The notes beneath the pieces are model-generated. The model had not been told where the DNA came from and made no database searches. It was given only the letters and a program-made list of their open reading frames with translations. Shown here one piece after another: positions 1 to 64,000 of a stretch of 64,000 nucleotides of DNA. The stretch comes from Palaeococcus pacificus DY20341. GTDB taxonomy: Archaea > Methanobacteriota_B > Thermococci > Thermococcales > Thermococcaceae. The DNA lies in NCBI RefSeq assembly GCF_000725425.1, contig NZ_CP006019.1, positions 1,116,001-1,180,000 on the forward strand, in the 5' to 3' direction. Position 1 is the stretch's first letter. Each line of letters begins with the position of its first letter. The translations under genes were made by a program, and so were the position numbers.

Positions 1-36
1 GCGAATGTGCAGTTGAATAAAGATATGTTAATAGTG

Positions 37-147
37 TTTTTTAAGTGATTTTTGTTGTTTTTCCTTTGTTTAAGTTGCTAAGGGTCGTTATGGGCTTAAA
101 ACATGATTGGGGCTTTTAGAAGCTGAATTTAATTTTTTAAGTGATTT
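37..147. repeat. 15-bp direct repeat in the left-edge intergenic stretch
   Basis: The 15-mer TTTTTTAAGTGATTT occurs at 37-51 and again at 133-147, 96 bases apart, in the AT-rich stretch 1-270 before the first gene. I see no ORF or RNA gene in this stretch. The repeat lies inside the presumed integrated element and could be a pair of regulatory sites for the downstream membrane-protein gene, or chance in AT-rich DNA. Confidence 0.35.
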
Positions 148-270
148 ACGTTTCATAAGATTGACAAGGAATGTCATTGAAGTGGTTAATTGGCTAGTAT
201 CCTAATTAAACGGGTTATAAAGTCCACAAACATTAAATATTTGAATCTCGAACTTATATTGGTGAAAGTA

Positions 271-894
271 ATGACATATAGAACTGGACAGGTTGTATTA
301 TGTGGCTTGTTATTACTTTCTGTGATTATGCTACCATGGGCCACAATCACTTCTAGAGCAACAATGGGGCTACTTTCAACAGACATATACACCCATAAAG
401 TCGTTTATAAGATGAATACCATAGATGGAAGCTGGGGAGAATCGTATTCTTTTACAGAATTGCTGATAAGGCTTTCAAGTACAAAAACTTCAATGAGAGA
501 TCCAGAAGAACTTTTGATAAGGGGTTTTGTAGTTAATTATGGTGAAAAGATGTTCTATTTAGCTGGTGTCACATCTATATTGGCAATAATTGGAGTAATA
601 ATGGGATTCATTCGACCATATGAAAAAAGGAAGACGAGGTGGATATTAATCGGAACGGGGTTCTTAGGGCTTTTTGTGAGTTTGTACTATCTCTATGTAT
701 TCAAAAGTGTGTTAAGTATGATAGGATATGATTATCCACTAGTTGCAGTGATTACAGGAGCACCGTTATCAGGAGTTCTTGGAGGTTCTACTTTGAAAAT
801 GACCTATGGGTGGTTTTTAGCTTTGATTTCATCGATTTCGTTGATAGTCTACGGAAACAGTTTGAAAGTGGGATACGTCCACAAAAGTTGGTAA
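271..894 (+). CDS. Small polytopic membrane protein of unknown function
   Basis: A 207-residue protein not recognised as a known family. Hydrophobic stretches near residues 7-27, 93-112, 122-142 and 178-198 suggest four membrane helices, with a polar, probably extracytoplasmic loop between the first two. The start at 271 is preferred because GGTGA lies at 261-265; an in-frame TTG at 190 has no such site. A TATA-like ATTAAATATTT lies about 30 bases upstream. The gene is the leftmost of the short genes that lead into the Int(N) fragment and probably belongs to the integrated element. Confidence 0.6.
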   Translation: MTYRTGQVVLCGLLLLSVIMLPWATITSRATMGLLSTDIYTHKVVYKMNTIDGSWGESYSFTELLIRLSSTKTSMRDPEELLIRGFVVNYGEKMFYLAGVTSILAIIGVIMGFIRPYEKRKTRWILIGTGFLGLFVSLYYLYVFKSVLSMIGYDYPLVAVITGAPLSGVLGGSTLKMTYGWFLALISSISLIVYGNSLKVGYVHKSW

Positions 895-924
895 CAGCTA
901 AAAATGGCACTAGTGTGATAACCT

Positions 925-1449
925 ATGCTAAACAAGGATTATGAGAGGGAGCTTAGGGAGAAAATAAAGGATTTGGGCCGTAAGTTAGGTTTTGAAGTGG
1001 CCGAGGAATGGACGCCGGAACCGTTAAGAAAAGAAGATAGGAGAGAGGTTTATATCCCAAGAATTGATGTTGTTTGGTATAAACGGGCCGATCCAAGGTT
1101 TGTTAAGTTTTTAAAGGCCATTAATGGGAAGATGAAAGAGAGAATGAGCGTTAATGATGGAGAGGAATGGCTTGGGATTTTACCGAAATATCGTGATGTT
1201 GATAAGGAGGTTGTTATTGGATTTGAGCTAGAATTAAGCGACAGGCCGACTAAATATATTTTGGGGGATATTGCTAACTTGTCTAGAATGTGCGATTATG
1301 GGTTTATTGTGATTAAAGACGTCGAGAATTTGGTTAAAAGAAGCATTAAGGCATCGAGAGCATTTAGTATATTGCATGGGGCCTCAAATGTGTTTGTGAT
1401 AAGTCCTGAAGAGCTAGAGGAAGTAATTAAAAAAATAGTTTTAAGGTGA
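925..1449 (+). CDS. Possible PD-(D/E)XK nuclease-like protein in the integrated element
   Basis: A 174-residue soluble protein. The middle holds RIDVVWY (near residue 46) followed about 50 residues later by GFELELS and a lysine, then a helix with GDIANLSR. This D...ExE...K spacing resembles the core of PD-(D/E)XK restriction-like nucleases or inactive relatives. That is a by-eye resemblance, not a demonstrated homology. The C-terminal part (VFVISPEELEEVIKKI) looks like the closing strand and helix of an alpha/beta fold. The stop is followed four bases later by the next gene, so the two are probably cotranscribed. Confidence 0.5.
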   Translation: MLNKDYERELREKIKDLGRKLGFEVAEEWTPEPLRKEDRREVYIPRIDVVWYKRADPRFVKFLKAINGKMKERMSVNDGEEWLGILPKYRDVDKEVVIGFELELSDRPTKYILGDIANLSRMCDYGFIVIKDVENLVKRSIKASRAFSILHGASNVFVISPEELEEVIKKIVLR

Positions 1450-1453
1450 TGCC

Positions 1454-2188
1454 ATGAGTAAAAGAAAAAAATCATCTAAGCACAACAAAGCCCCTAAAAC
1501 TACATCAGAAAATCCTGTTGATTCTAAGAAAAGACCACATAGATTGAAAAAGTTTACTTGGATAATCGTTGGAATTATACTTGGTTTAGTGTTATCCCCA
1601 CTACTTGAACCTGAGATATCATGGATGTATACAAAAATTGGAATATATGAAAAGCCAAACTTACGAGTTGAAATATTTTACAATCAACCAGAAACAGAAT
1701 CATATAAGATAGGAAAAGTCGTAGAGTCTTATGGAAACATTACCTGGAAAGATACGTATGAGATATATGCTGTCATGATAGAGAACAATGGCTACACACT
1801 TATCGAGGATTTTAGAATGAATATATATTTCCCAGGATGTGTTTTAACTTATGTTAAACTTCCCGTTGAAGGAACAGATTATGATATCATCTATCCCGGA
1901 TGGGCCAAAGTAATTATAAATGGAACAGAGTATTTTCCCAATTGTTATCAATCAATAAAGATATTCTCGGATGAGTTATCAAAAGAAGATGCTATTATAT
2001 TTGAGGTGCTGATTGATAGGAACACTACAGGGAAGCTAATCGCATTTCCTGGAGATACTCCCAGATATATAGGAAATTACATTTGGTATGCTGGCAATAA
2101 ATGGTTTATCAGCAATGTAAAGTTCACAGGTGAAATTAGTGGGAATATAAAAACAAGAGAAGAAGTAGAAAAGCAAAATAGAAGGTGA
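1454..2188 (+). CDS. Membrane-anchored protein of unknown function
   Basis: A 244-residue protein with a Lys/Ser-rich N-terminus of about 33 residues, a single hydrophobic segment near residues 34-52 and a long extracytoplasmic-looking domain. The domain is rich in aromatic residues and contains several NxT/NxS sequons, which fits a surface-exposed beta-rich protein anchored by its N-terminus. AGGTGA sits at the right distance from ATG 1454. The stop overlaps the Shine-Dalgarno region of the next gene. In an integrated element a surface or structural role is possible, but nothing in the sequence proves it. Confidence 0.55.
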   Translation: MSKRKKSSKHNKAPKTTSENPVDSKKRPHRLKKFTWIIVGIILGLVLSPLLEPEISWMYTKIGIYEKPNLRVEIFYNQPETESYKIGKVVESYGNITWKDTYEIYAVMIENNGYTLIEDFRMNIYFPGCVLTYVKLPVEGTDYDIIYPGWAKVIINGTEYFPNCYQSIKIFSDELSKEDAIIFEVLIDRNTTGKLIAFPGDTPRYIGNYIWYAGNKWFISNVKFTGEISGNIKTREEVEKQNRR

Positions 2189-2193
2189 TTTGT

Positions 2194-2592
2194 ATGAAAA
2201 GGAAAGTTAGCAGTAGTAAAAGCAAAGATGGGTTTAGATATCCGATTTTAAGATTGCCTAGAGATTTTGACTGGCTGATTGGGAGAGAAGTTGAAATTGA
2301 TTTCAAAGTTGTTGATGGTAGAAAGGCCCTTGTAATTTATGTTGATGGGAATGGGAACGCGCAAGTTGTACAAAATGTTGTACAACTTAATGATACTTCA
2401 CTTAATGTAGAGGCCCGTTTAGGAGAGCTTGAGCAAAGATTGCAGTTTTTAGAGTGGTTATGTTTTAAAAAAGCTGTTTTAGAAGGGGGTTCAACTTTAT
2501 GGTGGGCCCGCGGGGATTCGAACCCCGGACCTTCGCCGTGTGAGGGCGACGTCATAACCAGTCTAGACCACGGGCCCGCCCAAACTTCTTAG
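2194..2592 (+). CDS. Int(N): N-terminal fragment of an SSV-type integrase running into tRNA-Val
   Basis: A 132-residue frame. Residues 1-60 form a small basic beta-rich domain (RYPILRLPRDFDWLIGREVEI), residues 65-90 look like a short coiled coil, and the last 30 or so residues are read from the antisense strand of tRNA-Val (WARGDSNPGPSP...). No catalytic tyrosine-recombinase residues (R..HxxR..Y) are present. This is the expected form of the amino part of an SSV-type integrase whose gene is cut by integration at an att site inside a tRNA. The start at 2194 has GGTGA upstream; the in-frame GTG at 2185 overlaps the previous stop. The matching Int(C) should lie left of the window. Confidence 0.68.
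   Translation: MKRKVSSSKSKDGFRYPILRLPRDFDWLIGREVEIDFKVVDGRKALVIYVDGNGNAQVVQNVVQLNDTSLNVEARLGELEQRLQFLEWLCFKKAVLEGGSTLWWARGDSNPGPSPCEGDVITSLDHGPAQTS
2500..2577 (-). tRNA. tRNA-Val (anticodon CAC), CCA encoded
   Basis: Read on the minus strand, the acceptor stem GGGCCCG pairs with CGGGCCC. The anticodon arm TCGCC-CTCACAC-GGCGA carries CAC for valine GUG codons, and the T arm is CGGGG-TTCGAAT-CCCCG. The discriminator A is followed by a genomically encoded CCA (plus-strand TGG at 2500-2502). The gene is intact although it marks the border of the integrated element, as expected when the att core lies within the tRNA. Confidence 0.95.
2500..2577. other. Probable attachment site (attL/attR core) inside tRNA-Val
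   Basis: The Int(N) reading frame continues without a stop through the entire antisense tRNA sequence, so the att core must fall within this interval. The exact crossover cannot be fixed without the other copy, which should be a partial tRNA-Val sequence at the far end of the element beyond base 1. Confidence 0.5.
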
Positions 2593-2649
2593 CTTTTGGG
2601 AGGTTTATAACCTTTTCGATAGAGTTAAGGAGAAAAGAAAGGAGGGGAC

Positions 2650-3819
2650 TCAAACAAGTCTCTTCTCTTTCAGCACCTTCTCGATTCTATCCATAGCCTC
2701 TTCAAGCTTTTCGTAGGCTGTAGCGTAGCTTATCCTTATGAATCCTTCACCAGCTTTTCCAAAGGCGCTTCCCGGCACCAAAGCAACCCTAGCTTCCTTA
2801 ATCATCAGCTCGCTGAACTCCTTGCTCTTCAGCCCTGTATCCCTAATTCTTGGGAAGATATAGAATGCGCCTTTTGGTTTTACTGTGTGAAGCCCCATTT
2901 CATTCAAGCGCTTCCACACGAGGTTTCTCCTCCTTTCGTACTCGTTCTTCATGTCTTCCAATGCTTTCCAGCTCCTCTCGTCTCTCAAGGCCTTAGCTGC
3001 AGCGACTTGGGCAAAGGTAACTGCGCACGTAGAGTTGTACATTTGGAAGCGCACCATCTTTTCTATTATGTCCTCTCTCGCTGCAACAAAGCCCAAGCGC
3101 CAGCCGGTCATTGCAAACGTCTTTGAGAATCCGTTTATTGTTATTACCCTATCAAACATGCCGTTTAGGGAAGCAATGCTGTAATTTTTAACACCATCAT
3201 AAACAAAGTATTCATAAACCTCATCGCTTAAAATCATTAAATCATGCTCCACTGCAAAGTCCGCTATTTCCTCAACGTCCTTCTTTGTGAGAACTGCTCC
3301 TGTTGGGTTGTTTGGGGAGTTTATTATCAGTGCTTTTGTTTTTGGGGTTACATACTTCTTCAAGTCTTCAATGCTAAGCCTAAATTCGTTTTCCTCATAT
3401 GTGGGGACTTCTATTGGCTTTCCTCCCGCTAAAAGGACGGCGGGTGCATAGCTGACGAACATAGGTGAGGGGATTAAAACTTCATCTCCATCCTTCAAAA
3501 ACGTTGCAAAACCCATAAGAAGTGCTTGGTTTGCCCCAACGGTGACCATTACCTGCGTTTTTGGGTCAACATCAATTCCGTTGTCTCTTTTGAACTTCTC
3601 CGCAATTGCCTCCCTCAGCTCCAATATTCCGGCGTTTGGACCATAATGCGTCAGCCCTTTATCGAGAGCTTCTTTGGCATATTCTTTGATGTGCTTTGGC
3701 GTGTCGAAGTCCGGCTCTCCAATTCCCAATGAGATTAATCCTTCAACGCCTTGAGCTAAATCAAAGAGCTTTCTAATCTCAGATGGGTTCACTAATTCAA
3801 GCATATCACTCAGTGCCAT
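2650..3819 (-). CDS. PLP-dependent aminotransferase, class I/II (aspartate/aromatic type)
   Basis: A 389-residue fold-type I PLP enzyme that should transfer amino groups between amino acids and 2-oxoacids. Visible landmarks are GIGEPDFDTP near the N-terminus, the SPNNPTG loop near residue 170, the D-x-V-Y motif near 199, the Schiff-base lysine in GFSKTFAMTGWR near residue 233, and the carboxylate-binding arginine in FIRISYA near the C-terminus. Length and motifs fit the Thermococcales aspartate/aromatic/alanine aminotransferase group; the substrate cannot be told apart by eye. ATG 3819 is chosen because GGTGG lies just upstream; an upstream in-frame TTG is less likely. Confidence 0.9.
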   Translation of the reverse strand: MALSDMLELVNPSEIRKLFDLAQGVEGLISLGIGEPDFDTPKHIKEYAKEALDKGLTHYGPNAGILELREAIAEKFKRDNGIDVDPKTQVMVTVGANQALLMGFATFLKDGDEVLIPSPMFVSYAPAVLLAGGKPIEVPTYEENEFRLSIEDLKKYVTPKTKALIINSPNNPTGAVLTKKDVEEIADFAVEHDLMILSDEVYEYFVYDGVKNYSIASLNGMFDRVITINGFSKTFAMTGWRLGFVAAREDIIEKMVRFQMYNSTCAVTFAQVAAAKALRDERSWKALEDMKNEYERRRNLVWKRLNEMGLHTVKPKGAFYIFPRIRDTGLKSKEFSELMIKEARVALVPGSAFGKAGEGFIRISYATAYEKLEEAMDRIEKVLKEKRLV

Positions 3820-3906
3820 TAAAACCACCAAAAGAACACTACGATTGAATGTTTATAATTTTGCCGCTATAAAATATAGTACATTAATGAAACATGTTGG
3901 GCAGTA

Positions 3907-4584
3907 TTAAACAGAATGGTTTACACCCACGTCCTCTATCCCTCTATCCGTTATTCTAAAGTGGACTATCCCACCTTCAGGCTTAAAGCGGTGCCTCTCC
4001 AAAACCGCAATCCTGTAGAAAGGCTTAGGAAGTTTTTCAAGCCTCAGGATGTCTTTACATTTATACCCTAAGGTGTGCTCTGCAATAGGCTTTAGTGCAT
4101 TGTGTGTGGGGTCAAAATAGACTTGGTTTACCACAATTATGCCCAAGTTGTATTTTCTAGCGAGCCACAGGAGGACTTGGAGCTGCTTGCTTAGCTCACT
4201 TAGCATTTCATGCTTCTTTTCCTCAACTCTATAGTGAGCGGTTATGGAATCGACAACAATAAGCGAGAACTTTTCGTTTACAATCTTTTTAAGTCCAGCT
4301 ATCATCCGCCTTTGTTCTCTGAAATCTGAAGGTTCGAAGAGTATAAACCTGCTTAAAACTTCTTCACTTGAAATCCCTCTAGCTATAGCCATCTGCTCCA
4401 GTCTTTCGGGAGAAAACCCTCCTTCGGTGTCGATATACGCAACTTTTCCCCCACTCAAAAGCCCAACCTGCATCGCTAATGTAGTCTTTCCACTAGCAAA
4501 TATGCCGTAAATCTGGGTTAGAACTCCCCTCTCTATGCCCCCACCCAAAAGCTCATCGAGGCCTTTGCTCCCCGTGGTGAGCAT
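3907..4584 (-). CDS. radB: RadB, RecA-family recombination protein
   Basis: A 225-residue RadA paralogue consisting only of the RecA core. It shows a Walker A motif GIFASGKTT near residues 27-35, AYIDTEGGF after the next strand, and a Walker B-type LIVVDSITAHY near 113-123. It lacks the N-terminal HhH domain of RadA, as RadB proteins do. RadB binds DNA and ATP and is thought to assist RadA or Holliday-junction processing. The start lies two bases from the stop of the upstream MBL-fold gene, so the two are probably one transcript. Confidence 0.92.
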   Translation of the reverse strand: MLTTGSKGLDELLGGGIERGVLTQIYGIFASGKTTLAMQVGLLSGGKVAYIDTEGGFSPERLEQMAIARGISSEEVLSRFILFEPSDFREQRRMIAGLKKIVNEKFSLIVVDSITAHYRVEEKKHEMLSELSKQLQVLLWLARKYNLGIIVVNQVYFDPTHNALKPIAEHTLGYKCKDILRLEKLPKPFYRIAVLERHRFKPEGGIVHFRITDRGIEDVGVNHSV

Positions 4585-4586
4585 AC

Positions 4587-5225
4587 TCAGACCTCTATCG
4601 TTTCACCAGGTTTCATCTCCTGAACGAGCGCCCAAATTCGTCTTTTCATAAGCTCCTGCTTTAGCATCTCAATACTTGCATCGCCATAAATGCCGTAGTG
4701 CATTGGAATAACTCTCTTAGGCCGTATAGCTTCCACTATGTCCGCTGCTTCTCTTTCATTCGCTGTAGATTTGCCGCTTATGGGAATGAGGAGAATATCT
4801 ATTTTGTAGTCTTTGAGCTCTCTAATCCGGGGAGAATAATAAGTGTCCCCGGGGTGATAAAGGATTTTATCTCCAAAAACGATGTAACCAACGGGATACT
4901 GGCTTGAGGGATGCTCAGCATAAACCGCTTTAACCCTAACGTTGTTTCCAAGCTCAATCTCTTCGTCTACACTAATCTCTCTGACCTTTGTTAGACCGTC
5001 ACTTATGGCCATCAGATAGACAGTCCTTGGCCCAATAACGGTTGCATCTCTCAATCTTCCTAGGAGGGGGGTTTTTCCATAGTGGTCATGGTGTTCATGC
5101 GTTACTAGAATGTAGTCCACATCCCCGATGAGGTCATCATCAACATCAAGATAAGGGTCGAACAAAATTTTGATTCCCTGTGTCTCGACGTAAAAGCACG
5201 CGTGACCGTACCAAGTAACTCTCAT
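4587..5225 (-). CDS. Metallo-beta-lactamase-fold hydrolase (UPF0173 type)
   Basis: A 212-residue MBL-fold protein with the metal-binding motif THEHHDHYG at residues 42-50, a further ligand motif HPGDTYYS near 127 and MHYG near 181. The start YGHACF and ILFDPY are typical of the UPF0173 group of small metal-dependent hydrolases, whose substrate is unknown. It should be cytoplasmic and bind two zinc ions. GGAGGTATTGCA precedes the ATG, and an inverted repeat lies 26-47 bases upstream. It overlies radB in one probable operon. Confidence 0.85.
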
Positions 5226-5250
5226 TGCAATACCTCCAAAATATTGCTGG

Positions 5251-5272
5251 TGATGTAGTAATGTCTACGTCA
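5251..5272 (-). promoter_or_regulatory. Imperfect inverted repeat in the promoter of the UPF0173-radB operon
   Basis: TGATGTAG and CTACGTCA (7 of 8 pairs match) are separated by six bases. The repeat lies between a TATA-like GATTTAAGTTTAA (about 5275-5288, minus-strand reading) and the gene start at 5225, where a repressor would block transcription. No regulator can be named. Confidence 0.3.
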
Positions 5273-5331
5273 TTAAACTTAAATCTTTCCCTATACCACA
5301 TTAATCGCCGGAGATACGGTACAAAATGTAA

Positions 5332-5886
5332 TTAATACTCAATCCCACGTCTAGCAGTTGTCCCCTTTTGATAGGGATGCTTAATCTCTTTCATCTCTGT
5401 AACGTAGTCTGCTAATTCAAAGAGCTCTTCCGGACAGTAGCGGCCCGTTAAAACAAGCTCGGTATGAGGTGCTTTGTTCTTTATGAGTTCCTTGACATCC
5501 TCAACTCTTAACATTTTAAATCCCAAAGCAACACACAGCTCATCTAAAACGACTAAGTCCCATTCTCCACTTGAAGCTGCCTCTTTGGCTTTTTCCAAGG
5601 CTTTTCTGGCTGCCTCAATATCATCTTCTTCGGGCTCCCCATGGACGAACTTCGGCAGGCCATAAGCCTCAAGGCTGTAGCCACACGTTTCGCTCATAAA
5701 GTACTCTCCATAGACCTTGGGCGCCTTCATAAACTGGATGATCATAACTTTTCCTCCACTTCCCAGCATCCTTAAAGCTAAGCCTAACGCTGCTGTTGTC
5801 TTTCCTTTGCCATTTCCAGTGTAAATGTGCACAAGCCCAAGCTTTTCCTTCCATTTTTTGTCTTTTCCTTCAACTCTTTCACCCAT
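5332..5886 (-). CDS. cobO: Cob(I)yrinic acid a,c-diamide adenosyltransferase (CobO/BtuR family)
   Basis: A 184-residue P-loop enzyme that transfers the adenosyl group of ATP to the cobalt of corrinoids, a step in making or salvaging adenosylcobalamin. The P-loop TGNGKGKTTAALG lies at residues 23-35, IIQFMKAP follows the second strand, and LVVLDELCVAL is the Walker B region. The C-terminus keeps TEMKEIKHPYQKGTTARRGIEY, the typical substrate-covering tail. Length matches the family. The gene is divergent from a B12-type binding lipoprotein, which supports a role in corrinoid salvage. Confidence 0.92.
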   Translation of the reverse strand: MGERVEGKDKKWKEKLGLVHIYTGNGKGKTTAALGLALRMLGSGGKVMIIQFMKAPKVYGEYFMSETCGYSLEAYGLPKFVHGEPEEDDIEAARKALEKAKEAASSGEWDLVVLDELCVALGFKMLRVEDVKELIKNKAPHTELVLTGRYCPEELFELADYVTEMKEIKHPYQKGTTARRGIEY

Positions 5887-6031
5887 TGTAATCCCTCAAT
5901 TTTGGTTATGGTTTGGAGTATTTATCCATTTCTTTAGAGTAAGTCTTTAACTCCTCCAATGCTGGTTCCTGCAGTAGTGTAGCTTTAGGTTCTTATAGAA
6001 AAGATTCAACGTTATCTATTGGATAAAACCT

Positions 6032-6049
6032 CCAAAAGTTTATATATCC
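6032..6049 (+). promoter_or_regulatory. BRE/TATA promoter of the B12-type binding lipoprotein gene
   Basis: CAAAAGTTTATATATCC carries an A-rich BRE followed by a strong TTTATATA box. The predicted start is near 6070, leaving a short leader with AGGTGAG at 6082-6088 before ATG 6092. Confidence 0.6.
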
Positions 6050-6091
6050 TTCGCGTTATTTTTAGCTGGACAAATAATCCAAGGTGAGAAG

Positions 6092-7117
6092 ATGAAGAGA
6101 GGGATGGCTTTACTGCTGGTCATTTTGATGTTTGGGGTTATTGTTGCAGGGTGCATAAATCAAAGCCAAACAACTCCTACAAATACGCAAGAACCACCCA
6201 AAACTAGCACATCTCAAGCTCAAAACGTTGGAGAAAACCCGACTACGACAGCTCAAATTGAAGAATCCAAGTACCCTCTAACTATTGTTGATTTTGCAGG
6301 GAGGAACGTTACGATCGAAAAAGAGCCTCAGAGAGTTATTTCATTAGCACCAAGCATAACAGAGACACTCTTCTCTATTGGGGCGGGCGATAAAGTAGTT
6401 GGCGTTACGGAGTTTGATGACTATCCTCCGCAAGTTGCAAATATAACAAAGATAGGAACCACGGAGCCGAACATTGAACAAATTGCTTTATTGGAACCAG
6501 ATTTAATAATAGGGATTGAATATCACATGCAATATATCGATCAGCTCGAAAAAATAGCTCCTGTCATAATCGTGGAACCTAAAAACATAGATGAAATCTA
6601 CAAACAAATAGAGCTCCTTGGGAAGGTCACAAATAGGGAAGGATATGCCAAGAGCGTAGTTAATGAGATGAAAACTAAAGTTGAAGAGATTAAAGCAAAA
6701 GTTGGAAAAGAGCCTAAGCCAAAAGTCTTCTACATAGCATGGTGGAATCCAATTTATACCGCTGGAAAAGGCACGTTTATAGGTGATTTAATCAAGCTTG
6801 CCAGTGGAGAGAACGTATTCAACGACGTGGAAGGCTGGGCTCAGGTAAGCCTCGAAGAAGTGCTCGCGAGAGATCCGGATGTTATAATACTCGCACATTA
6901 CAGCGGAACCACAGCCGAGGAACTCTGTGATACAGAGCTCGCTAAGACTAAAGCTCTTAGAGAGGGAAATGTTTACACGATGAGCGATGATAACATAATC
7001 TCAAGACCGGGGCCGAGGATAGTTTTAGGTTTGGAGGAACTGGCCAAATACATACACCCAGCGGTGTTTAACCTCAATCCTCAACCTCTAATGTGCAACG
7101 CTACTGCTACTGGCTGA
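6092..7117 (+). CDS. btuF: Cobalamin/iron-chelate ABC transporter substrate-binding lipoprotein (BtuF-like)
   Basis: A 341-residue exported binding protein. It has a hydrophobic signal segment and a VAGC lipobox (cysteine near residue 21), then a Thr/Gln-rich linker. Two lobes follow, with DFAGRNVTIEKEPQRVISLAPSITE at the start, as in helical-backbone metal or corrinoid binding proteins (BtuF/FhuD class). DPDVIILAHYSG and SRPGPRIVLGLEEL are typical of lobe two. The gene is divergent from cobO, which favours corrinoid over iron-siderophore uptake. The permease and ATPase partners are not in this window. Confidence 0.85.
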   Translation: MKRGMALLLVILMFGVIVAGCINQSQTTPTNTQEPPKTSTSQAQNVGENPTTTAQIEESKYPLTIVDFAGRNVTIEKEPQRVISLAPSITETLFSIGAGDKVVGVTEFDDYPPQVANITKIGTTEPNIEQIALLEPDLIIGIEYHMQYIDQLEKIAPVIIVEPKNIDEIYKQIELLGKVTNREGYAKSVVNEMKTKVEEIKAKVGKEPKPKVFYIAWWNPIYTAGKGTFIGDLIKLASGENVFNDVEGWAQVSLEEVLARDPDVIILAHYSGTTAEELCDTELAKTKALREGNVYTMSDDNIISRPGPRIVLGLEELAKYIHPAVFNLNPQPLMCNATATG

Positions 7118-7125
7118 TTCTCCGC

Positions 7126-7139
7126 TTTTTCCTTTTTTT
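7126..7139 (+). terminator. T-rich terminator after btuF
   Basis: Two runs of T (five and seven) a few bases after the stop codon at 7117 fit an archaeal oligo-T terminator. The remaining gap to 7423 holds a TATA-like CTTATATAGG near 7188-7197 but no convincing small gene. Confidence 0.5.
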
Positions 7140-7423
7140 GAAGGCAAACTCTCGGAGTTTTTATTGAATTAAGGATCCCATCCATACTCTTATATAGGAG
7201 TGAGGTCAACACTTGTGTAGTAATTAAATTATTCTTTTAGAATTAGACATTGGCAGAGACAGATTCAATGAGTGTTTTGACGGCTATTAGGGCTCTATAC
7301 GTTTAACAGCAAATATTGAAGCATTAATGGGGAGTTTGTTTCATTTGAAGTTCTAAGGTCTTTGCTACACAGGAATGCTCAAACAGTTGTAGTTGTGCTG
7401 TCTCTGCTCTTGAGGTGGTTGGA

Positions 7424-8128
7424 GTGTTGAGTAAAAGAGAGTTGGAGAGATATAGTAGGGAGATTGAGATACTAAGTGTTGAGGGGCAAGAAAAACTTAA
7501 AAATTCCAAAGTGGCGGTAGTAGGGATTGGAGGCTTGGGCTCGCCGGTGGCTTATTATTTGGCTGCTGCGGGCATAGGAGAGCTTTTGCTAATAGATGCG
7601 CAGAAACCAGAACTAAATAATTTGGATAGGCAAATCCTCCATTGGGAAGAAGACTTGAACAAGAACCCAAAGGTAATTTCGGCCAAATGGAAGCTTGAGA
7701 GGTTTAATTCTGATATAAAAATTGAGACTTTCATCGGAAAGCTCACGAGAAAGAATATTGATGAAGTTTTGAGAGAGGTAGATGTTGTGGTTGACTGTGT
7801 GGACAATTTCGAGACCCGTTATATTCTGGACGAATACACAACGGAGAAAAATATTCCCTTAGTCCACGCGGCTATTAGCGGCTTCTACGGTCAAGTTACA
7901 ACAATAATCCCCGGAGAGACCGAGTGTTTAAAAGATATGTTTCCAGATCCTCCTCAGGGGAGAAAAGAAAAATCTCCTATTTTTGGGCCAATAGCAGGGA
8001 TTATTGGGACAATTGAAGTGGCTGAAGTTGTTAAGCTCATAACTAAGTGTGGAGAACTCTTAACCAACAAACTTTTGATTGTGGACTTAGCATGTGATTC
8101 GTTTGAGATTATTGATCTTAAGGACTGA
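7424..8128 (+). CDS. ThiF/MoeB-family E1-like adenylyltransferase
   Basis: A 234-residue E1-like protein. It contains the nucleotide-binding GIGGLGS (residues 34-40), NNLDRQILH with the conserved arginine-finger region, DVVVDCVDNFETR, and GPIAGIIGTIEVAEVVKLI near the end. Such enzymes adenylate the C-terminal glycine of a ubiquitin-like sulfur carrier (MoaD/ThiS/SAMP). It lacks the paired CxxC zinc motifs of many MoeB proteins, so it is a short variant. GTG 7424 is favoured because GAGGTGG lies at 7412-7418; TTG 7427 is also possible. It stands alone, so the pathway (molybdopterin, thiamine or tRNA thiolation) is open. Confidence 0.85.
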   Translation: MLSKRELERYSREIEILSVEGQEKLKNSKVAVVGIGGLGSPVAYYLAAAGIGELLLIDAQKPELNNLDRQILHWEEDLNKNPKVISAKWKLERFNSDIKIETFIGKLTRKNIDEVLREVDVVVDCVDNFETRYILDEYTTEKNIPLVHAAISGFYGQVTTIIPGETECLKDMFPDPPQGRKEKSPIFGPIAGIIGTIEVAEVVKLITKCGELLTNKLLIVDLACDSFEIIDLKD

Positions 8129-8194
8129 AATTTTTTGAACGTTTTTCCTTTATTTTCTCTGGATAATCCAAGTTTGAAGTAAAGAATAAAAAAG

Positions 8195-9043
8195 CTAAAC
8201 TTTTATCTCCTCGTACTTTCTCTTCATTAAAACTGCGTCTCCTTCAATGTTTGGACTTTCGCTTATCACAACACCTTTAACTTTGAACTCTTTGAGCACC
8301 TTTAAAAGCTCTTCCCAGTTCATGTCGCTATCCTGAAGGTTGAGGTGGTTCTTTTCACCCTTTTCAGTGTAGTTTATTCCGCTTATGTGAATATGCATGT
8401 TGTCCAGTGCTTCCCTCCCAAGCTCCTGCTCCATAAGAGAGAGCATCTCACGCCACTCTTTTATTGTATTGTACTCCCCTTTGTTCCTCGCGTGAGCATG
8501 GGCAAAGTCTATTGCGGGAAGAACCATTTCCACCTCTTGGCTGAGCTTGATTAACTCTTTTAAGTTGCCAAATTGGGTCGGCTTGCCCGTTAGCTCTGGC
8601 CTGATCCACAATTCTATTCCTTTATCTTGAAGGGTCTTAACAACGTCCTTGAGTTCTCCCTTTATACGCTCGTAGACTTTTACAGGGTCTTGCTTTAGGT
8701 AATAACCAGCGTGGAAGACAACGCTGTAGCCGCCCGCTTCATGTAAGCGCTCCGCACTCTGAATTATCCTGCGCTTGCTTGCCTCGACCTTTTCCTTCTC
8801 TTTGGCGTTTAAGTTGATGTAGTATGGAGCGTGAGCTGTGAGAATAATATCGTTCTTTTCAGCAACGTATTTGGCTTTTTTAGCAAGTTCTGGCTTTAAA
8901 TTAATTCCTCTAACGAATTCAAGCTCCATAGCGTCTAACCCTAGCTCCCTAACCTTTTGAATCCCATTAATAGTAGAGCGCTTTGGCGTGGATATAGGTA
9001 TTCCAGCCGTTCCAAACCTTAGCTTTTTGAGCTTTATCCTCAC
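8195..9043 (-). CDS. Endonuclease IV-like TIM-barrel protein (AP endonuclease 2 family)
   Basis: A 282-residue xylose-isomerase-like TIM barrel. Metal-ligand positions typical of endonuclease IV are visible as HAPYYINL, VFHAGYY, RPELTG, DFAHAHA, MHIHISG and ESP along the barrel strands. Endonuclease IV enzymes cut DNA at abasic sites with zinc; this member could act on DNA or be a sugar isomerase-like relative. Start choice: GGTGG followed by GTG at 9043 gives correct spacing, giving an N-terminus of MRIKLKKLRFGTAG. An earlier in-frame GTG at 9055 would overlap the ribosome-binding site. Confidence 0.8.
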   Translation of the reverse strand: MRIKLKKLRFGTAGIPISTPKRSTINGIQKVRELGLDAMELEFVRGINLKPELAKKAKYVAEKNDIILTAHAPYYINLNAKEKEKVEASKRRIIQSAERLHEAGGYSVVFHAGYYLKQDPVKVYERIKGELKDVVKTLQDKGIELWIRPELTGKPTQFGNLKELIKLSQEVEMVLPAIDFAHAHARNKGEYNTIKEWREMLSLMEQELGREALDNMHIHISGINYTEKGEKNHLNLQDSDMNWEELLKVLKEFKVKGVVISESPNIEGDAVLMKRKYEEIKV

Positions 9044-9152
9044 TCTCACCACCACAAAAATTAGGATGCCCTAAAATATAAAACTTGTGCAACTCAAAGT
9101 TAGATGTGCTGGGGAATGTTAAAGGATTAAAAGCATAAAAAGAGAAAAATCC

Positions 9153-10226
9153 TCAATCAACTTCGATTTTAGTGTTCAGGATTTTCTCAAGCCTCTTTAA
9201 ACTCTCGTTAAGCTCCTTTTCAAGCTCCTTTACCTTTTTCTTCAGTTTTTCGAGATCTTCTTCTTTCTTCCTTATGCTCTCTTTCACTCTCTTTAGCTCA
9301 CTTTCAAAACTTTCTATCTCTTTAGTTTGCTCTTTTCTCCTCTCCTCAAGGGTTTTAAGCTCGGCCTTCTTTTGCAGTATCTCCTTTGCTTCATTTTCGA
9401 GCACCGCTATCAATGCTTTAGCTTTCCTTTCGTGCTTCTTATCAAAGTAACCCTTGCTTAGGGCATCTGATATTAGGTCTTTGACTTTCTGCGGCTCTCT
9501 TAGGGCAAACTTTGTATCGTTCAGGAAGCTTTCCACAACTTCGCTCTTCATCCTGGCCTTTTTCAAAGGCTTTTTGAGTGATGAGAGCTCGGAGGTAAGT
9601 TTAATCTCTCTGTGGGATATTTCTTTTCTGAGCGCTTTTATTTTCTCCTCAAGTTCCAGAAGCTCTACATTTCCCCTCTTTTCGTGAATCCTTTCACTTA
9701 AAGTTGCTTCCTTTTCTTTCAGTACTTTTATCTCGTGCTCCAGCTCCTCAGCAGCTTTCTTTGTATCTCCAATGCTATTGAGAATGTCCATAATATCCGG
9801 TGCCTCTGGCTCTTCAATTTTGGCCAACTGTCCGTGGTATTCCTTATAAACCTCAGAAAGCTCCTTTAAGAGGCGGTTTATTTTGTAGATCCGCTTTTCA
9901 AAAATTAGCATTACGTACTTCCCGTGGCTTACGTGGAACTTTGAGAGATCAGGAAGGAATCGGCCAAGCTCATCTATGTCATTGCTCTTCTCAAGGAGCT
10001 TCCTCAAAGTTTCAACATATGCTCTCCTCTCACTCTGCACAATCTTTGATACCCTATCATCGATGTTTTTTGGGAGTTTGGCCTTCTCTAAGCCCTCAAC
10101 TTCTTTGCTTATCTTTTCAATGAGCTTTGAAGATTTTTTGGTGTATTTTTCTTTGAGCTTTTTTCTTTCCTTTAAGGACTCCTCTTTTTTCTTTTCAAGC
10201 TTGTGAAGTGCTTTCTCCAGCTTCAA
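9153..10226 (-). CDS. Long coiled-coil protein of unknown function
   Basis: A 357-residue protein made almost entirely of charged heptad repeats (Lys/Glu-rich), with breaks near residues 90-115 (FLPDLSKFHVSHGKYVMLIFEKR) and 235-270. It resembles archaeal coiled-coil proteins of the phosphoserine phosphatase-like/SMC-like annotation class, but it has no ATPase or phosphatase motif. A TTG start at 10226 follows GGATGGAG. The gene overlaps the end of the DUF373 gene by 32 bases, so the two are translationally coupled. Confidence 0.7.
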   Translation of the reverse strand: MKLEKALHKLEKKKEESLKERKKLKEKYTKKSSKLIEKISKEVEGLEKAKLPKNIDDRVSKIVQSERRAYVETLRKLLEKSNDIDELGRFLPDLSKFHVSHGKYVMLIFEKRIYKINRLLKELSEVYKEYHGQLAKIEEPEAPDIMDILNSIGDTKKAAEELEHEIKVLKEKEATLSERIHEKRGNVELLELEEKIKALRKEISHREIKLTSELSSLKKPLKKARMKSEVVESFLNDTKFALREPQKVKDLISDALSKGYFDKKHERKAKALIAVLENEAKEILQKKAELKTLEERRKEQTKEIESFESELKRVKESIRKKEEDLEKLKKKVKELEKELNESLKRLEKILNTKIEVD

Positions 10227-11358
10227 CTCTTCTCCATCCCCTAACTTTTTCCCTAAGGTACATGCCCATTAGGGTCGCTAGTATTATATCCAAGACAGCA
10301 ATTAAAACTTTTTTATAGAAGTCAATCAGCACTGGGGAAGTTAAGTTTAGAACGTAGGACGTTGTTATATCTATTGTGACCCAGATGCCGGGTATTAAAA
10401 GCAGAGCTGTAAGATAGTGCCAGATGTGGTAGTCCTTTTTCATATATGCCTGCAAGATTTTTCCTGTAACTATGATTGTAAGCCCTGTGATGAGCAGATT
10501 GTTAAAGAAGTACATATATGTTATTCCGGCTAAAAGGGGATCCGTGGGTATCCCCGGAATGTTTGAGTTTCTTATATAATATTCAAAGTTGAAGTAAACA
10601 TGTATGGCTCCCGCCATTATTACAAAAAGTCCTGCAATCGTTGAAACAAAGTTTACAAGCCCCTTGCTCATGCTCTCCCTTATATGTCTGAAGAACGTCA
10701 CGAAGTAGCTAACCAAGTTGAATCCTTTGTTGAAGAAGTATCCCCCAATTAAGAGCAGGATGGTTCCGGCTACGGTGGAGGAAACTATGTTAATGCTTTC
10801 GGGGTACTTTATAGATATGAGCCTCGCTATGCCGTAGAGGAGCAGCACTAAACCGGGAAGTCCAAGTACGATTTTTGCAACTTCTGGATCACTTAAAACC
10901 TCCTTGAAATAGCGGTAGATTATGTAATAGGTTGTCTCTATGCTCTCACTCTGCTTGACAACTACCCTTCTCGTACTTATAATGGGAACTTTTGAGGCAA
11001 TAATGGGGAATATCTGTTCATCTTCAGCTCCATCAGTCACGGGTATGACGCCATCGGCAGGAAACTTCGCCAAAACCTTATCCATCTGTTTATTTAGCTC
11101 CAAATCGCTCTTAACACCAACATCGTGATGACCTGTAATCAAAGCCACTTCCACATCCTCAAATTCTCCCTTCTCTTTAAGCTCATCATAGAGCTTAACC
11201 GCCGCATATAAAACGTTGGCATCGCTATCCTCAGGGTCAGCTAAGCTCAGCTTTACAGCAGCATCTATACAAGCATCTCTCCCAATAACCGGGGCCTTTA
11301 CCCCCGCTTTGAAACCGAAGTCATCATCTCTATCGATGGCCAAAATTAGAACCTTAAT
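10195..11358 (-). CDS. DUF373-family membrane protein, apparent ATT start codon
   Basis: A protein of about 387 residues. The first 150 form a soluble domain beginning KVLILAIDRDDDFG, with ALITGHHDVGVKSD and PVTDGAEDEQIFPIIAS, as in DUF373. Six to seven membrane helices follow in the second half. Family members normally begin MKVLVLAIDRD. Here that position is ATT at 11356-11358, six bases after GGAGGG, and no ATG, GTG or TTG fits. The first conventional codon in frame, TTG at 11343, would delete strand one. The gene follows the MTH1187-like gene by two bases in one operon. Function is unknown. Confidence 0.8.
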   Translation of the reverse strand: MKVLILAIDRDDDFGFKAGVKAPVIGRDACIDAAVKLSLADPEDSDANVLYAAVKLYDELKEKGEFEDVEVALITGHHDVGVKSDLELNKQMDKVLAKFPADGVIPVTDGAEDEQIFPIIASKVPIISTRRVVVKQSESIETTYYIIYRYFKEVLSDPEVAKIVLGLPGLVLLLYGIARLISIKYPESINIVSSTVAGTILLLIGGYFFNKGFNLVSYFVTFFRHIRESMSKGLVNFVSTIAGLFVIMAGAIHVYFNFEYYIRNSNIPGIPTDPLLAGITYMYFFNNLLITGLTIIVTGKILQAYMKKDYHIWHYLTALLLIPGIWVTIDITTSYVLNLTSPVLIDFYKKVLIAVLDIILATLMGMYLREKVRGWRRVEAGESTSQA

Positions 11359-11360
11359 GT

Positions 11361-11666
11361 TTAACCCTCCTTCACCTTCTCCAAGACCGATTTCACTTTG
11401 TCCTCCATTTTTCTCTCTTTATCTCTTCTGTCATCGATTCTTATTGTGGTGGAGACCCTTTTTGCCCCAAGCTCAAACATAAGCTCGTGGGCTTCCTCGA
11501 TTATTTTAAGTCCCTCAGAGAGGGTTGGAACTTCGATTATCGTAGCCATAGGTGTCAATGTATATTTTACACCCTTTTTATCTAAAAACTTTACTACTTG
11601 AGCGACGTATCTGCTCAAGCTTATCTCTCCTAGAGGGACTATCACAAATTCTATAATTACGCTCAC
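11361..11666 (-). CDS. MTH1187/YkoF-type thiamine-binding-like protein (UPF0045)
   Basis: A 101-residue ferredoxin-like protein beginning [13 protein letters not shown], with [15 protein letters not shown] and a second beta-alpha unit. Members of this family form tetramers and some bind thiamine precursors. The GTG at 11666 is preferred because CGGGTG sits six bases upstream, and the earlier GTG at 11675 is itself part of that site. The stop is two bases from the proposed ATT start of the DUF373 gene. Confidence 0.82.
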
Positions 11667-11718
11667 TTTCGACACCCGACTAAAATTAGCTCGACAATTT
11701 TTTAAGCTTAACGGTGGG

Positions 11719-12243
11719 CTAAATGCCCTTTAGTTCTTTCAGCAGCTCCAGCAAAATCTCTTCCCTAACTTTTTCTCTATTTTCCACAGTCAGAACATAG
11801 AGTTTTCCCCTATCCTTAAACCTATCGACCCATCTTCTGTGGAGAGCCGCTAAGAGGGGTTTTTCACTTTCAATTGCTTTTTCAACTGCCTCCGCAAATT
11901 TTTTGCTTTTGAACTCCATTGCGCCGATTTCATCAATTATTACAACATCAGCTTCCCTTAAAGCCCTCTCAACCGCTTCAACACCAATTTCATTTAAGTC
12001 CTGAAGGTTAACGCCGTACTTTCCAACTCTTGGCCCATCCAAGCCAGCCCACGCTAGAGTTCCTTCCTCACCGGTGTCGAGTGCTTTTATCTTGAAGCCC
12101 ACTCTTCTTCCCCTCTCACGCACTTCTCGCGTGGTGAATCCTCCAACTTTTATTCCTTTGTCTCGTAGGGCTTCGCTAATCTTCAACACGAGGGTGGTTT
12201 TTCCAACACCTGGGTTTCCCGTGACAAAAATCCTCACGCTCAT
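11719..12243 (-). CDS. THEP1-type nucleoside-triphosphatase
   Basis: A 174-residue P-loop NTPase. GNPGVGKTT lies at residues 9-17, [18 protein letters not shown] is the characteristic second motif, and [12 protein letters not shown] is the Walker B segment. This matches the THEP1 family of thermophilic NTPases, which hydrolyse several NTPs with unknown cellular role and are related to adenylate-kinase-like folds. There is no Shine-Dalgarno site; a TATA-like TCTATAAGC about 23 bases upstream suggests a leaderless mRNA. Confidence 0.88.
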
Positions 12244-12290
12244 AAGAGAAACTTAGGGTAAATGCTTATAGAATTGTCGCTCGAGAAACA

Positions 12291-15035
12291 TTAGGTCCAA
12301 AACTTCCTCGTTCGGATAAAAGTTCTCTCCGCTTCCAAAAGTGCCACCAGGAGTGCCTCCCCACGATATTGGCTCAAAAGTCTCGCGGCTGTATCTGGCC
12401 CCACACCATAAGCACTCAGTGTGAGTATAGCGTCCCATCCATAGCTCTGGATTAGGTCGCTCGCCTTTATCAGCTTCCTGTAGGCTTTCTCTTCATCCTT
12501 TTCAAGCTCTTTTCCAAGCTTCATCTTTTTAACAGCTTTAACAAAAAGCTCGGCATCTATTGGATGAGCTACCGCGAGCATGAAGGAGCCGCATTTGGGG
12601 CATTTCCACACACTTAAGCGGGACTTTAGGCGGGAAACCCTTGTTGTGCTCTTCCATCCACAGTTAGTGCACACTAAAGCGACCTCGGTGTCTAGGATTC
12701 TTTCCTTAAACAGCTCCAAAATCTCATCTTTCTCGAGCTCTCCGCTCACTAAGAACTCGCCGCCTACACTTAAGTTAAGCTTCGCTAGGTAGGAAGCCTC
12801 ACTTTTAAGCCTCGTTTTAATCCTTATCATCCCTTTTTGAATTCTATCCAAAATTTCTGCGGCCTTTTCAACATCGAGCTTGTCGTGGAAAATCTCGTTC
12901 AGCGTCTCCTTTTCTATAACTGTACCTTCAAATAGCCTTTCTATTCTTCTAATCTTTGCTTCTCTCCTCAAAGCACCGATTCTCTTAGCCACATTGATCA
13001 TGCGCCACCTGTAGATATTGCTCCCTCTAATCCCGCGTGAGATGATGTACTCCAAGGCTCTGGCATCTTGGAGGAGGTAGCTCTTTACCTCGCTTGGATT
13101 GAGCTGGAACGGCGTTTTAAAAACTATTGCGTGAGCTTGAGCCTTCATTGTGAATACCTTTCCATACTTAGCGCTTAAAAATGCCCAAATAAAGCGTCCA
13201 AGGGCTTCATTTGCTTGATTTCCGAAGTCTGCGTGAATGACTAAGGCTTTAGGCAAACTTTCGATTCCACTATCTCTATCAGTACTTAAGGGCTCTTGCT
13301 CCTTCAAAATGCTCTCTGCCAGCTTTAGCTCATTTTCATCAAACTCAACGTTCTTTAAAAACCGTTTTGCCATGTCAAAATTGTAGAGGAGTTCACGCTT
13401 TAATCTTCCGACTTCTAAAGCCACCTCTAACGGAACAGGTATCATCTCGCCCTCCCAAGATGGGATTGCACTCTCTAAACTCTTGCTCTCTCTGACTTTA
13501 AGTAAACGCGCATCTTCGTCGATTCCTAATAAAATCCAGCTCCTTCCATGCATAATGAACTCCATGCTCTCTTCTAAGTCCATAACGAAGTTCTCATCCA
13601 GTCTGCCTACTATGTGGTTGCTCGATATATTCAACACACGGTAGCTTATCTCGTCGGGAATCGTCGAGAGGTTCTCATAGTAGTATTTAAAAGAGCCTCT
13701 CCTCAAATAGAGGACATCTTTAGCTTCATCGTAACCTATAAGCCGAGCGCTCTCTAAAACATCTAAAACACCTTGAAAATCTTCCCACCTTAGGTTTCGA
13801 TAAGCGTAAGCGCTTTTAGCCGTATGATATATCTCCTCTTTGCTTAAGCGTTTGTATTCCATCAGCAAACCGACTATGAAGTGTGCTAAAACATCTAAAG
13901 CATTCTCATAGGGCTTAACTGCTTCAAGCTTCTTCTCAACGGCCCGCTTTGCTATTATTAGACTCTCCAAGTAATCCTCAACATTGGTGGTTATTATATA
14001 TCCCTCGCTCACTTCGCCAAGGCGATGCTTTGAGCGTCCAACCCTCTGAATTAGTCGGTTTACTTGTCTGGGGCTCATGTATTGGATTACAACGTCAACA
14101 TCACCTATATCTATACCGAGTTCCATCGAAGAAGTACATATCAAAGCTTTTATTTTACCCTCTTTAAGCGCCCTCTCCGCCTGAATCCTTGCCTCCTTGG
14201 AGAGGCTCCCGTGGTGAACTTCAACCTCCTTTCCCCAAGCCTTCAAGCGGTGGGCCAAAATTTCGGCGAACTGCCTCGTATTCGTAAATATGAGGGCTCT
14301 TTCGTGCTTTTCCACAATTGACCAGAGTGTCCTTAAACGCGTTGCCACATCGAGAGAGACTCTGAGCTTTTGGACAAGTTCTTCATCTCCTTCCTCCGGC
14401 TGGGGAAATAGGACGTTTATCTTGTAGTTCTTTTGGAGTGAGGGCTTTACTATTACGTCCGCTTTCAGCCAATTCTTTACCTCCTCCTCATTACCTATGG
14501 TTGCGCTCAATCCAATCCTTTGAAAGTTTGCTATTTTTTCTAAGCGCTCAAGAGCTAAGCTTAGCTGAATTCCCCTCTTATTGTCAATGAGTTCAGCTAT
14601 CTCATCAATTATTACAAATCTGACATTGCTTAAATGTTTCCTCATTGACTTCATAGTTAAAAGAATTCCCAGTGTTTCGGGAGTGATAATAAGAACGTGA
14701 GGTGGTTTTTTGACTTGGCGTGCTTTGGCGTACTGTGAGGTATCCCCATGCCTAACTTCCACGCTTAAATTGGTTCTTTCTCCCCACCACTTTAAGCGTT
14801 CAAGCAAATCACGATTTAGAGCTTTTATAGGGGCGATATAAAGGGCAGATATGGGGGAAAGGTTTTGCTCAAGTATCTCGTTTAGGACTGGAAGAAAAGC
14901 GCTCTCTGTCTTCCCACTTCCTGTTGGGGCAATGATTAGAGTGCTCTTCCCAGAAATAACCTCATTAAAAGCGCGTATTTGAAGTTCGTTGAGCTGAAAA
15001 CGCTCTTTTAGAGCACTGGCTAAAAGCTTATGCAT
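12291..15035 (-). CDS. lhr: Lhr-family ATP-dependent DNA/RNA helicase
   Basis: A 914-residue superfamily 2 helicase. Motif I is APTGSGKTES near residue 36, motif II is DEIAEL, motif III SAT lies in GLSATIG, and motif VI is QRVGRSKHR. A winged-helix and Lhr-specific domain fills the middle. A C-terminal zinc ribbon has CTNC at 789-792 and CPKC at 812-815. The archaeal Lhr proteins (aLhr1/aLhr2) act in nucleic-acid repair or RNA metabolism; which of the two this is cannot be settled by eye. A TTTTTAAAC box ends 21 bases before the ATG and there is no Shine-Dalgarno site, so translation is probably leaderless. Confidence 0.9.
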   Translation of the reverse strand: MHKLLASALKERFQLNELQIRAFNEVISGKSTLIIAPTGSGKTESAFLPVLNEILEQNLSPISALYIAPIKALNRDLLERLKWWGERTNLSVEVRHGDTSQYAKARQVKKPPHVLIITPETLGILLTMKSMRKHLSNVRFVIIDEIAELIDNKRGIQLSLALERLEKIANFQRIGLSATIGNEEEVKNWLKADVIVKPSLQKNYKINVLFPQPEEGDEELVQKLRVSLDVATRLRTLWSIVEKHERALIFTNTRQFAEILAHRLKAWGKEVEVHHGSLSKEARIQAERALKEGKIKALICTSSMELGIDIGDVDVVIQYMSPRQVNRLIQRVGRSKHRLGEVSEGYIITTNVEDYLESLIIAKRAVEKKLEAVKPYENALDVLAHFIVGLLMEYKRLSKEEIYHTAKSAYAYRNLRWEDFQGVLDVLESARLIGYDEAKDVLYLRRGSFKYYYENLSTIPDEISYRVLNISSNHIVGRLDENFVMDLEESMEFIMHGRSWILLGIDEDARLLKVRESKSLESAIPSWEGEMIPVPLEVALEVGRLKRELLYNFDMAKRFLKNVEFDENELKLAESILKEQEPLSTDRDSGIESLPKALVIHADFGNQANEALGRFIWAFLSAKYGKVFTMKAQAHAIVFKTPFQLNPSEVKSYLLQDARALEYIISRGIRGSNIYRWRMINVAKRIGALRREAKIRRIERLFEGTVIEKETLNEIFHDKLDVEKAAEILDRIQKGMIRIKTRLKSEASYLAKLNLSVGGEFLVSGELEKDEILELFKERILDTEVALVCTNCGWKSTTRVSRLKSRLSVWKCPKCGSFMLAVAHPIDAELFVKAVKKMKLGKELEKDEEKAYRKLIKASDLIQSYGWDAILTLSAYGVGPDTAARLLSQYRGEALLVALLEAERTFIRTRKFWT

Positions 15036-15070
15036 GTGGAGAAGTAAAATTTGAGTGTTTAAAAACTAAT

Positions 15071-15155
15071 CGTCGGGGGGCATTTGAGATGTCGCCCCCC
15101 TGGGGGTCCCGAGGTCATCGCAACCCAATACTCCTCGGGCAACGAAAGTTGGAAC
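15071..15155. ncRNA. GC-rich structured island, candidate non-coding RNA
   Basis: Between lhr and the next gene lies a very GC-rich segment in an AT-rich gap. GGGGGGC (15075-15081) pairs with GCCCCCC (15094-15100). CCCGAGG (15108-15114) pairs with CCTCGGG (15133-15139). CAAC/GTTG can add a further helix. In AT-rich hyperthermophile genomes such islands often mark structured RNAs. On the minus strand the second hairpin has GGAG opposite ATGACC, compatible with a kink-turn. I could not place clear H/ACA or C/D boxes, so class and strand are open. Confidence 0.45.
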
Positions 15156-15225
15156 TCAAAATTAATAAGGCTTTTGAAGACAATGTATTTTAATGTGAAA
15201 TGTAAATGGCGATTAGGTGTAGAGC

Positions 15226-15726
15226 ATGAGCACAGTTAGTAAAATAGTTAGATACAGCGATGAGGAGAAGTTTTTGAGCGATATGGATGATATTTTGGGG
15301 AGGTTTACCTATTTAGCAGGTCGTTATGGAAGTGGAAATGTTATAGAAGGTCTTCTCCTTTGGGATTATATTGGAATTCAGGACGATGAGGGCATGAAAA
15401 TATTCCGTTTGGGAGAGTTTCCTTATGTCGAGGGAACACTCAAGATTGATATTGAAAAGCTGCGCCTTCTGGAGAAGTATTTTGATGAGATGGAAAGCAA
15501 GTGGGACGAGATAACTACAGATGAGATAGCCCACTTTGTGAAAATGATAAATATGGCCTTGGGTGAAGAGAGGGTTTTTTACGATGCTTATGAGCTCGGC
15601 TTGGGTAGAGGGGAGGCCTACTTGATAATAAACATAAAAGCTCTCCACTATTTGGATCATGTGGTAGATGCTGAAGATAGAGATGTGTTTGAAGAGGCTG
15701 TCCAACTGCTCATGGAATACCTTTAA
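15226..15726 (+). CDS. Conserved protein of unknown function
   Basis: A 166-residue acidic, soluble protein with no recognised motif. The predicted structure is mainly helical with a central GEFPYVEGTLKIDIEKL strand region, and a GRGEAYLIINIK strand near the end. AGGTG precedes ATG 15226 at good spacing. It lies upstream of uppP in the same direction with a gap of about 50 bases and could share a transcript. Confidence 0.6.
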   Translation: MSTVSKIVRYSDEEKFLSDMDDILGRFTYLAGRYGSGNVIEGLLLWDYIGIQDDEGMKIFRLGEFPYVEGTLKIDIEKLRLLEKYFDEMESKWDEITTDEIAHFVKMINMALGEERVFYDAYELGLGRGEAYLIINIKALHYLDHVVDAEDRDVFEEAVQLLMEYL

Positions 15727-15775
15727 GCGTAAATCTTAATTTTAGTTATTTTAGATATCTTTGGGAGTGAGTGAA

Positions 15776-16588
15776 ATGAACTATATGGAAGCTGTAGTAA
15801 TGGGTGTCCTTCAAGGAATCACAGAGTGGCTCCCTATAAGTAGCTCTGGTCAAACAATGCTAGCGTTGATGAACTTCTTTGGTGTCCCTCCGGAACAGGC
15901 ATACTCATACGCGCTGATGCTCCATTTGGGAACGCTTATGGCCTTAGCCTATAAGTTTAGATACGATTTGGGGAAGATCCTGCTTAAGTTTATAGCCTTC
16001 AAATGGGGGGAGGAGGAGAAGTTCTTATTCTATTCTACTCTCTTCACAGGCTTGATAGGGTATCCCCTATATAAGACGTTTAGCGAGAGAGTCGCAGGCC
16101 TCAACATCGAAGTCGTAAACGGCTTAATAGGCGTGGCGTTGATTGTAACAGGGTTAGTGCTATATAAGACACAGGAGAATCCAATAAAGCGAGCAGAAAA
16201 AGAAAAAGGGCTTAAGAGTGACGATGAGGTTAGTATCGTTGAGTCCATAACCGCTGGCATTGCTCAGGGAATAGCTGTTTTACCGGGAATATCACGCTCG
16301 GGAATGACAATTGGGGCTTTGCTTTTATTTGGAGTTAAACAGGAAAAAGCTGTTAGGTTGAGCTTTTTGATGGCAATTCCAGCCATATTTGGTGCTTTGT
16401 TCCTAGAGGCCCCTAAAAACCCGATGCCCATAAACGTTGCAGTCGTTGCAGTTTTGAGTTCATTCACAGTGAGCTTAGTGATGCTTGAGGTGATGCTTAA
16501 AGCGGCCAAAAGGTTAAATTTCTCAAAGTTCTGCATATTGTTTGGTAGCATAGCTTTGATAGTATCATTATTGGGGGTGTTACTTTGA
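15776..16588 (+). CDS. uppP: Undecaprenyl-diphosphatase-like membrane phosphatase (UppP/BacA family)
   Basis: A 270-residue polytopic membrane protein. It carries the two inverted-repeat catalytic motifs of the family: QGITEWLPISSSG at residues 13-25 and GIAVLPGISRSGMTIG in the second half. In bacteria the enzyme recycles undecaprenyl diphosphate; in archaea it presumably acts on dolichol-type polyprenyl diphosphates used in glycosylation. ATG 15776 follows GGAGTGAG; the in-frame TTG at 15761 is less likely. The stop overlaps the TTG start of the sugar nucleotidyltransferase gene (TTGA), so the two are coupled. Confidence 0.9.
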   Translation: MNYMEAVVMGVLQGITEWLPISSSGQTMLALMNFFGVPPEQAYSYALMLHLGTLMALAYKFRYDLGKILLKFIAFKWGEEEKFLFYSTLFTGLIGYPLYKTFSERVAGLNIEVVNGLIGVALIVTGLVLYKTQENPIKRAEKEKGLKSDDEVSIVESITAGIAQGIAVLPGISRSGMTIGALLLFGVKQEKAVRLSFLMAIPAIFGALFLEAPKNPMPINVAVVAVLSSFTVSLVMLEVMLKAAKRLNFSKFCILFGSIALIVSLLGVLL

Positions 16589-17841
16589 AAGGTGTGGTTT
16601 TAGCTGCTGGTAAGGGAGAGCGGTTGAGGCCTCTAACAGACGATAGACCTAAAGTTCTCCTCAAAGCGGCAAATAAACCAATTATTGAGTATGTTCTTGC
16701 TAACCTTTATCCCTTTGTGGATGAGTTTATAGTTGTTGTTCGCTATAAAAAGGAGAAGCTCATGAGAGCGCTCGGCGATGAGTTTAGAGGAAAGCCCATT
16801 ACATACGTCGATCAAGTTGAAGGAGATGGAAGTGCAAGAGCAATTTATTCAGCTAAGGACTTTGTCGAAGACGAACCTTTTTTGGCTGTTAACGGAGATA
16901 TTTACTTTGAGCTTGATGCTCTGAAGGGGTTAATGCACGCATTTAGGAACAATGATGCCGCGCTGGTTGTTAAGGAGTTCGAAGATTTGAGCCATTTTGG
17001 CATGATTGAGGTTGAAAAGGGGTTAGTCAAAGAAGTAAAAGAGAAACCTGGAAAAGTAAGGGGATATGCCAACCTGGGTATTTATATCTTTAAGCCTGAA
17101 ATATTCGAGTTCATCGAAAAGACCGAGCTTAGCGAGCGCGGTGAGTATGAGATAACCGACACGCTGAATCTCTACTTAAAAGCGGGGAAAAAGATTGGCG
17201 TGGCATCCTACAAAGGTTACTGGAATGATGTTGGAAGGCCTTGGAACCTTCTCGAGCTGAACGAGTATCTTCTCAAGACAAAGCTTGAACATAGAATTGA
17301 AGGGCTGATAGAAGAAGGTGCCAAAATCATTCCACCAGTCTATATAGGGCGCGGCACAATTGTAAGGAGTGGAGCTTACATTGTGGGGCCTGTTATTATA
17401 GGTGAGGACTCCAAAATCGGACCCAACTGCTTCATTAGGCCTTATACGAGCATAGGGAATCACTGCCATATAGGAAACGCTGTAGAGATAAAGAACTCTA
17501 TAATAATGGACTACTCAAATGCACCGCACTTAAACTACGTAGGCGATTCGATAATAGGGGAAAACTCCAATTTAGGGGCTGGAACCATAACCGCAAACCT
17601 GAGACATGACAACGGCCATGTTAAGGTGGAAATTAAAGGTAAGCTTGAGGACAGCGGAAGGAGAAAGCTTGGGGCGATAATAGGTCACAACGTCAAAGTA
17701 GGCATAAACGTGACTATCTATCCTGGAAGGAAGATAGGGAGCAACTCCTTTGTAGGGCCGGGCGTGGTAGTGGATAAGAACATTCCGGAGGACTCAATGA
17801 TAGTTGTAAAGCAGGAAAAAATAATAGCTGAGAGGAGATGA
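16585..17841 (+). CDS. Bifunctional sugar-1-phosphate nucleotidylyltransferase/acetyltransferase (GlmU-like)
   Basis: A 418-residue enzyme. The N-terminal nucleotidyltransferase domain (about 1-230) has AAGKGERLRPLTDDRPK and NGDIYFELD with the metal-binding aspartate. The C-terminal left-handed beta helix (about 245-410) shows hexapeptide repeats such as IGENSNLGAGTITANLRHDNG. This layout matches archaeal UDP-GlcNAc synthesis enzymes that acetylate amino-sugar phosphates and then add UTP or dTTP. It uses a TTG start overlapping the uppP stop. With uppP it suggests a lipid-linked sugar pathway. Confidence 0.88.
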   Translation: MKGVVLAAGKGERLRPLTDDRPKVLLKAANKPIIEYVLANLYPFVDEFIVVVRYKKEKLMRALGDEFRGKPITYVDQVEGDGSARAIYSAKDFVEDEPFLAVNGDIYFELDALKGLMHAFRNNDAALVVKEFEDLSHFGMIEVEKGLVKEVKEKPGKVRGYANLGIYIFKPEIFEFIEKTELSERGEYEITDTLNLYLKAGKKIGVASYKGYWNDVGRPWNLLELNEYLLKTKLEHRIEGLIEEGAKIIPPVYIGRGTIVRSGAYIVGPVIIGEDSKIGPNCFIRPYTSIGNHCHIGNAVEIKNSIIMDYSNAPHLNYVGDSIIGENSNLGAGTITANLRHDNGHVKVEIKGKLEDSGRRKLGAIIGHNVKVGINVTIYPGRKIGSNSFVGPGVVVDKNIPEDSMIVVKQEKIIAERR

Positions 17842-17843
17842 TT

Positions 17844-18947
17844 ATGGACTGGGTAAATTCTCTAAATCTCCTCTCCCGCTGGATTTTGTTCGGAGTCTCG
17901 GCATATAAACTCCGCAAGGAGAAAAGCAAGGGCTGGCTATTCTTGACTTTGGCGTTTTTGCTTAATGCCCTTGATGTGGATAAGCTACTCTTGGAACCTT
18001 TAAACTTGCGGCTCATGGAGGAAGCAACATCCATTTTAAGTACAATAAACTCTTTTGCAGTAGGTCTTCTCCTAATAGCTGCAGGGGTGTATCTCTCAAA
18101 GTCTGAGTTCACGATAAGAGATGCCATAATGTTAAGTACCTTGGGATTCACTGCCTATATCTGGCTCTTTTTAATTAGCACCACGAAGCTTGCTTCCATG
18201 TTTACACTTAAAACTCTCTTCCCAATGTTGGTTTATGGCACTGGGCATTTGTATGTTGCTTATGTTCTTTACCAGTACATCATTAAGAGAGAACCTCTTC
18301 AAGCTCTATTTCCATTTGGGATGGCTGCATTGGGGCTTCTTAACCTGACCTATCCATATACAGCAACTTTGAAGTGGTTTTTGCCTTATGGCTTTGCAAT
18401 GGGAATGGTGTTTAGAGTAATCATGAGTATCGGTGCTTTAAGATTCATGATGTATCCCCTGCACTTTCCTGAGGAAACAGCATTATCCAAAATTGAGAGC
18501 AAGCCATACATTTTTGGAAGCTACGAGAGCGTTAGGAGTGCATATCCAAACATATTCAAAGAAAACAACACGATTTTGATAACAAGGAGAGATCCTCGAG
18601 TCCTTAGAGGGGAAGTAGATGCAGATGAAATTGTTTTCTGGATAACGAGAGCTCAAGAAGGATGGATTGAAACTGAACCCAGGATATATGCTATAAGTCC
18701 TGCAAAAATAGACATTCTCGTAGATTTGATCAATAAGGAGCTTCAAAAGGGCTACAACCTCGTTTACATGGATACTTTTGAGTATCTAGTAGTGGAGAAT
18801 GGCTTTGAAGCCTCTGCAAAGTTCCTGCTCTCCTTAAAAGATAGAGTTTTGAGAAACGACGCTTCATTGATTGTGGTTATGTCTCTAGATGCACTTACAC
18901 AAAAGCAGAAGGCCATAATTGTAAGGGAATTTGAAATAATTGAATAA
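17844..18947 (+). CDS. Multi-pass membrane protein with C-terminal DUF835 domain
   Basis: A 367-residue protein. The first 200 residues hold about six to seven membrane helices. The cytoplasmic C-terminal part shows the DUF835 pattern: ILITRRDPRVL, FWITRAQEGW, ISPAKIDILVDLINKEL, VYMDTFEYLVVENGFE and FLLSLKDRV. DUF835 resembles KaiC-related sensory modules in archaea; no biochemical role is known. ATG 17844 is preferred because GAGGAG lies six bases before it, while ATG 17838 is immediately adjacent to that site. It follows the GlmU-like gene with almost no gap. Confidence 0.8.
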   Translation: MDWVNSLNLLSRWILFGVSAYKLRKEKSKGWLFLTLAFLLNALDVDKLLLEPLNLRLMEEATSILSTINSFAVGLLLIAAGVYLSKSEFTIRDAIMLSTLGFTAYIWLFLISTTKLASMFTLKTLFPMLVYGTGHLYVAYVLYQYIIKREPLQALFPFGMAALGLLNLTYPYTATLKWFLPYGFAMGMVFRVIMSIGALRFMMYPLHFPEETALSKIESKPYIFGSYESVRSAYPNIFKENNTILITRRDPRVLRGEVDADEIVFWITRAQEGWIETEPRIYAISPAKIDILVDLINKELQKGYNLVYMDTFEYLVVENGFEASAKFLLSLKDRVLRNDASLIVVMSLDALTQKQKAIIVREFEIIE

Positions 18948-18954
18948 AAAAAGA

Positions 18955-20067
18955 TTAGAGCAGAGCTCCATACTTGTAGAATATCTGGCACGTGCCTTCG
19001 TATGAGACCATACACGGTCCAACGGGTTTTCGTGGTGTGCACTCCTTTCCAAAGAGTGGGCACTGTGTTGGTAGAGCCAGTCCTCTTAAGATGGCACCGC
19101 AGATGCAGCCTTTTTCAAGCTCGGGAAGCTTTGGAGCCTCAACATTGTAGATGTTCTTCACATCGTACTCCTTAAACTCCTTCTTGAGCTCCAGTCCGCT
19201 CTTAGGAATAACTCCCAAAGCCCTCCACTTTGCATCAACCACATCAAAGAGGTACTCCATTGTTTTTTGAGCCTCGACATTGCCTTCGTACTTCACGACT
19301 CTTGTGTACTCATTCTCTATCTTTGGCTCGCCCTTGCGAATTATCCTAAGGAGCATCAGGACGCCCATGAGGAAGTCGATAGGCTCAAAGCCCGCCACCA
19401 CTTGAGGAACACCGTATTCTTTTGTTATGTACTCCCATCCTTTGACACCTACTATTGTCGAAACGTGGCCTGGGTCTATTAGTCCGTGGAAGATTGTTCC
19501 AGCTTTTATTAAAGCCTCGACTGCGGGGGGAGTTAAACGGTGAACGGAGTATATCTTAAAGTTTGGAATCTCCTTTTCTATAGCCTCTTTTAAGATTCCA
19601 GCCGCTGGGGCTGTTGTCGTTTCAAAGCCCGGAGAAAAATGCACCACGAGCTTATTTTTGTTCTCAAGCGCCATTTTATATGAGTCATAGATTGAGTAAA
19701 CTACTCTAACATCATAGCCTTCACTTCTCAAGTCGGCAAAGCTTCCAATGGCTGTTGGGATTTTATACATATCTCCAAATGTGGTCAGGATGATGTCTTC
19801 TCCTTCTTCTCTCGCCTTCTTTACTATTTCCATCATTCTAGCTATGTCTTCCGCTGGAGTTATACAAACGGGACATCCTGGCCCGCTGAATATCTTGACG
19901 TTTTCAGGCAATAGTGAGCGTATTCCACTCCTTGTCACAGTGTCTTCATGAGTTCCGCAAACGTGCATCAGCCTTACTTCATGGTCGATCTTTTCAGCTT
20001 CTCTTTTTATCGCTCTCAAAATCCTTTGAGCGAGCTCTTTATTTCCAAAAATTGATAAGTCGAGCAT
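18955..20067 (-). CDS. hypD: Hydrogenase maturation protein HypD
   Basis: A 370-residue iron-sulfur protein that, with HypC, carries Fe(CN)2CO during assembly of [NiFe]-hydrogenase. Conserved segments are MHVCGTHE, FSGPGCPVC and SVHRLTPPA. The C-terminal cysteine cluster (CICGAILRG...CPLFGKEC...GPCMVSYEGTC) binds the [4Fe-4S] centre. ATG 20067 follows GGAGGAG. It starts two bases after the hypC stop, a classic hypC-hypD pair. Hydrogenase structural genes are not in this window. Confidence 0.96.
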   Translation of the reverse strand: MLDLSIFGNKELAQRILRAIKREAEKIDHEVRLMHVCGTHEDTVTRSGIRSLLPENVKIFSGPGCPVCITPAEDIARMMEIVKKAREEGEDIILTTFGDMYKIPTAIGSFADLRSEGYDVRVVYSIYDSYKMALENKNKLVVHFSPGFETTTAPAAGILKEAIEKEIPNFKIYSVHRLTPPAVEALIKAGTIFHGLIDPGHVSTIVGVKGWEYITKEYGVPQVVAGFEPIDFLMGVLMLLRIIRKGEPKIENEYTRVVKYEGNVEAQKTMEYLFDVVDAKWRALGVIPKSGLELKKEFKEYDVKNIYNVEAPKLPELEKGCICGAILRGLALPTQCPLFGKECTPRKPVGPCMVSYEGTCQIFYKYGALL

Positions 20068-20069
20068 GC

Positions 20070-20294
20070 TCACTCCTCCAAGACGCTCATAATCTCCTCC
20101 CAGGCTTTTAGACTCTCCAATGCAGCCTTTTCGTCGAGCTTTTCTATCGCAAATCCTGTATGAACTATGACATAATCGCCAATTTTAACGTCTTTGACAA
20201 AGTCCAACCGCGCCTCCCTTTTAACTCCTCCAAAATCCACTATTGCAACATTACCATTAATCTCAATAACTTTTGCTGGAACAGCCAAACACAT
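20070..20294 (-). CDS. hypC: Hydrogenase maturation chaperone HypC
   Basis: A 74-residue OB-fold protein beginning MCLAVPAKV, with the essential N-terminal cysteine at position 2. DFGGVKREARLDFV and IGDYVIVHTGFAIEKLDEKAA are family-typical. It holds the iron moiety with HypD and escorts the hydrogenase large subunit. AGGTGAG lies upstream of the ATG. It is transcribed with hypD. Confidence 0.96.
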   Translation of the reverse strand: MCLAVPAKVIEINGNVAIVDFGGVKREARLDFVKDVKIGDYVIVHTGFAIEKLDEKAALESLKAWEEIMSVLEE

Positions 20295-20414
20295 GTCTTC
20301 TCACCTAATGCTAAATAGACAGCAGGGGTTTTTAGAAGTTTTCGAAACCAAAAGTTGATAACCGAAAATCGAAAAATAGCTTAAAGAATATTTAAGAGGT
20401 AATAAAAGAAGGAT

Positions 20415-21593
20415 TCAGCGCCAGAATCCCAACTGTTCAATAAATCTCTTTGAATACTTTACGTCTCTGTGGAGCTCGATTTTTTGGAGAATCTGCCTCT
20501 CAATAGCTCTCAATGCATCGTGAACCGCTTGTATTGCTCCCCATGTCTCTCCTGTGGCTATATACGTGCCTTTATCCGTTACCACTCTCATCCTCGCTTG
20601 GTATAGGTGTACCCCTCTGAACTTTTCGTTGAATCTTCTAATCACCAAGTATATTATTCCCTCGTTGCCTAAAAGCTCCTCATAGCCATCTACGAAGCTC
20701 CTGACATCGCTTATTATCCTCTCTCTTGTGAAATCGCTTAGCAAGTATGCATCGCCACCCAATTGGAGGTAGAACTTAACTTCTTTTTCTGTCATTTTGG
20801 ATATTGGCAGCAGTAGATCCTTGATGGTCAAAATACCTGCCACTTTGTTTTCCTCATCTAGTACAACCAATCCATCAATGTTGTGTTCTAGCATTATTTG
20901 GATAGCTTCTTTGATGCTCTTTTCTGGGGTGGTTGTTATGACTCCTCTGATCATAACTTCTCTTAACTGCGTTGAGAAGGGGGGTATTTTCTCTCCGGCC
21001 ACTTCACCGAAGTGGGCTTTAAATCTCGGCTTCATAAACCTTATAATAAGGTCATGAAGGGTAACCAATCCTTCCAGTTTACCAGCATCGTTTACTATGG
21101 GTATCCTTGAGATTGCGTGGTCTCTCATCGTAGCTAAAGCCTTTGCAACAGTATCATCTGGTTTTAGTGTAATAACATCCATTGTCATAAACTCTTTGAT
21201 AGGCTTCGTACCGAACTCCTCTTTTGAGAGTCTTTCCAAAATAGCAATATCGCTTATTACACCGAACACATTTAATTTATCTTTTCCTACAGGTAAGGAT
21301 CTAGAATCTATCTCAAGCATGAGCTTAGCAGCTAAGCTTAAATCATCCTTAGGCTTTAATATTACGGCGGTCTTATAGACATCCCTAACCTTAGCCTTCG
21401 TTGGATCCCACTTGAGGTGGGACCTTATAATTAAGTCTTGGGTCAATATACCCTTATACATCTTTTTGTCAAAAACTAGTATTAGGTCTGGGTCTTCCTT
21501 TTCAAAAATACCAATTGCTTCAGAAAGCGGTGCGTCGATGTCAATTCTAGAAAACTTGTCGGTCATTACCTCCTCAACAAGAATACCGACCAT
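20415..21593 (-). CDS. Four-CBS protein with C-terminal HPF/RaiA-like domain
   Basis: A 392-residue soluble protein. Four CBS motifs lie near residues 8-60, 70-125, 133-190 and 213-270, forming two Bateman modules likely to bind adenine nucleotides. The last 110 or so residues (RRFNEKFRGVHLYQARMRV, then TWGAIQAVHDALRAIERQILQKI) look like the beta-beta-alpha unit of ribosome hibernation factors, in which a helix AI..A...LE.QL ends the domain. A role in nucleotide-sensing ribosome inactivation is therefore plausible but unproven. ATG 21593 has GGAGGTGA at ideal spacing. Confidence 0.75.
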   Translation of the reverse strand: MVGILVEEVMTDKFSRIDIDAPLSEAIGIFEKEDPDLILVFDKKMYKGILTQDLIIRSHLKWDPTKAKVRDVYKTAVILKPKDDLSLAAKLMLEIDSRSLPVGKDKLNVFGVISDIAILERLSKEEFGTKPIKEFMTMDVITLKPDDTVAKALATMRDHAISRIPIVNDAGKLEGLVTLHDLIIRFMKPRFKAHFGEVAGEKIPPFSTQLREVMIRGVITTTPEKSIKEAIQIMLEHNIDGLVVLDEENKVAGILTIKDLLLPISKMTEKEVKFYLQLGGDAYLLSDFTRERIISDVRSFVDGYEELLGNEGIIYLVIRRFNEKFRGVHLYQARMRVVTDKGTYIATGETWGAIQAVHDALRAIERQILQKIELHRDVKYSKRFIEQLGFWR

Positions 21594-21732
21594 TGCTGTC
21601 ACCTCCGTTCAATATATTCTATGTTTCTCATGGCATTTAAACCTTGCTGAGGGAAATTTATAAATGCAAAAAAGATGTAATGGAAATTCCTGAGTGGGTT
21701 TGGAAAATAAAAAGGGAAGAAAAATCAACTCT

Positions 21733-22044
21733 TCACTTTTCAGCCAGTGAAAGCATCATTTTCCACATCCTCACAGTGTACTCAACCGTAGGCGGATAGC
21801 TTTGCACAATCTCCGTTATCTCAGCTTCCTTCTTAAATATCGGGAAGTTTTCCATTATCTTTTCAAGCGCTTCTTTATTTGGTGCCTTCCACATGGTGTA
21901 TGCTCCAAAATTGGTGTTGTAGCTGGCCAAAAACTCAATGCCCTCAGGAAGCTTGGTTAAGTTACTGAAGAATTCAGCAGCTTCTTTCATGGCGTCCAGA
22001 GTCTTTTCCTCGGGCCATCTGTGAGTTATAAGGTACATTGGCAT
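21733..22044 (-). CDS. Small conserved protein, DUF3303/ferredoxin-like fold candidate
   Basis: A 103-residue protein starting MPMYLITHRWPEEK. Its short beta-alpha-beta layout and the FLASYNTNFGAYTMWKAPNKEAL segment are reminiscent of dimeric ferredoxin-like (ABM/NIPSNAP/DUF3303) proteins. The start at 22044 is fixed by GGGAGGTG five bases upstream. A longer in-frame reading back to 22254 crosses a GC-rich leader and is rejected. Function is unknown. Confidence 0.7.
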   Translation of the reverse strand: MPMYLITHRWPEEKTLDAMKEAAEFFSNLTKLPEGIEFLASYNTNFGAYTMWKAPNKEALEKIMENFPIFKKEAEITEIVQSYPPTVEYTVRMWKMMLSLAEK

Positions 22045-22059
22045 CCCAACACCTCCCAA

Positions 22060-22201
22060 AATCATGCCAGTTTGCGCTCTCTCGAAGTACCAGATGGAGC
22101 ACCGGGAGAAGGGGGAGATTAGGCCGATGGTGCCCCAGCCACAGCGTACATCCCCTTCCTGCTGAGACTTTAATTGGCAGTTGGGTATTATTGTATATAA
22201 A
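22060..22201 (-). promoter_or_regulatory. Promoter and GC-rich structured 5' leader
   Basis: On the minus strand a TTTATATAC box lies at 22193-22201, predicting a start near 22170. The next 120 or so bases before the gene at 22044 are unusually GC-rich and can fold: GAAGGGG pairs with CCCCTTC, and GCACC with GGTGC. Such a leader could be a riboswitch-like control element or a separate small RNA. No known riboswitch class was recognised. Confidence 0.45.
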
Positions 22202-22317
22202 GATTTTCTTGACATACATTCCAAATTTTGCCCATAATTTTTGATATATGTCATACCAATTAACCGGTGAAATCTTGAATATAATTTTAAAACTAGAAAG
22301 AAGAAAAAGAGATAGGT

Positions 22318-23124
22318 TTAGTTTTGTTCTTCAGCTATTATTTTTATATGGCCTGTGAAGGGTTTTGCAATTTCGGCTTCTATTCTATAGTCTATGGTTT
22401 TGTCGGTGAGTAGTGAGTATTCGTTATCGAGAATTAAATAGTAGGTATCTGCTGGTAGATAGTTTCTTAGTGTGTAGTACCCGCTTGTGGCTTTTTTCTC
22501 TGCAAAATATATTTTTGGTGTCCCACCTTGTTTCCAGATGTTATACTCTTTTTCGTCCATTAAATAAATGTTTATGTCTAGATCTTCTCTGATGTCTATT
22601 TTTAGTTTGACGTTTTGAGCATAGAGGATATTGGTTAAATAAATCGGTATTGCTTCATAATCGCCATGTTTTACTACTACAGTATCTTCATTAAGAATTG
22701 TAGACTCTGGTGTTGGTGTTCCTATTACAAAAACATAGTTTCCTTTGTTAAGTGTTGTGGTGTATGTACCACTTTCAACATTTTTCTTTAGGTAGAGATA
22801 CTCTGAAGCAGTATCATCGTTTTTCCATTGTTCCAGTTCGCTTTCGGGTATTATTCCTAGATACTCAAGCTTTTTACCGGATGGAATGTTTAGTGTTATA
22901 GTGAGTTTATATGTTGAATCGAGCTCAAATGGGATATATGTTCTGGAATCGAAGGTATATTCTTTGTCAAATAACGTCCAGATTTGTGGAGTTTGCGTTT
23001 CGGTTGTACCTGCATTTTTGTTTATTTGTTCGGCAGTGTCTTCTGATGTTTGTGTGCATCCTGCTACAAAAACTACTAATAAGAACATTACCAAAAATAT
23101 CGATGTCTTTTTGGTGCTCTTCAT
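22318..23124 (-). CDS. Lipoprotein with two similar beta-rich domains
   Basis: A 268-residue exported protein. It has a signal peptide with lipobox FVAGC (cysteine 23) and a short Thr/Gln linker. Two related domains of about 100 residues follow: SELEQWKNDDT...YLYLKKNVESGTYTTTLNKGNYVFVIG in the first aligns with KEYNIWKQGGT...YFAEKKATSGYYTLRNYLPADTYYLILD in the second. This pattern recalls PPC-like domains of secreted proteins. Function is unknown. A TATA-like ATTATATAAATATT lies upstream. The gene is monocistronic. Confidence 0.7.
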   Translation of the reverse strand: MKSTKKTSIFLVMFLLVVFVAGCTQTSEDTAEQINKNAGTTETQTPQIWTLFDKEYTFDSRTYIPFELDSTYKLTITLNIPSGKKLEYLGIIPESELEQWKNDDTASEYLYLKKNVESGTYTTTLNKGNYVFVIGTPTPESTILNEDTVVVKHGDYEAIPIYLTNILYAQNVKLKIDIREDLDINIYLMDEKEYNIWKQGGTPKIYFAEKKATSGYYTLRNYLPADTYYLILDNEYSLLTDKTIDYRIEAEIAKPFTGHIKIIAEEQN

Positions 23125-23314
23125 AGGATCACCTAGAACAGTATGAAATTAATATTTATATAATTTACGTCTTTTTGACCATTTTATTTACGTAATAGGA
23201 GGAGTAATAAACTCCTTAAGATGTTTTTGTATTGTAGTAATTGATCTTCTGCAGTGTGCTTGTTTAAATCGGCTTTTTTCTTTTTCTAGATACGTTGCCT
23301 ATTTTTAAGGTAAG

Positions 23315-23323
23315 GCTTATAAG
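23315..23323 (+). promoter_or_regulatory. TATA box of tRNA-Ser
   Basis: GCTTATAAG about 40 bases before the mature 5' end of tRNA-Ser, preceded by an A/G-rich BRE-like stretch, fits an archaeal tRNA promoter with a short 5' trailer. Confidence 0.5.
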
Positions 23324-23359
23324 TGCATGTTGGTGATACGTATATGTCCTTGAGCAGGC

Positions 23360-23446
23360 GCCGGGGTAGCCTAGCTCGGGAAGGCGGTGGACTCGAGATC
23401 CACTGGGCGTTCGCCCGCCAGGGTTCAAATCCCTGCCCCGGCGCCA
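23360..23446 (+). tRNA. tRNA-Ser (anticodon CGA), CCA encoded
   Basis: A class II tRNA with long variable arm. The acceptor stem is GCCGGGG/CCCCGGC, the anticodon arm is TGGA-CTCGAGA-TCCA with CGA (serine UCG), and the variable arm is TGGGCGTTCGCCCG. The T arm is CAGGG-TTCAAAT-CCCTG, followed by discriminator G and an encoded CCA (23444-23446). No intron is seen. Confidence 0.95.
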
Positions 23447-23512
23447 TTAATGCCGAGTGTTCGACACTACTCTTTTACTTCTTGTACAGCTACAAGAATT
23501 GGAGAAGAGGGG

Positions 23513-23734
23513 TCATTCAATTAACATTACCCAGCTTATTCCATCAATTTTAACGAGGAGCTCTCTCCCTTTGTTTCCAGTAAAATCTGCTACATCCTCT
23601 AACACTACAACTTCCTCATCAAAGTCCTTTAAAATGCCAGTGAAAAGATGCTCTCCCCCTATGGAAACCACAACTTTCTTGTTCCGCCACCTTTTGAGCG
23701 TTTCATCTGCTAAGTACGGCTTCTCCTCGCTCAT
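23513..23734 (-). CDS. Sm-like (LSm) protein
   Basis: A 73-residue protein with an Sm-fold pattern: VVVSIGGEHLFTGILKDFDEEVVVLEDV forms the Sm1 strands, with the G-x-L-x-x-F/D signature. The Sm2 part (GRELLVKIDGISWVMLIE) is degenerate. It may form RNA-binding rings or have another beta-barrel role. ATG 23734 has GGGTGAGGGC upstream; the longer reading to 23785 is less likely. It is divergent from the 277-residue gene at 23805. Confidence 0.72.
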   Translation of the reverse strand: MSEEKPYLADETLKRWRNKKVVVSIGGEHLFTGILKDFDEEVVVLEDVADFTGNKGRELLVKIDGISWVMLIE

Positions 23735-23804
23735 GCCCTCACCCTCTCCAGCTAATCCCAAAAGATATAAATGCTTTTTGTTCACTCATCATGGAGGTTT
23801 GAGC

Positions 23805-24638
23805 ATGAGGTTCGTTATGAAAGATGAAGCAATTAAACGAGCATTTTTGGGTGAACTCAGGGAGAAGGGCATAAAGTATGAGATTAGGGAGGAGTTAGGC
23901 TATGAAACCTTCATAGGATACGTCATTGAGGGAACTTTTGAGGAGATTAGAGCTATCATCGAAACCTTGGGAGACGAGGAAAAAGATGTTATTCTCCAAG
24001 GATTTCAAACCTTCAAAGAGCAGTTTTTGCACGTGCTGGAGCACTTGAAGGAAGGCGAACACATAGAAGCTTTGCTGAGAGAAGGCTATTGGGTTGGGGA
24101 TGTTATTGACCAGCTCATGAGGAATGGAGCAGTGGATATAGATAGAGAAGGAAACATAAAGCTGAAAGAGGATGTGGATGTTACTAAGCTCAAGCTCCAA
24201 TTTAAGATTCCCTATGAGCTGATTGAAATTCCTGAGAGCATTGAGGAGATAGCCAAACAGTATGCCCTCGTAGATTTGCTTCCGCAGTACATAGTTGAGA
24301 TTAAAGAGGTGGAGCTTGAAAAGATAAATCTTGCTTTAAACATAGCTGCTAGGTATTTCAGTGAGCGTCAGGTGCTCAGCGCTTACTTTGCTCTACTTTC
24401 AAAGGCTTTGCTCTCAAAAGAGATTGTGAGTGCCTTGGGCCAGCATGACAAGATTCCAAAAGACATCCTGATTAGAAGCTTTTTGGAGTCCTCTCCAGTA
24501 GAGATAGCGAGTGAGAAGGGTCTGCTCGTCATTAATCTCGCAAATCAAAAGGCTATGGAAGCCATTTTAAGAGAGCTGGAGAAGGAAGGATATATAGACA
24601 TAAAAGCAAATAAGGTCAAAAAGTTGAAATCCCTTTAG
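23805..24638 (+). CDS. Conserved soluble protein of unknown function
   Basis: A 277-residue mostly helical acidic protein. The first 60 residues form a small alpha/beta unit (KYEIREELGYETFIGYVIEGTFEEI), and the rest is helical with an LPQYIVEIKEVELEKINLALNIAARYFSERQ segment. No known motif was recognised. GGAGGT at 23793-23798 fixes ATG 23805; the open frame upstream to 23457 lies opposite the LSm gene and is rejected. Its 3' end overlaps the convergent membrane-protein gene by 23 bases. Confidence 0.65.
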   Translation: MRFVMKDEAIKRAFLGELREKGIKYEIREELGYETFIGYVIEGTFEEIRAIIETLGDEEKDVILQGFQTFKEQFLHVLEHLKEGEHIEALLREGYWVGDVIDQLMRNGAVDIDREGNIKLKEDVDVTKLKLQFKIPYELIEIPESIEEIAKQYALVDLLPQYIVEIKEVELEKINLALNIAARYFSERQVLSAYFALLSKALLSKEIVSALGQHDKIPKDILIRSFLESSPVEIASEKGLLVINLANQKAMEAILRELEKEGYIDIKANKVKKLKSL

Positions 24639-24948
24639 GTTCACTTTGTGAAGGGAGCAGCACAAGTCCAATGAGCATTAAAATGCCGCCGATCCTGCTC
24701 GTCAAAATCAGCGCAATCACCATGGGTATGATTAGTGTGTCCTTTGCTTTTTTGTATTCCCCTCTCTCTATGAGCTCCACAACCTCCTCTGTCCGCCGGT
24801 ATATCCAGTAGCCGAGGATCATGAGGGGTATTGCTATTACAATCCCCACAACGGTTATGAACAGGAAGAGCCCTATAACGAGGGGCATTATTATGCTCAA
24901 AATTCCTCCAATCTTTATCAGCAGTTTAGCTGTCTCAATATCAGCCAT
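24616..24948 (-). CDS. Small membrane protein
   Basis: A 110-residue protein with hydrophobic segments near residues 12-32, 33-48 and 74-98. A charged cytoplasmic-looking stretch, YRRTEEVVELIERGEYKKAKD, lies between them. No family was recognised. GGTGG sits just upstream of ATG. Convergent 3' overlap with the upstream-strand gene suggests both ends are tightly packed. Function is unknown. Confidence 0.6.
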   Translation of the reverse strand: MADIETAKLLIKIGGILSIIMPLVIGLFLFITVVGIVIAIPLMILGYWIYRRTEEVVELIERGEYKKAKDTLIIPMVIALILTSRIGGILMLIGLVLLPSQSEPKGISTF

Positions 24949-25088
24949 TGAACCACCTATGCTAATATCTCAAGCAAACTTTAAAAAGTTTTATCTTCAG
25001 TTAGATGGGATTTTGAAAGGCTTTTATGATTTGAGTACGTAACTGATCATGAGAGATTCTTTAAAAGTTCTTGAGCCTACTTAACGCA

Positions 25089-25142
25089 GCGATGACGATA
25101 CTTTGACCACCTGAATGATGATGAGTGCGGGAGTGGCCGAGC
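25089..25142 (+). ncRNA. Weak candidate box C/D guide RNA next to a tRNA-like 5' fragment
   Basis: In the 376-base gap 24949-25324, GCGATGA (25089, near box C), CTGA (25111, box D'), ATGATGA (25115, box C') and CCGA (25137, near box D) occur with two equal 15-base spacers. TTTAAAAG about 25 bases upstream could be its TATA box. The second half overlaps GCGGGAGTGGCCGAGC (25127-25142), which looks like the first 16 bases of a class II tRNA without the rest. Boxes C and D are non-consensus. The rest of the gap shows only T-runs and no gene. Confidence 0.3.
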
Positions 25143-25324
25143 AAACTTCGCTTGCAGTTTAGGAAGTGAGTTCCTTTATTTTTGTCCTCTTTTTTGGTGT
25201 GCTTTCACTCCAACCACGCTACGCGCAAAAAAGAAAGCCCTCTCAAAAGATAGTAGGCTTAAAGTGAAAGCGTCCTAAGAAAGCCACATTAAAAGGATGC
25301 GTGATCTTTGGCATCTTAATATGC

Positions 25325-26020
25325 TTAAAGGTAGGTTATCCTGGCCTTTCCATTCTCTTCGAGCCACTTTAAGAGCTTCTGGGCGAAGTAAAACTTCTTC
25401 CTCTTTGACTCCCAAATGGGGGAGTGCTCCTTTAGATGGGGCTTGCTCCATTTTCCCACAATCTCTCCAAAATCAAAGCCAACCAGACAGGCCTCCCTCG
25501 TCCCCAAAGCTTCGGCTAAAAAAGCACCTCTGTCCCCATCCGTGAAGCCGCCAAAGTTGTAGATTATGTCCAAAGGTTCGGTCTGGCATGTCCCTAAAAC
25601 GTTTTTGAGTTTAGAGGCATAAGCTTTGAGCTTTTCAATATTGTCGCCGTGGGCGTGAACCACCACGAATGAGCCGAGCTCATTGGCTTTCTTTATGTCC
25701 TCAAAGCGCCCATCCAAGTCTGTCACAATTATGTGGGGGAGTATGTTATGCTCTAAGAGAGCGGAAGTTGCACCATCGGCTGCTATAAGGATCCCATCAT
25801 CAAAAGTATGCGTTTTTAGGCTTTCTTCTAAACTTGGTCCAGCTCCAAAAACGTAGGCCCTTTCTCTGATGAGTTTCCTTAATTCACTGATTGTCGTGTA
25901 GTTCTCGCTTTTTAGCAAAATATCTCTCAAAATAAGCGATGCTTTCCTATCGGCTTTTTCATCGAATCCCATTTCTCTGACAATTTCATCGTAAAAGGGC
26001 TTCCATTCTTCCCATTCCAT
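25325..26020 (-). CDS. mptE: 6-hydroxymethyl-7,8-dihydropterin pyrophosphokinase (MptE type)
   Basis: A 231-residue archaeal DUF115-family enzyme that transfers pyrophosphate from ATP to 6-hydroxymethyldihydropterin in the pathway to methanopterin-like or folate-like cofactors. Visible segments are YVFGAGPSLEE near residue 55, ILIAADGATSALLE, PHIIVTDLDG, VVHAHGDN, and GFTDGDRGAFLAEALG. Length matches the family. A TTTTATAC box about 27 bases before ATG and no Shine-Dalgarno site point to a leaderless mRNA. Confidence 0.88.
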   Translation of the reverse strand: MEWEEWKPFYDEIVREMGFDEKADRKASLILRDILLKSENYTTISELRKLIRERAYVFGAGPSLEESLKTHTFDDGILIAADGATSALLEHNILPHIIVTDLDGRFEDIKKANELGSFVVVHAHGDNIEKLKAYASKLKNVLGTCQTEPLDIIYNFGGFTDGDRGAFLAEALGTREACLVGFDFGEIVGKWSKPHLKEHSPIWESKRKKFYFAQKLLKWLEENGKARITYL

Positions 26021-26222
26021 GTATTAGCCTTTGGCACATGAGTATAAAACAGTTGCTCAGAGATTGCTTGAACTTTATCAATTTTTTATTGTACTATACT
26101 CATATTTAGGCGATTTTATTCAAAATTTTTCGTTTTATTTTTGGATTTTTCGTATTTTTTTAAGTTTTACTAAGCGGTAAATCATGTCGCTAAATCGGGT
26201 ATTCTGACAGTTTAATGACCAC

Positions 26223-26236
26223 AAAAGGTTTAAATG
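26223..26236 (+). promoter_or_regulatory. BRE/TATA promoter of the peptide ABC transporter operon
   Basis: AAAAGGTTTAAATG about 40 bases before ATG 26271 fits an archaeal BRE/TATA element. The 200 bases before it are very AT-rich and contain no gene. Confidence 0.5.
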
Positions 26237-26270
26237 CATTGATGTACTTAATCATTCTTTGGTGAACGCT

Positions 26271-27857
26271 ATGAGTAAACGTGGTATATCTTTGTTCTTG
26301 ATTGGACTTTTTGTTTTTGCAGTTTTAGCCAGCGGCTGTATCGGTGGAAGTGAAGAAACCTCAACAGCTACCTCAGCCCAAAGTGGTTCACAGTATGCAG
26401 AGCAACTTGTTATTGGGGTCACCGACAAAGTGACGGATCTTGACCCAGCCAACGCCTACGACTTCTACACTTGGGAAGTTTTAAACAATGTTATGGAGGG
26501 TCTTGTTAAATATGAACCCGGGACCCTTGAGATTAAACCAGCGCTTGCAGAAAGATGGGAGGTAAGCGATGACTCCAAGGTTTGGACATTTTATTTAAGA
26601 AAGGATGCCAAGTTCGCCGATGGGACTCCTCTAAAAGCTCAAGACGTCGTGAGGAGCATAGAGAGGGTTATGAACATCAATGGAGATCCCGCGTGGCTTG
26701 TCACTGATTTCGTTGATAAAGTTGAAGCAAAGGACGACTACACTGTTGTCTTTTACCTCAAAGATTCCGTGTCTTACTTCCTATCACTCCTTACAACACC
26801 ACCCTACTTCCCAGTACATCCAAGCTACAAGCCAAATGAGATTGATAGTGACCAAACAGCCGGTGGAGTTGGACCCTACAAGATAGCCAAATGGGTTCGT
26901 GATGAGGAGCTCGTTCTCGAAGCTAACGAGAACTACTACGGCGAGAAGCCCAAGACTGAAAAAATAATCATAAAGTTCTATCGTGATGCCTCAACAATGA
27001 GACTTGCTCTCCAGAACGGCGAGATAGACATAGCTTGGAGGACCCTCAAACCAACTGACATTGAGAGCCTCAAAAAAGAAGGTAAGTTCCAGGTCATCGA
27101 GATACCGGGAGCATTTATAAGGTACGTGTGCCTTAACACTCAAAAGGATCCGACCAAAGAGGTTAAGGTGAGACAAGCCCTAGCAGCGGCTCTTGATAGG
27201 GCAGATCTTTCAAACAAGGTCTTTAGGGGAACAGTTGACCCACTCTATAGCCTAATTCCAAACGGGATGTGGTCTCATATCGATGCATTTAAGGAAAAGT
27301 ACGGCGACGCCAACATTGAACTTGCCAAGAACCTTCTCAAAGAGGCTGGCTATGACGAGAACAACCCTCTCCAGATACAACTTTGGTACACTCCAACACA
27401 CTACGGTGACACAGAGGCTGACCTTGCTCAAGTCCTTAAGGAGCAATGGGAGAAGACAGGCGTTATAAAAGTGGACATAAAGAGCGCTGAGTGGGGAACT
27501 TATGTCGACTACGCTAGGAAAGGCCAAATGCAGGTGTATCTTCTCGGCTGGTATCCAGACTACCTCGACCCAGATGACTATACCACACCATTCCTTAAGA
27601 GCACTGCCAACAGCTGGGCAGGAACAGGTTACGCCAACCCACAGATGGATGAGGTTCTAACAAAAGCCCAAACCCTTGTGGATCAAAACGAGAGAGCTAC
27701 TCTCTACGAGCAGGCACAGCAGATACTCGCGGAGGATGTTCCATACATTCCACTCATACAAGGAAAGCTCTTCGTGGTAGCCAGTCCAGGGGTTGGTGGC
27801 GTTAAAATTGGTCCGGATATGATATTCAAATACTACACCCTCTATAAGGAGGAGTGA
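26271..27857 (+). CDS. Oligopeptide/oligosaccharide ABC transporter substrate-binding lipoprotein
   Basis: A 528-residue family 5 solute-binding protein, exported and lipid-anchored (lipobox LASGC, cysteine 23). Typical landmarks are LDPANAYDFYTWEVLNNVMEGL, ALAERWEVSDDSKVWTFYLRKDAKFADG, GVGPYKIAKW and VRQALAAALDR. It captures peptides or, as in several Thermococcales relatives, oligosaccharides, and passes them to the following permeases. GGTGA five bases before ATG 26271 fixes the start. It is the first gene of a five-gene operon and ends 39 bases before the first permease. Confidence 0.92.
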   Translation: MSKRGISLFLIGLFVFAVLASGCIGGSEETSTATSAQSGSQYAEQLVIGVTDKVTDLDPANAYDFYTWEVLNNVMEGLVKYEPGTLEIKPALAERWEVSDDSKVWTFYLRKDAKFADGTPLKAQDVVRSIERVMNINGDPAWLVTDFVDKVEAKDDYTVVFYLKDSVSYFLSLLTTPPYFPVHPSYKPNEIDSDQTAGGVGPYKIAKWVRDEELVLEANENYYGEKPKTEKIIIKFYRDASTMRLALQNGEIDIAWRTLKPTDIESLKKEGKFQVIEIPGAFIRYVCLNTQKDPTKEVKVRQALAAALDRADLSNKVFRGTVDPLYSLIPNGMWSHIDAFKEKYGDANIELAKNLLKEAGYDENNPLQIQLWYTPTHYGDTEADLAQVLKEQWEKTGVIKVDIKSAEWGTYVDYARKGQMQVYLLGWYPDYLDPDDYTTPFLKSTANSWAGTGYANPQMDEVLTKAQTLVDQNERATLYEQAQQILAEDVPYIPLIQGKLFVVASPGVGGVKIGPDMIFKYYTLYKEE

Positions 27858-27896
27858 TTTTTCTTTTCTCCTTTTTAAATCTCGTGAGGTGGTAGA

Positions 27897-28916
27897 ATGG
27901 CTAGAGGCGTCGGTCAGTACATATTAATAAGAGGTTTGATGATTATCCCGACGGTTTTAATCCTTTATACAATCGTCTTCATCTTTTTGCGTATTCTCCC
28001 TGGTGACCCTATTTTGGCTGTAGTCGGAACAAAAAACATCGCCCCCGAGCAGCTGGAGCACTTGAGGGCGATGGCTGGACTGGATAAGCCTCTTTACGTC
28101 CAGTATTTTGATTATCTTTGGAGAATGCTCCATGGTGATTTTGGTGTAACTTTGGCATTCCCAATGGGGAAGCCTGTTGTTGAATACTTAAAACTCCGAT
28201 TCCCCGCTACCCTCGAACTCACACTCTTTGGCTTTTCAATAAGCGTTCTCTTGGGCCTCCTAACGGGAGTAATTGGTGCCGTTAAGAAGGGCACAAAGAT
28301 TGATGCAGGGATGAGACTTTACAGCATCATAGCATATACGCTCTTTATTCCATGGTTCGGTATGATGCTCCAATACATCTTTGGAGTACACTTTCACCTT
28401 CTCCCAACATCGGGAAGAATAAGCCCCGGACTTGATCTCCACACAATAACAGGTCTTTATATCTTTGACAGCATACTCACAGGCAACGGAGAGGCATTCA
28501 TAGATGCGCTTAAACACATAATCCTCCCAAGCTTCACGCTTGGACTTGTTTTAAGTGGGGCGTATACCCGTCTTGTGAGGAACAACATGGTCGATGTTCT
28601 CAGTCAGGACTTCATAAGGGCCTACAAAGCAAGAGGTGTTAGGGATTGGAAGATAACATGGTACGCACTCAAAAACGCTTTCATCCCTATAGTTACGCTT
28701 ATGGGCCTCCAGTTTGCCATACTCCTTGGTGGAGCAGTTTTGACGGAGACAACCTTCAATTGGCCCGGTATGGGAACATTCATCGTCGATAGGATAGACT
28801 ACAGAGACTACAACGCCATACAAGGAGCTGTAGTGTTCTTCGCCTTTTTTGTAGGATTGATAAGCCTCATAGTAGATGTTGTCTACGCACTGCTCGATCC
28901 AAGGGTAAAGTACTGA
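27897..28916 (+). CDS. ABC transporter permease, DppB/OppB type
   Basis: A 339-residue inner-membrane permease with about six helices. It contains the family-typical IFLRILPGDPI near the N-terminus, a large extracytoplasmic loop, and the EAA-like cytoplasmic loop DFIRAYKARGVRDWKITWYALKNAFIPIVT that docks on the ATPases. GAGGTGG precedes the ATG. It is the second gene of the importer operon and ends ten bases before the next start. Confidence 0.93.
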   Translation: MARGVGQYILIRGLMIIPTVLILYTIVFIFLRILPGDPILAVVGTKNIAPEQLEHLRAMAGLDKPLYVQYFDYLWRMLHGDFGVTLAFPMGKPVVEYLKLRFPATLELTLFGFSISVLLGLLTGVIGAVKKGTKIDAGMRLYSIIAYTLFIPWFGMMLQYIFGVHFHLLPTSGRISPGLDLHTITGLYIFDSILTGNGEAFIDALKHIILPSFTLGLVLSGAYTRLVRNNMVDVLSQDFIRAYKARGVRDWKITWYALKNAFIPIVTLMGLQFAILLGGAVLTETTFNWPGMGTFIVDRIDYRDYNAIQGAVVFFAFFVGLISLIVDVVYALLDPRVKY

Positions 28917-28926
28917 GGTGGTTAAA

Positions 28927-29775
28927 ATGGAGCTGATACGGAAAATTTCACGCCCTCTCTTTGAGAAGAAGCCAGGGAGAGGAATGCTAATAGCTGGCCT
29001 ACTCATAGTGTTCATTGTCCTTATCATGGCAATTTTTGCGCCGCTTATAGCCCCCTACGATCCAACAAAGTCGAGTGACGATTCTTTCGCCTCACCGAGT
29101 GGGAAGCACCTCATGGGTACCAACAGGCTTGGACAAGATGTATTCTCAAGGATAGTATGGGGTTCGCGGGTGGTTATCTACGTCGTCATAGTGGCTACTC
29201 TCTTATCTATGAGCATAGGGATTCCTCTTGGCTTAGTATCCGGATACTATGGTGGAAAGATAGATAGGATGTTGAGTGTGATTATGGATAGTATCTACGC
29301 CTTCCCAGCACTTATACTTGCCATAGTCATCGCCGTTGTCCTCGGTCCAAGCCCTATAAATACGGCCATAGCCATATCTTTCGTTTACGTTCCAACGTAC
29401 TTTAGAATGGTGCGCGGTCAGACTTTAAGTCTCAAGGGTCAGCTCTTCGTTGAGGCTGCAAGGGCTTTAGGTACCAAAAACAAGGAGATAATGTTCAAGT
29501 ACATTCTTCCAAATCTCGCTCCGACGATACTCGTTGTCTTCACATTGAGTGTCGCCGATGCTATACTAACGGAAGCCGGTCTAAGCTTTCTTGGACTCTC
29601 GGTGACTCCTCCAACGCCTGATTGGGGCTATGACCTCAGGGTTGGACAGCCATTTATACTCGACGGCTACTGGTGGCTCGTGTTCTTCCCAGGAATCATG
29701 ATAATGCTCTTTGCCATGGGTTTTGCCCTAATTGGAGAAGCACTCAGTGAAAGGATATCCCTTGGAACGAGGTGA
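28927..29775 (+). CDS. ABC transporter permease, DppC/OppC type
   Basis: A 282-residue permease. An N-terminal helix is followed by APLIAPYDPTKSS and HLMGTNRLGQDVFSRIVWGSR, hallmarks of DppC. The coupling loop is FVEAARALGTKNKEIMFKYILPNLAPTILV. ATG 28927 is preferred because GAGGTGG lies at the correct spacing after the dppB-type stop. It pairs with the preceding permease to form the transmembrane channel. Confidence 0.93.
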   Translation: MELIRKISRPLFEKKPGRGMLIAGLLIVFIVLIMAIFAPLIAPYDPTKSSDDSFASPSGKHLMGTNRLGQDVFSRIVWGSRVVIYVVIVATLLSMSIGIPLGLVSGYYGGKIDRMLSVIMDSIYAFPALILAIVIAVVLGPSPINTAIAISFVYVPTYFRMVRGQTLSLKGQLFVEAARALGTKNKEIMFKYILPNLAPTILVVFTLSVADAILTEAGLSFLGLSVTPPTPDWGYDLRVGQPFILDGYWWLVFFPGIMIMLFAMGFALIGEALSERISLGTR

Positions 29776-29780
29776 TGGAA

Positions 29781-30737
29781 ATGTTGGAAGTTAAAAATCT
29801 TGGCATACATTACTTCACGCTTAACGGTGTTGTTAGGGCTGTTGAAGGGGTTTCCTTCTCTATTGACAAGAAGGAGTGGGTTACATTCGTGGGTGAAAGC
29901 GGAAGTGGGAAGTCCACGGTGGCCCATGCGATACTTAACGTTGTTCCCTCTCCAGGGAGGATAGTATCTGGAGAGATAATCTTCGAGGGCAAGAACCTGC
30001 TGACGCTCGAAAAAGAGGCTCTCAAGGAGATACGAGGCAGGGAGATAAGTATGGTCTTTCAGGATCCAATGACAAGCCTCGATCCCCTCAGGAAGGTTGG
30101 AGATCAAATAGCGGAGGTTTTGATGGAGCATGGCGTTGGAAACGATGAAGCTTACGAAAGAGCGAGAGAGCTCCTCGAAAAAGTCAACCTCCCAGCGGAC
30201 AGGATAAACTCATATCCTCACCAGCTCAGCGGCGGTCAGAGACAAAGGATAAGCATAGCAATGGCAATGGCCTTCAATCCCAAGCTCCTCATAGCAGACG
30301 AGCCAACGACAGCCCTTGACGTTATAGTGCAGGACTCGATTATGGATCTGATAGACGAGCTTAAGGCTGAGGGGACAAGCATATTCTTCGTCACCCATGA
30401 CATCTCACTTGCCATCGAGAGGAGTGACAAAATAGCGGTTATGTACGCAGGTAAACTAGTCGAATTTGGGAACGTAGAGAGTATACTTGAGAATCCGCTT
30501 CATCCCTACACGAAGGCCCTTCTTGAGAGCGTACCTGACCTCTGGAGCGAGAGCAAGGAGATAAAGTCAATACCCGGCTACCCACCAGATCTTAGAAATC
30601 CTCCGGGGGGTTGTCGTTTTCATCCGAGGTGTCCGTTTGCAGATGAGAGGTGTAGGAAGATGGAGCCAGCATACATAGAGTACGAGAAAGGACACTTCGT
30701 AGCATGTCATCTCCGGGGAGGTGTGGGAAGTGAATAA
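29781..30737 (+). CDS. ABC transporter ATPase, DppD/OppD type
   Basis: A 318-residue ATPase with Walker A GESGSGKST, signature LSGGQRQRIS, Walker B LLIADEPTTALD and H-loop FFVTHDIS. The C-terminus has the oligopeptide-transporter cysteine motif PPGGCRFHPRCPFADERC with a later cysteine, four in all, known in relatives to bind an Fe-S cluster or metal. GAGGTGA precedes ATG 29781. The last 100 or so bases are identical to the end of the following ATPase gene. The gene overlaps that start by eight bases. Confidence 0.93.
   Translation: MLEVKNLGIHYFTLNGVVRAVEGVSFSIDKKEWVTFVGESGSGKSTVAHAILNVVPSPGRIVSGEIIFEGKNLLTLEKEALKEIRGREISMVFQDPMTSLDPLRKVGDQIAEVLMEHGVGNDEAYERARELLEKVNLPADRINSYPHQLSGGQRQRISIAMAMAFNPKLLIADEPTTALDVIVQDSIMDLIDELKAEGTSIFFVTHDISLAIERSDKIAVMYAGKLVEFGNVESILENPLHPYTKALLESVPDLWSESKEIKSIPGYPPDLRNPPGGCRFHPRCPFADERCRKMEPAYIEYEKGHFVACHLRGGVGSE
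30600..30706 (+). repeat. Perfect 107-bp direct repeat, copy 1 (3' end of dppD-type gene)
   Basis: Bases 30600-30706 match 31597-31703 without a mismatch. The repeat encodes the C-terminal four-cysteine motif. The rest of the two ATPase genes is only distantly related, so exact DNA identity points to recent gene conversion. Confidence 0.9.
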
Positions 30738-31725
30738 AGCAATCTTAAAGGTTGAGAACCTTAAGAAATACTTTCCGGTCAAAAGGGGAATCATCGAGAC
30801 CCTAAGAGGAGAGCCTCAGAAGTTCGTTAAGGCCATTGATGGGATAAGCTTTGAGGTGAGGAAAGGAGAAACGCTCGCGCTAATAGGAGAAAGCGGTTGC
30901 GGAAAAACCACGACAGGAAGGGTAGTTTTAAGGCTTATAGAACCCACTGATGGGAAGATAATCTTCGACGGCACTGACATAACGATGCTAAATGATGAGG
31001 AGCTTAGACCCTACAGGCGGAGGATGCAGATGGTCTTTCAAGACCCTTATGCGAGCTTGAGTCCAAGGATGAAGATAGGTGAAGCGATAGCACATCCTCT
31101 TCTGATTCATGGTTTGGCTAGTAAGGAAGAGGCAAAGGAGCTGGTCCTTAAGATGCTCAAGCGTGTTGGGCTCACTCCCGAAGATGAGTTTTATGATCGC
31201 TATCCCCATCACCTCAGTGGCGGACAGCGTCAGAGGGTAGTCATAGCAAGGGCGATGATACTCAAGCCCGAGTTCGTTGTGGCCGATGAGGCAGTGTCGA
31301 TGATAGACGTTTCCATGAGAGCTTCGATACTTCAACTTCTCGAGAGCTTCAAAGAGGAGTACAACCTCAGCATGCTCTTTATCACACATGACATAGCTGT
31401 TGCAAAGCTCATCGCAGACAGGATAGCGGTAATGTACCTTGGGAAGATAGTTGAAATTGGCCCAACGGATGAAGTTCTCAAAAACCCCGGGCACCCGTAC
31501 ACCCTCGCCCTCATTCAAGCTGTGCCTTCGGTGGTGAAGAGGAAGGAGCACAGAAAGAGGATAGAAATAACGGGAGAAGTTCCAAACGCGGTCAGCCCTC
31601 CGGGGGGTTGTCGTTTTCATCCGAGGTGTCCGTTTGCAGATGAGAGGTGTAGGAAGATGGAGCCAGCATACATAGAGTACGAGAAAGGACACTTCGTAGC
31701 ATGCCACCACCCAATTAGGGGGTGA
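30730..31725 (+). CDS. ABC transporter ATPase, DppF/OppF type
   Basis: A 331-residue ATPase with Walker A GESGCGKTT, signature LSGGQRQRV, and a Walker B that reads FVVADEAVSMIDVS instead of the usual DEPVSALDVS. The H-loop is LFITHDIAV. Its C-terminus carries the same four-cysteine motif as its partner. GTG 30730 with GGAGGTG six bases upstream is the probable start. It ends the importer operon; the convergent Mut7-C gene ends three bases after it. Confidence 0.93.
   Translation: MNKAILKVENLKKYFPVKRGIIETLRGEPQKFVKAIDGISFEVRKGETLALIGESGCGKTTTGRVVLRLIEPTDGKIIFDGTDITMLNDEELRPYRRRMQMVFQDPYASLSPRMKIGEAIAHPLLIHGLASKEEAKELVLKMLKRVGLTPEDEFYDRYPHHLSGGQRQRVVIARAMILKPEFVVADEAVSMIDVSMRASILQLLESFKEEYNLSMLFITHDIAVAKLIADRIAVMYLGKIVEIGPTDEVLKNPGHPYTLALIQAVPSVVKRKEHRKRIEITGEVPNAVSPPGGCRFHPRCPFADERCRKMEPAYIEYEKGHFVACHHPIRG
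31597..31703 (+). repeat. Perfect 107-bp direct repeat, copy 2 (3' end of dppF-type gene)
   Basis: Second copy of the sequence at 30600-30706, in the same reading frame relative to its gene. The identity stops one codon after ALA-Cys: copy 1 continues TCAT, copy 2 CCAC. Confidence 0.9.
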
Positions 31726-31728
31726 ACT

Positions 31729-32202
31729 TTACTCGTTCGCTTCTCTCAATTTCTTATCAATTTTCACAACCTCCCTCCACTGTCTCCCCGGCCAGTAGAT
31801 TTGACCACACTGGGTACACACGTAGAACTCATCGTACTTTTCGTAGACTCTTTGAGGTACTTTCTCAATGATTTCTTCTTTCTCAACTTCTCTTATCAAG
31901 CCGTTGCACTTTGGGCAGCGGGCGTTTGGAGGGAAAAGCTCCTCGAACTTAAAACCTTCCTCTCTCAGCTGCTTTATCTGTTCTTCGAACGTATTTGAAT
32001 GTATGAGAATAACATTCTCCGCTCTTTTGGCAAGGTCTTCATCGCGCGTTAAAACAATCCTCCCCTCACTCTCGGCAATTTTTAAAATCTCGTCATCATC
32101 TTTTACACCGTAAATGGTATCGTATCCATACAAGCGAAGCCACCTTGCGAGGCGTCCTAGCATTAGGTCAGCTATGAGCTTGGGTTTTTCCTCCATGGGC
32201 AT
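31729..32202 (-). CDS. Mut7-C RNase-domain protein (PIN-like plus zinc ribbon)
   Basis: A protein of about 157 residues of the Mut7-C family. The N-terminal PIN-like half has FIADLMLGRLARWLRLYGYDT-like residues (LIADLMLGRLARWLRLYGYD), ILTRDEDLA and conserved acidic residues. The C-terminal half has a zinc ribbon with CPKC and CTQC. A role in RNA cleavage is inferred from the family. ATG 32202 or 32196 could start it; neither has a Shine-Dalgarno site, and AACTTTATC about 28 bases upstream suggests a leaderless mRNA. Confidence 0.82.
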   Translation of the reverse strand: MPMEEKPKLIADLMLGRLARWLRLYGYDTIYGVKDDDEILKIAESEGRIVLTRDEDLAKRAENVILIHSNTFEEQIKQLREEGFKFEELFPPNARCPKCNGLIREVEKEEIIEKVPQRVYEKYDEFYVCTQCGQIYWPGRQWREVVKIDKKLREANE

Positions 32203-32285
32203 CAAAAGTTATTAGCGCGTTCAAGATAAAGTTCTTTTGGTGGGGGGATGCATATTTTGATGCAAGTTAGAGAAAAATTTAGCAA

Positions 32286-32316
32286 CTCTTATAAACGCTA
32301 TTTCATGTTCATGAAA
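32286..32316 (+). promoter_or_regulatory. Promoter with perfect palindrome before the PhnP-like gene
   Basis: CTTATAAACGC (about 32288-32298) is followed by TTTCATGTTCATGAAA at 32301-32316, two 7-base arms (TTTCATG and CATGAAA) around TT. The palindrome sits where transcription should begin, as expected of a repressor operator. Confidence 0.5.
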
Positions 32317-32328
32317 TAAGGTGATTTA

Positions 32329-33075
32329 ATGATAGTTTACTTCCTTGGAACAGGCGGTTCAGAGGGCATCCCTGCTCACCTTTGCACTTGCCCAACGTGC
32401 GAGGAGGCGAGAAAGTTTGGTTTTGCCCAGAGAAAACCTTCAACCCTCGCAATAATAACGAAGAACAACAAAGCCGTTCTAATAGATGTTGGGACGGATA
32501 TAAGGGATCTGCTCCACGTTCCCCTCGAGGCCATACTCCTAACCCACTGGCACCACGACCACATATACGGTCTCTACAAGCTCCGCTGGACCGCTAGAAA
32601 AACTAAACTCTACGCACCGAGAGAACACGCCGACCAACTAATCATTACCGACCCAAAGAACATTGAAGTCCACTTTATCCGTGCTGGAGATGAGTTAATC
32701 CTAGACTCACTTAGAGTAACTGCTTTGAGGTTAAATCACCAAATAGAAACGCTCGGTTATTTGATTGAGGAGGATGATAAGGCAATAGCTCTCCTCTATG
32801 ATACTAAGAACCTTTCTCAGAAAACATTGAAAATGCTTAAGGAGAAAAAGCTCCGCTTAGCAATTATGGACGCTACCTATGCTCCGGGTGTAAATGACCC
32901 CTACCACAACAACGTGGATGAGAGTGCCCAAATGGGAATAAAAATAGCAGAGAGGGTTCTCTTGTCGCACATCTCTCACAAGAACCTCCCATTCCTTCAG
33001 CTCGCCGAATATGTACGCCAAAAATACGATGGGAAGGTTTTGGTGGCCTATGATGGCATGATATTCTACGTTTGA
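32329..33075 (+). CDS. MBL-fold phosphodiesterase-like protein (PhnP type)
   Basis: A 248-residue metallo-beta-lactamase-fold enzyme of the PhnP/RNase Z-like class. It starts YFLGTGGSEGIPAHLCTCPTC, where the cysteines bind a structural zinc in PhnP relatives. The metal motif is LTHWHHDHIYG near residue 75, and LLSHISHKN lies near the end. Such enzymes cleave cyclic phosphodiesters. There is no phosphonate operon here, so the substrate is open. GGTGATTTA precedes the ATG, and it runs into the nitroreductase gene 10 bases downstream. Confidence 0.85.
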   Translation: MIVYFLGTGGSEGIPAHLCTCPTCEEARKFGFAQRKPSTLAIITKNNKAVLIDVGTDIRDLLHVPLEAILLTHWHHDHIYGLYKLRWTARKTKLYAPREHADQLIITDPKNIEVHFIRAGDELILDSLRVTALRLNHQIETLGYLIEEDDKAIALLYDTKNLSQKTLKMLKEKKLRLAIMDATYAPGVNDPYHNNVDESAQMGIKIAERVLLSHISHKNLPFLQLAEYVRQKYDGKVLVAYDGMIFYV

Positions 33076-33085
33076 GGTGGTCTCT

Positions 33086-33658
33086 ATGATTCTTGAGCTC
33101 GCTAAGAGGAGAAAAACTGTTAGAAAGTTTAAGCACGAAAGTTTTCCACTTGAAAAGCTCTTGAAGTGTATTGAAGCTGCCAAAGAAGCCCCGTCAGGTA
33201 TGAATGCTCAACCTTGGCACTTTGTAGTGGTTAAAGATATGGAACTGAAGAGGAGAATCAGAGAAACCTGTGAAGAGGGCGAGAAAGAGTTCTATGAACG
33301 GGTTAAGGGAAAACTCGGCGACTGGCTGAGCAAAAAAGGTTTTACCTGGGAGAAGCCTTTTTTAACTGAGGCTCCTTACTTGGTCTTGGTCTTCTCCAAC
33401 GTTAAAGCACCATTTTCAAAAGAATCTACGTGGCTCTCAATCGGATATCTCTTATTGGCGCTCGAGGAAGAAGGCCTTGCAACGGTCACATACACGCCGC
33501 CAAATTTTAAGGCAATAGCAAAGCTCGTGAATGCGCCAAAGGACTACCGTCTCGAAGTAATACTCCCAGTGGGCTATTCAAACGATGACAAGCCCAAATA
33601 TGAGAGGAAAAGGCTTGAAGAAGTTTACAGCTTAGACAAATTCGAGCTGAAAAGTTAG
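33086..33658 (+). CDS. Nitroreductase-family flavoprotein
   Basis: A 190-residue NAD(P)H:FMN nitroreductase-like protein. The N-terminal RRKTVRKFKHESFPLEKLLKCIEAAKEAPSGMNAQPWHFVVV is the FMN-phosphate-binding signature. The C-terminal half has WLSIGYLLLALEEEGLATVTYTPP and LEVILPVGY. The electron acceptor is unknown. GAGGTGG at 33074-33080 fixes ATG 33086. It is probably cotranscribed with the preceding MBL-fold gene and ends convergently, five bases from the phosphatase gene. Confidence 0.88.
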   Translation: MILELAKRRKTVRKFKHESFPLEKLLKCIEAAKEAPSGMNAQPWHFVVVKDMELKRRIRETCEEGEKEFYERVKGKLGDWLSKKGFTWEKPFLTEAPYLVLVFSNVKAPFSKESTWLSIGYLLLALEEEGLATVTYTPPNFKAIAKLVNAPKDYRLEVILPVGYSNDDKPKYERKRLEEVYSLDKFELKS

Positions 33659-33663
33659 AAAAA

Positions 33664-34131
33664 CTAAACTTTGGCTTTTCCTTTTCCCTGCTCCTGTAAG
33701 TATTTCTCAAACTCCTTCAAAACTTCCATCTGCTCCTCTGTTTCCACAGCGGAGGGTTTAAGCATCCTAACTTTAACCAAAGCTTCTCTAAGGCTCAGTC
33801 CTTGGGAGTACATTAGATAAGCAACCGCAACAGTGCCGCTCCTCCCACTCCCTCCAAGACAGTGGATTAATACTTTTTTGTCCTTCTTTACCATTGCATC
33901 AATCCACTTCACTATTCCACTTAGCTCGTCTAAAGTTGGAGCAGTGAAATCTTCGATTGGAGCGTAAAGGACTTCAACACCGTTTTCAAGGAGCTCACTT
34001 AGCTCGTAGTAGAGCTCATACTCATAAGTTAGAACAACAACGGCCTGGAATTCCTTCACAACTTGGGGAACATCCTCTGGATAGGGCATGGGTGAGAATG
34101 CAACCCTTTCAGTTATAAATTTCGGAATCAT
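33664..34131 (-). CDS. Dual-specificity protein phosphatase
   Basis: A 155-residue cysteine phosphatase. The catalytic loop HCLGGSGRSGT (Cys-X5-Arg) lies near residue 90, with a general-acid aspartate candidate in APIEDFTAPT. Family members dephosphorylate protein tyrosine or serine/threonine, or RNA 5' ends; the target is unknown. GGGGGTTAAATT precedes ATG. It lies downstream of the metallopeptidase-like gene, whose undisturbed frame would end at 34146, just before this ribosome-binding site. Confidence 0.85.
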   Translation of the reverse strand: MIPKFITERVAFSPMPYPEDVPQVVKEFQAVVVLTYEYELYYELSELLENGVEVLYAPIEDFTAPTLDELSGIVKWIDAMVKKDKKVLIHCLGGSGRSGTVAVAYLMYSQGLSLREALVKVRMLKPSAVETEEQMEVLKEFEKYLQEQGKGKAKV

Positions 34132-35263
34132 AATTTAACCCCCAATTAGATCTTTTTAGTGCTTGCAAACAAAACCTCACTTCCATTAATCTGCAGCTTG
34201 GTGGTAATATTGAATGTGGGATATTCCTTTTTGTTTTTTCTATTATCGCTCTCATTGCACCATAGAACTCTCTTGCATCTTTCTCGCTCTCCCAAAGGGT
34301 TTTCCAAATAACAGCTTCATGAGTGGAGTTTTTCAAGAATACTAAGGTATCCCCTTCCCAGCCTTCTGCCACGGAAGATGCCTCATCCGCGCCAAGATGA
34401 GTTCCAATAAGGAGGTAAACGTAGAACTCTCCCATAGTGTCTCTGTGTATAATCTGATATCCTTTCGCTATGGTGATGCTCACTTTTTTGGGCTTTTCGT
34501 AGATTAGGTACTTTTTTGGATGCATTATTTGTTCTGTTGAAAGAGGTGGCTTATTGTAGGCCTCATTAACGAGCTCCCAACCGCCAGTGTTGTAGAGGAA
34601 CTCCACAAACTTATCGCCATATACATATGGGAAATAACCCAAGGCCATTGGAGGATCGTCTAAGGGAAGGCTTCTAATTTTGTGTATAGTAATATTGTGC
34701 TTTATGCAGTAAATATCCGCCGTCAAATCTGCGTCCCCTTCAATTAAAGCGGTTATGGCTAAGCGCCCATCGAGCGTGCTTGGGTATGATGGGTCAAAAT
34801 AGTGCTTTTGGAGGATGTGTGTTAATTCATGGGCAATTACTCTGTAGGCAGTGTCTCCCGTCTCTTTAAAGTTCTCCTCAATTATATACATCTTATTTCC
34901 AGACGTTGCGGCTATCCAAGAAGCCTTAACAGCCTCTTGAGTTTTTGTGTAGTTGTAGGTTGGAGGGGCAAAGAGCGTGAGCTTATAAATCTCTTCCCAC
35001 ATTTTAGCCTCTTCAAGGTTAGCGGGCGAGGAACGCCACTCCTGAACGGCCCAGCTTCTGTTGACGATGATAATTTGGGGCTGTTCCTTAAATGTCAAGT
35101 TCCTTATCTCCTCGACCTCCTGAGAAACCGCCATTGTTATATTGTAAAGCTCGTGTTGGGGCATGCTCTTGGAAATATTCCGTGGATAAGTGTAATAATA
35201 AGCTGCGGATGTTAAAATCGCTATCAAAATAACAGCAACCAATAAAGCGCTGCGGGTTCTCAT
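34109..35263 (-). CDS. Membrane-anchored metallopeptidase-like protein, probable C-terminal frameshift
   Basis: The open frame is 384 residues. An N-terminal hydrophobic anchor (about 7-25) is followed by an extracytoplasmic domain with AHELTHILQKHY (zinc motif HExxH) and ALIEGDADLTAD, a gluzincin-like third-ligand motif. The sequence after KTKRN looks unnatural. One base added in the A6 run at 34213-34218 would give ...KNKKEYPTFNITTKL and a stop at 34146, just before the Shine-Dalgarno site of the phosphatase gene. So either an indel or a sequence error truncates and alters the tail. GAGGTGAAG precedes the ATG. Confidence 0.75.
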   Translation of the reverse strand: MRTRSALLVAVILIAILTSAAYYYTYPRNISKSMPQHELYNITMAVSQEVEEIRNLTFKEQPQIIIVNRSWAVQEWRSSPANLEEAKMWEEIYKLTLFAPPTYNYTKTQEAVKASWIAATSGNKMYIIEENFKETGDTAYRVIAHELTHILQKHYFDPSYPSTLDGRLAITALIEGDADLTADIYCIKHNITIHKIRSLPLDDPPMALGYFPYVYGDKFVEFLYNTGGWELVNEAYNKPPLSTEQIMHPKKYLIYEKPKKVSITIAKGYQIIHRDTMGEFYVYLLIGTHLGADEASSVAEGWEGDTLVFLKNSTHEAVIWKTLWESEKDAREFYGAMRAIIEKTKRNIPHSILPPSCRLMEVRFCLQALKRSNWGLNYDSEIYN

Positions 35264-35433
35264 TTAATCTTCACCTCATCATAAAGTCTTTGAATATATC
35301 TGTGGGCTAATTCTCTAAATTAGGTGTTTAAATGGAATATATAAGTTGTCGTTTAACTCTTCAATGCTTAGTATCGCATATCTTCCAAAATCCAAATATA
35401 ACTAGATTTAAAGAGAAAAGCAAAGAATAAAAA

Positions 35434-36036
35434 TCATGCCTTAAACTCGACGAACTCCTCTTTCATGCCGTCTTTTGTGATTACTACTACTTGGATTTTT
35501 CTTTCACCTGTGTAGACATCTCTCTTTCCAGCAGTTCTTACAGCCCTAATTGCTAGCTCTCTAGCTTCTTCAATGCTCATGTCCTCTTTGTAACCATCCT
35601 CAAGGAGGGCTATTGCAAAGGGTGAGCCTGAGCCAGTTGCTGTGTAGTTGTCGAATATTAAGCCACCCAATGGATCTAAGTTTGCTAAGGTTGGCTCCTC
35701 GACGTAGCCACCTATGATAATCTGCACAAGATATGGGAAGAACTTGTTCTCATTCAGGATGTTGCTCAAAAGATTTGCCATAGCTTTGGCACTCATTGGT
35801 TTGTGCCATGTAAACTGATAGTACCTTGCCTCTGCCTCAAGAAGCCTCGCGAGCATTTGAACATCCCCAACGCTTCCTGCGGTTGTTATGGCTATTCTAT
35901 CTGTTATTGGAAGGATTTTTTTGATGTTTAAAGTTTCTACCATATGATCGAGAGAAGCCTGAGTGTCAGCCGCTAAAATAACCCCATCTTTAACTTTAAT
36001 TCCAACGGTTGTTGTCCCGGTTTTCTTCGTTTCCAT
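35434..36036 (-). CDS. psmB: Proteasome beta subunit
   Basis: A 200-residue N-terminal-nucleophile hydrolase. A seven-residue propeptide (METKKTG) is removed to expose Thr8 of [21 protein letters not shown]. The catalytic Asp and Lys positions (AADTQAS, and KKI after it) and [15 protein letters not shown] are typical. It forms the proteolytic rings of the 20S proteasome with the alpha subunit, which lies elsewhere. ATG 36036 follows GGGGTG. Thermococcales usually have two beta subunits; which one this is cannot be said. Confidence 0.96.
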
Positions 36037-36147
36037 TATCATCACCCCGTGATCATGATCAAATGAAAATTATCTCTCCAAGCTTTTAAAGTTTAGGACA
36101 AGAAGAAAACTAACCAAAAGGAAGATAAGCGAGATTCTAATAGAGAC

Positions 36148-36690
36148 TCATTGTCCTTCTCCAATCATGTCTTTACAACTCTCGCATACCCACATTTCCC
36201 TGCCTTCGTGGATTACTCTCTCCAATGACTTGTATTGGCCACAAACTTCGCAGTATCCATAGAATTCAGGCTCTATACTTTCTTCTTCCGTTTCTTCTTC
36301 AGAGCTAAGTGTAGATAATGCTGCCAACAAGTCAACGGCCATCAAAAATCCTATTGGTCTTCCCAATTTTGTGACGACGACCCTTCTAATCCCCTTGTCA
36401 ATCATCAATTGGGTTGCATCTTCAATATCCTCATCATACTCAATTGTGATTGGTTTGGGGGTCATTACCTCCTCAACCTTGACTTCCTTTGGATTTTTGC
36501 CCTGCGCGACTACTTTATCTAAGATATCCCTGTCGGTTATGATGCCGACAATTTCATCCTTTTTCACAACAATTGCACTGCCTACCTTGGCCCGTGAGAG
36601 CTTTTTAGCCACATTATCAACTGTGTCGCTTGGCTTAACAAGAATAGGTTTTCTCTTAATCACTTGTTCTACGGTAATTCCTGTTGGCAT
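36148..36690 (-). CDS. Two-CBS protein with C-terminal zinc ribbon
   Basis: A 180-residue protein. CBS domains lie near residues 8-62 (IVGIITDRDILDKVV) and 72-128 (GIRRVVVTKLGRPIGFLMAVDLL). An acidic linker leads to a zinc ribbon with CEVC and CESC. The Bateman module should bind adenine nucleotides; the ribbon suggests binding to nucleic acid or a partner. Target is unknown. GGAGGGGTAACA precedes the ATG. It is monocistronic between the proteasome and membrane-regulator genes. Confidence 0.82.
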   Translation of the reverse strand: MPTGITVEQVIKRKPILVKPSDTVDNVAKKLSRAKVGSAIVVKKDEIVGIITDRDILDKVVAQGKNPKEVKVEEVMTPKPITIEYDEDIEDATQLMIDKGIRRVVVTKLGRPIGFLMAVDLLAALSTLSSEEETEEESIEPEFYGYCEVCGQYKSLERVIHEGREMWVCESCKDMIGEGQ

Positions 36691-36752
36691 TGTTACCCCT
36701 CCTCTATTTTACAATTGCTTCTAGGAAAGCAACTCTTAAAAACGTTTCGAGT

Positions 36753-37421
36753 TTACAAGTTACGCTTTGAAAGGTAATAGTTTAGGATTAAAGCCACAAT
36801 AACAAAGGATAAAACTGCCAAAAAAGCACCCATATTGTTTGGTTGGCCTGCTAAACGTCCACCCTCTTGGACAGACCACGAAGTAATGGTTTCGGTAGCA
36901 GTTTGTGTTGCATTGGATGTGGTCTCTACTACCATTTTGGATATCTCGGTAGTAGTTGGCATTGTTTGAGTTACTGTTAAATTCTCTTCAGCTACTGTTT
37001 GAGGAGCACCACTCTTGATAAAGAATGCATTTGAGAGCTTGTAAACTGCATAAGAGACTATGCCAGCTATGCTCAAGCTTATTACCTGTATCTTTTCAAT
37101 TGTTCTCAAAACGCGCCTCTTAAACGAAGTTTTAGCAGGCATTAAAAGAATTGGTTTAGGTGATGCACGGTAGAGTTTAACCTCCTGCAGCCTCTTCCCA
37201 TATCTCTTTCCAGCAATCTCTATTAAGCCAACACGGGACATCTTGTCTAAATGGTAGACAACAGTAGAGAGAGGCAAATTTAAGCGTGCTGAAATATCGG
37301 AAGCGGATAAGCTCTCCTCTTGAAGAAGCCTTAGGATAGATAGAGCTTTATCATTTATTAATATTTGAGCAAGCTCTTTTGCTTTTTCATCGTCAACGCT
37401 GATAGTCTCAAATTCAACCAT
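36753..37421 (-). CDS. Membrane-tethered winged-helix regulator
   Basis: A 222-residue protein. Residues 15-80 form an ArsR-like winged helix (ILRLLQEESLSASDISARLNLPLSTVVYHLDKMSRVGLIEI). A hydrophobic segment at about 115-138, a Thr-rich extracytoplasmic-looking linker (about 140-195) and a C-terminal helix (about 198-218) follow. This is the layout of a one-component, membrane-bound transcription factor that could sense an outside signal. Its target is unknown. ATG 37421 follows GGTGTAGGC; the earlier in-frame codon at 37448 is less likely. Confidence 0.78.
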   Translation of the reverse strand: MVEFETISVDDEKAKELAQILINDKALSILRLLQEESLSASDISARLNLPLSTVVYHLDKMSRVGLIEIAGKRYGKRLQEVKLYRASPKPILLMPAKTSFKRRVLRTIEKIQVISLSIAGIVSYAVYKLSNAFFIKSGAPQTVAEENLTVTQTMPTTTEISKMVVETTSNATQTATETITSWSVQEGGRLAGQPNNMGAFLAVLSFVIVALILNYYLSKRNL

Positions 37422-37561
37422 GCCTACACCTGTGAGGATTAAGATCAAAGAACTATTAAAGTTTGCTTTTCACTTCAACTCAAGTTAAAGCAAAACCCAC
37501 AAAACAAAAGATAAACCATTTAAAGATGATAGTGAAAAGGAAGAGAAAAGCTAAACTAAAT

Positions 37562-37837
37562 TCATGGCTTTTCCATAACAATCTCAATTGTTGATGTGTT
37601 GGCTGTTCTGCCATCTGCTGTTGGGAGTTCCTCTGTACCGATCTTGATCTCCTTGACTCTAACCTCTGGAAGGAACCTGTTCCTGACGATCTCTGCAACG
37701 TCAACAGCTCTGCTAATGGCCCTTCCTCTGGCCTTGACGCTAACTTCCTTAGCGCCCTCGTTGAATTGTGTTATAACGGCCAATACATAGTTCATAACAG
37801 GCTTCTTTCCAATGTATACAACATGCTCCTCTGCCAT
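37562..37837 (-). CDS. albA: Chromatin protein Alba
   Basis: A 91-residue DNA/RNA-binding chromatin protein. It has [15 protein letters not shown] with the paired lysines that contact DNA and are acetylation targets in relatives, and [23 protein letters not shown]. The family forms dimers that coat DNA. GGAGGGTCAAAAG before ATG 37837 fixes the start; the longer frame to 37864 is rejected. The gene is isolated with its own promoter upstream. Confidence 0.96.
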
Positions 37838-38042
37838 CTTTTGACCCTCCGAAAGTTTTGTCATAGCTCAATGAGTGTTCTCGTATTAAATACTTTTCGG
37901 TTGTTTTAGTTAAGAGCAATTAGGCACTTTTGTGTTTCCATATGGTTCTCAAAAGAACTGCAATGCCTCTCCATAAATTGCCGTAAGAATGTTAAAACCA
38001 AACTATTTTTAAGTCTAATACTTACATTTGTGTGGTGATATC

Positions 38043-39398
38043 ATGGCAGTTCATCCTATCGATTATCGCTACGGTAGTGAAGAAATGAGAAGAATCTGGG
38101 ATGAGGAGAATAAACTTCAAAAGCTTCTCGATGTTGAAGCGGCTTTAGCTAGAGCTCACGCAAAACTGGGCAACGTTCCCGAAGAGAGTGCAAAGATAAT
38201 AAGCGAAAAAGCTAACACCAAGTATGTAAAAGTTGAGCGCGTTAAGGAGATAGAAGACGAAATTCATCATGATATAATGGCTGTTGTTAAAGCGCTAACT
38301 GAGGTCTGCGGCGAACACGGAAAATACATTCACCTTGGAGCAACTTCCAACGATATAATTGACACCGCAAATGCCCTGCTCATAAAGGAATCTCTTGAAA
38401 TCATACTTAAAGATTTAAGAGAGCTTCGCTCAATCCTAAAAGACCTCGCAAAAGAGCACAAATACACCGTCTGCATTGGGAGAACCCATGGACAGCATGC
38501 TGTACCCACAACTTATGGGATGAAGTTTGCTATATGGCTCGATGAGATTCAAAGGCACATAGAGAGAATCGAAGAAGCTAAGAAGAGAATCCTCGTCGGC
38601 CAGATGAGCGGTGCCGTTGGGACAATGGCGTCTTTCGGTGAAAAAGGCCTTGAAATACAGCGCTTGGTTATGGAAGACCTTGGCCTAAAGCCTGCAAGAA
38701 TTAGCAACCAGCTTATTCAAAGAGATGTTTATGCGGAGTTAATGGCTATCTTAGCTCTAATAGCATCAACGCTCGATAAAATTGGCCTTGAAATAAGAAA
38801 CCTTCAAAGAACAGAGATTTTAGAAATTGGCGAACCCTTTGGAAAGAAGCAGGTGGGTTCATCAACAATGCCTCACAAGAGGAATCCTATAAGAACCGAG
38901 AAGATCTGCGGCCTCGCTAGGGTTATCTACTCAAATGTAATGCCTGCTTTATTAAACAATCCCCTGTGGCACGAGCGCGATTTAACAAACTCATCTGTGG
39001 AGAGGGTTATCCTTCCTGAGAGCTTTGTCCTCTTGGATGAAATGCTCAAAAACATGAAAAAAGTCTTGAGTGGTCTAGACTTCTTCCCTGAGAATATTAA
39101 GCGCAACCTCTACATGACCAACAACCTGATTATGGCAGAGCCTCTAATGCTCAAGCTCACCGAGAGAGGTATGGGAAGGCAGGAGGCTCATGAATTAGTT
39201 AGACAATTGGCTATGAAAGCATTTCACGAGAAGAGAGACCTCATAGATGTTATCAGAGAAGATGAAGAAGTTAGGAAGTACTTAAGTGACGAAGATGTGG
39301 AAAGTCTAAAGCCTGAAAACTACATAGGCCTAGCACCTCAGATAGTGGACAATATTATAGCTTACATAGATGAGAAGGAGAGAGCAGAGAAAGCTTAG
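38043..39398 (+). CDS. purB: Adenylosuccinate lyase
   Basis: A 451-residue fumarase/aspartase-superfamily enzyme acting at two steps of purine synthesis, releasing fumarate from SAICAR and from adenylosuccinate. Family motifs are TSNDIIDTANALL near residue 100, GRTHGQHAVPTTYG, and the signature GSSTMPHKRNP with catalytic serine loop. GGTGATATC before ATG 38043 fixes the start. Length and motifs match PurB. No other purine genes are adjacent. Confidence 0.95.
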   Translation: MAVHPIDYRYGSEEMRRIWDEENKLQKLLDVEAALARAHAKLGNVPEESAKIISEKANTKYVKVERVKEIEDEIHHDIMAVVKALTEVCGEHGKYIHLGATSNDIIDTANALLIKESLEIILKDLRELRSILKDLAKEHKYTVCIGRTHGQHAVPTTYGMKFAIWLDEIQRHIERIEEAKKRILVGQMSGAVGTMASFGEKGLEIQRLVMEDLGLKPARISNQLIQRDVYAELMAILALIASTLDKIGLEIRNLQRTEILEIGEPFGKKQVGSSTMPHKRNPIRTEKICGLARVIYSNVMPALLNNPLWHERDLTNSSVERVILPESFVLLDEMLKNMKKVLSGLDFFPENIKRNLYMTNNLIMAEPLMLKLTERGMGRQEAHELVRQLAMKAFHEKRDLIDVIREDEEVRKYLSDEDVESLKPENYIGLAPQIVDNIIAYIDEKERAEKA

Positions 39399-39457
39399 GT
39401 TTTTATATTTTTGTCGATTTTTACTCCTTTTATTATCAAAATGCCAAAAAACTTCCC

Positions 39458-39666
39458 AAAAAGCTTTTATAGTTAATGTCCATTTAATTGCCTTGGTGCT
39501 CTATAGTGAACAGGAGTGAGGGTTTTTGGAGAATCGCCTAAAAGAGGTTTAATTTCAAAGAAGCCGTTTAGTCTATTCTCAGGATTATTGAGCGAAGCTT
39601 TTGTGATTCTTGATCTAAAATCTGTTTTGGGGTGTTTTACACTAACAACTAGCGGAGGTGTTGTTT
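39458..39666 (+). promoter_or_regulatory. Promoter and long leader of the NSS transporter
   Basis: A strong AAAAAGCTTTTATAG element at 39458-39472 predicts a start near 39495, which would leave a leader of about 170 bases before the TTG start at 39667. That is long for this genome. No gene or known riboswitch is seen in it. A nearer weak TATA-like element cannot be excluded. Confidence 0.35.
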
Positions 39667-40959
39667 TTGGCTAGAGAAACCTGGGGAAGTAGGGTAGGTT
39701 TTGTGGCAGCAGCCATAGGAAGTGCAGTAGGTTTAGGAAACATTTGGATGTTCCCATGGAGGGCTGGAAAATACGGTGGAGCGGCGTTTTTAATCCCCTA
39801 CTTGATCCTGCTGTTTGCAGTGGGTGTTATTGCCCTAACCGTCGAGTGGACATTAGGAAGAGGTACTAAAGGTGGGCCAATAGTAGCGTTCCAAAAAGCC
39901 GGTCTTCCAGGAGGCAAATATTTAGGTCTACTTGCCAACATTACAATATTCATGATATTTGCATTCTATTCCCTCGTTTTAGGGTGGATATTGAGGTACT
40001 TCATAGCCTCTTTAACAGGTGAGCTATTACGGATTAACCCAGGAGCATTCTTTGACGGACTAGCATTTAGCAAAGAAGCAATGATATGGCAGTTCGTAGT
40101 TATAATGTTGACAGTCGCAATAGTCGCACTAGGAGTTCAAAAAGGAATAGAAAAGGCCAACAAAATCATGATGCCCGCTTTATTTGTGCTCTTAATCATA
40201 TTGGCGATAAGAAGTGTTACGCTGCCCAACTCATACGAGGGATTGAAGTTCTACCTGCTCCCAGACATCAGCAAAGCTCTAAATGCTGAAACATGGATGA
40301 TTGCACTCTCTCAAATGTTCTTCTCTTTGAGTGTGCTAGGGAATACAATGGTAGTCTATGGCAGCTATTTGAAAGAGAACGATGACATACCTCTATCAGC
40401 AATTGCCACTGCATTTGGAGATACTGCGGTAGCAGTAACAGCAGGATTTTTAATCTTCCCAGCGGTTTTTGCATTTGGTCTTGAACCTGGAGCAGGTCCG
40501 GGATTAGTCTTTGTAACTCTACCAATGGTCTTTCAAAAGATGAGTGGAGGAGCGTTCTTCGGATTTTTGTTCTTCTTGCTGTTGCTCTTCGCGGGACTTT
40601 CATCAACAGTTTCAATGCTTGAAGTATACGTGGACTCAGCAATAACCAACCTAAAAATGGAGAGGAAAAAAGCGGCAATACTTTTGGGATTACTTACTTT
40701 CGCGATAGGTGCTCCAGCAGCTTTAAGCCCCTATTATTTTGAGAAGGTTCTCATAAACATCTCCACAATCTATGTGGGCCCAATTGGAGCTTTAATCGCT
40801 GCTCTAGCACTAATAAAGTTTGGAGTTGAAAGGGCATACGAAGAGATCAAGAAAGGCGCTCTAATAGAGATGCCCTCCCTTTGGAAACCGTGGATTAAGT
40901 ATGTGTATCCAATAGTAATAGTGGTGATATATATTTCACAGTTTGTGCTGGGGGGATGA
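39667..40959 (+). CDS. Sodium-dependent neurotransmitter:sodium symporter (NSS) family transporter
   Basis: A 430-residue membrane protein with about 11 helices of the LeuT fold. The first helix has GFVAAAIGSAVGLGNIWMFPW, which contributes the sodium and substrate sites; GAAFLIPYLILL and SLSVLGNTMVVYGSYL mark later core helices. These carriers take up amino acids with sodium. TTG 39667 follows GGAGGTG at six bases. The next small gene overlaps its stop and encodes a MetS-like subunit, which favours methionine or alanine uptake as in MetPS. Confidence 0.9.
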   Translation: MARETWGSRVGFVAAAIGSAVGLGNIWMFPWRAGKYGGAAFLIPYLILLFAVGVIALTVEWTLGRGTKGGPIVAFQKAGLPGGKYLGLLANITIFMIFAFYSLVLGWILRYFIASLTGELLRINPGAFFDGLAFSKEAMIWQFVVIMLTVAIVALGVQKGIEKANKIMMPALFVLLIILAIRSVTLPNSYEGLKFYLLPDISKALNAETWMIALSQMFFSLSVLGNTMVVYGSYLKENDDIPLSAIATAFGDTAVAVTAGFLIFPAVFAFGLEPGAGPGLVFVTLPMVFQKMSGGAFFGFLFFLLLLFAGLSSTVSMLEVYVDSAITNLKMERKKAAILLGLLTFAIGAPAALSPYYFEKVLINISTIYVGPIGALIAALALIKFGVERAYEEIKKGALIEMPSLWKPWIKYVYPIVIVVIYISQFVLGG

Positions 40960-40961
40960 AA

Positions 40962-41066
40962 ATGGATGCAGTTTACGCAGCCGCACTAGTGGTGATTTTA
41001 GCAGTTTACGGGCCATTGATATGGGCTTTGAAAAAGCTGATGAGTGAAGAATCGCCTGCTCTTTAA
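40962..41066 (+). CDS. MetS-like small subunit of the NSS transporter
   Basis: A 34-residue protein, a single membrane helix (AVYAAALVVILAVYGPLIWALKK) with a short polar tail. It follows the NSS carrier with an overlapping stop/start region; GGGGG about seven bases upstream of ATG 40962 supports this start over ATG 40956. The MetS family of single-helix partners of NSS transporters matches in size and position. It is easily missed because of its length. Confidence 0.7.
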   Translation: MDAVYAAALVVILAVYGPLIWALKKLMSEESPAL

Positions 41067-41381
41067 TTTTTCTTTTTGCCTTATTTCTTGGATTAAATGG
41101 GTTTTTAGGGTTTTGTGTTATTTAATAACTTTTTGTAATTATTTGTGTTTGCAGTTAATCTCTGAGTGAGACCTGAAAATTTTACGCATTTTATGTATTA
41201 TTTTTTGAATTATTCTAAATTGTCATTTTAATCATTATATTTATTATTCTTTTTATACTCAATTAATTAGTCAATATGATACCATAAATAAAGGTATAAA
41301 ATGCAAAAAATATACTCTATAAAATTGTATTAACTTTACACACAAGAGTAACATTTATGATTTGAGTGAGGGTAACTGGAG

Positions 41382-41690
41382 ATGAAAGCAGGAGAAAGTG
41401 TATGATATGGCCTGTTAAAAAGTGCCTAAGATTCTTGAAAAACTCAGAGTATGTGGCATCAATTCATGGTTACAATTAATAGTAGTATGATCTGCCAGCA
41501 GCATTACATGAAGCTAACACAATGATATTGTGATTGCAGTAAAGTTAGCTCATTTGCTATTATCATTTAGTTCGATGATCTTTATCAACAACCTCACACT
41601 AACGCACTACATGCCGCGAGAATAATGCGTGGAAGCTACAAAGACTCTCTATTGATTGAAGCATGCATTGCTTTTATATTCAAAAGCTAA
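41382..41690 (+). pseudogene. Decayed HEPN-domain gene (toxin part of a HEPN/MNT pair)
   Basis: Reading across frames, fragments recall a HEPN protein: KKCLRFLKNSEYVAS, then YDLPAALHEANTMIL, and LTHYMPRE, which fits the ...SRY.PRE segment near the end of HEPN proteins. They are broken by several stops and frameshifts. HEPN proteins are RNase toxins paired with nucleotidyltransferase antitoxins. The identification rests on weak by-eye matches; the following relic supports it. Confidence 0.35.
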
Positions 41691-41699
41691 ACTCTAGTT

Positions 41700-42000
41700 T
41701 AGTTAGATGGTATATTAAATTCCTATCATTTTGGATTCTCACTTAAACTTATCCAAAAGATGGTATGAGTCGAAAGTTTAAGCTATAGTGCAAGCGACTA
41801 TGACGTCTTTGCCATGAGTGAGCGGTTTTTAGGTTGCACCTTTAGCTATTGCGCTCAAAGTAGTGGGATCCTATTAACCTTAGATTGTGCATTTTTCGTT
41901 CTCTAAATGTAGACTTTGGAGTTATTGGGTCTGCATATGAGAGATGCTTAAGATGTTCCGCCTTAGGGGAGCTCGTAGTTTGGGGGTTAATTGATTTCAT
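41700..42000 (+). pseudogene. Decayed nucleotidyltransferase (MNT) gene
   Basis: Near 41786-41835 one frame reads SASDYDVFAMSERFLG, matching the S-D-x-D-x-x-V-x-S-E core of minimal nucleotidyltransferase antitoxins. The glycine-serine motif that should precede it is destroyed, and stops follow. It lies directly after the HEPN relic in the order seen in HEPN/MNT modules. The call depends on this one motif and on context. Confidence 0.35.
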
Positions 42001-42480
42001 TGGCATCCTGTATATGCCCCCTTTAAATGTGCATATTTGTTCAAGAGTTTTGGATATAATCAACATTATATCTAAAGTTTATGCATAAACATGTCCATTA
42101 TCATGAAGGAAATGCAACCATTACACTATAAAAAGCTTTGTTGGTAATGAAGTCATGGAGAGGTAGGCGGGAATTTGGTGATTTCTTGGTATGTGGTATC
42201 TTGAGGAATTTTGTCAAATTTTGTCGAGTATATCTGTGCAAACTATTATTTACAATTAACAAGAGTATTAAATCCAAATTTTTTAACATTATAATTAGTA
42301 AAATCTGCTTAAAATTTACTAAAATATCAAATCAAAAAAATAATATATAATAATATTTTTAAATCTGCAATTTTCAATCATTATTAAATAAAACGCAATT
42401 ATAATATTTAATTTTTTAATATACAAACTAGTAAAAAATTGAAGTCAAAAGTGATATATATCATGAAAACAAAAATAAAT
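42001..42480 (+). other. AT-rich non-coding stretch before the TOPRIM gene
   Basis: A very AT-rich 480 bases. Short frames on both strands lack ribosome-binding sites and look random. A TATA-like CTATAAAAAG lies near 42125. The last 100 bases before 42491 should hold the promoter of the TOPRIM gene. The stretch together with 41067-41381 suggests old insertion and decay. Confidence 0.5.
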
Positions 42481-42490
42481 AGGGGATAAA

Positions 42491-43519
42491 ATGGATACAG
42501 GGACACATTTGACTAAAAAAACGACATGTTTGCACCTAACCTCTGTAAAAACGAGAAATATCATAGTTAACTACTCTGATACAGATGTATTGGGTATGAT
42601 ATATGATACATTTAGCGTCCTCCTCAACAGGCAAAGAAAAAACGGTCTAAATGCTTCCCTTAAATTTGAACTAAGCCCTGGAGAGACGCAATTTTTTATT
42701 AGAAAGAAAATTCCGGGCATTTTACACGTTAAATTAGCTGAAAAAGGTGTCAAGTTCACACTGTTGACTAAAAAGGGTAATCTTGTAATCACAGATCTTT
42801 CAAAATTAATCACATTCTTTGGAGCCATTAATCTAAAGTATGATGGCAGTTCTTTGAGAATAGAACATCGTGGAAAATCTCAGGAGTTTATTGAGGTGAG
42901 GGATATAAACCAAGTGGATTTTTCCGTAAACACATACATATTCAAGGATGACCGGTTTATCTTAGTCAAACCTCCACGCCCAGATGCCCCACCTCTCGTT
43001 ACAAAGCTTCTCTACCTTTCAAAGCTTTTTAAAAGAGTATTTTTAGTAGAAGGCGAATCGGATGAGGCAATTTTAAGAGTATTCATGGAAAAGCTTGGCA
43101 TTAAAGAAGACGTCGTATTTTTGTGGTTAGACGGCAAAGACAACCTTACGGAGATCCTTAAGCGAGCCCCTTTACCTCCTAATGTATTGGCTATTGTTGA
43201 TAATGACTACCCCCAAGAAAGTCTCAACATACACAAATGGAAAAGAGGCGAAATTGAGGATTACCTTCTAGTGCCTGATGCTATATCCAAGCTCCTGAAC
43301 AAGAAAGGGATAGATGTTGATAGGGATGAAATTGAAAAAGAGTTGCAACGATTAAGCGGGGCAAAGGGTTCGGCAGTTTTAAAGGGGATATTTAAAAAAT
43401 ATGGTTTGAACTATCTAAAAGTGCGTGATGGGCCGCGTTTAGCGGAATATATTTCAAAAAAAGATATTGATGAGGAGATTGTGGAAGTTATAAAATTTGC
43501 ATATGCACAAAATTTTTAA
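42491..43519 (+). CDS. Stand-alone OLD-type TOPRIM-domain protein
   Basis: A 342-residue protein. The C-terminal half holds a TOPRIM domain: RVFLVEGESDEAILRVFMEKL (about 183-203, catalytic glutamate), FLWLDGKDN (about 213-221), LAIVDNDYP (D-x-D) and GEIEDYLLVPDAI, as in OLD-family nucleases. The SMC-like ATPase that normally precedes it is absent. The first 165 residues form a beta-rich domain I do not recognise. GGGGATA lies just before ATG 42491. Its last codons overlap the palindrome that precedes the MinD operon. A nuclease or defence role is inferred from the domain only. Confidence 0.7.
   Translation: MDTGTHLTKKTTCLHLTSVKTRNIIVNYSDTDVLGMIYDTFSVLLNRQRKNGLNASLKFELSPGETQFFIRKKIPGILHVKLAEKGVKFTLLTKKGNLVITDLSKLITFFGAINLKYDGSSLRIEHRGKSQEFIEVRDINQVDFSVNTYIFKDDRFILVKPPRPDAPPLVTKLLYLSKLFKRVFLVEGESDEAILRVFMEKLGIKEDVVFLWLDGKDNLTEILKRAPLPPNVLAIVDNDYPQESLNIHKWKRGEIEDYLLVPDAISKLLNKKGIDVDRDEIEKELQRLSGAKGSAVLKGIFKKYGLNYLKVRDGPRLAEYISKKDIDEEIVEVIKFAYAQNF
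43489..43511 (+). promoter_or_regulatory. Palindromic site A before the ferredoxin-MinD operon
   Basis: TTATAAAATT (43490-43498) is followed by TGCATATGCA (43498-43507), a perfect 10-bp palindrome within GCATATGCACAAAA. The same 14-mer precedes both NifX-like genes at 55.13 and 55.79 kb. Here it lies just after the TATA-like element, a repressor-type position; a second TATA-like TTTTTAAAC lies downstream. Confidence 0.6.
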
Positions 43520-43553
43520 ACTTTTAGGTTTGCCTAATTCTGGAGGTGTTGAG

Positions 43554-44417
43554 ATGCAGATAGCAATTAGTGGTGGAAAAGGTGGAACCGGGAAATCAAC
43601 GGTTGCTACAAATCTAGCAATTGCTTTAAGAGATTACTTTGATTTGGTCTTAGCTGATTTAGATGTTGAGGCTCCAAACGATCACATTCTTTTAGGTGTT
43701 GAGCTCCAGAACGAAGAGCCGGTAAATTCATTCATGCCCCGTTTTGATTATTCTAAATGTATTAAGTGTCGTAAATGTGCTGAAGTATGTGAAGAGCACG
43801 CAATAATAACAATGAAGGATGGGACTCCTTTTTTAATGCCAACTCTCTGCTCTGGTTGTGCTGCTTGTCAAATAGTCTGCCCCGTTGATGGTGCCATCAT
43901 TGAAGGGCAAAAGCTTATGGGTCACACCTATGCGAGCGAAACGCCCTACAACTTCATACTTATCACAGGTCGGCTTTTGGAAGGGGAAGAAAGGGCAATG
44001 CCTATTGTTGCCACAGCAAAGAAAAGGGCTCAAAGCTTAAACAAAGAGCTTTTGGTAGTTGATACTGCTGCAGGAACGAGCAATACAGTTTCAAAAGCAC
44101 TAGAAGACTCAGAGCTTATAATCGCCGTAACAGAGCCAACTCCTCTTGGCCTGCATGACTTGAGTTTAATCCTTAAGCTTGCGAGGATAATGAATGTGGA
44201 AGCTTGGGTTGTTGTGAATAGGAGCGACCTTGGAGATGTTGAGAATATTGAGGGAGTTGCGGAAGAATACGGCGCTAAAATTGTTGCTGAAATCCCTTAT
44301 AGTGAGGCTATAATTAAGAGCTACGTTAAAGGGGAGCCTATTGTATTGAGCGATTCTCCAGAGGCTGGAATATTCAAAGAACTTGCTGAAAAAGTTGCTG
44401 AGCACTTAAGGAGGTGA
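43554..44417 (+). CDS. MinD-superfamily ATPase with inserted ferredoxin domain (first copy)
   Basis: A 287-residue deviant-Walker ATPase of the MinD/Mrp/NBP35 class. The P-loop is GGKGGTGKSTVATN at residues 7-20. An insert from about 65 to 110 carries two four-cysteine clusters, CIKCRKCAEVC and CSGCAACQIVCP, for two [4Fe-4S] centres. The ATPase then resumes with LLVVDTAAGTSN. Such proteins are thought to act in Fe-S or metal-cofactor assembly. GGAGGTG before ATG 43554 fixes the start. It is followed four bases later by a paralogue, with the RBS spanning the stop. Confidence 0.9.
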   Translation: MQIAISGGKGGTGKSTVATNLAIALRDYFDLVLADLDVEAPNDHILLGVELQNEEPVNSFMPRFDYSKCIKCRKCAEVCEEHAIITMKDGTPFLMPTLCSGCAACQIVCPVDGAIIEGQKLMGHTYASETPYNFILITGRLLEGEERAMPIVATAKKRAQSLNKELLVVDTAAGTSNTVSKALEDSELIIAVTEPTPLGLHDLSLILKLARIMNVEAWVVVNRSDLGDVENIEGVAEEYGAKIVAEIPYSEAIIKSYVKGEPIVLSDSPEAGIFKELAEKVAEHLRR

Positions 44418-44421
44418 GAGC

Positions 44422-45309
44422 ATGCAAGTTGTTATCGCGAGTGGAAAAGGTGGCGTTGGAAAATCAACTATTACGGCTTCGCTGATTTATTTGCTCAAGG
44501 ATAAGTATAAGCTCATAGTGGTTGACGCCGACGCTGATGCTCCCAACCTTCATCTACTCTTTGGTGTTGAGAAGTGGGAGGAACAAAAAGAGTTAGTTGG
44601 AGCAAAAGTTGCGAGGATAAACCAAGAGACCTGCATTCGCTGTGGCATCTGTGCTGAAAGATGTCCTTATGACAGCATAAAGTTTGTAAATGGTAGCTAT
44701 GTTGTGAATGTGCTCACTTGTGAAGGGTGTGGCGTTTGTAAGCTTGTATGTCCTGTCCAGAATACAATAACGCTTGAAGAGGTTCGCTCAGGAATTGTAA
44801 GGAAAACGATAACCAATTATGGATTTCCGCTGATTTCAGCTCAATTGGATGTGGGAAGGCCTAACTCCGGCAAGCTTGTTACGGAAGAAAAAGGGTGGGC
44901 TAAGAAGATTGTGGAAAAGCAAAATTTAGAGCACATGATAGTTGACTCTGCTGCTGGAATTGGCTGTCAAGTTATAGCGAGTGTTGGTGGAGCAGATGTT
45001 GCCATATTAATAGCGGAACCAACTCCGGCTTCACTGAGCGACTTAAAGAGAGTCTACAAAGTTGTGCAGCACTTTAGAATACCAGCGTATTTAATAATCA
45101 ACAAAGCTGACATTAATCTCGGATTTAAAGGCATTCATGAGTTCGCAGAACGAGAAGGAATGCCAATTTTAGGTGAAATTCCTTATGATAGGGCTATTCC
45201 AGACTCAATGGTTCAAATGAAGCCAGTTGTTGAAGCTTTTCCAGATTCGAAGGCAAGCAAAGCTCTAAAAGAAATTGCAAAGACTGTTGAGGAAGAGATT
45301 TTAAGATGA
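44422..45309 (+). CDS. MinD-superfamily ATPase with inserted ferredoxin domain (second copy)
   Basis: A 295-residue paralogue of the preceding protein. The P-loop SGKGGVGKSTITAS lies at residues 6-19. The clusters are CIRCGICAERCP and CEGCGVCKLVCP, both full ferredoxin-type motifs; the first protein lacks the proline after its first cluster. MIVDSAAGIGCQ is the switch region. The two probably form a heterodimer, since MinD-type ATPases work as dimers. AGGAGGTGAG links it to the first gene as one operon. Confidence 0.9.
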   Translation: MQVVIASGKGGVGKSTITASLIYLLKDKYKLIVVDADADAPNLHLLFGVEKWEEQKELVGAKVARINQETCIRCGICAERCPYDSIKFVNGSYVVNVLTCEGCGVCKLVCPVQNTITLEEVRSGIVRKTITNYGFPLISAQLDVGRPNSGKLVTEEKGWAKKIVEKQNLEHMIVDSAAGIGCQVIASVGGADVAILIAEPTPASLSDLKRVYKVVQHFRIPAYLIINKADINLGFKGIHEFAEREGMPILGEIPYDRAIPDSMVQMKPVVEAFPDSKASKALKEIAKTVEEEILR

Positions 45310-45334
45310 CTTTTCTATTTCTCTCGCTTACCAA

Positions 45335-45360
45335 TTTTTAAATAACATAATCGTGATTAT
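45335..45360 (+). promoter_or_regulatory. TATA box and inverted repeat before the CPBP-like gene
   Basis: TTTTTAAATAAC (45335-45346) is followed by ATAATC-GT-GATTAT (45347-45360), a perfect six-base inverted repeat overlapping the expected start site. The ATG at 45367 follows at once, so the mRNA is probably leaderless. Confidence 0.35.
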
Positions 45361-45366
45361 ATAACC

Positions 45367-46164
45367 ATGATTATGCAGAGCTCAAATAATTTAGCGAGCA
45401 GAAAAATAAGGAGCATCATACTATTTTACTTGCTCGTCTATCTAATTGTCTACGGCTCAACGTTTGTTATAAACTCCTATTTGAAAACCTCTCACGTTCT
45501 TTTATATCTCACAACAACGATTGGAACTATATTAGTAGGGATGTTTTTAGCTGCTCTTCTCATATTAAAGTTAAATAACAAAAAATTAACTCCCTCCATT
45601 TTTGGAATTAGGGGAGAGGGGATAAAAGAAAGCTTTCTGTTAGCTGCAGCCCTTTCAACGCCCATTCCGCTGCTTTGGCTCATAGGCATAAAAATTGTGG
45701 GTATTGATACATTATTAGTTGCTGCCAAACCCTCTTGGGTGAATTTCCCAATTTCGTTAGGAATTTTAATCTTTGCAGTTCTATTTTGGGTTTTAGTTGG
45801 CACCGTTGCTTTTGCTTTTTGGCAGGCTTTTCCCTATGAGCTCATGCATGGCATTTCTCCTAAATTTGCAATATTTTTAATAGCGATTTTATGGTCCGGG
45901 CTATATAATACGCCCCTACTGACTGGAAAGCTTGATCCCGCTGACATTTTCTTCTTTGGCTTCCTGTTCACTTGGGTTTATCACAAAACAAGAAACAGCA
46001 TAGGGATTGTGATAGCATATCTTTTGAATGAAAATCCCTTGTGGTGGGTAATAGCGGCAATATTTGGAGCAAATATCAGAATAGCATTCATGGTTTTTCT
46101 TATTTTTAGAGCCTTGATATGTGCTATATCGCTGATATTAATATTTGAGAGACTTTACCGATAA
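45367..46164 (+). CDS. CPBP-like membrane protein, catalytic residues apparently lost
   Basis: A 265-residue membrane protein with about eight helices. The layout and the pair AFAFWQAFPYEL and LWSGLYNTPLL resemble the two core motifs of CPBP (CAAX protease/bacteriocin-processing) proteins. The usual glutamates (EExxxR) and the histidine of the second motif are not seen. It may be a non-catalytic relative. It follows the MinD operon by 57 bases but has its own TATA box and no Shine-Dalgarno site, so it is probably leaderless; ATG 45373 is an alternative start. Confidence 0.6.
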   Translation: MIMQSSNNLASRKIRSIILFYLLVYLIVYGSTFVINSYLKTSHVLLYLTTTIGTILVGMFLAALLILKLNNKKLTPSIFGIRGEGIKESFLLAAALSTPIPLLWLIGIKIVGIDTLLVAAKPSWVNFPISLGILIFAVLFWVLVGTVAFAFWQAFPYELMHGISPKFAIFLIAILWSGLYNTPLLTGKLDPADIFFFGFLFTWVYHKTRNSIGIVIAYLLNENPLWWVIAAIFGANIRIAFMVFLIFRALICAISLILIFERLYR

Positions 46165-46199
46165 GCATAAAGCTAAGCAACTTGTTAGTATTTTTCAAG

Positions 46200-47300
46200 A
46201 TGGCGAAGTGTGAACTATGTGGTTATGAGTCTGAAGAAATTAGCGAATCAATTGGAGTATGTGTTAACTGCCTTAGGGGAAACCCTCAAAAAGCTTTAAC
46301 AAAAGTTATGAAGTCTCATTTCAAATGGCGCGAGCTAATAAACTTACCTTCTCTTCCTCCTCAAGAGGGAGAACTTTCCTGCAAAATCTGCGTTAATGAG
46401 TGCAAAATTCCAAGAGATAGCTCTGGTTACTGTGGTATAATATGGAACAAAGGGGGAAGGCTAACAACGATAACTGGAAGCTTTAACAAGGCTTACTTGC
46501 ATTGGTATCTCGATCCTCATCCAACCAACTGCGTCGCTGAGCCCGTTTGCCCGGAGAGAAAACATTATGGCTTTTACAATTTGGCCGTTTTCTTTGCAGG
46601 CTGTAACTTAGATTGCCTTTTTTGCCAGAACGTTCAGCACAAATACATGATAAAGGATGGGAAAGTAGATCTTCAGGAGGGCATTGTTTTAAGTTTTAGT
46701 GAGCTTTCAAATGTGGCGATGAGGAGTAAAGTTTCCTGCATCTGCTATTTTGGAGGAGATCCAACGCCGCACAGCATCTATGCACTTAAAGTTTCGAGAG
46801 AAGTTCAAAAGCGTTCAAAAGAAGGCAATGTAACTAAAAGGATTTGCTGGGAGACAAATGGCTTAGAGAATCCAAAGATAATGAAGGAGATGGCAAAGCT
46901 TAGCCTTGAAAGTGGGGGGATTGTTAAGATTGACTGGAAAGCTTACACATCAAGCATTTACCAAGCTTTAACAGGCATAAACGGAGAAAAAGCTCTAAGA
47001 AGAGTTAAAGAGAATGTTAAGCTGCTTATAGAGATGGGTAAGGAAAGAGAACTTCCGCTTTTAGTCGTTAGCACTTTGGTTGTTCCGCATTACATTGATG
47101 AATTTGAAGTGTATAATATAGCTAAATACATAGCTGAGCTAAATCCAGAGACGCCTTATGTTCTGCTGGCTTTTGCTCCACAGCATTTAATGCACGATGT
47201 TCCAACCACAAGCAGAAAGCAGATGGAAAGTGTTTACAAAGCCGCTTTAGATGCTGGATTGGGGAGAGTTTACATTGGAAATATCTGGCTACTCAGATAA
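46200..47300 (+). CDS. Radical SAM protein of the PflA-like/AmmeMemoRadiSam group
   Basis: A 366-residue radical SAM enzyme. An N-terminal zinc-ribbon-like segment (CELC and CVNC within the first 30 residues) is followed by CKIC...CKIPRDSSGYCG and the radical SAM cluster motif GCNLDCLFCQN, with CYFGGDPTPH after it. This combination matches the COG1180-type activase-like proteins, which in many archaea occur with MEMO and AMMECR1 proteins. The substrate is unknown. ATG 46200 has no clear Shine-Dalgarno site. The end overlaps the convergent DUF134 gene by 12 bases. Confidence 0.85.
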   Translation: MAKCELCGYESEEISESIGVCVNCLRGNPQKALTKVMKSHFKWRELINLPSLPPQEGELSCKICVNECKIPRDSSGYCGIIWNKGGRLTTITGSFNKAYLHWYLDPHPTNCVAEPVCPERKHYGFYNLAVFFAGCNLDCLFCQNVQHKYMIKDGKVDLQEGIVLSFSELSNVAMRSKVSCICYFGGDPTPHSIYALKVSREVQKRSKEGNVTKRICWETNGLENPKIMKEMAKLSLESGGIVKIDWKAYTSSIYQALTGINGEKALRRVKENVKLLIEMGKERELPLLVVSTLVVPHYIDEFEVYNIAKYIAELNPETPYVLLAFAPQHLMHDVPTTSRKQMESVYKAALDAGLGRVYIGNIWLLR

Positions 47301-47636
47301 TTCCTCTCCTTTTGGAACTTCGTTTCCCTGAGCTAAAATTATCAGCTCCCTTCCTTCAACAAGCATTTGAGCAACTTTCTTCCTTGCTGAGCTTAAAGCT
47401 CTCCAAATTGTTCCTCTCGAAACGCCCATTCTTTTTCCAGCCTCTTCTTGCGTTAAGCCCTCATAATCCACCAATCTCAAAGCCTCAAACTCCTCATAGG
47501 TCATAAAAATCGGTGGTTGAGGAGGCCCAATAGGTGGACGGGCTGGATAGAAGTGCTTAATTTCCGGAATAACCCCAATGAAACGCATCTTTCTCCTTCT
47601 GCCTCTCCCTTTACCTCTTCCCATTCCCCAAGGCAT
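47289..47636 (-). CDS. DUF134 DNA-binding protein
   Basis: A 115-residue protein of the DUF134 family. The N-terminus is Gly/Arg-rich (GMGRGKGRGRRR). A Pro-rich segment follows, then a sigma-70-region-4-like HTH: MTYEEFEALRLVDYEGLTQ, EEAGKRMGVSRGTIWRALSSAR. Members are often encoded with NifX-like and MinD-ferredoxin proteins, which both occur in this window, so a regulatory role in that set is plausible. GGTG before ATG 47636 supports the start. A TATA-like CTCTATAAATCC lies upstream; the shared palindrome is not seen at this promoter. Confidence 0.85.
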   Translation of the reverse strand: MPWGMGRGKGRGRRRKMRFIGVIPEIKHFYPARPPIGPPQPPIFMTYEEFEALRLVDYEGLTQEEAGKRMGVSRGTIWRALSSARKKVAQMLVEGRELIILAQGNEVPKGEELSE

Positions 47637-47755
47637 TTTAACACCAAACAAGAACTCTCATTTAGGATTTATAGAGGTTTCCCTTAATATCTCGAGAAAA
47701 TGGACATGCCTTAAGAAAGAAGTTCCATTAATTAAACAACTTAAGGGCAAAACTT

Positions 47756-48301
47756 TTACTTGAGAATATACTCCCATCCAGGCTGCCAAGCTTTCTTTTT
47801 TCTCCAATCCTCATCAATAGCTTGTTTCCAGGTTTTGTTGTTTAATAAAACCTCCAAAGCCAATTGAGGCGCTTGATGAGCAACAATAGCAATCTCTCTT
47901 CCATCATAATTTTTCTTCAGGAATTTGAGAAAATCGGCAATTCTTCTTTCGACGTCTTTATAGCTTTCTCCATTTGGGAATGGACTGTTAACATAATCAA
48001 TCATCCTGTCCTTGAAGTCTCTTGCTGGTTTTCTGGTAAAATCACCATAATCAATTTCTCTTAATCTTTCATCTTGAATAATTTTGTATTTATCACCAAA
48101 GATAAGCTTAGCAGAATCAACAGCCCTCTTTAAATCAGAACAGAAAACAGCATCATAGCATCTATTAGAAACTAATTTTCCAAGTTCCTTAGCTTGCTTA
48201 ATGCCCAGTTTGGATAATTCCCCTGGAAGCCATCCAGTGGCTAAATCTTGTTCGTTATCTATCGTTGTTCCATGTACAAAATATGTGATTTTAACAACCA
48301 T
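47756..48301 (-). CDS. Histidine phosphatase superfamily protein with an altered RHG motif
   Basis: A 181-residue phosphoglycerate mutase-like protein. The N-terminal motif reads YFVHGTTIDNE where active members have RHGET; the histidine is kept but the arginine is replaced by valine. FCSDLKRAVDSAKLI, DERLREIDYGDFTRK and the second histidine IVAHQAP are conserved. It could be a phosphatase with changed specificity or an inactive relative. GGAGGG six bases before ATG 48301 fixes the start. Confidence 0.82.
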   Translation of the reverse strand: MVVKITYFVHGTTIDNEQDLATGWLPGELSKLGIKQAKELGKLVSNRCYDAVFCSDLKRAVDSAKLIFGDKYKIIQDERLREIDYGDFTRKPARDFKDRMIDYVNSPFPNGESYKDVERRIADFLKFLKKNYDGREIAIVAHQAPQLALEVLLNNKTWKQAIDEDWRKKKAWQPGWEYILK

Positions 48302-48420
48302 ATGTTTCCCTCCATGTTTCAAACTTTGATTTATTTAGGTATAAATCTACCGCTTCAACTTCGTTTTAATCCATCAAAGGGCTTTTTTAGTATAAGGCAC
48401 TAAATTGTTTTGGTGAAAGC

Positions 48421-48768
48421 ATGAAAAAATTATTAGCTGTTATCTCGGTATTACTTATAGTGGGAGCAGTGCTCGCTTGGAACTATGTAGGGGATAAAGA
48501 AGTGATTACGTTGAGGGCCACCTTTAGGATGGGCGGTGTGAGCTATAAAGGTTATGAAATGCGTGGAGATACGCTGATATTCAAATTCGAGCGCAAAGGT
48601 GATGTCTTTATCCAAGTAATAACCCAAAAAGAGGTCACTGAGAGAATCAAGGGAAGTCCAAGCAGAGTCCTCATGGAGGTAAGCACCAACGGGCGTGCTG
48701 AGGTGTATGAGGCCAGGCTGGTGGAGGAAGATGGAGAAAGAAAAATTTACGAAGCCTCAGAGCTTTGA
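48421..48768 (+). CDS. Small exported or membrane-anchored protein of unknown function
   Basis: A 115-residue protein with an N-terminal hydrophobic signal or anchor (about residues 3-20) followed by a beta-rich domain. No family was recognised. GGTGAAAGC precedes the ATG. Its 3' end overlaps the start of a small zinc-finger gene by 38 bases in another frame, suggesting coupling. Confidence 0.55.
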   Translation: MKKLLAVISVLLIVGAVLAWNYVGDKEVITLRATFRMGGVSYKGYEMRGDTLIFKFERKGDVFIQVITQKEVTERIKGSPSRVLMEVSTNGRAEVYEARLVEEDGERKIYEASEL

Positions 48769-48880
48769 ACTAATTTGTCCTTTCTGCGGCTATAAGGCCA
48801 AGGATTTGGAAGATTTGAAGAGGCATGTTGTAGAGAAGCATACCTTAAATAGGGAAGATGTTAGAGGGGTGAGGTTTTAG
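48731..48880 (+). CDS. Small C2H2-type zinc-finger protein
   Basis: A 49-residue protein with one clear C2H2 motif, CPFCGYKAKDLEDLKRH followed by VVEKH. Such single-finger proteins are common in archaea and may bind nucleic acid. GGTGGAGGAAG lies directly before ATG 48731, inside the end of the preceding gene. Length and motif support it as real; the target is unknown. Confidence 0.7.
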   Translation: MEKEKFTKPQSFELICPFCGYKAKDLEDLKRHVVEKHTLNREDVRGVRF

Positions 48881-48938
48881 CCACCCGCTCAAGAAGATTA
48901 ATAAAGGCCAGCAGATAGAGTCTTTAATGGTGAGGAGA

Positions 48939-49394
48939 ATGAAGTTTAAAGTCGTGGAGAGAAAGATAGGGTGGCATAAGGACTTTGACAGTTCCCACTT
49001 TTTAGCTCTTCCTTATGATAGCAAATGTTTGAGAATCCATGGGCACACCTACAATGTGGATGTGGAAATCTGGGGTGAGCTCAACGAGAACGGTATGATT
49101 TTTGACTTCAATCATTTGAGCCAGCTCATCAAAAAGCTTGACCACAGGATTATAACGAGCGCTGAATGGGTCAGAGAAGAGGGAGATTACCTTATAATCC
49201 AGCAGAATGAAAAGGAGCTCAGAATTCCAAAGGGTGAAGTTGTTCTTATCGATGCTTCAAATGTTACAGCTGAGCTTATAGCTGAGTGGTTTGCTAAGAG
49301 GGTAGCGGAGAAAGCAGGAGAAAATGTGAAGCGCATAAGAGTTAAGGTGTGGGAAGACCCGAGGAGCTATGCAGAGATAACTTTGGAGCGTTAG
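48939..49394 (+). CDS. 6-pyruvoyltetrahydropterin synthase/QueD family protein
   Basis: A 151-residue T-fold enzyme. Zinc ligands are seen in FDSSHFLALPYDSKCLRIHGHTYNVDV (His and the HGH pair, with the catalytic cysteine between them), and DFNHLSQLIKKLDHRII provides the catalytic aspartate-histidine. Archaeal members make 6-carboxytetrahydropterin for archaeosine/queuosine-type tRNA bases or contribute to pterin synthesis. ATG 48939 follows GGTGAGGAGA. It is not in an obvious pathway operon. Confidence 0.85.
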   Translation: MKFKVVERKIGWHKDFDSSHFLALPYDSKCLRIHGHTYNVDVEIWGELNENGMIFDFNHLSQLIKKLDHRIITSAEWVREEGDYLIIQQNEKELRIPKGEVVLIDASNVTAELIAEWFAKRVAEKAGENVKRIRVKVWEDPRSYAEITLER

Positions 49395-49545
49395 CACTTC
49401 TTTCAGCTTTATTTTAGTGTTGGTATTTAACAAATTTTGCTTATCTTATGCAGTTTTTTGTGTAATAAAGTTAAAATTTTGTAAAGAAAAACATTAAATA
49501 TTACAAGGTTTGAGTTAGACTTATAAAAATTTGGAGGCGAACATT

Positions 49546-49977
49546 GTGAAGTGGATAACGCGAGAGCATGTCCACGTTGATAGGGTTGCCTGTCCGTGGC
49601 TTATAAAGAGATTCATTGACCCGGATGCGGAGTTTATTTTTGTGCCCCGTGATACTGACCCCGCCACGATAATGGAAGGAATACCCTTTGATTTTAAAGG
49701 CGTGGAGCTCGGCCACCATGATGGAAAGTGCTCCTTTGATGCATTCGTGGAGAAGTACAACATCACCGATCCCGCGGTTTTGAAGATTGCCGAGATTGTA
49801 AGGGAAGCTGACACACATGTGGAGAACCCATCGCCTCTAGCGGTTGCCCTTGATATTCTCGCGCGGGGTTACCGCATGATCTGTAAGGACGACTATGAAA
49901 CGCTTGAGAAGGAGTTCTACTTATACGATGCTATGTATGCATACTTCAAGAAGCAGGTTGAAGAGAGCAAAGGTTAA
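49546..49977 (+). CDS. ChrB-type chromate resistance-like protein
   Basis: A 143-residue protein matching the C-terminal domain of ChrB: WITREHVHVDRVACPWLIKRFIDPDAEFIFVP, FDFKGVELGHHDGKCSFDAF and EIVREADTH. ChrB in bacteria senses chromate. The isolated domain is widespread and may be a metal-dependent enzyme. GTG 49546 follows GGAGGCG at six bases. There is no chromate transporter next to it. Confidence 0.8.
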   Translation: MKWITREHVHVDRVACPWLIKRFIDPDAEFIFVPRDTDPATIMEGIPFDFKGVELGHHDGKCSFDAFVEKYNITDPAVLKIAEIVREADTHVENPSPLAVALDILARGYRMICKDDYETLEKEFYLYDAMYAYFKKQVEESKG

Positions 49978-50093
49978 TTCTTTTACCATTTTTTTGGCTT
50001 TATGCTTTATGTCAGGTTTCTAATATCTAAGTTAAAATAACACACCTAAAGGGTTAAATTCTTCTTTTGCTTAACTAATCTTGAGGTGATATC

Positions 50094-50516
50094 ATGAGAT
50101 TTTCAAAAGGAAGAGCATTTCTTTTTAGGGTGCCTGAGGGAGAGGAATTTTTGAGCTTTGTTAATACTTTTGCAAAAAAGAATAACGTTATAATTGGGAC
50201 TGTGAGTGCGATTGGAACGCTTAAAAATCCTAAAATCGGCTACTTTGAGGAGGACAAAGGGAACTACAAGGTTATATCTCTTGAAGGCACCTACGAGCTA
50301 ATATCTGCTCTGGGCAACATTACTCTAAAAGATAGAGCGCCTTTCGCACACATCCACGTCTCACTTGGCGATAGTGAAGGGAAAGTACTCGGCGGCCATC
50401 TCATAGAAGGGGAGGTCTTTGTGGTTGAGGTGTTCATCCAGGAGTTGCTCGGCGAGCCCCTCGAAAGAAAGCCGCAGGAAAATGGACTAGCTTTATGGGA
50501 TGAGGTCAGTCTTTAA
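50094..50516 (+). CDS. PPC/DUF296-domain protein
   Basis: A 140-residue trimer-forming PPC-domain protein: FRVPEGEEFLSFVNTFAKKNNVIIGTVSAIGTL, HIHVSLGDSEGKVLGGHL and EVFIQEL. In plants this domain is fused to AT-hooks; stand-alone prokaryotic forms have unknown function and bind a small ligand or metal through the histidines. GAGGTGATATC before ATG 50094 supports the start. The 3' end overlaps the convergent DUF998 gene by four bases. Confidence 0.85.
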   Translation: MRFSKGRAFLFRVPEGEEFLSFVNTFAKKNNVIIGTVSAIGTLKNPKIGYFEEDKGNYKVISLEGTYELISALGNITLKDRAPFAHIHVSLGDSEGKVLGGHLIEGEVFVVEVFIQELLGEPLERKPQENGLALWDEVSL

Positions 50517-51073
50517 TTTCTCCTTCTTCTCTTGAAAATTAACACATAAACCCAAATCGCGACTGCGGCCGAGATGATTAACTCTGGGATTGCCACACCT
50601 CTAAATCTTCTCATTGCCAAGAACGCAAGGAGCCATCCTATAATGAAGAGCAAAGTCGTGAAGGATCCGAAGGACTTGTCTCCCTCTATGTAGAATCCAA
50701 TTCCTGCTATTAGCATCCCAACGCTGCAGCTTACAAAGAATCCCACACTAACATGATAATGAGGGCCCGTCCCCTCGGGAAAAATTCCTATGAGCGCCAA
50801 AAAGACTAGTCCCATGATGAAAATTCCTATACCGAGCTTTCCGATGTTATTTGTCTCTTCAAATAGGGCTGTTGCATAGTAAATCCCCAGAAGTGCTGCT
50901 ATAATCAGGGATATGTTCATAATCCAGTTATAAGGCAAACTGACCCTTCCAAGATCGCTTATGGCATTATCGGTTATGCTCCACCAGGAGCGATTTATGA
51001 TGATTGCAACGAAAATTCCCCCTAATCCAATAAGGGGTGCACAAATACCAGCCAATCGCTGGCTTCTTCTCAA
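50513..51073 (-). CDS. DUF998-family membrane protein
   Basis: A 186-residue membrane protein with about six helices. It contains WWSITDNAISDLGRVS near the N-terminus and GTGPHYHVSVGF in the middle, typical of DUF998, whose function is unknown. TTG 51073 is proposed because GGGTGA lies five bases upstream; an earlier in-frame GTG at 51121 has none and overlaps the previous stop. It is probably cotranscribed with the small gene upstream. Confidence 0.75.
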   Translation of the reverse strand: MRRSQRLAGICAPLIGLGGIFVAIIINRSWWSITDNAISDLGRVSLPYNWIMNISLIIAALLGIYYATALFEETNNIGKLGIGIFIMGLVFLALIGIFPEGTGPHYHVSVGFFVSCSVGMLIAGIGFYIEGDKSFGSFTTLLFIIGWLLAFLAMRRFRGVAIPELIISAAVAIWVYVLIFKRRRRN

Positions 51074-51117
51074 TAGTATCACCCTTTCCCCATTATCTAG
51101 CCTTAACGCATAAATGC

Positions 51118-51426
51118 TCACTTCTCATAAAATATCTGGTACATGGAGACATATTTCTCCTTTTCCAGCAGAAATTCATCGTCTTCTGGATAATACTTTG
51201 CAAGTTCGGGCTCATCGCCTGCAAACTTTTTAATCGACTCTATTGAGTCCCAGATGGTTATGAGAAGGAAGTGGGCCACTTTGTTCTCATCTTTTCGCGT
51301 GAAATATAGTTTTAGTAAACCATCAACGGAGCTATAATCTGGTACCGCCCTTTTAATCAAGAACCTCTCGTATTCATCAGCTTTTTCAACGGGAACTTTC
51401 CCGTGCCACAGTCTCATAATTGCCAA
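51118..51426 (-). CDS. Ferredoxin-like dimeric protein (ABM-type)
   Basis: A 102-residue protein resembling antibiotic-biosynthesis monooxygenase-like domains: MRLWHGKVPVEKADEYERFLI, VDGLLKLYFTRKDENKVAHFLLITIWDS. Function is unknown. TTG 51426 follows GGTGG at four bases; ATG 51417 is an alternative without good spacing. It lies upstream of the DUF998 gene in the same direction. Confidence 0.65.
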   Translation of the reverse strand: MAIMRLWHGKVPVEKADEYERFLIKRAVPDYSSVDGLLKLYFTRKDENKVAHFLLITIWDSIESIKKFAGDEPELAKYYPEDDEFLLEKEKYVSMYQIFYEK

Positions 51427-51575
51427 AATACCACCTCTACTTTATATTATGCTTCTCATATATAAGAGGGTTGTGCATGCAGCGCTTTTCGGGACTAAAA
51501 CTTTTTTATCATGCACACGTGAAGAGCAAATGTTTTAACATCCGAACTTATAATAAACGACAGGTGGAGAAAAGC

Positions 51576-52205
51576 ATGTCCGGATTTTGGGGTTATCTCT
51601 ATGGTGCAGCCTTCAAACCGCGTAGCACATTTGATCGTCTACTTAAAGACCCCCGACGGCTTGTCCATGGCTTCAAAGCCGTTTTGTTAATCAGCGCTCT
51701 CTACACGCTGACAGTTGTGGGCTTGGCCATCACCCATGCTGTGCCTGTGGTTCCTCCATGGGTAGCAATCCCTGCGGAGGATTATTATTTCTGGGAGATA
51801 TTTTTCACCCTGCCCGTGTTTGTGATGGCATGGATTTTGGCGGCAGGACTAGTGCAGTTATGTGGAAGAGTGTTCAATGGAGAAGGCACATTTGAGGATA
51901 CTCTTGCAGTTCTGGGGTTTGTCCTGACGGTTCCAATGTTTGTCACTTGGATTCCCGAGACTGTGATGACACTCCTATTTCTCGCAGGTGCGATAACCCA
52001 GCGGGAATTATTGGAGATGACCTCAAAACCAGGTGCCCTGCGGGTTTTTGCCAGTACTTACCAGCTCGTGGCACTGGTGTGGTATCTCATCCTAACAACC
52101 GTCGCCGTAGGTGTGGTTCAGAAGCTGCGCTTGCGACAAGCGGCGGTTGTGGCCGTATTAACCGTGCTAACTGTCGGGTTCATAATGCTTATTTTCATCC
52201 GGTGA
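51576..52205 (+). CDS. Yip1-domain membrane protein
   Basis: A 209-residue membrane protein with five hydrophobic segments. The start FWGYLYGAAFKPRSTFDRLLKDPR followed by helices is typical of Yip1/YIP-domain proteins in archaea. Their role, possibly in membrane organisation, is unclear. AGGTGGAGAAAAGC precedes ATG 51576; the longer frame to 51420 is rejected. The gene looks more GC-rich in its codons than its AT-rich neighbours, which may hint at transfer. Confidence 0.7.
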   Translation: MSGFWGYLYGAAFKPRSTFDRLLKDPRRLVHGFKAVLLISALYTLTVVGLAITHAVPVVPPWVAIPAEDYYFWEIFFTLPVFVMAWILAAGLVQLCGRVFNGEGTFEDTLAVLGFVLTVPMFVTWIPETVMTLLFLAGAITQRELLEMTSKPGALRVFASTYQLVALVWYLILTTVAVGVVQKLRLRQAAVVAVLTVLTVGFIMLIFIR

Positions 52206-52234
52206 AGAGTTCTCCCGTAAAGTTGTTCCAAAGC

Positions 52235-52290
52235 AAAAGCTTTATATACATGTTAACTATACCTAACATTGTGTTAGAAATATTTAACAT
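52235..52290 (+). promoter_or_regulatory. Promoter with operator half-sites before DUF2178-XRE pair
   Basis: AAAAGC/TTTATATA (52235-52248) is a strong BRE/TATA. CTAACA-TTG-TGTTAG (52263-52277) is a perfect inverted repeat over the predicted start site, flanked by TGTTAAC (52251) and TTTAACA (52284). Four TGTTA/TAACA half-sites suggest binding by the XRE regulator encoded two genes on, giving autorepression. Confidence 0.55.
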
Positions 52291-52304
52291 CAGGAGGTAT
52301 GGAA

Positions 52305-52727
52305 GTGAAGTGGGATAAGAAATGGGCATCGACAATCACGGCGAGCTTGATAGCCTTCTTCATATTATGGTGGAGAGCTGAATGGAGTCGAGATGGCGCT
52401 TTGCTTGCGGTTATATTTGCAATAATTGTTGCAAATCTCTTTTTTGTCGGATGGAAGGCTTGGGAGACCAAGAAGGAGAAGGAAGAGGGCTTTCCACCTA
52501 AGGATGAGATGACGCTGTACATCGAAGGTAGAGCCGCTTACTACGCCTTGAGGAGTGGACTTTGGTTCATGCTGGCGTTACTTTGGTATACGTGGTTTAT
52601 TCATGTCTTTAACCTATCACTGCCAGAGCCCAACACATTTGAAGCCCTCATAATGTCTACACTCTTCATGTCACTGCTCTTCCTTGGGCTTAAGTGGAAC
52701 TTTGGTAGGACCGGGAACATAAGGTGA
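52305..52727 (+). CDS. DUF2178-type membrane protein, partner of an XRE regulator
   Basis: A 140-residue protein with hydrophobic segments near residues 8-24, 30-50, 82-100 and 110-130. The pattern and its coupling to a small HTH gene match archaeal DUF2178 proteins. GTG 52305 is preferred: AGGAGGT lies six bases before it, whereas ATG 52299 directly abuts that site. The stop overlaps the ribosome-binding site of the HTH gene, so the pair is co-expressed. It may sequester or modulate the regulator at the membrane. Confidence 0.72.
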
Positions 52728-52732
52728 GCGCG

Positions 52733-52936
52733 ATGAAAACGAGGATTAAAGAGTTCCGCGCGCGCTATAACCTCACGCAGGCGGAGCTTGCAAAGATGGT
52801 GGGTGTGAGGAGGGAAACAATAGTTTTCCTTGAGAAGGGGAAGTACAACCCATCGCTCAAACTGGCTTATAAAATAGCAAAAGTCCTAAACACGACGATA
52901 GAGGAGCTCTTTATATTCGATGAGGAGAAGCTGTAG
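52733..52936 (+). CDS. XRE-family helix-turn-helix regulator
   Basis: A 67-residue single-domain Cro/CI-like regulator: [67 protein letters not shown] before ATG 52733 fixes the start. It is transcribed after the DUF2178 gene and probably binds the half-sites in front of that operon. No other target can be named. Confidence 0.9.
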
Positions 52937-52942
52937 AGCACT

Positions 52943-53680
52943 CTACTTTTTTCTTCCCACGAGCAGCAGGCACCTTGGGAGACCTTCCAAATTCGCAACC
53001 TCCCACCACTCCCGCTCATCGCCAAACTCATGGAGCGCTATTAGCTCACAGCCACCTTTTAGCATCGCCATAACAAAGTCCTCAACCGTCCAGTGGAACT
53101 CGTAGCTTGGGAGAACCTCCTTAGAAGTGTTAAATTGGTATTTGTGTGGCCCTCTATCGAAGTAGGGAAACTCCATCTCTAGCTTATCGCTTTCCTTCCA
53201 AATCCTCCTGAATGGGTGGTACTCGTTCACGATGAAGAGACCGCCGCGCTTTAAAATCCTACATGCCTCGCTGTAGTATTTTTCTAAATTAGAGACCCAA
53301 ACAGCCACATGGCCACCGGTATAGACAATGTCAAAGCTTTCATCTTTAAATGGCAAGTCTACAACATCGGCCTGCACAAACTCAATATTGACGCCAATTT
53401 CTTTAGCCCTCTTTGCAGCAATCTCGAGCTGCTTTTGTGAAATATCCACAGATGTAACTTTAGCCCCCATTCCCGCGAGAGCAAAGACCACCAAGTTATC
53501 GCCGCTTCCCAAAACGCAGGCTTTCTTTCCTTTGACGTCTCCCAGATACTTAAGTTCGAGCTCACTTAAAACAGTCTTTGGGTCTTCATAGGCTTTTCTC
53601 CATAGTTTTTCTACTCTCTTTTGCCACTTCTCAGCTGTGGCATCCCATCCTCTTTTGTTAGCCTCGTGATATTCGTTCAT
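52943..53680 (-). CDS. Class I SAM-dependent methyltransferase
   Basis: A 245-residue Rossmann-fold methyltransferase. Motif I is CVLGSGDNLVVFALAGMGAKVTSVDIS, motif II DVVDLPFKDESFDIVY, and LKRGGLFIVNEYHPF follows. A small-molecule substrate is likely, but none can be named. AGGTG precedes ATG 53680. It is convergent with the XRE gene and is monocistronic. Confidence 0.85.
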   Translation of the reverse strand: MNEYHEANKRGWDATAEKWQKRVEKLWRKAYEDPKTVLSELELKYLGDVKGKKACVLGSGDNLVVFALAGMGAKVTSVDISQKQLEIAAKRAKEIGVNIEFVQADVVDLPFKDESFDIVYTGGHVAVWVSNLEKYYSEACRILKRGGLFIVNEYHPFRRIWKESDKLEMEFPYFDRGPHKYQFNTSKEVLPSYEFHWTVEDFVMAMLKGGCELIALHEFGDEREWWEVANLEGLPRCLLLVGRKK

Positions 53681-53734
53681 GAAAACACCTCAAAAATAAC
53701 GTTCTATCATTGTTGCAAATTCATTTTAATATCT

Positions 53735-54637
53735 TCAAATCGGTAATCTGCCAAACTCAACCTCCAAGGTTTGTGTAGTTCTCCATATAAACGCTCCCTC
53801 TCCCTTAAGAACGTGCTTTCTCATATCCCCCTGTGGAACACCGTTTGCTTCATAAATCATGCTCTGCATGTCCGGGTCGTTGTAAAGTACAAGTGTTGGA
53901 CCGGGAGTGTTGAGAAGGTTCTCCACAACGTACCTAGTTCCTAGAAGGGTAACTCTTCCCCTCATCGGCTGGGTCAACAGTGGAATAGCGGCGCTTCCAG
54001 GAGTTGTATAGAACAGAACTGCAGCATCGTCAATTGCAATTAGGGTGTTTCTTCTATCTCTCACCGCCGCTGCGAGAATCAAAAATGCCATTCCTACCAG
54101 TGTTATGCTGTGAGCACTGCCAAAGTCCACCAAAATGCTCTTTCCAAGCTCCGGAGGTTCACCTTTAAAGAAGACCTCATCCAGAAGAGTGTAGCTCTCC
54201 CGTATTACCTCTCCATAATGCGCCTTGGATGCGGCAACCTCTGGGGTGCTTTTAATCTTACCCTCCAGTATATCTGAGTAAAGCTTATTCGTGAGCGACC
54301 GATCCAGTCCATAAATTGTTTGAATTATTGTTGCCGCAGTGTAGAAATCCTTTATCAGCCCTTTAGCTACCATCTTTATAGGGTCCAAACCTGTTTCTTT
54401 ATTGTCCTCTATCTTTATTACAGTATCAAACTTCTCTTTGGGGTGTTTTCCCCTTGTATCAAAGAAGATCAGACCATAACCCTTCTCCAAGAACTTGTCT
54501 CCAATATAGTCTATGATTTTGGTGGGGTCATCATCAATGCCAAAAATCTTCAGTGTTCTACCGTGATAGGCAGGATCATAGTATATCTCCTTTTCTTCAT
54601 ACTCCAGAATTTTTACAGCAAGCTTGCTGTACTTCAT
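53735..54637 (-). CDS. P-loop-like protein without Walker A (possible degenerate HerA/VirB4-type)
   Basis: A 300-residue protein not recognised as a known family. LKIFGIDDDPTKIIDYI takes the place of a P-loop after strand one. GLIFFDTRGKHPKEKFDTV and GLDPIKMV resemble the segments after Walker A in HerA/VirB4 ATPases. TLIAIDDAAVLF looks like a Walker B, and LLGTRYVVENLLNTPGPTLVLYND like the sensor strand. The lysine-containing loop is missing, so ATP hydrolysis is unlikely. These matches are by eye. GGTGAAACTTT precedes the ATG. Confidence 0.55.
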   Translation of the reverse strand: MKYSKLAVKILEYEEKEIYYDPAYHGRTLKIFGIDDDPTKIIDYIGDKFLEKGYGLIFFDTRGKHPKEKFDTVIKIEDNKETGLDPIKMVAKGLIKDFYTAATIIQTIYGLDRSLTNKLYSDILEGKIKSTPEVAASKAHYGEVIRESYTLLDEVFFKGEPPELGKSILVDFGSAHSITLVGMAFLILAAAVRDRRNTLIAIDDAAVLFYTTPGSAAIPLLTQPMRGRVTLLGTRYVVENLLNTPGPTLVLYNDPDMQSMIYEANGVPQGDMRKHVLKGEGAFIWRTTQTLEVEFGRLPI

Positions 54638-54746
54638 AAAGTTTCACCAAATTTTCATACGACATATGAAGTATAAACAGTTTTCCCTTAAGCAGAAAAT
54701 CAAAGAGGACAAAGAGCGAGTTTATCGGCTACTTAGAATCAACTGG

Positions 54747-55082
54747 TTAAAGCTCTTCATGAAGGAACGTTTTAATTGCTTGTTCAACTGTCATCATTGG
54801 AGGAACAGAGATAAACTTTATTCCCGCTGTTTGAAGCACTTGAGATGCATTAGGGCCGAAAGTTCCAGCTATTACAGCGTTTGCACCGTTATCTATGCAG
54901 AACTGTGCAGCTTGAATCCCTGCAGCCCTTGGAGCACTGTGAGCAGGATTTGGAACTACTCTAACGTCTGTGATGTTTCCACTTTCGTCAACGTCAACTA
55001 CTGTAAAAGTCTGAGCCCTCCCAAAGTGCTGACTTACAAAGTCATCCAAACCGCCCCTTGTAGTAGCGACCACTATGTGCAT
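54747..55082 (-). CDS. NifX/NifB-type dinitrogenase FeMo-cofactor biosynthesis domain protein (short)
   Basis: A 111-residue protein: HIVVATTRGGLDDFVSQHFGRAQTFTVVDVDESGNI, then GANAVIAGTFGPNASQVLQTAGIKF. This RNase H-like fold binds Fe-Mo-type cofactors or other metal clusters in nitrogenase systems, but it is common in archaea that do not fix nitrogen. AGGAGGTGAAAAG before ATG 55082 fixes the start; the open frame to 55157 is rejected. The palindromic site C lies 46-55 bases upstream. Confidence 0.9.
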   Translation of the reverse strand: MHIVVATTRGGLDDFVSQHFGRAQTFTVVDVDESGNITDVRVVPNPAHSAPRAAGIQAAQFCIDNGANAVIAGTFGPNASQVLQTAGIKFISVPPMMTVEQAIKTFLHEEL

Positions 55083-55127
55083 CTTTTCACCTCCTAAAAA
55101 ATTGGAGGGATCTAATTTAAAAAGTTT

Positions 55128-55137
55128 TGCATATGCA
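55128..55137 (-). promoter_or_regulatory. Palindromic site C before the short NifX-like gene
   Basis: TGCATATGCA, within the shared GCATATGCACAAAA, lies upstream of a TATA-like CTTTTTAAATT (minus-strand reading, about 55113-55123). Here the site is upstream of the TATA-like element, unlike sites A and B, so its effect may differ. Confidence 0.55.
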
Positions 55138-55150
55138 CAAAAAAGAAAAC

Positions 55151-55759
55151 TCACCACCAGCCAAAAAATCTCGCAAGCCAGTTTCTCCTATTGGGCATTC
55201 CTGTTGCGGGGCAATAGCCTAAGCGAGCCCCCCAACCTCTTCCTCCTCTACCGCCACCACGGCCAAAGCCTATACCCCTACCAAGGCCTCTTCCGTAACC
55301 CCATCTCGGACCAAATCCATATGCCGGGGCTGGGGGATAATAGGGGGAAGATTGGGCTGTTTGCTGTTGTGGTGCATATATTGGAGCTGGTGGCATTGGA
55401 TATGCGGGAGTAACGGAAGCTTGTGGGGCTTCTCCTTTAATAATGTGCTCAACAGCCTCTTTTATTGGTGTTCCGGGTGCAAAAGTGTAGTATTTAATTC
55501 CAGCTGCTTGGAGTGCCCCCACTGCATTTGGGCCAATTTGTGGTACTATTACTGTATCAACGCCTTCGTTTATGAGCATTTGCACAGCCATTGGACCGGC
55601 TCCTCCTCCAGCATATACCGCTTGGTTTTGGAGTGTTTTAACGTTTGTTATCTCGTCGTTTTCTACATCGACGATTGTGAATGTTGGTGCCCTTGCAAAG
55701 ACAGGTGCAACAGCATCCTCCAAACCTCCTCTGTTTGAACTTGGAATTGCAATCCTCAC
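55151..55759 (-). CDS. NifX-type protein with Gly/Pro/Arg-rich C-terminal tail
   Basis: A 202-residue protein. Residues 1-110 are a NifX-like domain (RIAIPSSNRGGLEDAVAPVFARAPTFTIVD, then IVPQIGPNAVGALQAAGIKYY). From about 118 the sequence becomes Pro/Gln-rich and then Gly/Arg-rich (GYGRGLGRGIGFGRGGGRGG), ending in LGYCPATGMPNRR and an aromatic tail. GTG 55759 follows GGAGGTG at six bases; the open frame upstream to 55942 is rejected. It is cotranscribed or tandem with the short NifX-like gene, which starts 69 bases downstream. Confidence 0.88.
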   Translation of the reverse strand: MRIAIPSSNRGGLEDAVAPVFARAPTFTIVDVENDEITNVKTLQNQAVYAGGGAGPMAVQMLINEGVDTVIVPQIGPNAVGALQAAGIKYYTFAPGTPIKEAVEHIIKGEAPQASVTPAYPMPPAPIYAPQQQTAQSSPYYPPAPAYGFGPRWGYGRGLGRGIGFGRGGGRGGRGWGARLGYCPATGMPNRRNWLARFFGWW

Positions 55760-55786
55760 ATTCACCACCTCCTCATTTCTATTATG

Positions 55787-55812
55787 AGCATATGCACAAA
55801 AATTTATAAAGT
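55787..55812 (-). promoter_or_regulatory. Palindromic site B and TATA box before the long NifX-like gene
   Basis: On the minus strand CTTTATAAATTTTTGTGCATATGCT combines a TATA box with the shared site (GCATATGC core at 55788-55795). The site lies about ten bases after the TATA box, where a repressor would block initiation, the same arrangement as at site A. Confidence 0.6.
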
Positions 55813-55886
55813 TTTCGGCTGACCTAACTCTAGAGTGAGAGTCAAGAAAAATCATTAAATATGGGTCTCGGAGATTAGAACTATGT

Positions 55887-56600
55887 ATGAAGAGCATGAG
55901 GGCCAAGTTTGGAATAGAACCGCTTGATGATGTATTGCTCAATGGTGGAATTCCGAAGGGTAATATAGTTTTAATTGTTGGGCAAGAGACCGCAGGGAAA
56001 ACTATATTATCTTGGCAGTTTGTCTATAATGGAGTTAAAAAATTCAGGGAGAAAAGCCTCTTTGTTAGTTTGGAAGGCAGGAAGAAGGAGATAATTGAAT
56101 ATTTATCCAGTTTTTATAATAGGCGAATAAGCGAGTCTAAAAGTCTTCAAATAATTGGAACAGATAAGATTAACGAGTTTTTACTGAAGAACGACATGTT
56201 ATCCTCACCTATTGAGGGCTTGATAATCCTCTTGAATGAGGTATTTTCTAAGTTCAAGCCTGACCGCCTTGTTATTGATGACATTTACTTCCTATTCCCG
56301 TTAATTGAAAAGACATCTATACAAAAGGAGATGTTTAGACTTTATCTGTTCCTCAAATCTAAAGAAATTACCACAATAATCACCACAATGCGATATTGGG
56401 ACAGATCGAGACTAACGATGTTCTGCGAGGATAACTGCTGTGATGGTACAATAGAACTTGAAATGGCCGAAAGGAGTATTGGACTGAGACGTTACATTTT
56501 AGTGCATAAAATGAGAGGTACGGCCCATTTGAGAAAGAAGATGCCTTATGAAATCGCCGATGGGGGTATTATGATTTATTATGACAAGGAGATGTATTAA
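55887..56600 (+). CDS. KaiC/RadA-like RecA-superfamily ATPase
   Basis: A 237-residue single-domain ATPase. It begins GIEPLDDVLLNGGIPKGNIVLIVGQETAGKTILSWQF (Walker A GQETAGKT near residue 32), followed by SLFVSLEGRKKEIIEYL and the Walker B RLVIDDIYFLFPL. It resembles KaiC-like signalling ATPases of archaea. Function is unknown. There is no Shine-Dalgarno site; a TATA-like ATTAAATATG lies about 25-30 bases upstream, so a leaderless start is probable. Confidence 0.78.
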   Translation: MKSMRAKFGIEPLDDVLLNGGIPKGNIVLIVGQETAGKTILSWQFVYNGVKKFREKSLFVSLEGRKKEIIEYLSSFYNRRISESKSLQIIGTDKINEFLLKNDMLSSPIEGLIILLNEVFSKFKPDRLVIDDIYFLFPLIEKTSIQKEMFRLYLFLKSKEITTIITTMRYWDRSRLTMFCEDNCCDGTIELEMAERSIGLRRYILVHKMRGTAHLRKKMPYEIADGGIMIYYDKEMY

Positions 56601-56635
56601 ACGTTTATAAATGAAGAGGTAGAGAATACCTGAAG

Positions 56636-58936
56636 ATGCCTATGTATTTAAGGAGAGATTTAATCACACCACGCGTTTATCAAGAGGTCATATTTGCGAG
56701 ATGCAAAGAGAAGAACTGTTTAGTTGTTCTGCCGACAGGTTTGGGAAAGACATTCATAGCCATGCTTATAGCCGACTATCGCCTCTCTAAGTATGGCGGG
56801 AAGATACTAATGCTTGCTCCTACGAAACCCCTAGCTCTTCAGCATAGAGAGAGCTTTGCTAGGCTTTTTGACATTCCTGAGGAAAAGATAAATACGCTCA
56901 CGGGGGAGCTCTCCCCGGAAAAAAGGGCGGAAGTTTGGAAAAAGAGTATTATTATTACAGCAACGCCCCAAACGATAGAGAACGATTTAGTTGTGGGGAG
57001 AATTAGCTTGGAAGATGTTGTTCTTCTCGTCTTTGATGAAGCCCATAGGGCTGTGGGAAGCTATGCTTATGTTTACATAGCAAAAGAGTATGCGAGACAG
57101 GCAAAGCATCCTCTAATTTTGGGTCTAACGGCATCTCCAGGAAGCAATGAGGAGAAAATTAGAGAGATTATACGGAATCTCCACATAGAGCATGTAGAGA
57201 TTAGAACCGAAAGTTCGCCCGATGTTAAGCCCTATGTCCAGGGAGTAAAGCTCGAATGGATTAAGGTAGAGCTCCCCGAGCTTTACAAAGAGGTTAGGAA
57301 GCTGTTGAGAGAGATGCTTAAAGATTCGCTTAAGCCCCTAAAGGAAGCGGGGATAATTGATAGCTATTCCCCTGATTTGCCGAAGAAGGACGTTCTAAAC
57401 GCTGGAAGGATAATAAACGCTGAAGTGGCAAGGGGAAACTATGCCCTTGGACGTCTCATGCTGTATCAAGCTAAGGCTATGAAGCTCCACCACGCAATAG
57501 AGCTCCTTGAAACGCAGGGCTTATCTGCATTGAGGAGCTACTTAGGAAAGCTCTATAATGAAGGCAAGAGAGGAAAGACAAAATCAGCTAAAGAATTGAT
57601 ACAGGATCCAAGGATGAGAAAGGCCATTTCCCTTTTAATGCAGGCGAATGAGCTTGGCTTAGACCACCCAAAGATGGACAAGCTTTTTGAGCTCATTAAG
57701 AAGCAGGTGGAGAAAAAGCCCAACTCAAAGATAATTGTCTTCACAAACTATCGTGAGACTTCAAAGAAGCTTGCAAGCGAGATAAACAAGCTCGGCATTA
57801 AAGCGGTTCGCTTTGTTGGACAGGCAAGCAGGGAAAAGGATAAAGGAATGAGTCAAAAGAAGCAAAAAGAGGTCCTTGAGCTCTTTTCGCAGGGAGTCTT
57901 TAACGTGCTCGTAGCGACGAGCGTCGGTGAAGAGGGGTTAGACGTCCCCGAAGTTGATTTGGTCGTCTTTTATGAGCCAGTTCCATCTGCAATTAGGAGC
58001 ATCCAAAGGAGAGGAAGAACAGGAAGGCACAGACCCGGGCGCGTGGTAGTTCTAATGGCTCGTGGGACGAGAGATGAGGCTTATTATTGGAGCTCTCGGA
58101 GAAAGGAGAAGGCTATGTTTGTTACGCTTAAAAAGGTGAGTGAGATGGTTAAGAGGGAGAAGCAAGCCTCGCTTTTAGGATTTATGGGAACAAAAGCAAA
58201 GGAGGAGGCAAAACATGAGAAAGAGCCTCCTAAAGAAGAGGCACTTCCTGTTAAGCCCATTTTTGTTAAGAAGCCTAAGGGAATAGTTGTTTACGTTGAT
58301 TCGCGTGAGCTTAAGAGCCAAGTACCAAAATATCTCAAGGAGCTCGGAGCGGAGATTCAGGTTAAAACCCTCGATGTTGGAGATTACGTTGTGAGTGAAG
58401 ACGTTGCGGTGGAGAGGAAATCGGCAAACGATTTTATTCAATCACTTATCGATGGGCGCCTATTTGAGCAGATGGGGCGTTTGAAGGATGCTTATCTGAG
58501 GCCGATAGTTATCGTCGAAGGCCAGCTTTACGGGATTAGAAACGTTCATCCAAACGCTATTAGGGGGGCTTTGGCGGCAGTTGCGCTCGATTGGGGTGTT
58601 CCAATACTCTTTTCAAACGATGCTAAGGAGACGGCCCAGTTTATCTACCTCATAGCTAGGAGAGAGCAGGAGGAAAGGAAGAAAGAGGTTTCTCTTAGGG
58701 GCGAGAAGAAAGCTCTAACTTTAGCGGAGAGGCAAAGGCTGATTGTGGAAGGTTTACCAAACGTTTCTGCTACGCTGGCGAAGCGCCTTCTAAAGCACTT
58801 TGGAAGCGTAGAGCGCGTGTTTACCGCCACCGAAGAAGAGCTCATGGAAGTGGAAGGCATTGGTGAAAAGAAGGCGAGAGAAATAAGAAAGGTTATAACC
58901 GTGCCCTATGTGGATGAGGAGAATGAAGAAAGCTAA
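56636..58936 (+). CDS. hef: Hef, fork-specific helicase/nuclease
   Basis: A 766-residue protein, typical of archaeal Hef. The N-terminal superfamily 2 helicase has LPTGLGKT (residues 33-40), DEAH, LTASPGS and QRRGRTGRHRPGR. The C-terminal XPF-type nuclease has VDSRELKSQVPKYLKELG, DVGDYVVSEDVAVERKSANDF (GDxnERKx3D), and ends in a helix-hairpin-helix domain (LPNVSATLAKRLLKHFGS...VEGIGEKKAREI). It processes stalled replication forks. No intein is present. ATG 56636 or 56642 may start it. It overlaps the convergent AMMECR1 gene by four bases. Confidence 0.96.
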   Translation: MPMYLRRDLITPRVYQEVIFARCKEKNCLVVLPTGLGKTFIAMLIADYRLSKYGGKILMLAPTKPLALQHRESFARLFDIPEEKINTLTGELSPEKRAEVWKKSIIITATPQTIENDLVVGRISLEDVVLLVFDEAHRAVGSYAYVYIAKEYARQAKHPLILGLTASPGSNEEKIREIIRNLHIEHVEIRTESSPDVKPYVQGVKLEWIKVELPELYKEVRKLLREMLKDSLKPLKEAGIIDSYSPDLPKKDVLNAGRIINAEVARGNYALGRLMLYQAKAMKLHHAIELLETQGLSALRSYLGKLYNEGKRGKTKSAKELIQDPRMRKAISLLMQANELGLDHPKMDKLFELIKKQVEKKPNSKIIVFTNYRETSKKLASEINKLGIKAVRFVGQASREKDKGMSQKKQKEVLELFSQGVFNVLVATSVGEEGLDVPEVDLVVFYEPVPSAIRSIQRRGRTGRHRPGRVVVLMARGTRDEAYYWSSRRKEKAMFVTLKKVSEMVKREKQASLLGFMGTKAKEEAKHEKEPPKEEALPVKPIFVKKPKGIVVYVDSRELKSQVPKYLKELGAEIQVKTLDVGDYVVSEDVAVERKSANDFIQSLIDGRLFEQMGRLKDAYLRPIVIVEGQLYGIRNVHPNAIRGALAAVALDWGVPILFSNDAKETAQFIYLIARREQEERKKEVSLRGEKKALTLAERQRLIVEGLPNVSATLAKRLLKHFGSVERVFTATEEELMEVEGIGEKKAREIRKVITVPYVDEENEES

Positions 58937-59556
58937 GCTTTGGTTAGAGGCTTTCTTTTAATAGGCCCCTTTGGATGCTCCTCTCCAAAGATCTCTGCTG
59001 TGAAGCGGTAAACTTTGGTCTCCTCATCGAGCCAGCAGTCCGGAGGAAGGCCAGCCTTCCAGCATGTCTCGGCTAAAAACTCTTCCTCGTCCCATCCCCA
59101 TTCTATTGGAACTTGGGGGAGTAAAAGACCGCTATAAATGCCTCTTTCTACAATTAGTCCGTCTCTTCCTACTTTAATCTTCTTTGGCCTTTCCGAAGGC
59201 TTGCCCTCTATTATTTCGGGGGGTGTTAAAACACTCACCTCTATCGTCAGCGAATCGAGCTCCTCAGGCTTTACAGGCGGGAATCTTGGGTCGTCAACGG
59301 CCGCATAGATAGCTGCTTTTATCGTCGCTTTGACAAGGGGATATATTGGGAGAGGAAACCCTATGCATCCTCTAAGAGCACTTTGGGGTGGGGACTTGTA
59401 GCGGTTGAGCGTGACAAATACTCCCATCTTCTCCCAAAGCTCTTCTGGAGTGTCTTCGGGCGGTTCGGGCTCTTTTCCACTTTTTAAATACTCCTCAATC
59501 GTTTTTCTAGCTAGCTTAACTAAAAATTCACCGTGCTCATCTTTAATCTTGTACAT
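58933..59556 (-). CDS. AMMECR1-domain protein
   Basis: A 207-residue protein with the family hallmarks GVFVTLNRY, LRGCIGFPLPIYPLVKATIKAAIYAAVDDPRFPPV and EVSVLTPPEII, and VPIEWGWDEEEFLAETCWKAGLPPDCW near the end. AMMECR1 proteins are universal; their role is unclear, and in archaea they belong to the AmmeMemoRadiSam set, one radical SAM member of which lies at 46.2 kb. ATG 59556 follows GGTGGTGAG. Confidence 0.92.
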   Translation of the reverse strand: MYKIKDEHGEFLVKLARKTIEEYLKSGKEPEPPEDTPEELWEKMGVFVTLNRYKSPPQSALRGCIGFPLPIYPLVKATIKAAIYAAVDDPRFPPVKPEELDSLTIEVSVLTPPEIIEGKPSERPKKIKVGRDGLIVERGIYSGLLLPQVPIEWGWDEEEFLAETCWKAGLPPDCWLDEETKVYRFTAEIFGEEHPKGPIKRKPLTKA

Positions 59557-59609
59557 CTCACCACCCACGATACGTATGCGCTCAAAATATTTAACATCAC
59601 CGTTACCCT

Positions 59610-60692
59610 CTAGGGTAGAGGAATCCTTCCCACTTCGATTCTATCCCATGTGGGGTACTCCTCAATGATGTAGAACTTCACATCTCCCTCTACTGCATCG
59701 GCAAGCTCAATCGCTACCTCTTCGGGCATCTCTATGCGCTTTTTCTTCTCATTGATATAGAGCCACTCCTTTGGAACGCTTGCCTCTTCCACGAGCAGAC
59801 TATAAAGCTCTTCCAAATCTTCATACTCTGCTATCCCAAAGCGAAGCGTTCCGTCTTCTGTAATCTCGTGATAAGGTTTAGCAACGTTTTTTGCCATCCT
59901 CTTTAACCTGTTCCTTAATTGGACAGCATCCTTAAGCTTAGCCGTGCATAAGTGGTAGCTCAACGAAGTGCTCTCCTCACCCCACCTTAAAAGCTCGAGT
60001 CCCAAATCTAAGCTTCCTTTTATAGCGGAGCTTTCATCGCTCACCGGTTTGAATCCTTTATCAATCAGCGCTCTTAAGTTCGTCTCGCTGAACTCAAGCT
60101 CATTTAGATTTAAAAACTTCGCTCCAAGATTATCCAAGAACTCGGCGTACCACCTTATCCTTTCCTCCCCTCCGGGGATTACGGGAACTTCTCCTCCAAA
60201 ATCCCAATCAAAGTCCTTAGCATTTTTTATGTTTTCTATCTCCTTTTGGAAGAGCTTTGAGTTAGGACTGAATATGTCCGGGTGAAAGCGAATCTCATCA
60301 AGACCAGCATCGTATAGTTTTTCCAAGGCTTCTCTAGTTGCTAATGCCCCCGTAGTGTAGAGATGAATGTGAAAGTTCTCTCCAAAGTTCTCTTTTAAAA
60401 GCTGGATATACCTAACCGTCCGTTCAAGCCTCGCGAGTGGGTCTCCCCCTGTAACTCCCGCTCCTAAGGCTTCTTGGATTTTAGCCTCTTCCAAAATATC
60501 GAGCTCGTCTTTTACAGGCCTTTCGTTAGCATAAATAACATCTTCTCTACGCCATGGGCTTAGAGGGCAGTAAAAACAGTCTCTTGGGCATATACCAGTG
60601 GTAAAGAGCACTAACTTAGCCCCTTTTACACAGAGCTGGCACCCTTTTGGAAGCTCGCCCACGAAATATGAGTAATACTCGCTCTCTCTCAT
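59610..60692 (-). CDS. Radical SAM protein (COG2108-type)
   Basis: A 360-residue enzyme. After CQLCVKGAKLVLFTTGICPRDCFYCPLS, in which CPRDCFYC is the radical SAM cluster motif, come GVTGGDPL and IRFHPDI along the barrel. The N-terminal CQLC may bind a second metal. The group is archaeal with unknown substrate. It ends 54 bases before the AMMECR1 start in the same direction, so the two may be cotranscribed. Confidence 0.85.
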   Translation of the reverse strand: MRESEYYSYFVGELPKGCQLCVKGAKLVLFTTGICPRDCFYCPLSPWRREDVIYANERPVKDELDILEEAKIQEALGAGVTGGDPLARLERTVRYIQLLKENFGENFHIHLYTTGALATREALEKLYDAGLDEIRFHPDIFSPNSKLFQKEIENIKNAKDFDWDFGGEVPVIPGGEERIRWYAEFLDNLGAKFLNLNELEFSETNLRALIDKGFKPVSDESSAIKGSLDLGLELLRWGEESTSLSYHLCTAKLKDAVQLRNRLKRMAKNVAKPYHEITEDGTLRFGIAEYEDLEELYSLLVEEASVPKEWLYINEKKKRIEMPEEVAIELADAVEGDVKFYIIEEYPTWDRIEVGRIPLP

Positions 60693-60799
60693 TAGCTCAC
60701 CAAAAGAAAAGAAGGGGAACTCTTTTATAAACCTGACTGGACATGATTGTAAACGGATTTAAGTTGAGTTTAGCAAGCTCGATTCAAATCTCCTGTTGA

Positions 60800-61600
60800 T
60801 TATTTTAATATTGTTACAAGCTCTTGAATCCTTTCATCATTTGTTATCTCTTCGACTTCTTCTAAAATTTTATCTATCTGGTTCAGCACAATTGATGGAG
60901 CCTTTTTTTCTCCGGGCATAATTATGTGTATGCTCCCATATGTGATTTTTGCTAGATTTAGGGAATTAAGCAAAAATGATGCATACCTGTCAGCTGCTCC
61001 CAGCAAAAATTCCTCTATTGTCTCTTTTGAGTATTGCAGGCCTTCCCTCTTTAGTGTTAAGGCAAAATCCAATTTTAATCCTTTCCTTTGCCCAAGCCCA
61101 GTGTAAAATTCTTGTGCAGATATAACAAAGCTTTCAATCTTTACTCCTTTGTCCTTAAACTGAATCACAATTCCTTTCCCGAATCTTTCGAGCTCTTTAA
61201 CATATTCGTCTGGGCCATCAACAATTATGCTGGCTTTGTTTTCGTTGATATATTCTTCGGAGGTTGTGAAATCTATTTTTAGACCCTCCTCAGGGATGTA
61301 CGCTAAGATCCCCCTCTTTTTGAGGGCATCATTTAAATTCTCAAGAGCTTTGTGAACTATTGATTCAACAATAATATCCTGATCGTAAATAAGGTAGCTT
61401 TTTGAATCATCAACTGCGAGGTATGTTAAAGGCACTAAAACCTTTCTCCCGTCTCTTAAGAAATGTTCTTCGGCTTTTACAAAGATCCTAACGGGCTCTA
61501 TTCCAAGGGGCTCCAATCCCTGAATTATCCTATCAACAAATTCGAAACGTAGTATATTATGATACTCAGGATTAACGATGATCATGACGTCTTCAGTCAT
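60800..61600 (-). CDS. Conserved protein of unknown function
   Basis: A 266-residue soluble protein with alternating strands and helices. Visible features are IIVNPEYHNILRFEF near the start, LVPLTYLAVDDSKSYLIYDQD, and GQRKGLKLDFALTLKREGLQYSKETIEEFLLGAADRYASFLLNSL. None matches a family I know. GGTGAG before the ATG supports the start. The 176 bases upstream are AT-rich and hold only promoter-like sequence. Confidence 0.6.
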   Translation of the reverse strand: MTEDVMIIVNPEYHNILRFEFVDRIIQGLEPLGIEPVRIFVKAEEHFLRDGRKVLVPLTYLAVDDSKSYLIYDQDIIVESIVHKALENLNDALKKRGILAYIPEEGLKIDFTTSEEYINENKASIIVDGPDEYVKELERFGKGIVIQFKDKGVKIESFVISAQEFYTGLGQRKGLKLDFALTLKREGLQYSKETIEEFLLGAADRYASFLLNSLNLAKITYGSIHIIMPGEKKAPSIVLNQIDKILEEVEEITNDERIQELVTILK

Positions 61601-61776
61601 AATCTCACCTCCATAGAATGACCTCGCCCTCTCACCATTGTATAGATTCCAATCTGTATATAAATTTTGCCCAAAATTTTAAGTAAATTTTAAATAGATT
61701 GGCAATATTAGAGAAATTTTACAACAAAACACTTAAACAATTGGAAAAAATCCAGTAGAGATTGTAAATTTTACAA

Positions 61777-62226
61777 TTATGCTACTTCAGTTTGTTCATA
61801 AATTGGAATATTTTTAATATGTTTGATCAGTGTTTGATAAAAGAACTCCTTCATATCGCTGCTCATGTCGTCATCAAGGAGTATATCTGCCCTCCTCTTT
61901 GTTTTGTATTCCATTTTATTGGCTTCTTGAATTAAAATTTCTAAAACTGGCAACAGCTGAACCATTAAGGCCTTAAAAAGCTCTGGATACGCATCTTCAT
62001 CTATTTCCTCATCGCTCTCCATGCCTATGTAGAGCACATAACCTCCCATTTGAACGACCATAACAAACTCATTTTCACTTATTTCAATGAATGAGAAATT
62101 GTAGTTTTTTGAGTTTGAGACTGCTATCATAGCCCCTTTAATGGATAAAACAACGCTTTCGCCATCTATCTCAAATATTAAATCTTTTGCCAGCTCTCTC
62201 TGTGCTATACCATATAAGTTTAGCAT
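61777..62226 (-). CDS. Small conserved protein, possibly roadblock-like fold
   Basis: A 149-residue protein. The first 75 residues are mostly beta (GESVVLSIKGAMIAVSNSKNYNFSFIEISENEFVMVVQMGGYVLYIGM) and the rest helical with an acidic stretch. The beta part faintly recalls a roadblock/LC7 or profilin-like fold, a guess only. GAGGGATGTAA precedes ATG 62226. It lies upstream of the 266-residue unknown gene in the same direction. Confidence 0.55.
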   Translation of the reverse strand: MLNLYGIAQRELAKDLIFEIDGESVVLSIKGAMIAVSNSKNYNFSFIEISENEFVMVVQMGGYVLYIGMESDEEIDEDAYPELFKALMVQLLPVLEILIQEANKMEYKTKRRADILLDDDMSSDMKEFFYQTLIKHIKNIPIYEQTEVA

Positions 62227-62285
62227 TTACATCCCTCGTTTATTATTCCACTTACAGTACCCTTTAAGCTTTTGGATTGGGGATT

Positions 62286-62314
62286 AAATTTAAATCCATG
62301 AAAATTTTTTCATG
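62286..62314 (+). promoter_or_regulatory. TATA element with 18-bp palindrome before a small gene
   Basis: AAATTTAAATCC (62287-62296 region) is followed by CATGAAAA-TT-TTTTCATG at 62297-62314, with perfect 8-base arms. It overlaps the expected start site of the gene at 62329, typical of a repressor operator. Confidence 0.5.
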
Positions 62315-62328
62315 ATTATGTGAGATCC

Positions 62329-62655
62329 ATGTGGAAGAAACGCCTTAAAGAGACGGGCGTCTTAACCACGGGAGAATTTTTGATTGAAGTGAGCGTTGAC
62401 TCTGAGTGTCCCTGTAAAGACGATGAGCTCTATCCATCTATCCTCGTTTATGATTCAAAAAGCGAGGAGTGGTACTACATCGATGAGCCTTTTGAACCTG
62501 TAAGAAACTTTAGAGAGGCTTTTGAGGAAGCCGTGGAAATCCTTGAGGAGTATATGGATGGAAAGCCGCCACGTTTGAAGAGAAGTCCAAAGGTTTTTGC
62601 ACCTAGTGAGGTTGTGGAGCGATTTGTGAAGGCGTTGAATCGGTTGAAAAGCTAA
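62329..62655 (+). CDS. Small conserved protein of unknown function
   Basis: A 108-residue protein with VSVDSECPCKDDELYPSILVYDSKSEEWYYIDEPFEPVRNF in the first half and a helical, basic second half. The single CPC motif might bind metal. No family was recognised. ATG 62329 is chosen over GTG 62320; GTGAG just upstream acts as a weak ribosome-binding site. A palindromic operator lies in front. Confidence 0.6.
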   Translation: MWKKRLKETGVLTTGEFLIEVSVDSECPCKDDELYPSILVYDSKSEEWYYIDEPFEPVRNFREAFEEAVEILEEYMDGKPPRLKRSPKVFAPSEVVERFVKALNRLKS

Positions 62656-62723
62656 ATTATTTTGTTAATCAACAGCAAAATAAGTGAGTAGCTAGTACCA
62701 TTTCTACGGGAATATTCTCTGTA

Positions 62724-63869
62724 TCATTCATAAATTTCTATGTACTTAATGTCTTCCCAGGGAATATAGATATGCCTAGTTCGTATAACACCATCCTCAT
62801 CTTGTTCTTTACATTTTAAATGTAAAAATACTGGATCAAATAAATCCCAAAGTTTACCATAGAATTCTTTGCTATTGTTCGTGTGGATACGGAGATATGG
62901 GAAATCTTTGCGGAAATATTCTATGTCAGAAACATGTAACGAAATGGGGGTTTTGAGAAATAACAAGGCCATATTATTAAATCGTTTAGCTAAAATTATA
63001 TTAATGTTTATGATATTCATGTGAAGCTTGTATACATATCTGGATAATCTGGTACTACTTAACAGAGGTTCATCCTCCTGTTTAAATTTTGTTTTTTGAT
63101 GTTTTTTAAAAACCAGTGAACTTGGATACTCCTCCCATAATTTCATGCGCATATTAATCCAAGATTCAACATACAATCTGTCTATAAATCGTGTTGTTAT
63201 AACACTTATGACTAAAAAGAATATGAATAGCCATAGGGGGTACTTTTTATCCGGCCAGATGTAAGAAAAAATATAGATGGGAAGAAATGTATACATACCA
63301 AAGACAGAATATGCAAATGTGAAACTAGGAAGGTATCCTTTACCTTTAAAGCTAAATTTGAATAGCATGAAAGATATGATCCAAATAATGAAAGAGGCTA
63401 AAACATTAATAGGATATTGTAAGACTTTTGTGATCCATATTGGAAGGGTAATACCAACAAAAAATAGGAGAAGGTTGCAAATATTATCCTGTGATGTGTT
63501 TCTTAAAAAGAACGTGGCACTTATTTTGTAATCTAGATACTTAAGCACCTTTTGAACTGCTATATTTTTTTGAATAATCTGTGCAATCCGGACGTTTACA
63601 TTCCCCATTGGTAATTCTTTAGGAAATTTTAAGAATATGACAGAAAAGATGGAACGTAAAATCCTGACTGCTTCTTTAGACCACAAAATGAAGTAGAGAA
63701 TAGCTTCAAATGCGGGCTTTAATAATACCAGTATAAATAAGAATATCAGCACATCCACTAGGGTGGGATGAGTATTAAGGGATTCTTGGAATATCCTAAA
63801 CAGTGGGCTTTTATTAAGTAAGCTCTCTAAAACTGTGGTATTTGACAGGAGTATCTCTATGATATCCAT
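62724..63869 (-). CDS. AT-rich multi-pass membrane protein of unknown function
   Basis: A 381-residue protein. Hydrophobic segments near 38-60, 132-150, 153-172, 178-200 and 208-225 suggest five or so helices, followed by a C-terminal soluble domain of about 130 residues ending KHIY-like strands (TRHIYIPWEDIKYIEIYE). No family was recognised. GAGGGA precedes ATG. Its strong bias to A/T and Phe/Ile/Lys codons, and its place at the window edge, suggest an accessory region beginning here. Confidence 0.55.
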   Translation of the reverse strand: MDIIEILLSNTTVLESLLNKSPLFRIFQESLNTHPTLVDVLIFLFILVLLKPAFEAILYFILWSKEAVRILRSIFSVIFLKFPKELPMGNVNVRIAQIIQKNIAVQKVLKYLDYKISATFFLRNTSQDNICNLLLFFVGITLPIWITKVLQYPINVLASFIIWIISFMLFKFSFKGKGYLPSFTFAYSVFGMYTFLPIYIFSYIWPDKKYPLWLFIFFLVISVITTRFIDRLYVESWINMRMKLWEEYPSSLVFKKHQKTKFKQEDEPLLSSTRLSRYVYKLHMNIININIILAKRFNNMALLFLKTPISLHVSDIEYFRKDFPYLRIHTNNSKEFYGKLWDLFDPVFLHLKCKEQDEDGVIRTRHIYIPWEDIKYIEIYE

Positions 63870-64000
63870 TGATTATTCCCTCTATAATTAATATGAAGTA
63901 TCTTAAAAGATTTACTTTCGAAAAAATATTATACACTAAACACTACTATATAAATATATGATGAAAGTAAATAACTAAAAATAAAGTTAATAAAACACCA
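63870..64000. other. AT-rich edge with likely promoter for the membrane-protein gene
   Basis: The last 131 bases have no gene. A minus-strand ATATTTATATAG near 63947-63958 is a good TATA box for the gene starting at 63869. Confidence 0.45.

Follow-up and report, generated by a model that had tools for sequence, protein, structure and literature searches.

Positions 2194-2547 of the 64,000-nucleotide stretch of Palaeococcus pacificus DNA analysed here (the window; G000:C1:1116001-1180000, from a 1.86-Mb single-contig genome) encode the Int(N) half of an SSV-type ('suicidal') split integrase, and the locus as a whole is very probably explained by an integrated 5.6-kb element at tRNA-Val (CAC). 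The element belongs to an apparently undescribed set of very small elements that carry a putative nuclease but no recognisable replication gene. Suicidal integrases are known from archaea only, and the persistence of elements whose own integrase is destroyed remains to be explained (PMC8371274). A suicidal-integrase element is of a known kind; what provisionally appears new is a Thermococcales group near SSV1, a compact nuclease-bearing layout and a tandem chimera.

A split integrase at a tRNA-Val gene

The initial annotation had proposed that an open frame at 2194-2592 marks the edge of an integrated element, its signature being that the frame continues through the full antisense of an intact tRNA-Val. 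The frame (2185/2194-2592, with an ATG at 2194) does traverse the whole antisense tRNA without a stop. By itself this says little: tRNA-Val (CAC) has a stop-free frame among its three antisense frames, and any open reading frame (ORF) entering there passes. Reading the sequence left of the window directly, we found the other end of the element: an exact 51-bp copy of the end of Int(N), lying just outside the window at a distance of 5,585 bp (attL to attR), followed by an in-frame Int(C) (Table 1). The predicted leftward extension, with an Int(C) gene bordered by a partial tRNA-Val, was thus borne out at 5.6 kb, where up to 50 kb had been allowed, and the genes at 271-2188 lie between attL and attR, as had been supposed. 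The att lies inside the integrase gene, with its 51 bp present in both halves in the same frame, and joining the halves at att yields a single open frame of 471 amino acids (aa). The target tRNA is intact on one side of the element and partial on the other. The interval first assigned to the fragment, 2194-2592, holds Int(N) as far as 2547; its last part, 2548-2592, is the remainder of the host tRNA plus flank.

Table 1 Features of the element and its split relatives (window positions unless another reference is given)
Feature	Position	Strand	Description
attL	genome 1112912-1112962 (L009:10912-10962)		51-bp exact copy of 2497-2547; partial tRNA-Val
Int(C)	L009:10963-12024, left of window	plus	353 codons, directly after attL, same frame
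Nuclease-like ORF, 347 aa	directly after Int(C), left of window	plus	E...D...ExK motif
Cargo ORF, 153 aa	genome 1115587-1116048 (L009:13587-14048)	plus	3' end is window 1-48
Cargo ORF, 207 aa	271-894	plus	predicted membrane protein by hydrophobic segments; no family
Cargo ORF, 174 aa	925-1449	plus	invariant IDVVW ... FExEL
Cargo ORF, 244 aa	1454-2188	plus	one N-terminal hydrophobic segment; no family
int(N)	2194-2547	plus	first 118 codons of split integrase, ending with att
attR	2497-2547	.	51 bp identical to attL; spans tRNA 3' end up to anticodon stem
Host tRNA-Val (CAC)	2500-2577	minus	intact, restored by integration; sole Rfam match
Split element with own att pair	G005		4.1 kb; tRNA-Val TAC
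Split element with own att pair	G027		2.7 kb; tRNA-Val TAC
Split element with own att pair	G021		6.3 kb; tRNA-Ser GGA

The boundary is confirmed by an empty site in a relative from another genus of the same family (G080), in which the unoccupied tRNA-Val region is one continuous sequence: the left flank with att aligns to L105:1909-2104 at 78% identity, and att with the remaining tRNA to L105:2054-2139 at 98.9%. G+C content is 34-39% in the element versus 41-46% in flanking core genes on both sides. Further left, what separates attL from the syntenic ABC-transporter genes is an accessory region (L009:4300-10642) with an OLD/AbiL-like ATPase and partner gene (PADLOC AbiLi, 3.9e-32; PDC-M38B, 3.6e-7) and, named by eye, a CoiA-type nuclease and a NERD-like protein; it is probably a defence island or the remains of the older element described below.

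Int(C) matches PF16795 (archaeal phage integrase; E=1.7e-41), PHROG integrase 5127 (8e-49) and the PDB structures 3uxu/3vcf/4dks, entries named 'probable integrase' (1.7e-16), which we take to be the SSV1 integrase catalytic domain. It carries the tyrosine-recombinase residues R-K-R-H-Y. When it was aligned with the pT26-2 and pSSVi integrases and those of four Thermococcales relatives, R207, K245, R285 and Y319 proved invariant; at position 308 the present integrase group has H, whereas pT26-2 and pSSVi have R.

Int(N) matched no curated family above cut-off. This would suit a reading of the ORF as spurious read-through of the antisense tRNA, with no integrase fragment at all, as would the fact that one tRNA-Val antisense frame is always stop-free. 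Such an origin is vanishingly improbable, being refuted by the att pair, the paired Int(C) and the empty site. That Int(N) is real follows from the 51-bp repeat, the in-frame Int(C), homologues in eight other genomes and a third-position bias: homologues occur in 9 of 94 Thermococcaceae genomes, the present one included, several of them at tRNA-Val genes, and Int(N) differences pile up at the third codon position (for example, 8/8/31 and 25/17/46 by codon position). The predicted Int(N) model (pLDDT 57) has a strand-strand-helix-strand-strand order followed by a coiled coil. Compared against the AbrB/SpoVT swapped-hairpin fold, its matches include MazE, pSSVi C56 and pSSVx C68, all with E above 1; the Int(N) and 174-aa models (pLDDT 57 and 53) were too weak for fold assignment, and Foldseek searches with them gave nothing below E=0.05. 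PDB profile searches with Int(N), the 347-aa nuclease-like protein and the 174-aa family gave no credible match.

A compact group of elements apparently near SSV1

Three other Thermococcaceae genomes each hold a further split element with its own att pair (Table 1). The order Int(C)-nuclease-cargo-Int(N) is conserved in three of the four elements, in each of which the nuclease-like gene directly follows Int(C); this gene is missing from the G027 element (L053, reverse-complement coordinates 7326-10059), whose 2.7 kb are nearly all integrase and whose Int(C) linker is unusually long. The G021 element has HsdM/HsdS-like genes, named by eye, in place of the 174-aa gene. In further genomes, Int(N) relics stand alone at tRNA-Val. 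A second set of elements, of 8.2-8.8 kb and also at tRNA-Val, has related Int(C) sequences (G071, G087 and G089; L055, L060 and L061); in G087 and G089 its Int(N) is RHH-like. By eye, this set carries genes resembling those for helicases and packaging ATPases and others for MerR-like and small membrane proteins, and it probably represents small proviruses with related split integrases.

In the integrase tree, the present integrase groups with those of G005 and G027 (support 96/94), and these three join G021, G044 and the G071/G087/G089 set in one group (97/94). This Thermococcales group adjoins SSV1/pSSVi, the nearest reference clade, at 87/83, short of firm support, and stands apart from pT26-2 and pGE2; pTN3 and APOV1 form long branches of unsure position. 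The element shares with SSV1 and pSSVi a split integrase with internal att, a tRNA target and a PF16795 domain, and pSSVi, a 5.7-kb integrative plasmid, is also of similar size. It differs from them in its Thermococcales host, N-terminal domain and cargo, in an integrase identity of only ~29% and in having no recognised replication gene.

The pT26-2 family also uses a suicidal integrase directed to tRNA 3' ends, tRNA-Val included (PMC6972569). Its integrase, however, is 25-27% identical to that of the element and falls in a different clade, and its members, of about 20 kb or more, have no tested cargo gene in common with the element. Membership of this family is ruled out by the tree, and neither Int(N) nor any of four cargo proteins matches a plasmid. 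pTN3/TKV4 (from T. nautili and T. kodakarensis) likewise encode a suicidal integrase in Thermococcales, but pTN3 targets the 5' half of tRNA-Leu (PMC8371274), unlike the element, whose att lies at the tRNA 3' end as in the pT26-2 and SSV types. pTN3 also carries a capsid protein and an MCM helicase, and its integrase is 26% identical to the present one; membership is ruled out by the att position, the lack of MCM and capsid genes and an integrase outside the pTN3 clade. Among the viral matches listed, the best E-value belonged to the integrase of Archaeoglobus veneficus pleomorphic virus 1, which is 30% identical across the catalytic domain; this 18-kb virus is otherwise unrelated to the element.

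The suggested search for the joined integrase in free plasmids and viruses brought up none: Int(N) had no match in plasmid, phage and IMG/VR collections, and Int(C) matched only distant integrases, at no more than about 31% identity. Neither a free circular form nor an intact homologue of the joined integrase turned up in these collections. In IMG/VR, Int(C), Int(N) and the 174-aa protein were each scanned without a hit, and a genome-contig scan gave one locus.

Cargo genes and mode of maintenance

From attL, the gene order is Int(C), 347 aa, 153 aa, 207 aa, 174 aa, 244 aa and Int(N), all on the plus strand and every ORF open. The element thus comprises an integrase, the 347-aa protein and four other ORFs. 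The 347-aa protein is a putative PD-(D/E)XK-type nuclease, judging from E128, D167, E182 and K184, which are invariant in three divergent proteins. A PD-(D/E)XK-like fold is also possible for the 174-aa protein, at low confidence from its model; its homologue in the G005 element is 79% identical and likewise stands just before Int(N). Elsewhere, two 326-aa proteins (L074:7674-8654 and L075:6915-7895) consist of two copies of the domain of this ORF, one adjoining a pT26-2-like integrase and the other adjoining tRNA-Val(GAC). The five cargo proteins had no credible match in Pfam, PHROG, NCBIfam or PADLOC, the last giving no defence match for any of the five ORFs, and four of them had no match among plasmid records. 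No replication or capsid gene is recognisable in the element.

We propose that a 5.6-kb circular element would have entered the chromosome by site-specific recombination at the 3' part of tRNA-Val(CAC), using its own tyrosine integrase, with the attP in its gene being the 51-bp match to the tRNA. Integration would have cut the gene, leaving Int(C) by the partial tRNA and Int(N) at 2194-2547 abutting the restored tRNA. By themselves, the halves of a split integrase generally show no activity, and elements have been observed to excise once a related intact integrase was provided (PMC8371274). Neither half here would be expected to recombine alone. Since the genome's only other related integrase copy is fragmentary, the element is presumably trapped at present and could be freed only by an intact related integrase acting in trans. 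As no replication or capsid gene was recognised, replication and transfer would depend on a helper, and spread may be assisted by other elements, the element being a satellite-like hitch-hiker whose load is a putative nuclease plus cargo that varies. One of the cargo ORFs without a family could nevertheless be an unrecognised replication protein.

Two other origins of so small an element were weighed. It is unlikely to have arisen by deletion from some larger plasmid or virus, such as one of the pT26-2 or pTN3 type, that lost its replication genes after integration. The missing replication gene, the 2.7-kb G027 relative that is almost integrase alone and the loci that retain only Int(N) would accord with such loss, but no ORF of the element is interrupted, three independent elements share the order Int(C)-nuclease-cargo-Int(N), no tested ORF matches pT26-2, pTN3 or any plasmid, and the integrase lies outside the pT26-2 and pTN3 clades. 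We also consider it improbable that the element is a compact autonomous plasmid in which the 347-aa nuclease-like protein or another ORF starts replication. The placing of the nuclease-like gene immediately behind the integrase gene in three of the four elements, its invariant residues and the 480-bp non-coding stretch that follows Int(C) could be read in this way; against it, there is no similarity to any replication family, the 347-aa gene is absent from the G027 element, and a search of the element for iterons or an origin gave only repeats at chance level.

Successive integrations at one tRNA

Adjoining attL on its left, at L009:10700-10911, is the start of another integrase. This Int(N) relic is of pT26-2 type, unlike the Int(N) of the element itself: its N-terminus is 40% identical to the pT26-2 integrase over 37 aa. 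Homologues of the relic are intact in G080 and G093, where they run in frame through the tRNA-Val, and in G093 a partial tRNA-Val is also followed by an Int(C) of pT26-2 type. The same comparison rules out the alternative that the ORF at genome 1112700-1112897 is an unrelated host RHH gene. An earlier pT26-2-type element would thus have used the same tRNA and left its Int(N) just upstream of what is now attL, the present element having inserted between that Int(N) and the tRNA. The second integration therefore set a foreign Int(N) before the new Int(C). At genome 1112700-1114021, old Int(N), att and new Int(C) follow one another as a chimeric integrase gene; all that interrupts it is a difference of one base in length from G080 and G093, which may be a sequencing error.

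Right of the window, a second tRNA-Val (TAC) carries a mosaic Int(N) relic (L010:7659-7850; genome about 1190659-1190850), with an RHH-type head like that of G087 and G089 and a ~60-bp tail of ~90% DNA identity to window positions 2435-2499; a decayed Int(C) fragment lies nearby at L010:9388-9729. The mosaic suggests exchange between tRNA-Val loci.

A review of archaeal recombinases describes tandem integration and chimeras arising through homologous inversion (PMC8371274); a direct route to a chimera by successive integration was not found in that review, within a limited literature search. We tentatively suggest that a complete integrase can be rebuilt when one tRNA receives suicidal integrations in succession: the resident Int(N), the shared att and the Int(C) of the newcomer would form a chimera whose N-terminal DNA-binding domain is new. 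In the case here the frame is broken, and the element belongs to a minimal, putatively helper-dependent family.

With this element, the integrase groups of Thermococcales come to three. The added one, placed near SSV1, has carriers of 2.7-6.3 kb, smaller than the pT26-2 and pTN3 types, and the locus offers a physical example of two successive integrations assembling a chimeric integrase gene. If complete integrases can indeed be regenerated in this way, trapped elements could escape, and N-terminal domains, such as the RHH type and the present type, could be shuffled without homologous inversion.

Follow-up and report, generated by a model that had tools for sequence, protein, structure and literature searches.

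OLD-family nucleases and related TOPRIM proteins

The OLD family is a known antiviral group of nucleases whose activity is held to be governed by the ATPase half. A natural variant that is conserved yet has no ATPase motifs would reveal the minimal requirements of the nuclease and what takes over from the gate. In class 1 and class 2 (GajA) members an N-terminal part precedes the OLD-type TOPRIM domain, whose characteristic residues are a glutamate, a DxD and an ExE motif and a later lysine. In the class 2 enzyme of B. pseudomallei (Bp OLD) E400, D455, D457, E404, T506 and E508 coordinate two metals, with K562 assisting the site, and according to a figure legend of the same report the C-terminal region alone has metal-dependent nuclease activity (PMC6755086), so the ATPase half is not strictly needed in this enzyme. 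Conversely, in Cran1, the class 5 protein of Sulfolobales, deletion of the ATPase domain or site mutation abolished nuclease activity (PMC12796447), and an OLD protein lacking the ATPase motifs might therefore be inactive by itself. PARIS systems (class 4) are described as carrying a full ATPase that is either separate or fused (PMC10568477). Short stand-alone TOPRIM proteins of the DUF3226/PH0156 type also occur in Thermococcales, but in these the TOPRIM domain starts at about residue 1 and is not preceded by an N-terminal domain.

Here we describe a TOPRIM protein of the deep-sea archaeon Palaeococcus pacificus that has the residue set and the domain order of OLD classes 1 and 2, but differs from the family in lacking the Walker A, strict Walker B and switch motifs and in its length of about 340 residues, compared to 599–661 residues in 10 OLD-like control proteins, two of which are cut.

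A reduced OLD-type TOPRIM gene in Palaeococcus

The window, a 64-kb stretch of the P. pacificus DY20341 chromosome spanning positions 1,116,001–1,180,000, contains the following gene and protein parts:

42491..43519, + strand: TOPRIM gene, 342 aa, reduced OLD-type TOPRIM protein (ORF, intact relative, codon-position selection)
42491..42985, + strand: N-terminal domain, residues 1–165, beta-rich, probable reduced ABC/SMC-type ATPase head (motif test, predicted model)
43028..43276, + strand: TOPRIM core, residues 180–262, with E187, D191, D237, D239, E254 and E256 (Pfam, PADLOC, profile comparison, AriB/OLD structures)
43277..43516, + strand: C-terminal helical part, residues 263–342, with an invariant YLKVRDGPR (two-copy alignment, OLD lysine spacing)

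The ORF is ATG-started and its frame opens only 12 bases before the ATG, while the 1.4 kb further upstream hold short frames only. One other copy was found, an intact frame of 317 aa with 44% identity in a second genome of the genus (G001). Across 317 aligned codons the two copies differ at 0.45, 0.34 and 0.68 of the first, second and third codon positions, respectively. Most change falls on third positions, which indicates purifying selection on the protein. Its GC content is 37.1% in P. pacificus, whose genome has 43.04% (PMC4574382), and 57.7% in G001, where the surrounding region has 54.3%. This tracking of each host fits vertical descent of the gene, beside the dif site described below, from an ancestor shared by both Palaeococcus genomes. 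We also considered a fragment or frameshifted piece of a longer OLD gene, an outcome that the sequence-only reading of this DNA had named among those that would overturn its interpretation. This was rejected, because the upstream region lacks long frames, the relative falls in the same length class and the same short architecture has been kept in two diverged genomes.

Distribution among Thermococcales

By protein search the TOPRIM gene is present in two of the 94 genomes of the order, P. pacificus included, and in two of 115 in the phylum, the second holder being G001. G002, the other Palaeococcus genome (78% complete), was of no use here, as its purB contig breaks off within that gene. Two scans of genome contigs with the full and the N-terminal alignment, which detect only relatives that share short conserved peptides and hence close ones, gave 79 and 124 pattern stretches, none of which was confirmed as a further relative. 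The same holds for two protein scans of viral contigs (10 and 107 stretches, none confirmed), and tblastn against plasmids and phages gave no match up to an E-value of 0.1 for the P. pacificus protein and of 1 for the G001 protein. Searches of PHROGs (no match better than E = 0.1) and of a viral structure library (none under E = 0.001) were likewise negative.

A profile built from the two copies reached 17 places in 16 of the 94 genomes at E-values up to 1, namely the two copies themselves and 15 weak places. Thirteen of the latter were inspected by translation (L013 and L016 were left out): L005–L007 are OLD proteins matched via their TOPRIM domain, and the other 10 looked unrelated when judged by eye. 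The Pfam family OLD-like_TOPRIM (PF20469) has 20 places in 17 of the 94 genomes, including both reduced copies; 11 are in OLD-like proteins (10 frames of 602–695 aa and one of 181 aa) and seven in shorter frames of 227–242 aa. None of these 18 was recovered by the TOPRIM protein search at E = 0.001, and three (in G023, G083, and G073) were recovered by the profile search with E-values of 0.002–0.02. The argument on this protein is carried mostly by two sequences.

The TOPRIM protein diverges much faster than its neighbor purB, which is 84% identical in the same two genomes. The two genomes also share a 115-aa protein without Pfam match (window 48421–48768; locus L003, 8784–9131) that is 52% identical. 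It overlaps the TOPRIM stop codon by 4 bases (ATGA) in G001, in the manner of a coupled operon, and lies about 5 kb downstream of the TOPRIM gene in P. pacificus.

The TOPRIM half and its predicted active site

The assignment to the OLD type with its acidic motifs, as first read from the sequence, was borne out by several profile comparisons. OLD-like_TOPRIM matches residues 181–239 (E = 9.3e-6; 26.5 bits at a cut-off of 23.2), and the G001 copy reaches 20.1 bits, just under that cut-off. With hhalign the best of five groupings, eight long OLD-like proteins of Thermococcales, aligned to residues 179–281 with E = 7.9e-10, and the four smaller groupings gave E-values from 2.2e-7 to 7.4e-4. The motifs LVEGESD (185), AIVDND (234) and RGEIEDYL (252) each have a counterpart in the G001 copy. 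The best PADLOC profiles are AriAB (E = 1.9e-7) and AriB (E = 3.4e-7). Pfam DUF4435 stays at 15.7 bits, below its cut-off of 27, and DUF3226, the family of the stand-alone TOPRIM proteins, reaches only E = 0.17. Structural comparison of a predicted whole-protein model (see below) agrees with these assignments: AriB of PARIS (8ux9, Z = 8.3) is the best match for the TOPRIM part, the aligned ranges of GajA (8j4t, Z = 6.6, 233 residues) and of the OLD protein of Thermus (6p74, Z = 5.9, 231 residues) span both domains, and GajA is the sole Foldseek match under E = 0.001. The stand-alone type scores lower (2p62, Z = 4.8).

Both copies share seven invariant residues, E187, D191, D237, D239, E254, E256 and K310. 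Judged by the order and spacing of the motifs rather than by residue-level structural alignment, E187, D191, D237, D239, E256 and K310 correspond to E400, E404, D455, D457, E508 and K562 of Bp OLD. The two proteins share the position of the second acidic residue at +4 (D191/E404) and of the lysine 54 residues after E256 or E508; E254 sits where Bp OLD has T506. The TOPRIM half thus has, as judged from its motifs, the catalytic positions expected of the OLD type. Its distance of 17 residues between DxD and ExE is shorter than the 51 of Bp OLD and close to the 18 calculated from the residue numbers given for Cran1, which is likewise archaeal. Cran1 differs, however, in having a leucine at the first DxD position and the second acidic residue at +3 instead of +4, besides its required ATPase domain (PMC12796447).

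Gene surroundings and the possibility of a defense role

The neighborhood of the TOPRIM gene is made up of these features:

38028..39398, + strand: purB, a frequent dif neighbor and synteny anchor (Pfam; dif proximity of the purB cluster)
39658–40959: sodium symporter, upstream of the dif island
41067..42490, no strand: non-coding dif island of 1.4 kb with AT-rich ends (short ORFs only; composition)
42049..42076, + strand: dif site for XerA chromosome-dimer resolution (pattern match with 0 mismatches; 25/25)
43554..45309, + strand: two MinD/ParA-like NTPases with ferredoxin domains (Pfam)

Downstream of the NTPases follow a protein without Pfam match, a radical SAM protein and DUF134. The MinD/ParA-like cluster also occurs near dif in genomes without the TOPRIM gene, and the NTPases are not obviously part of a TOPRIM system. 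The leader of the first of them (43497–43560), which would translate as HKIFKLLGxPNSGG, recurs in L098; the TOPRIM gene therefore reaches with its end into conserved DNA ahead of its neighbor.

A defense effector had been suggested as one possibility from the sequence, which was also read as having toxin-antitoxin relics beside the gene; we considered such an effector in the form of an abortive infection or anti-plasmid protein comparable to PARIS AriB or Gabija GajA. The relics were not confirmed by a scan of the surroundings: none of 30 proteins searched against Pfam between 31.7 and 56.6 kb (not every ORF there) has a toxin-antitoxin family as main match. The nearest likenesses are the DUF134 protein (47292–47651), with a sub-cut-off match to an Xre-antitoxin HTH, and a dual-specificity phosphatase (33667–34131) that also matches a polymorphic-toxin phosphatase domain. 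Nor was an AriA-type ABC ATPase, an UvrD-like helicase or a reverse transcriptase recognized among the 30 proteins, five of which had no family assigned at E = 0.01, and PADLOC on 10 neighbors matched two DNA-binding proteins and nothing else. The gene thus differs from PARIS both in its own reduced N-terminal domain and in its surroundings, where no AriA was recognized by Pfam or, among the 10 neighbors, by PADLOC, and from Gabija in that MinD/ParA-like NTPases occupy the downstream position instead of the UvrD-like helicase GajB. One of the PADLOC matches assigns mad1 to DUF134 (E = 5e-4); in the other, ten Csa3/CARF/CasR models recognize an ArsR-like HTH protein 5 kb upstream, Csa3 best (E = 1.1e-9). 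The latter could be counted in favor of a defense context, but both probably reflect shared DNA-binding folds.

Context thus lends the proposal little support, and its case is further reduced by the lack of relatives in the phages, plasmids and viral contigs searched and by GC content and synteny, which mark a resident gene. Still, the best profiles and structural matches are those of AriAB, AriB and GajA, and the protein evolves fast. For these two reasons we place a role in defense ahead of one at the chromosome terminus and consider it a serious candidate, if somewhat short of an even chance.

The N-terminal domain

The sequence-only reading had seen the TOPRIM core follow about 165 residues of an unrecognized beta-rich domain in place of the usual ATPase, and had raised the prospect of a new type of nuclease. 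By sequence the domain is indeed unrecognized: residues 1–180 match nothing in Pfam at E-values up to 10, and residues 1–165 have no match beyond chance in NCBIfam, among PDB sequences or in hhalign against OLD-like proteins. The absence of the ATPase motifs was confirmed as well. Using identical patterns for all proteins, Walker A, strict Walker B and the.THS switch were found in neither of the two copies, whereas 10 long OLD-like controls showed Walker A in eight, strict Walker B in all 10 and the switch in all 10; the two controls without Walker A are truncated at the edge of the locus. When the Walker B pattern was relaxed, it matched the G001 copy once (MAVVREE, 107), at a place not conserved in the P. 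pacificus protein, and the ABC signature pattern matched only one of the 10 controls. At the expected place of the P-loop, located by eye, the copies read NYSDTDV (P. pacificus) and NPTEEDV (G001), leading into a helix.

Structure prediction, on the other hand, gave the domain a likely, if weak, family resemblance. The whole-protein model, computed from two sequences, has a pLDDT of 69.0, being one of five predictions of which the others had 47.9–56.5, and its residues 311–342 are of low confidence; the N-terminal domain modeled alone, also from two sequences, reached 70.5 (one of five; others 42.6–49.0). Residues 8–160 of the whole-protein model align with Rad50 heads (4ncj, Z = 7.2, 133 residues, rmsd 3.8). 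For the domain-alone model, heads of SMC, RecF and GajA type make up 21 of the top 23 matches over 126–152 residues, with Z values of 4.3–6.0 that fall in the “common” range of the tool, under the level that settles a fold; a handful of proteins (cohesin, Smc5/6) recurs in many of these matches, and the RecF match is an integrative model. Foldseek with this domain alone gave no match under E = 0.001. On the strength of the predicted models, we consider the domain probably a reduced ABC/SMC-type ATPase head that has lost its motifs rather than a new domain, and hold this with reasonable assurance. The reverse assumption, a beta-rich domain unrelated to ABC ATPases that has been fused to an OLD-type TOPRIM, would agree with the failure of all sequence searches and the middling Z values, but nearly every match that spans the bulk of the domain is an SMC/RecF/GajA head, even if these are repetitive, and the alignments to GajA and OLD extend across both domains; it thus seems rather unlikely. 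With a resemblance to ATPase heads, the suggested new nuclease type weakens to a reduced variant of a known one: probably the lineage is known and the form reduced, without a new combination of domains.

The dif site and its non-coding island

When the P. pacificus and G001 loci are compared, the best conserved stretch of upstream non-coding DNA is a 41-bp palindrome at 42036–42076 (87.8%), followed by a weaker, AT-rich match (62.7% over 169 columns, 42265–42424). The palindrome includes GGATATAATCAACATTATATCTAAA at 42052–42076, which we take to be the XerA dif site. Thermococcales dif sites have been described as 28 bp long and flanked by inverted repeats that possibly bind a partner (Cortez et al., 2010; PMC2958812), and as inverted 11-nt arms around a 6-nt spacer (PMC8371274). 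The P. pacificus site has symmetric arms and 0 mismatches, scores 25/25 in the 64-kb window, where the next best place has 21/25, and the genome encodes one tyrosine recombinase (a 281-aa open frame at 850,828). Elsewhere in this genome there is one dif-like place, at 785,262, with 2 mismatches and without symmetric arms. G001 has a recombinase frame of 281 aa as well, plus a second match in a frame of 722 aa. With up to 3 mismatches the pattern occurs in 78 of the 94 genomes, which is an upper figure because a reversed control pattern matches eight of the 94 and in several genomes every place found carries 3 mismatches.

Between dif and the start of the TOPRIM gene lie about 0.4 kb in P. pacificus and about 1.0 kb in G001; side and orientation relative to the site agree in both. 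No second dif copy flanking the gene was found in the window or in L003, so that nothing points to a recent integration by Xer. In a set of 52 Thermococcales dif loci (50 fetched loci plus P. pacificus and G001), the purB cluster is no more than four ORFs from dif in 38. AT-rich walls stand on both sides of dif, about 450–750 bases out, with a mean drop in GC of 11–15 points (SD 11–13; 52 loci). The gap around dif between ORFs of at least 100 aa is at least 1.3 kb in 20 of the 52 loci and less than 0.7 kb in 14, and in five an ORF call overlaps dif. Rfam gave a single match on the P. pacificus island, at E = 0.29 and far below the cut-off.

Proposed activity and cellular role

We propose that the protein is a nuclease that depends on metal but not on ATP, and that it represents a reduced, genus-specific variant of the OLD/PARIS type whose N-terminal half is an ATPase-head remnant, and give this proposal as a whole a little better than an even chance. 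The C-terminal half, with its TOPRIM and helical parts, descends from the OLD/GajA/AriB lineage, and the N-terminal half would most likely be what is left of the ATPase head, with part of the sheet kept and the P-loop, arms, Walker B and switch lost. Such a protein, having no ATP gate, would be expected to cut or nick DNA using two metal ions; by analogy with GajA, Bp OLD and Cran1, nicking of DNA is the more likely activity, and RNA would be a less likely substrate. The N-terminal part may serve in dimer formation or DNA contact. The cellular roles discussed here, in defense or at the terminus, are compatible with this mechanism and no alternatives to it.

The position of the gene allows for a nuclease or topology factor of the chromosome terminus whose partner at the dif island would be XerA/dif or SMC. 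Besides the adjacency to dif in both genomes, on the same side, this idea draws on Cran1, an archaeal OLD protein with nickase activity that the cell requires to progress through its cycle but apparently does not require for defense (PMC12796447), and on the suggestion that unknown partners may bind the dif-flanking repeats (Cortez et al., 2010; PMC2958812). The adjacency is, however, a single evolutionary event noticed after the fact, and the gene is absent from 92 of the 94 genomes although 78 have a dif-like match. Moreover, other Thermococcales carry lineage-specific ORFs directly beside dif, which may mean no more than that accessory DNA accumulates at the site, an objection countered in part by the genome paper of P. 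pacificus, which reports neither mobile elements nor integrases (PMC4574382). Among the papers listed by a literature search, none linked a TOPRIM nuclease to archaeal dif, and Palaeococcus combined with TOPRIM gave one unrelated paper. In Thermococcus kodakarensis SMC reportedly stalls at dif together with TrmBL2, to which we give no weight. On the whole a terminus function seems improbable, and marginally more so in the specific form in which the protein would be recruited to the terminus and act at or near XerA/dif, for example by nicking DNA held by SMC or dif proteins during dimer resolution. Adjacency to dif in both genomes and the cell-cycle report on Cran1 nevertheless make a chromosome role directly testable, and such a role, if true, would put a defense nuclease to use in chromosome maintenance.

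Least probable of all is that the gene is a relic in decay, now functionless, of a defense protein of full-length OLD or fused AriAB type: the loss of ATPase motifs, the fast divergence and the very narrow distribution would be expected of it, but both frames are intact, changes are in excess at third positions, the catalytic positions are invariant, and a decaying gene would hardly keep one reduced architecture in two diverged genomes.

Other sequences beside dif in Thermococcales

Independently of the TOPRIM gene, a conserved stretch consisting of TTAATTTTACCACTATACATAATTG and then TCATATAA was found in 11 of the 94 genomes, belonging to three genera (L081, L095, L096, L099 and seven more), and in 10 of these genomes it falls on a dif match. 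It flanks dif in six of the nine fetched loci with TC arms and also in one locus with GG arms (L087), and no exact copy is present in the viral contigs; it could be the end of a dif-integrated element or a native flank. In L096 and L081 an orphan ORF (234 and 261 aa, respectively) begins at a distance of 12 bp from a variant dif, and the two ORFs are related. The one in L096 has a weak Pfam match to DpnII-MboI (E = 0.034, below cut-off) and is possibly a restriction-like nuclease. Finally, in four genomes (L089 and three further loci) the second ORF from dif encodes a plasmid-type ParA (260 aa) that is followed by a protein of 109–112 aa, an arrangement that suggests integrated plasmid genes.
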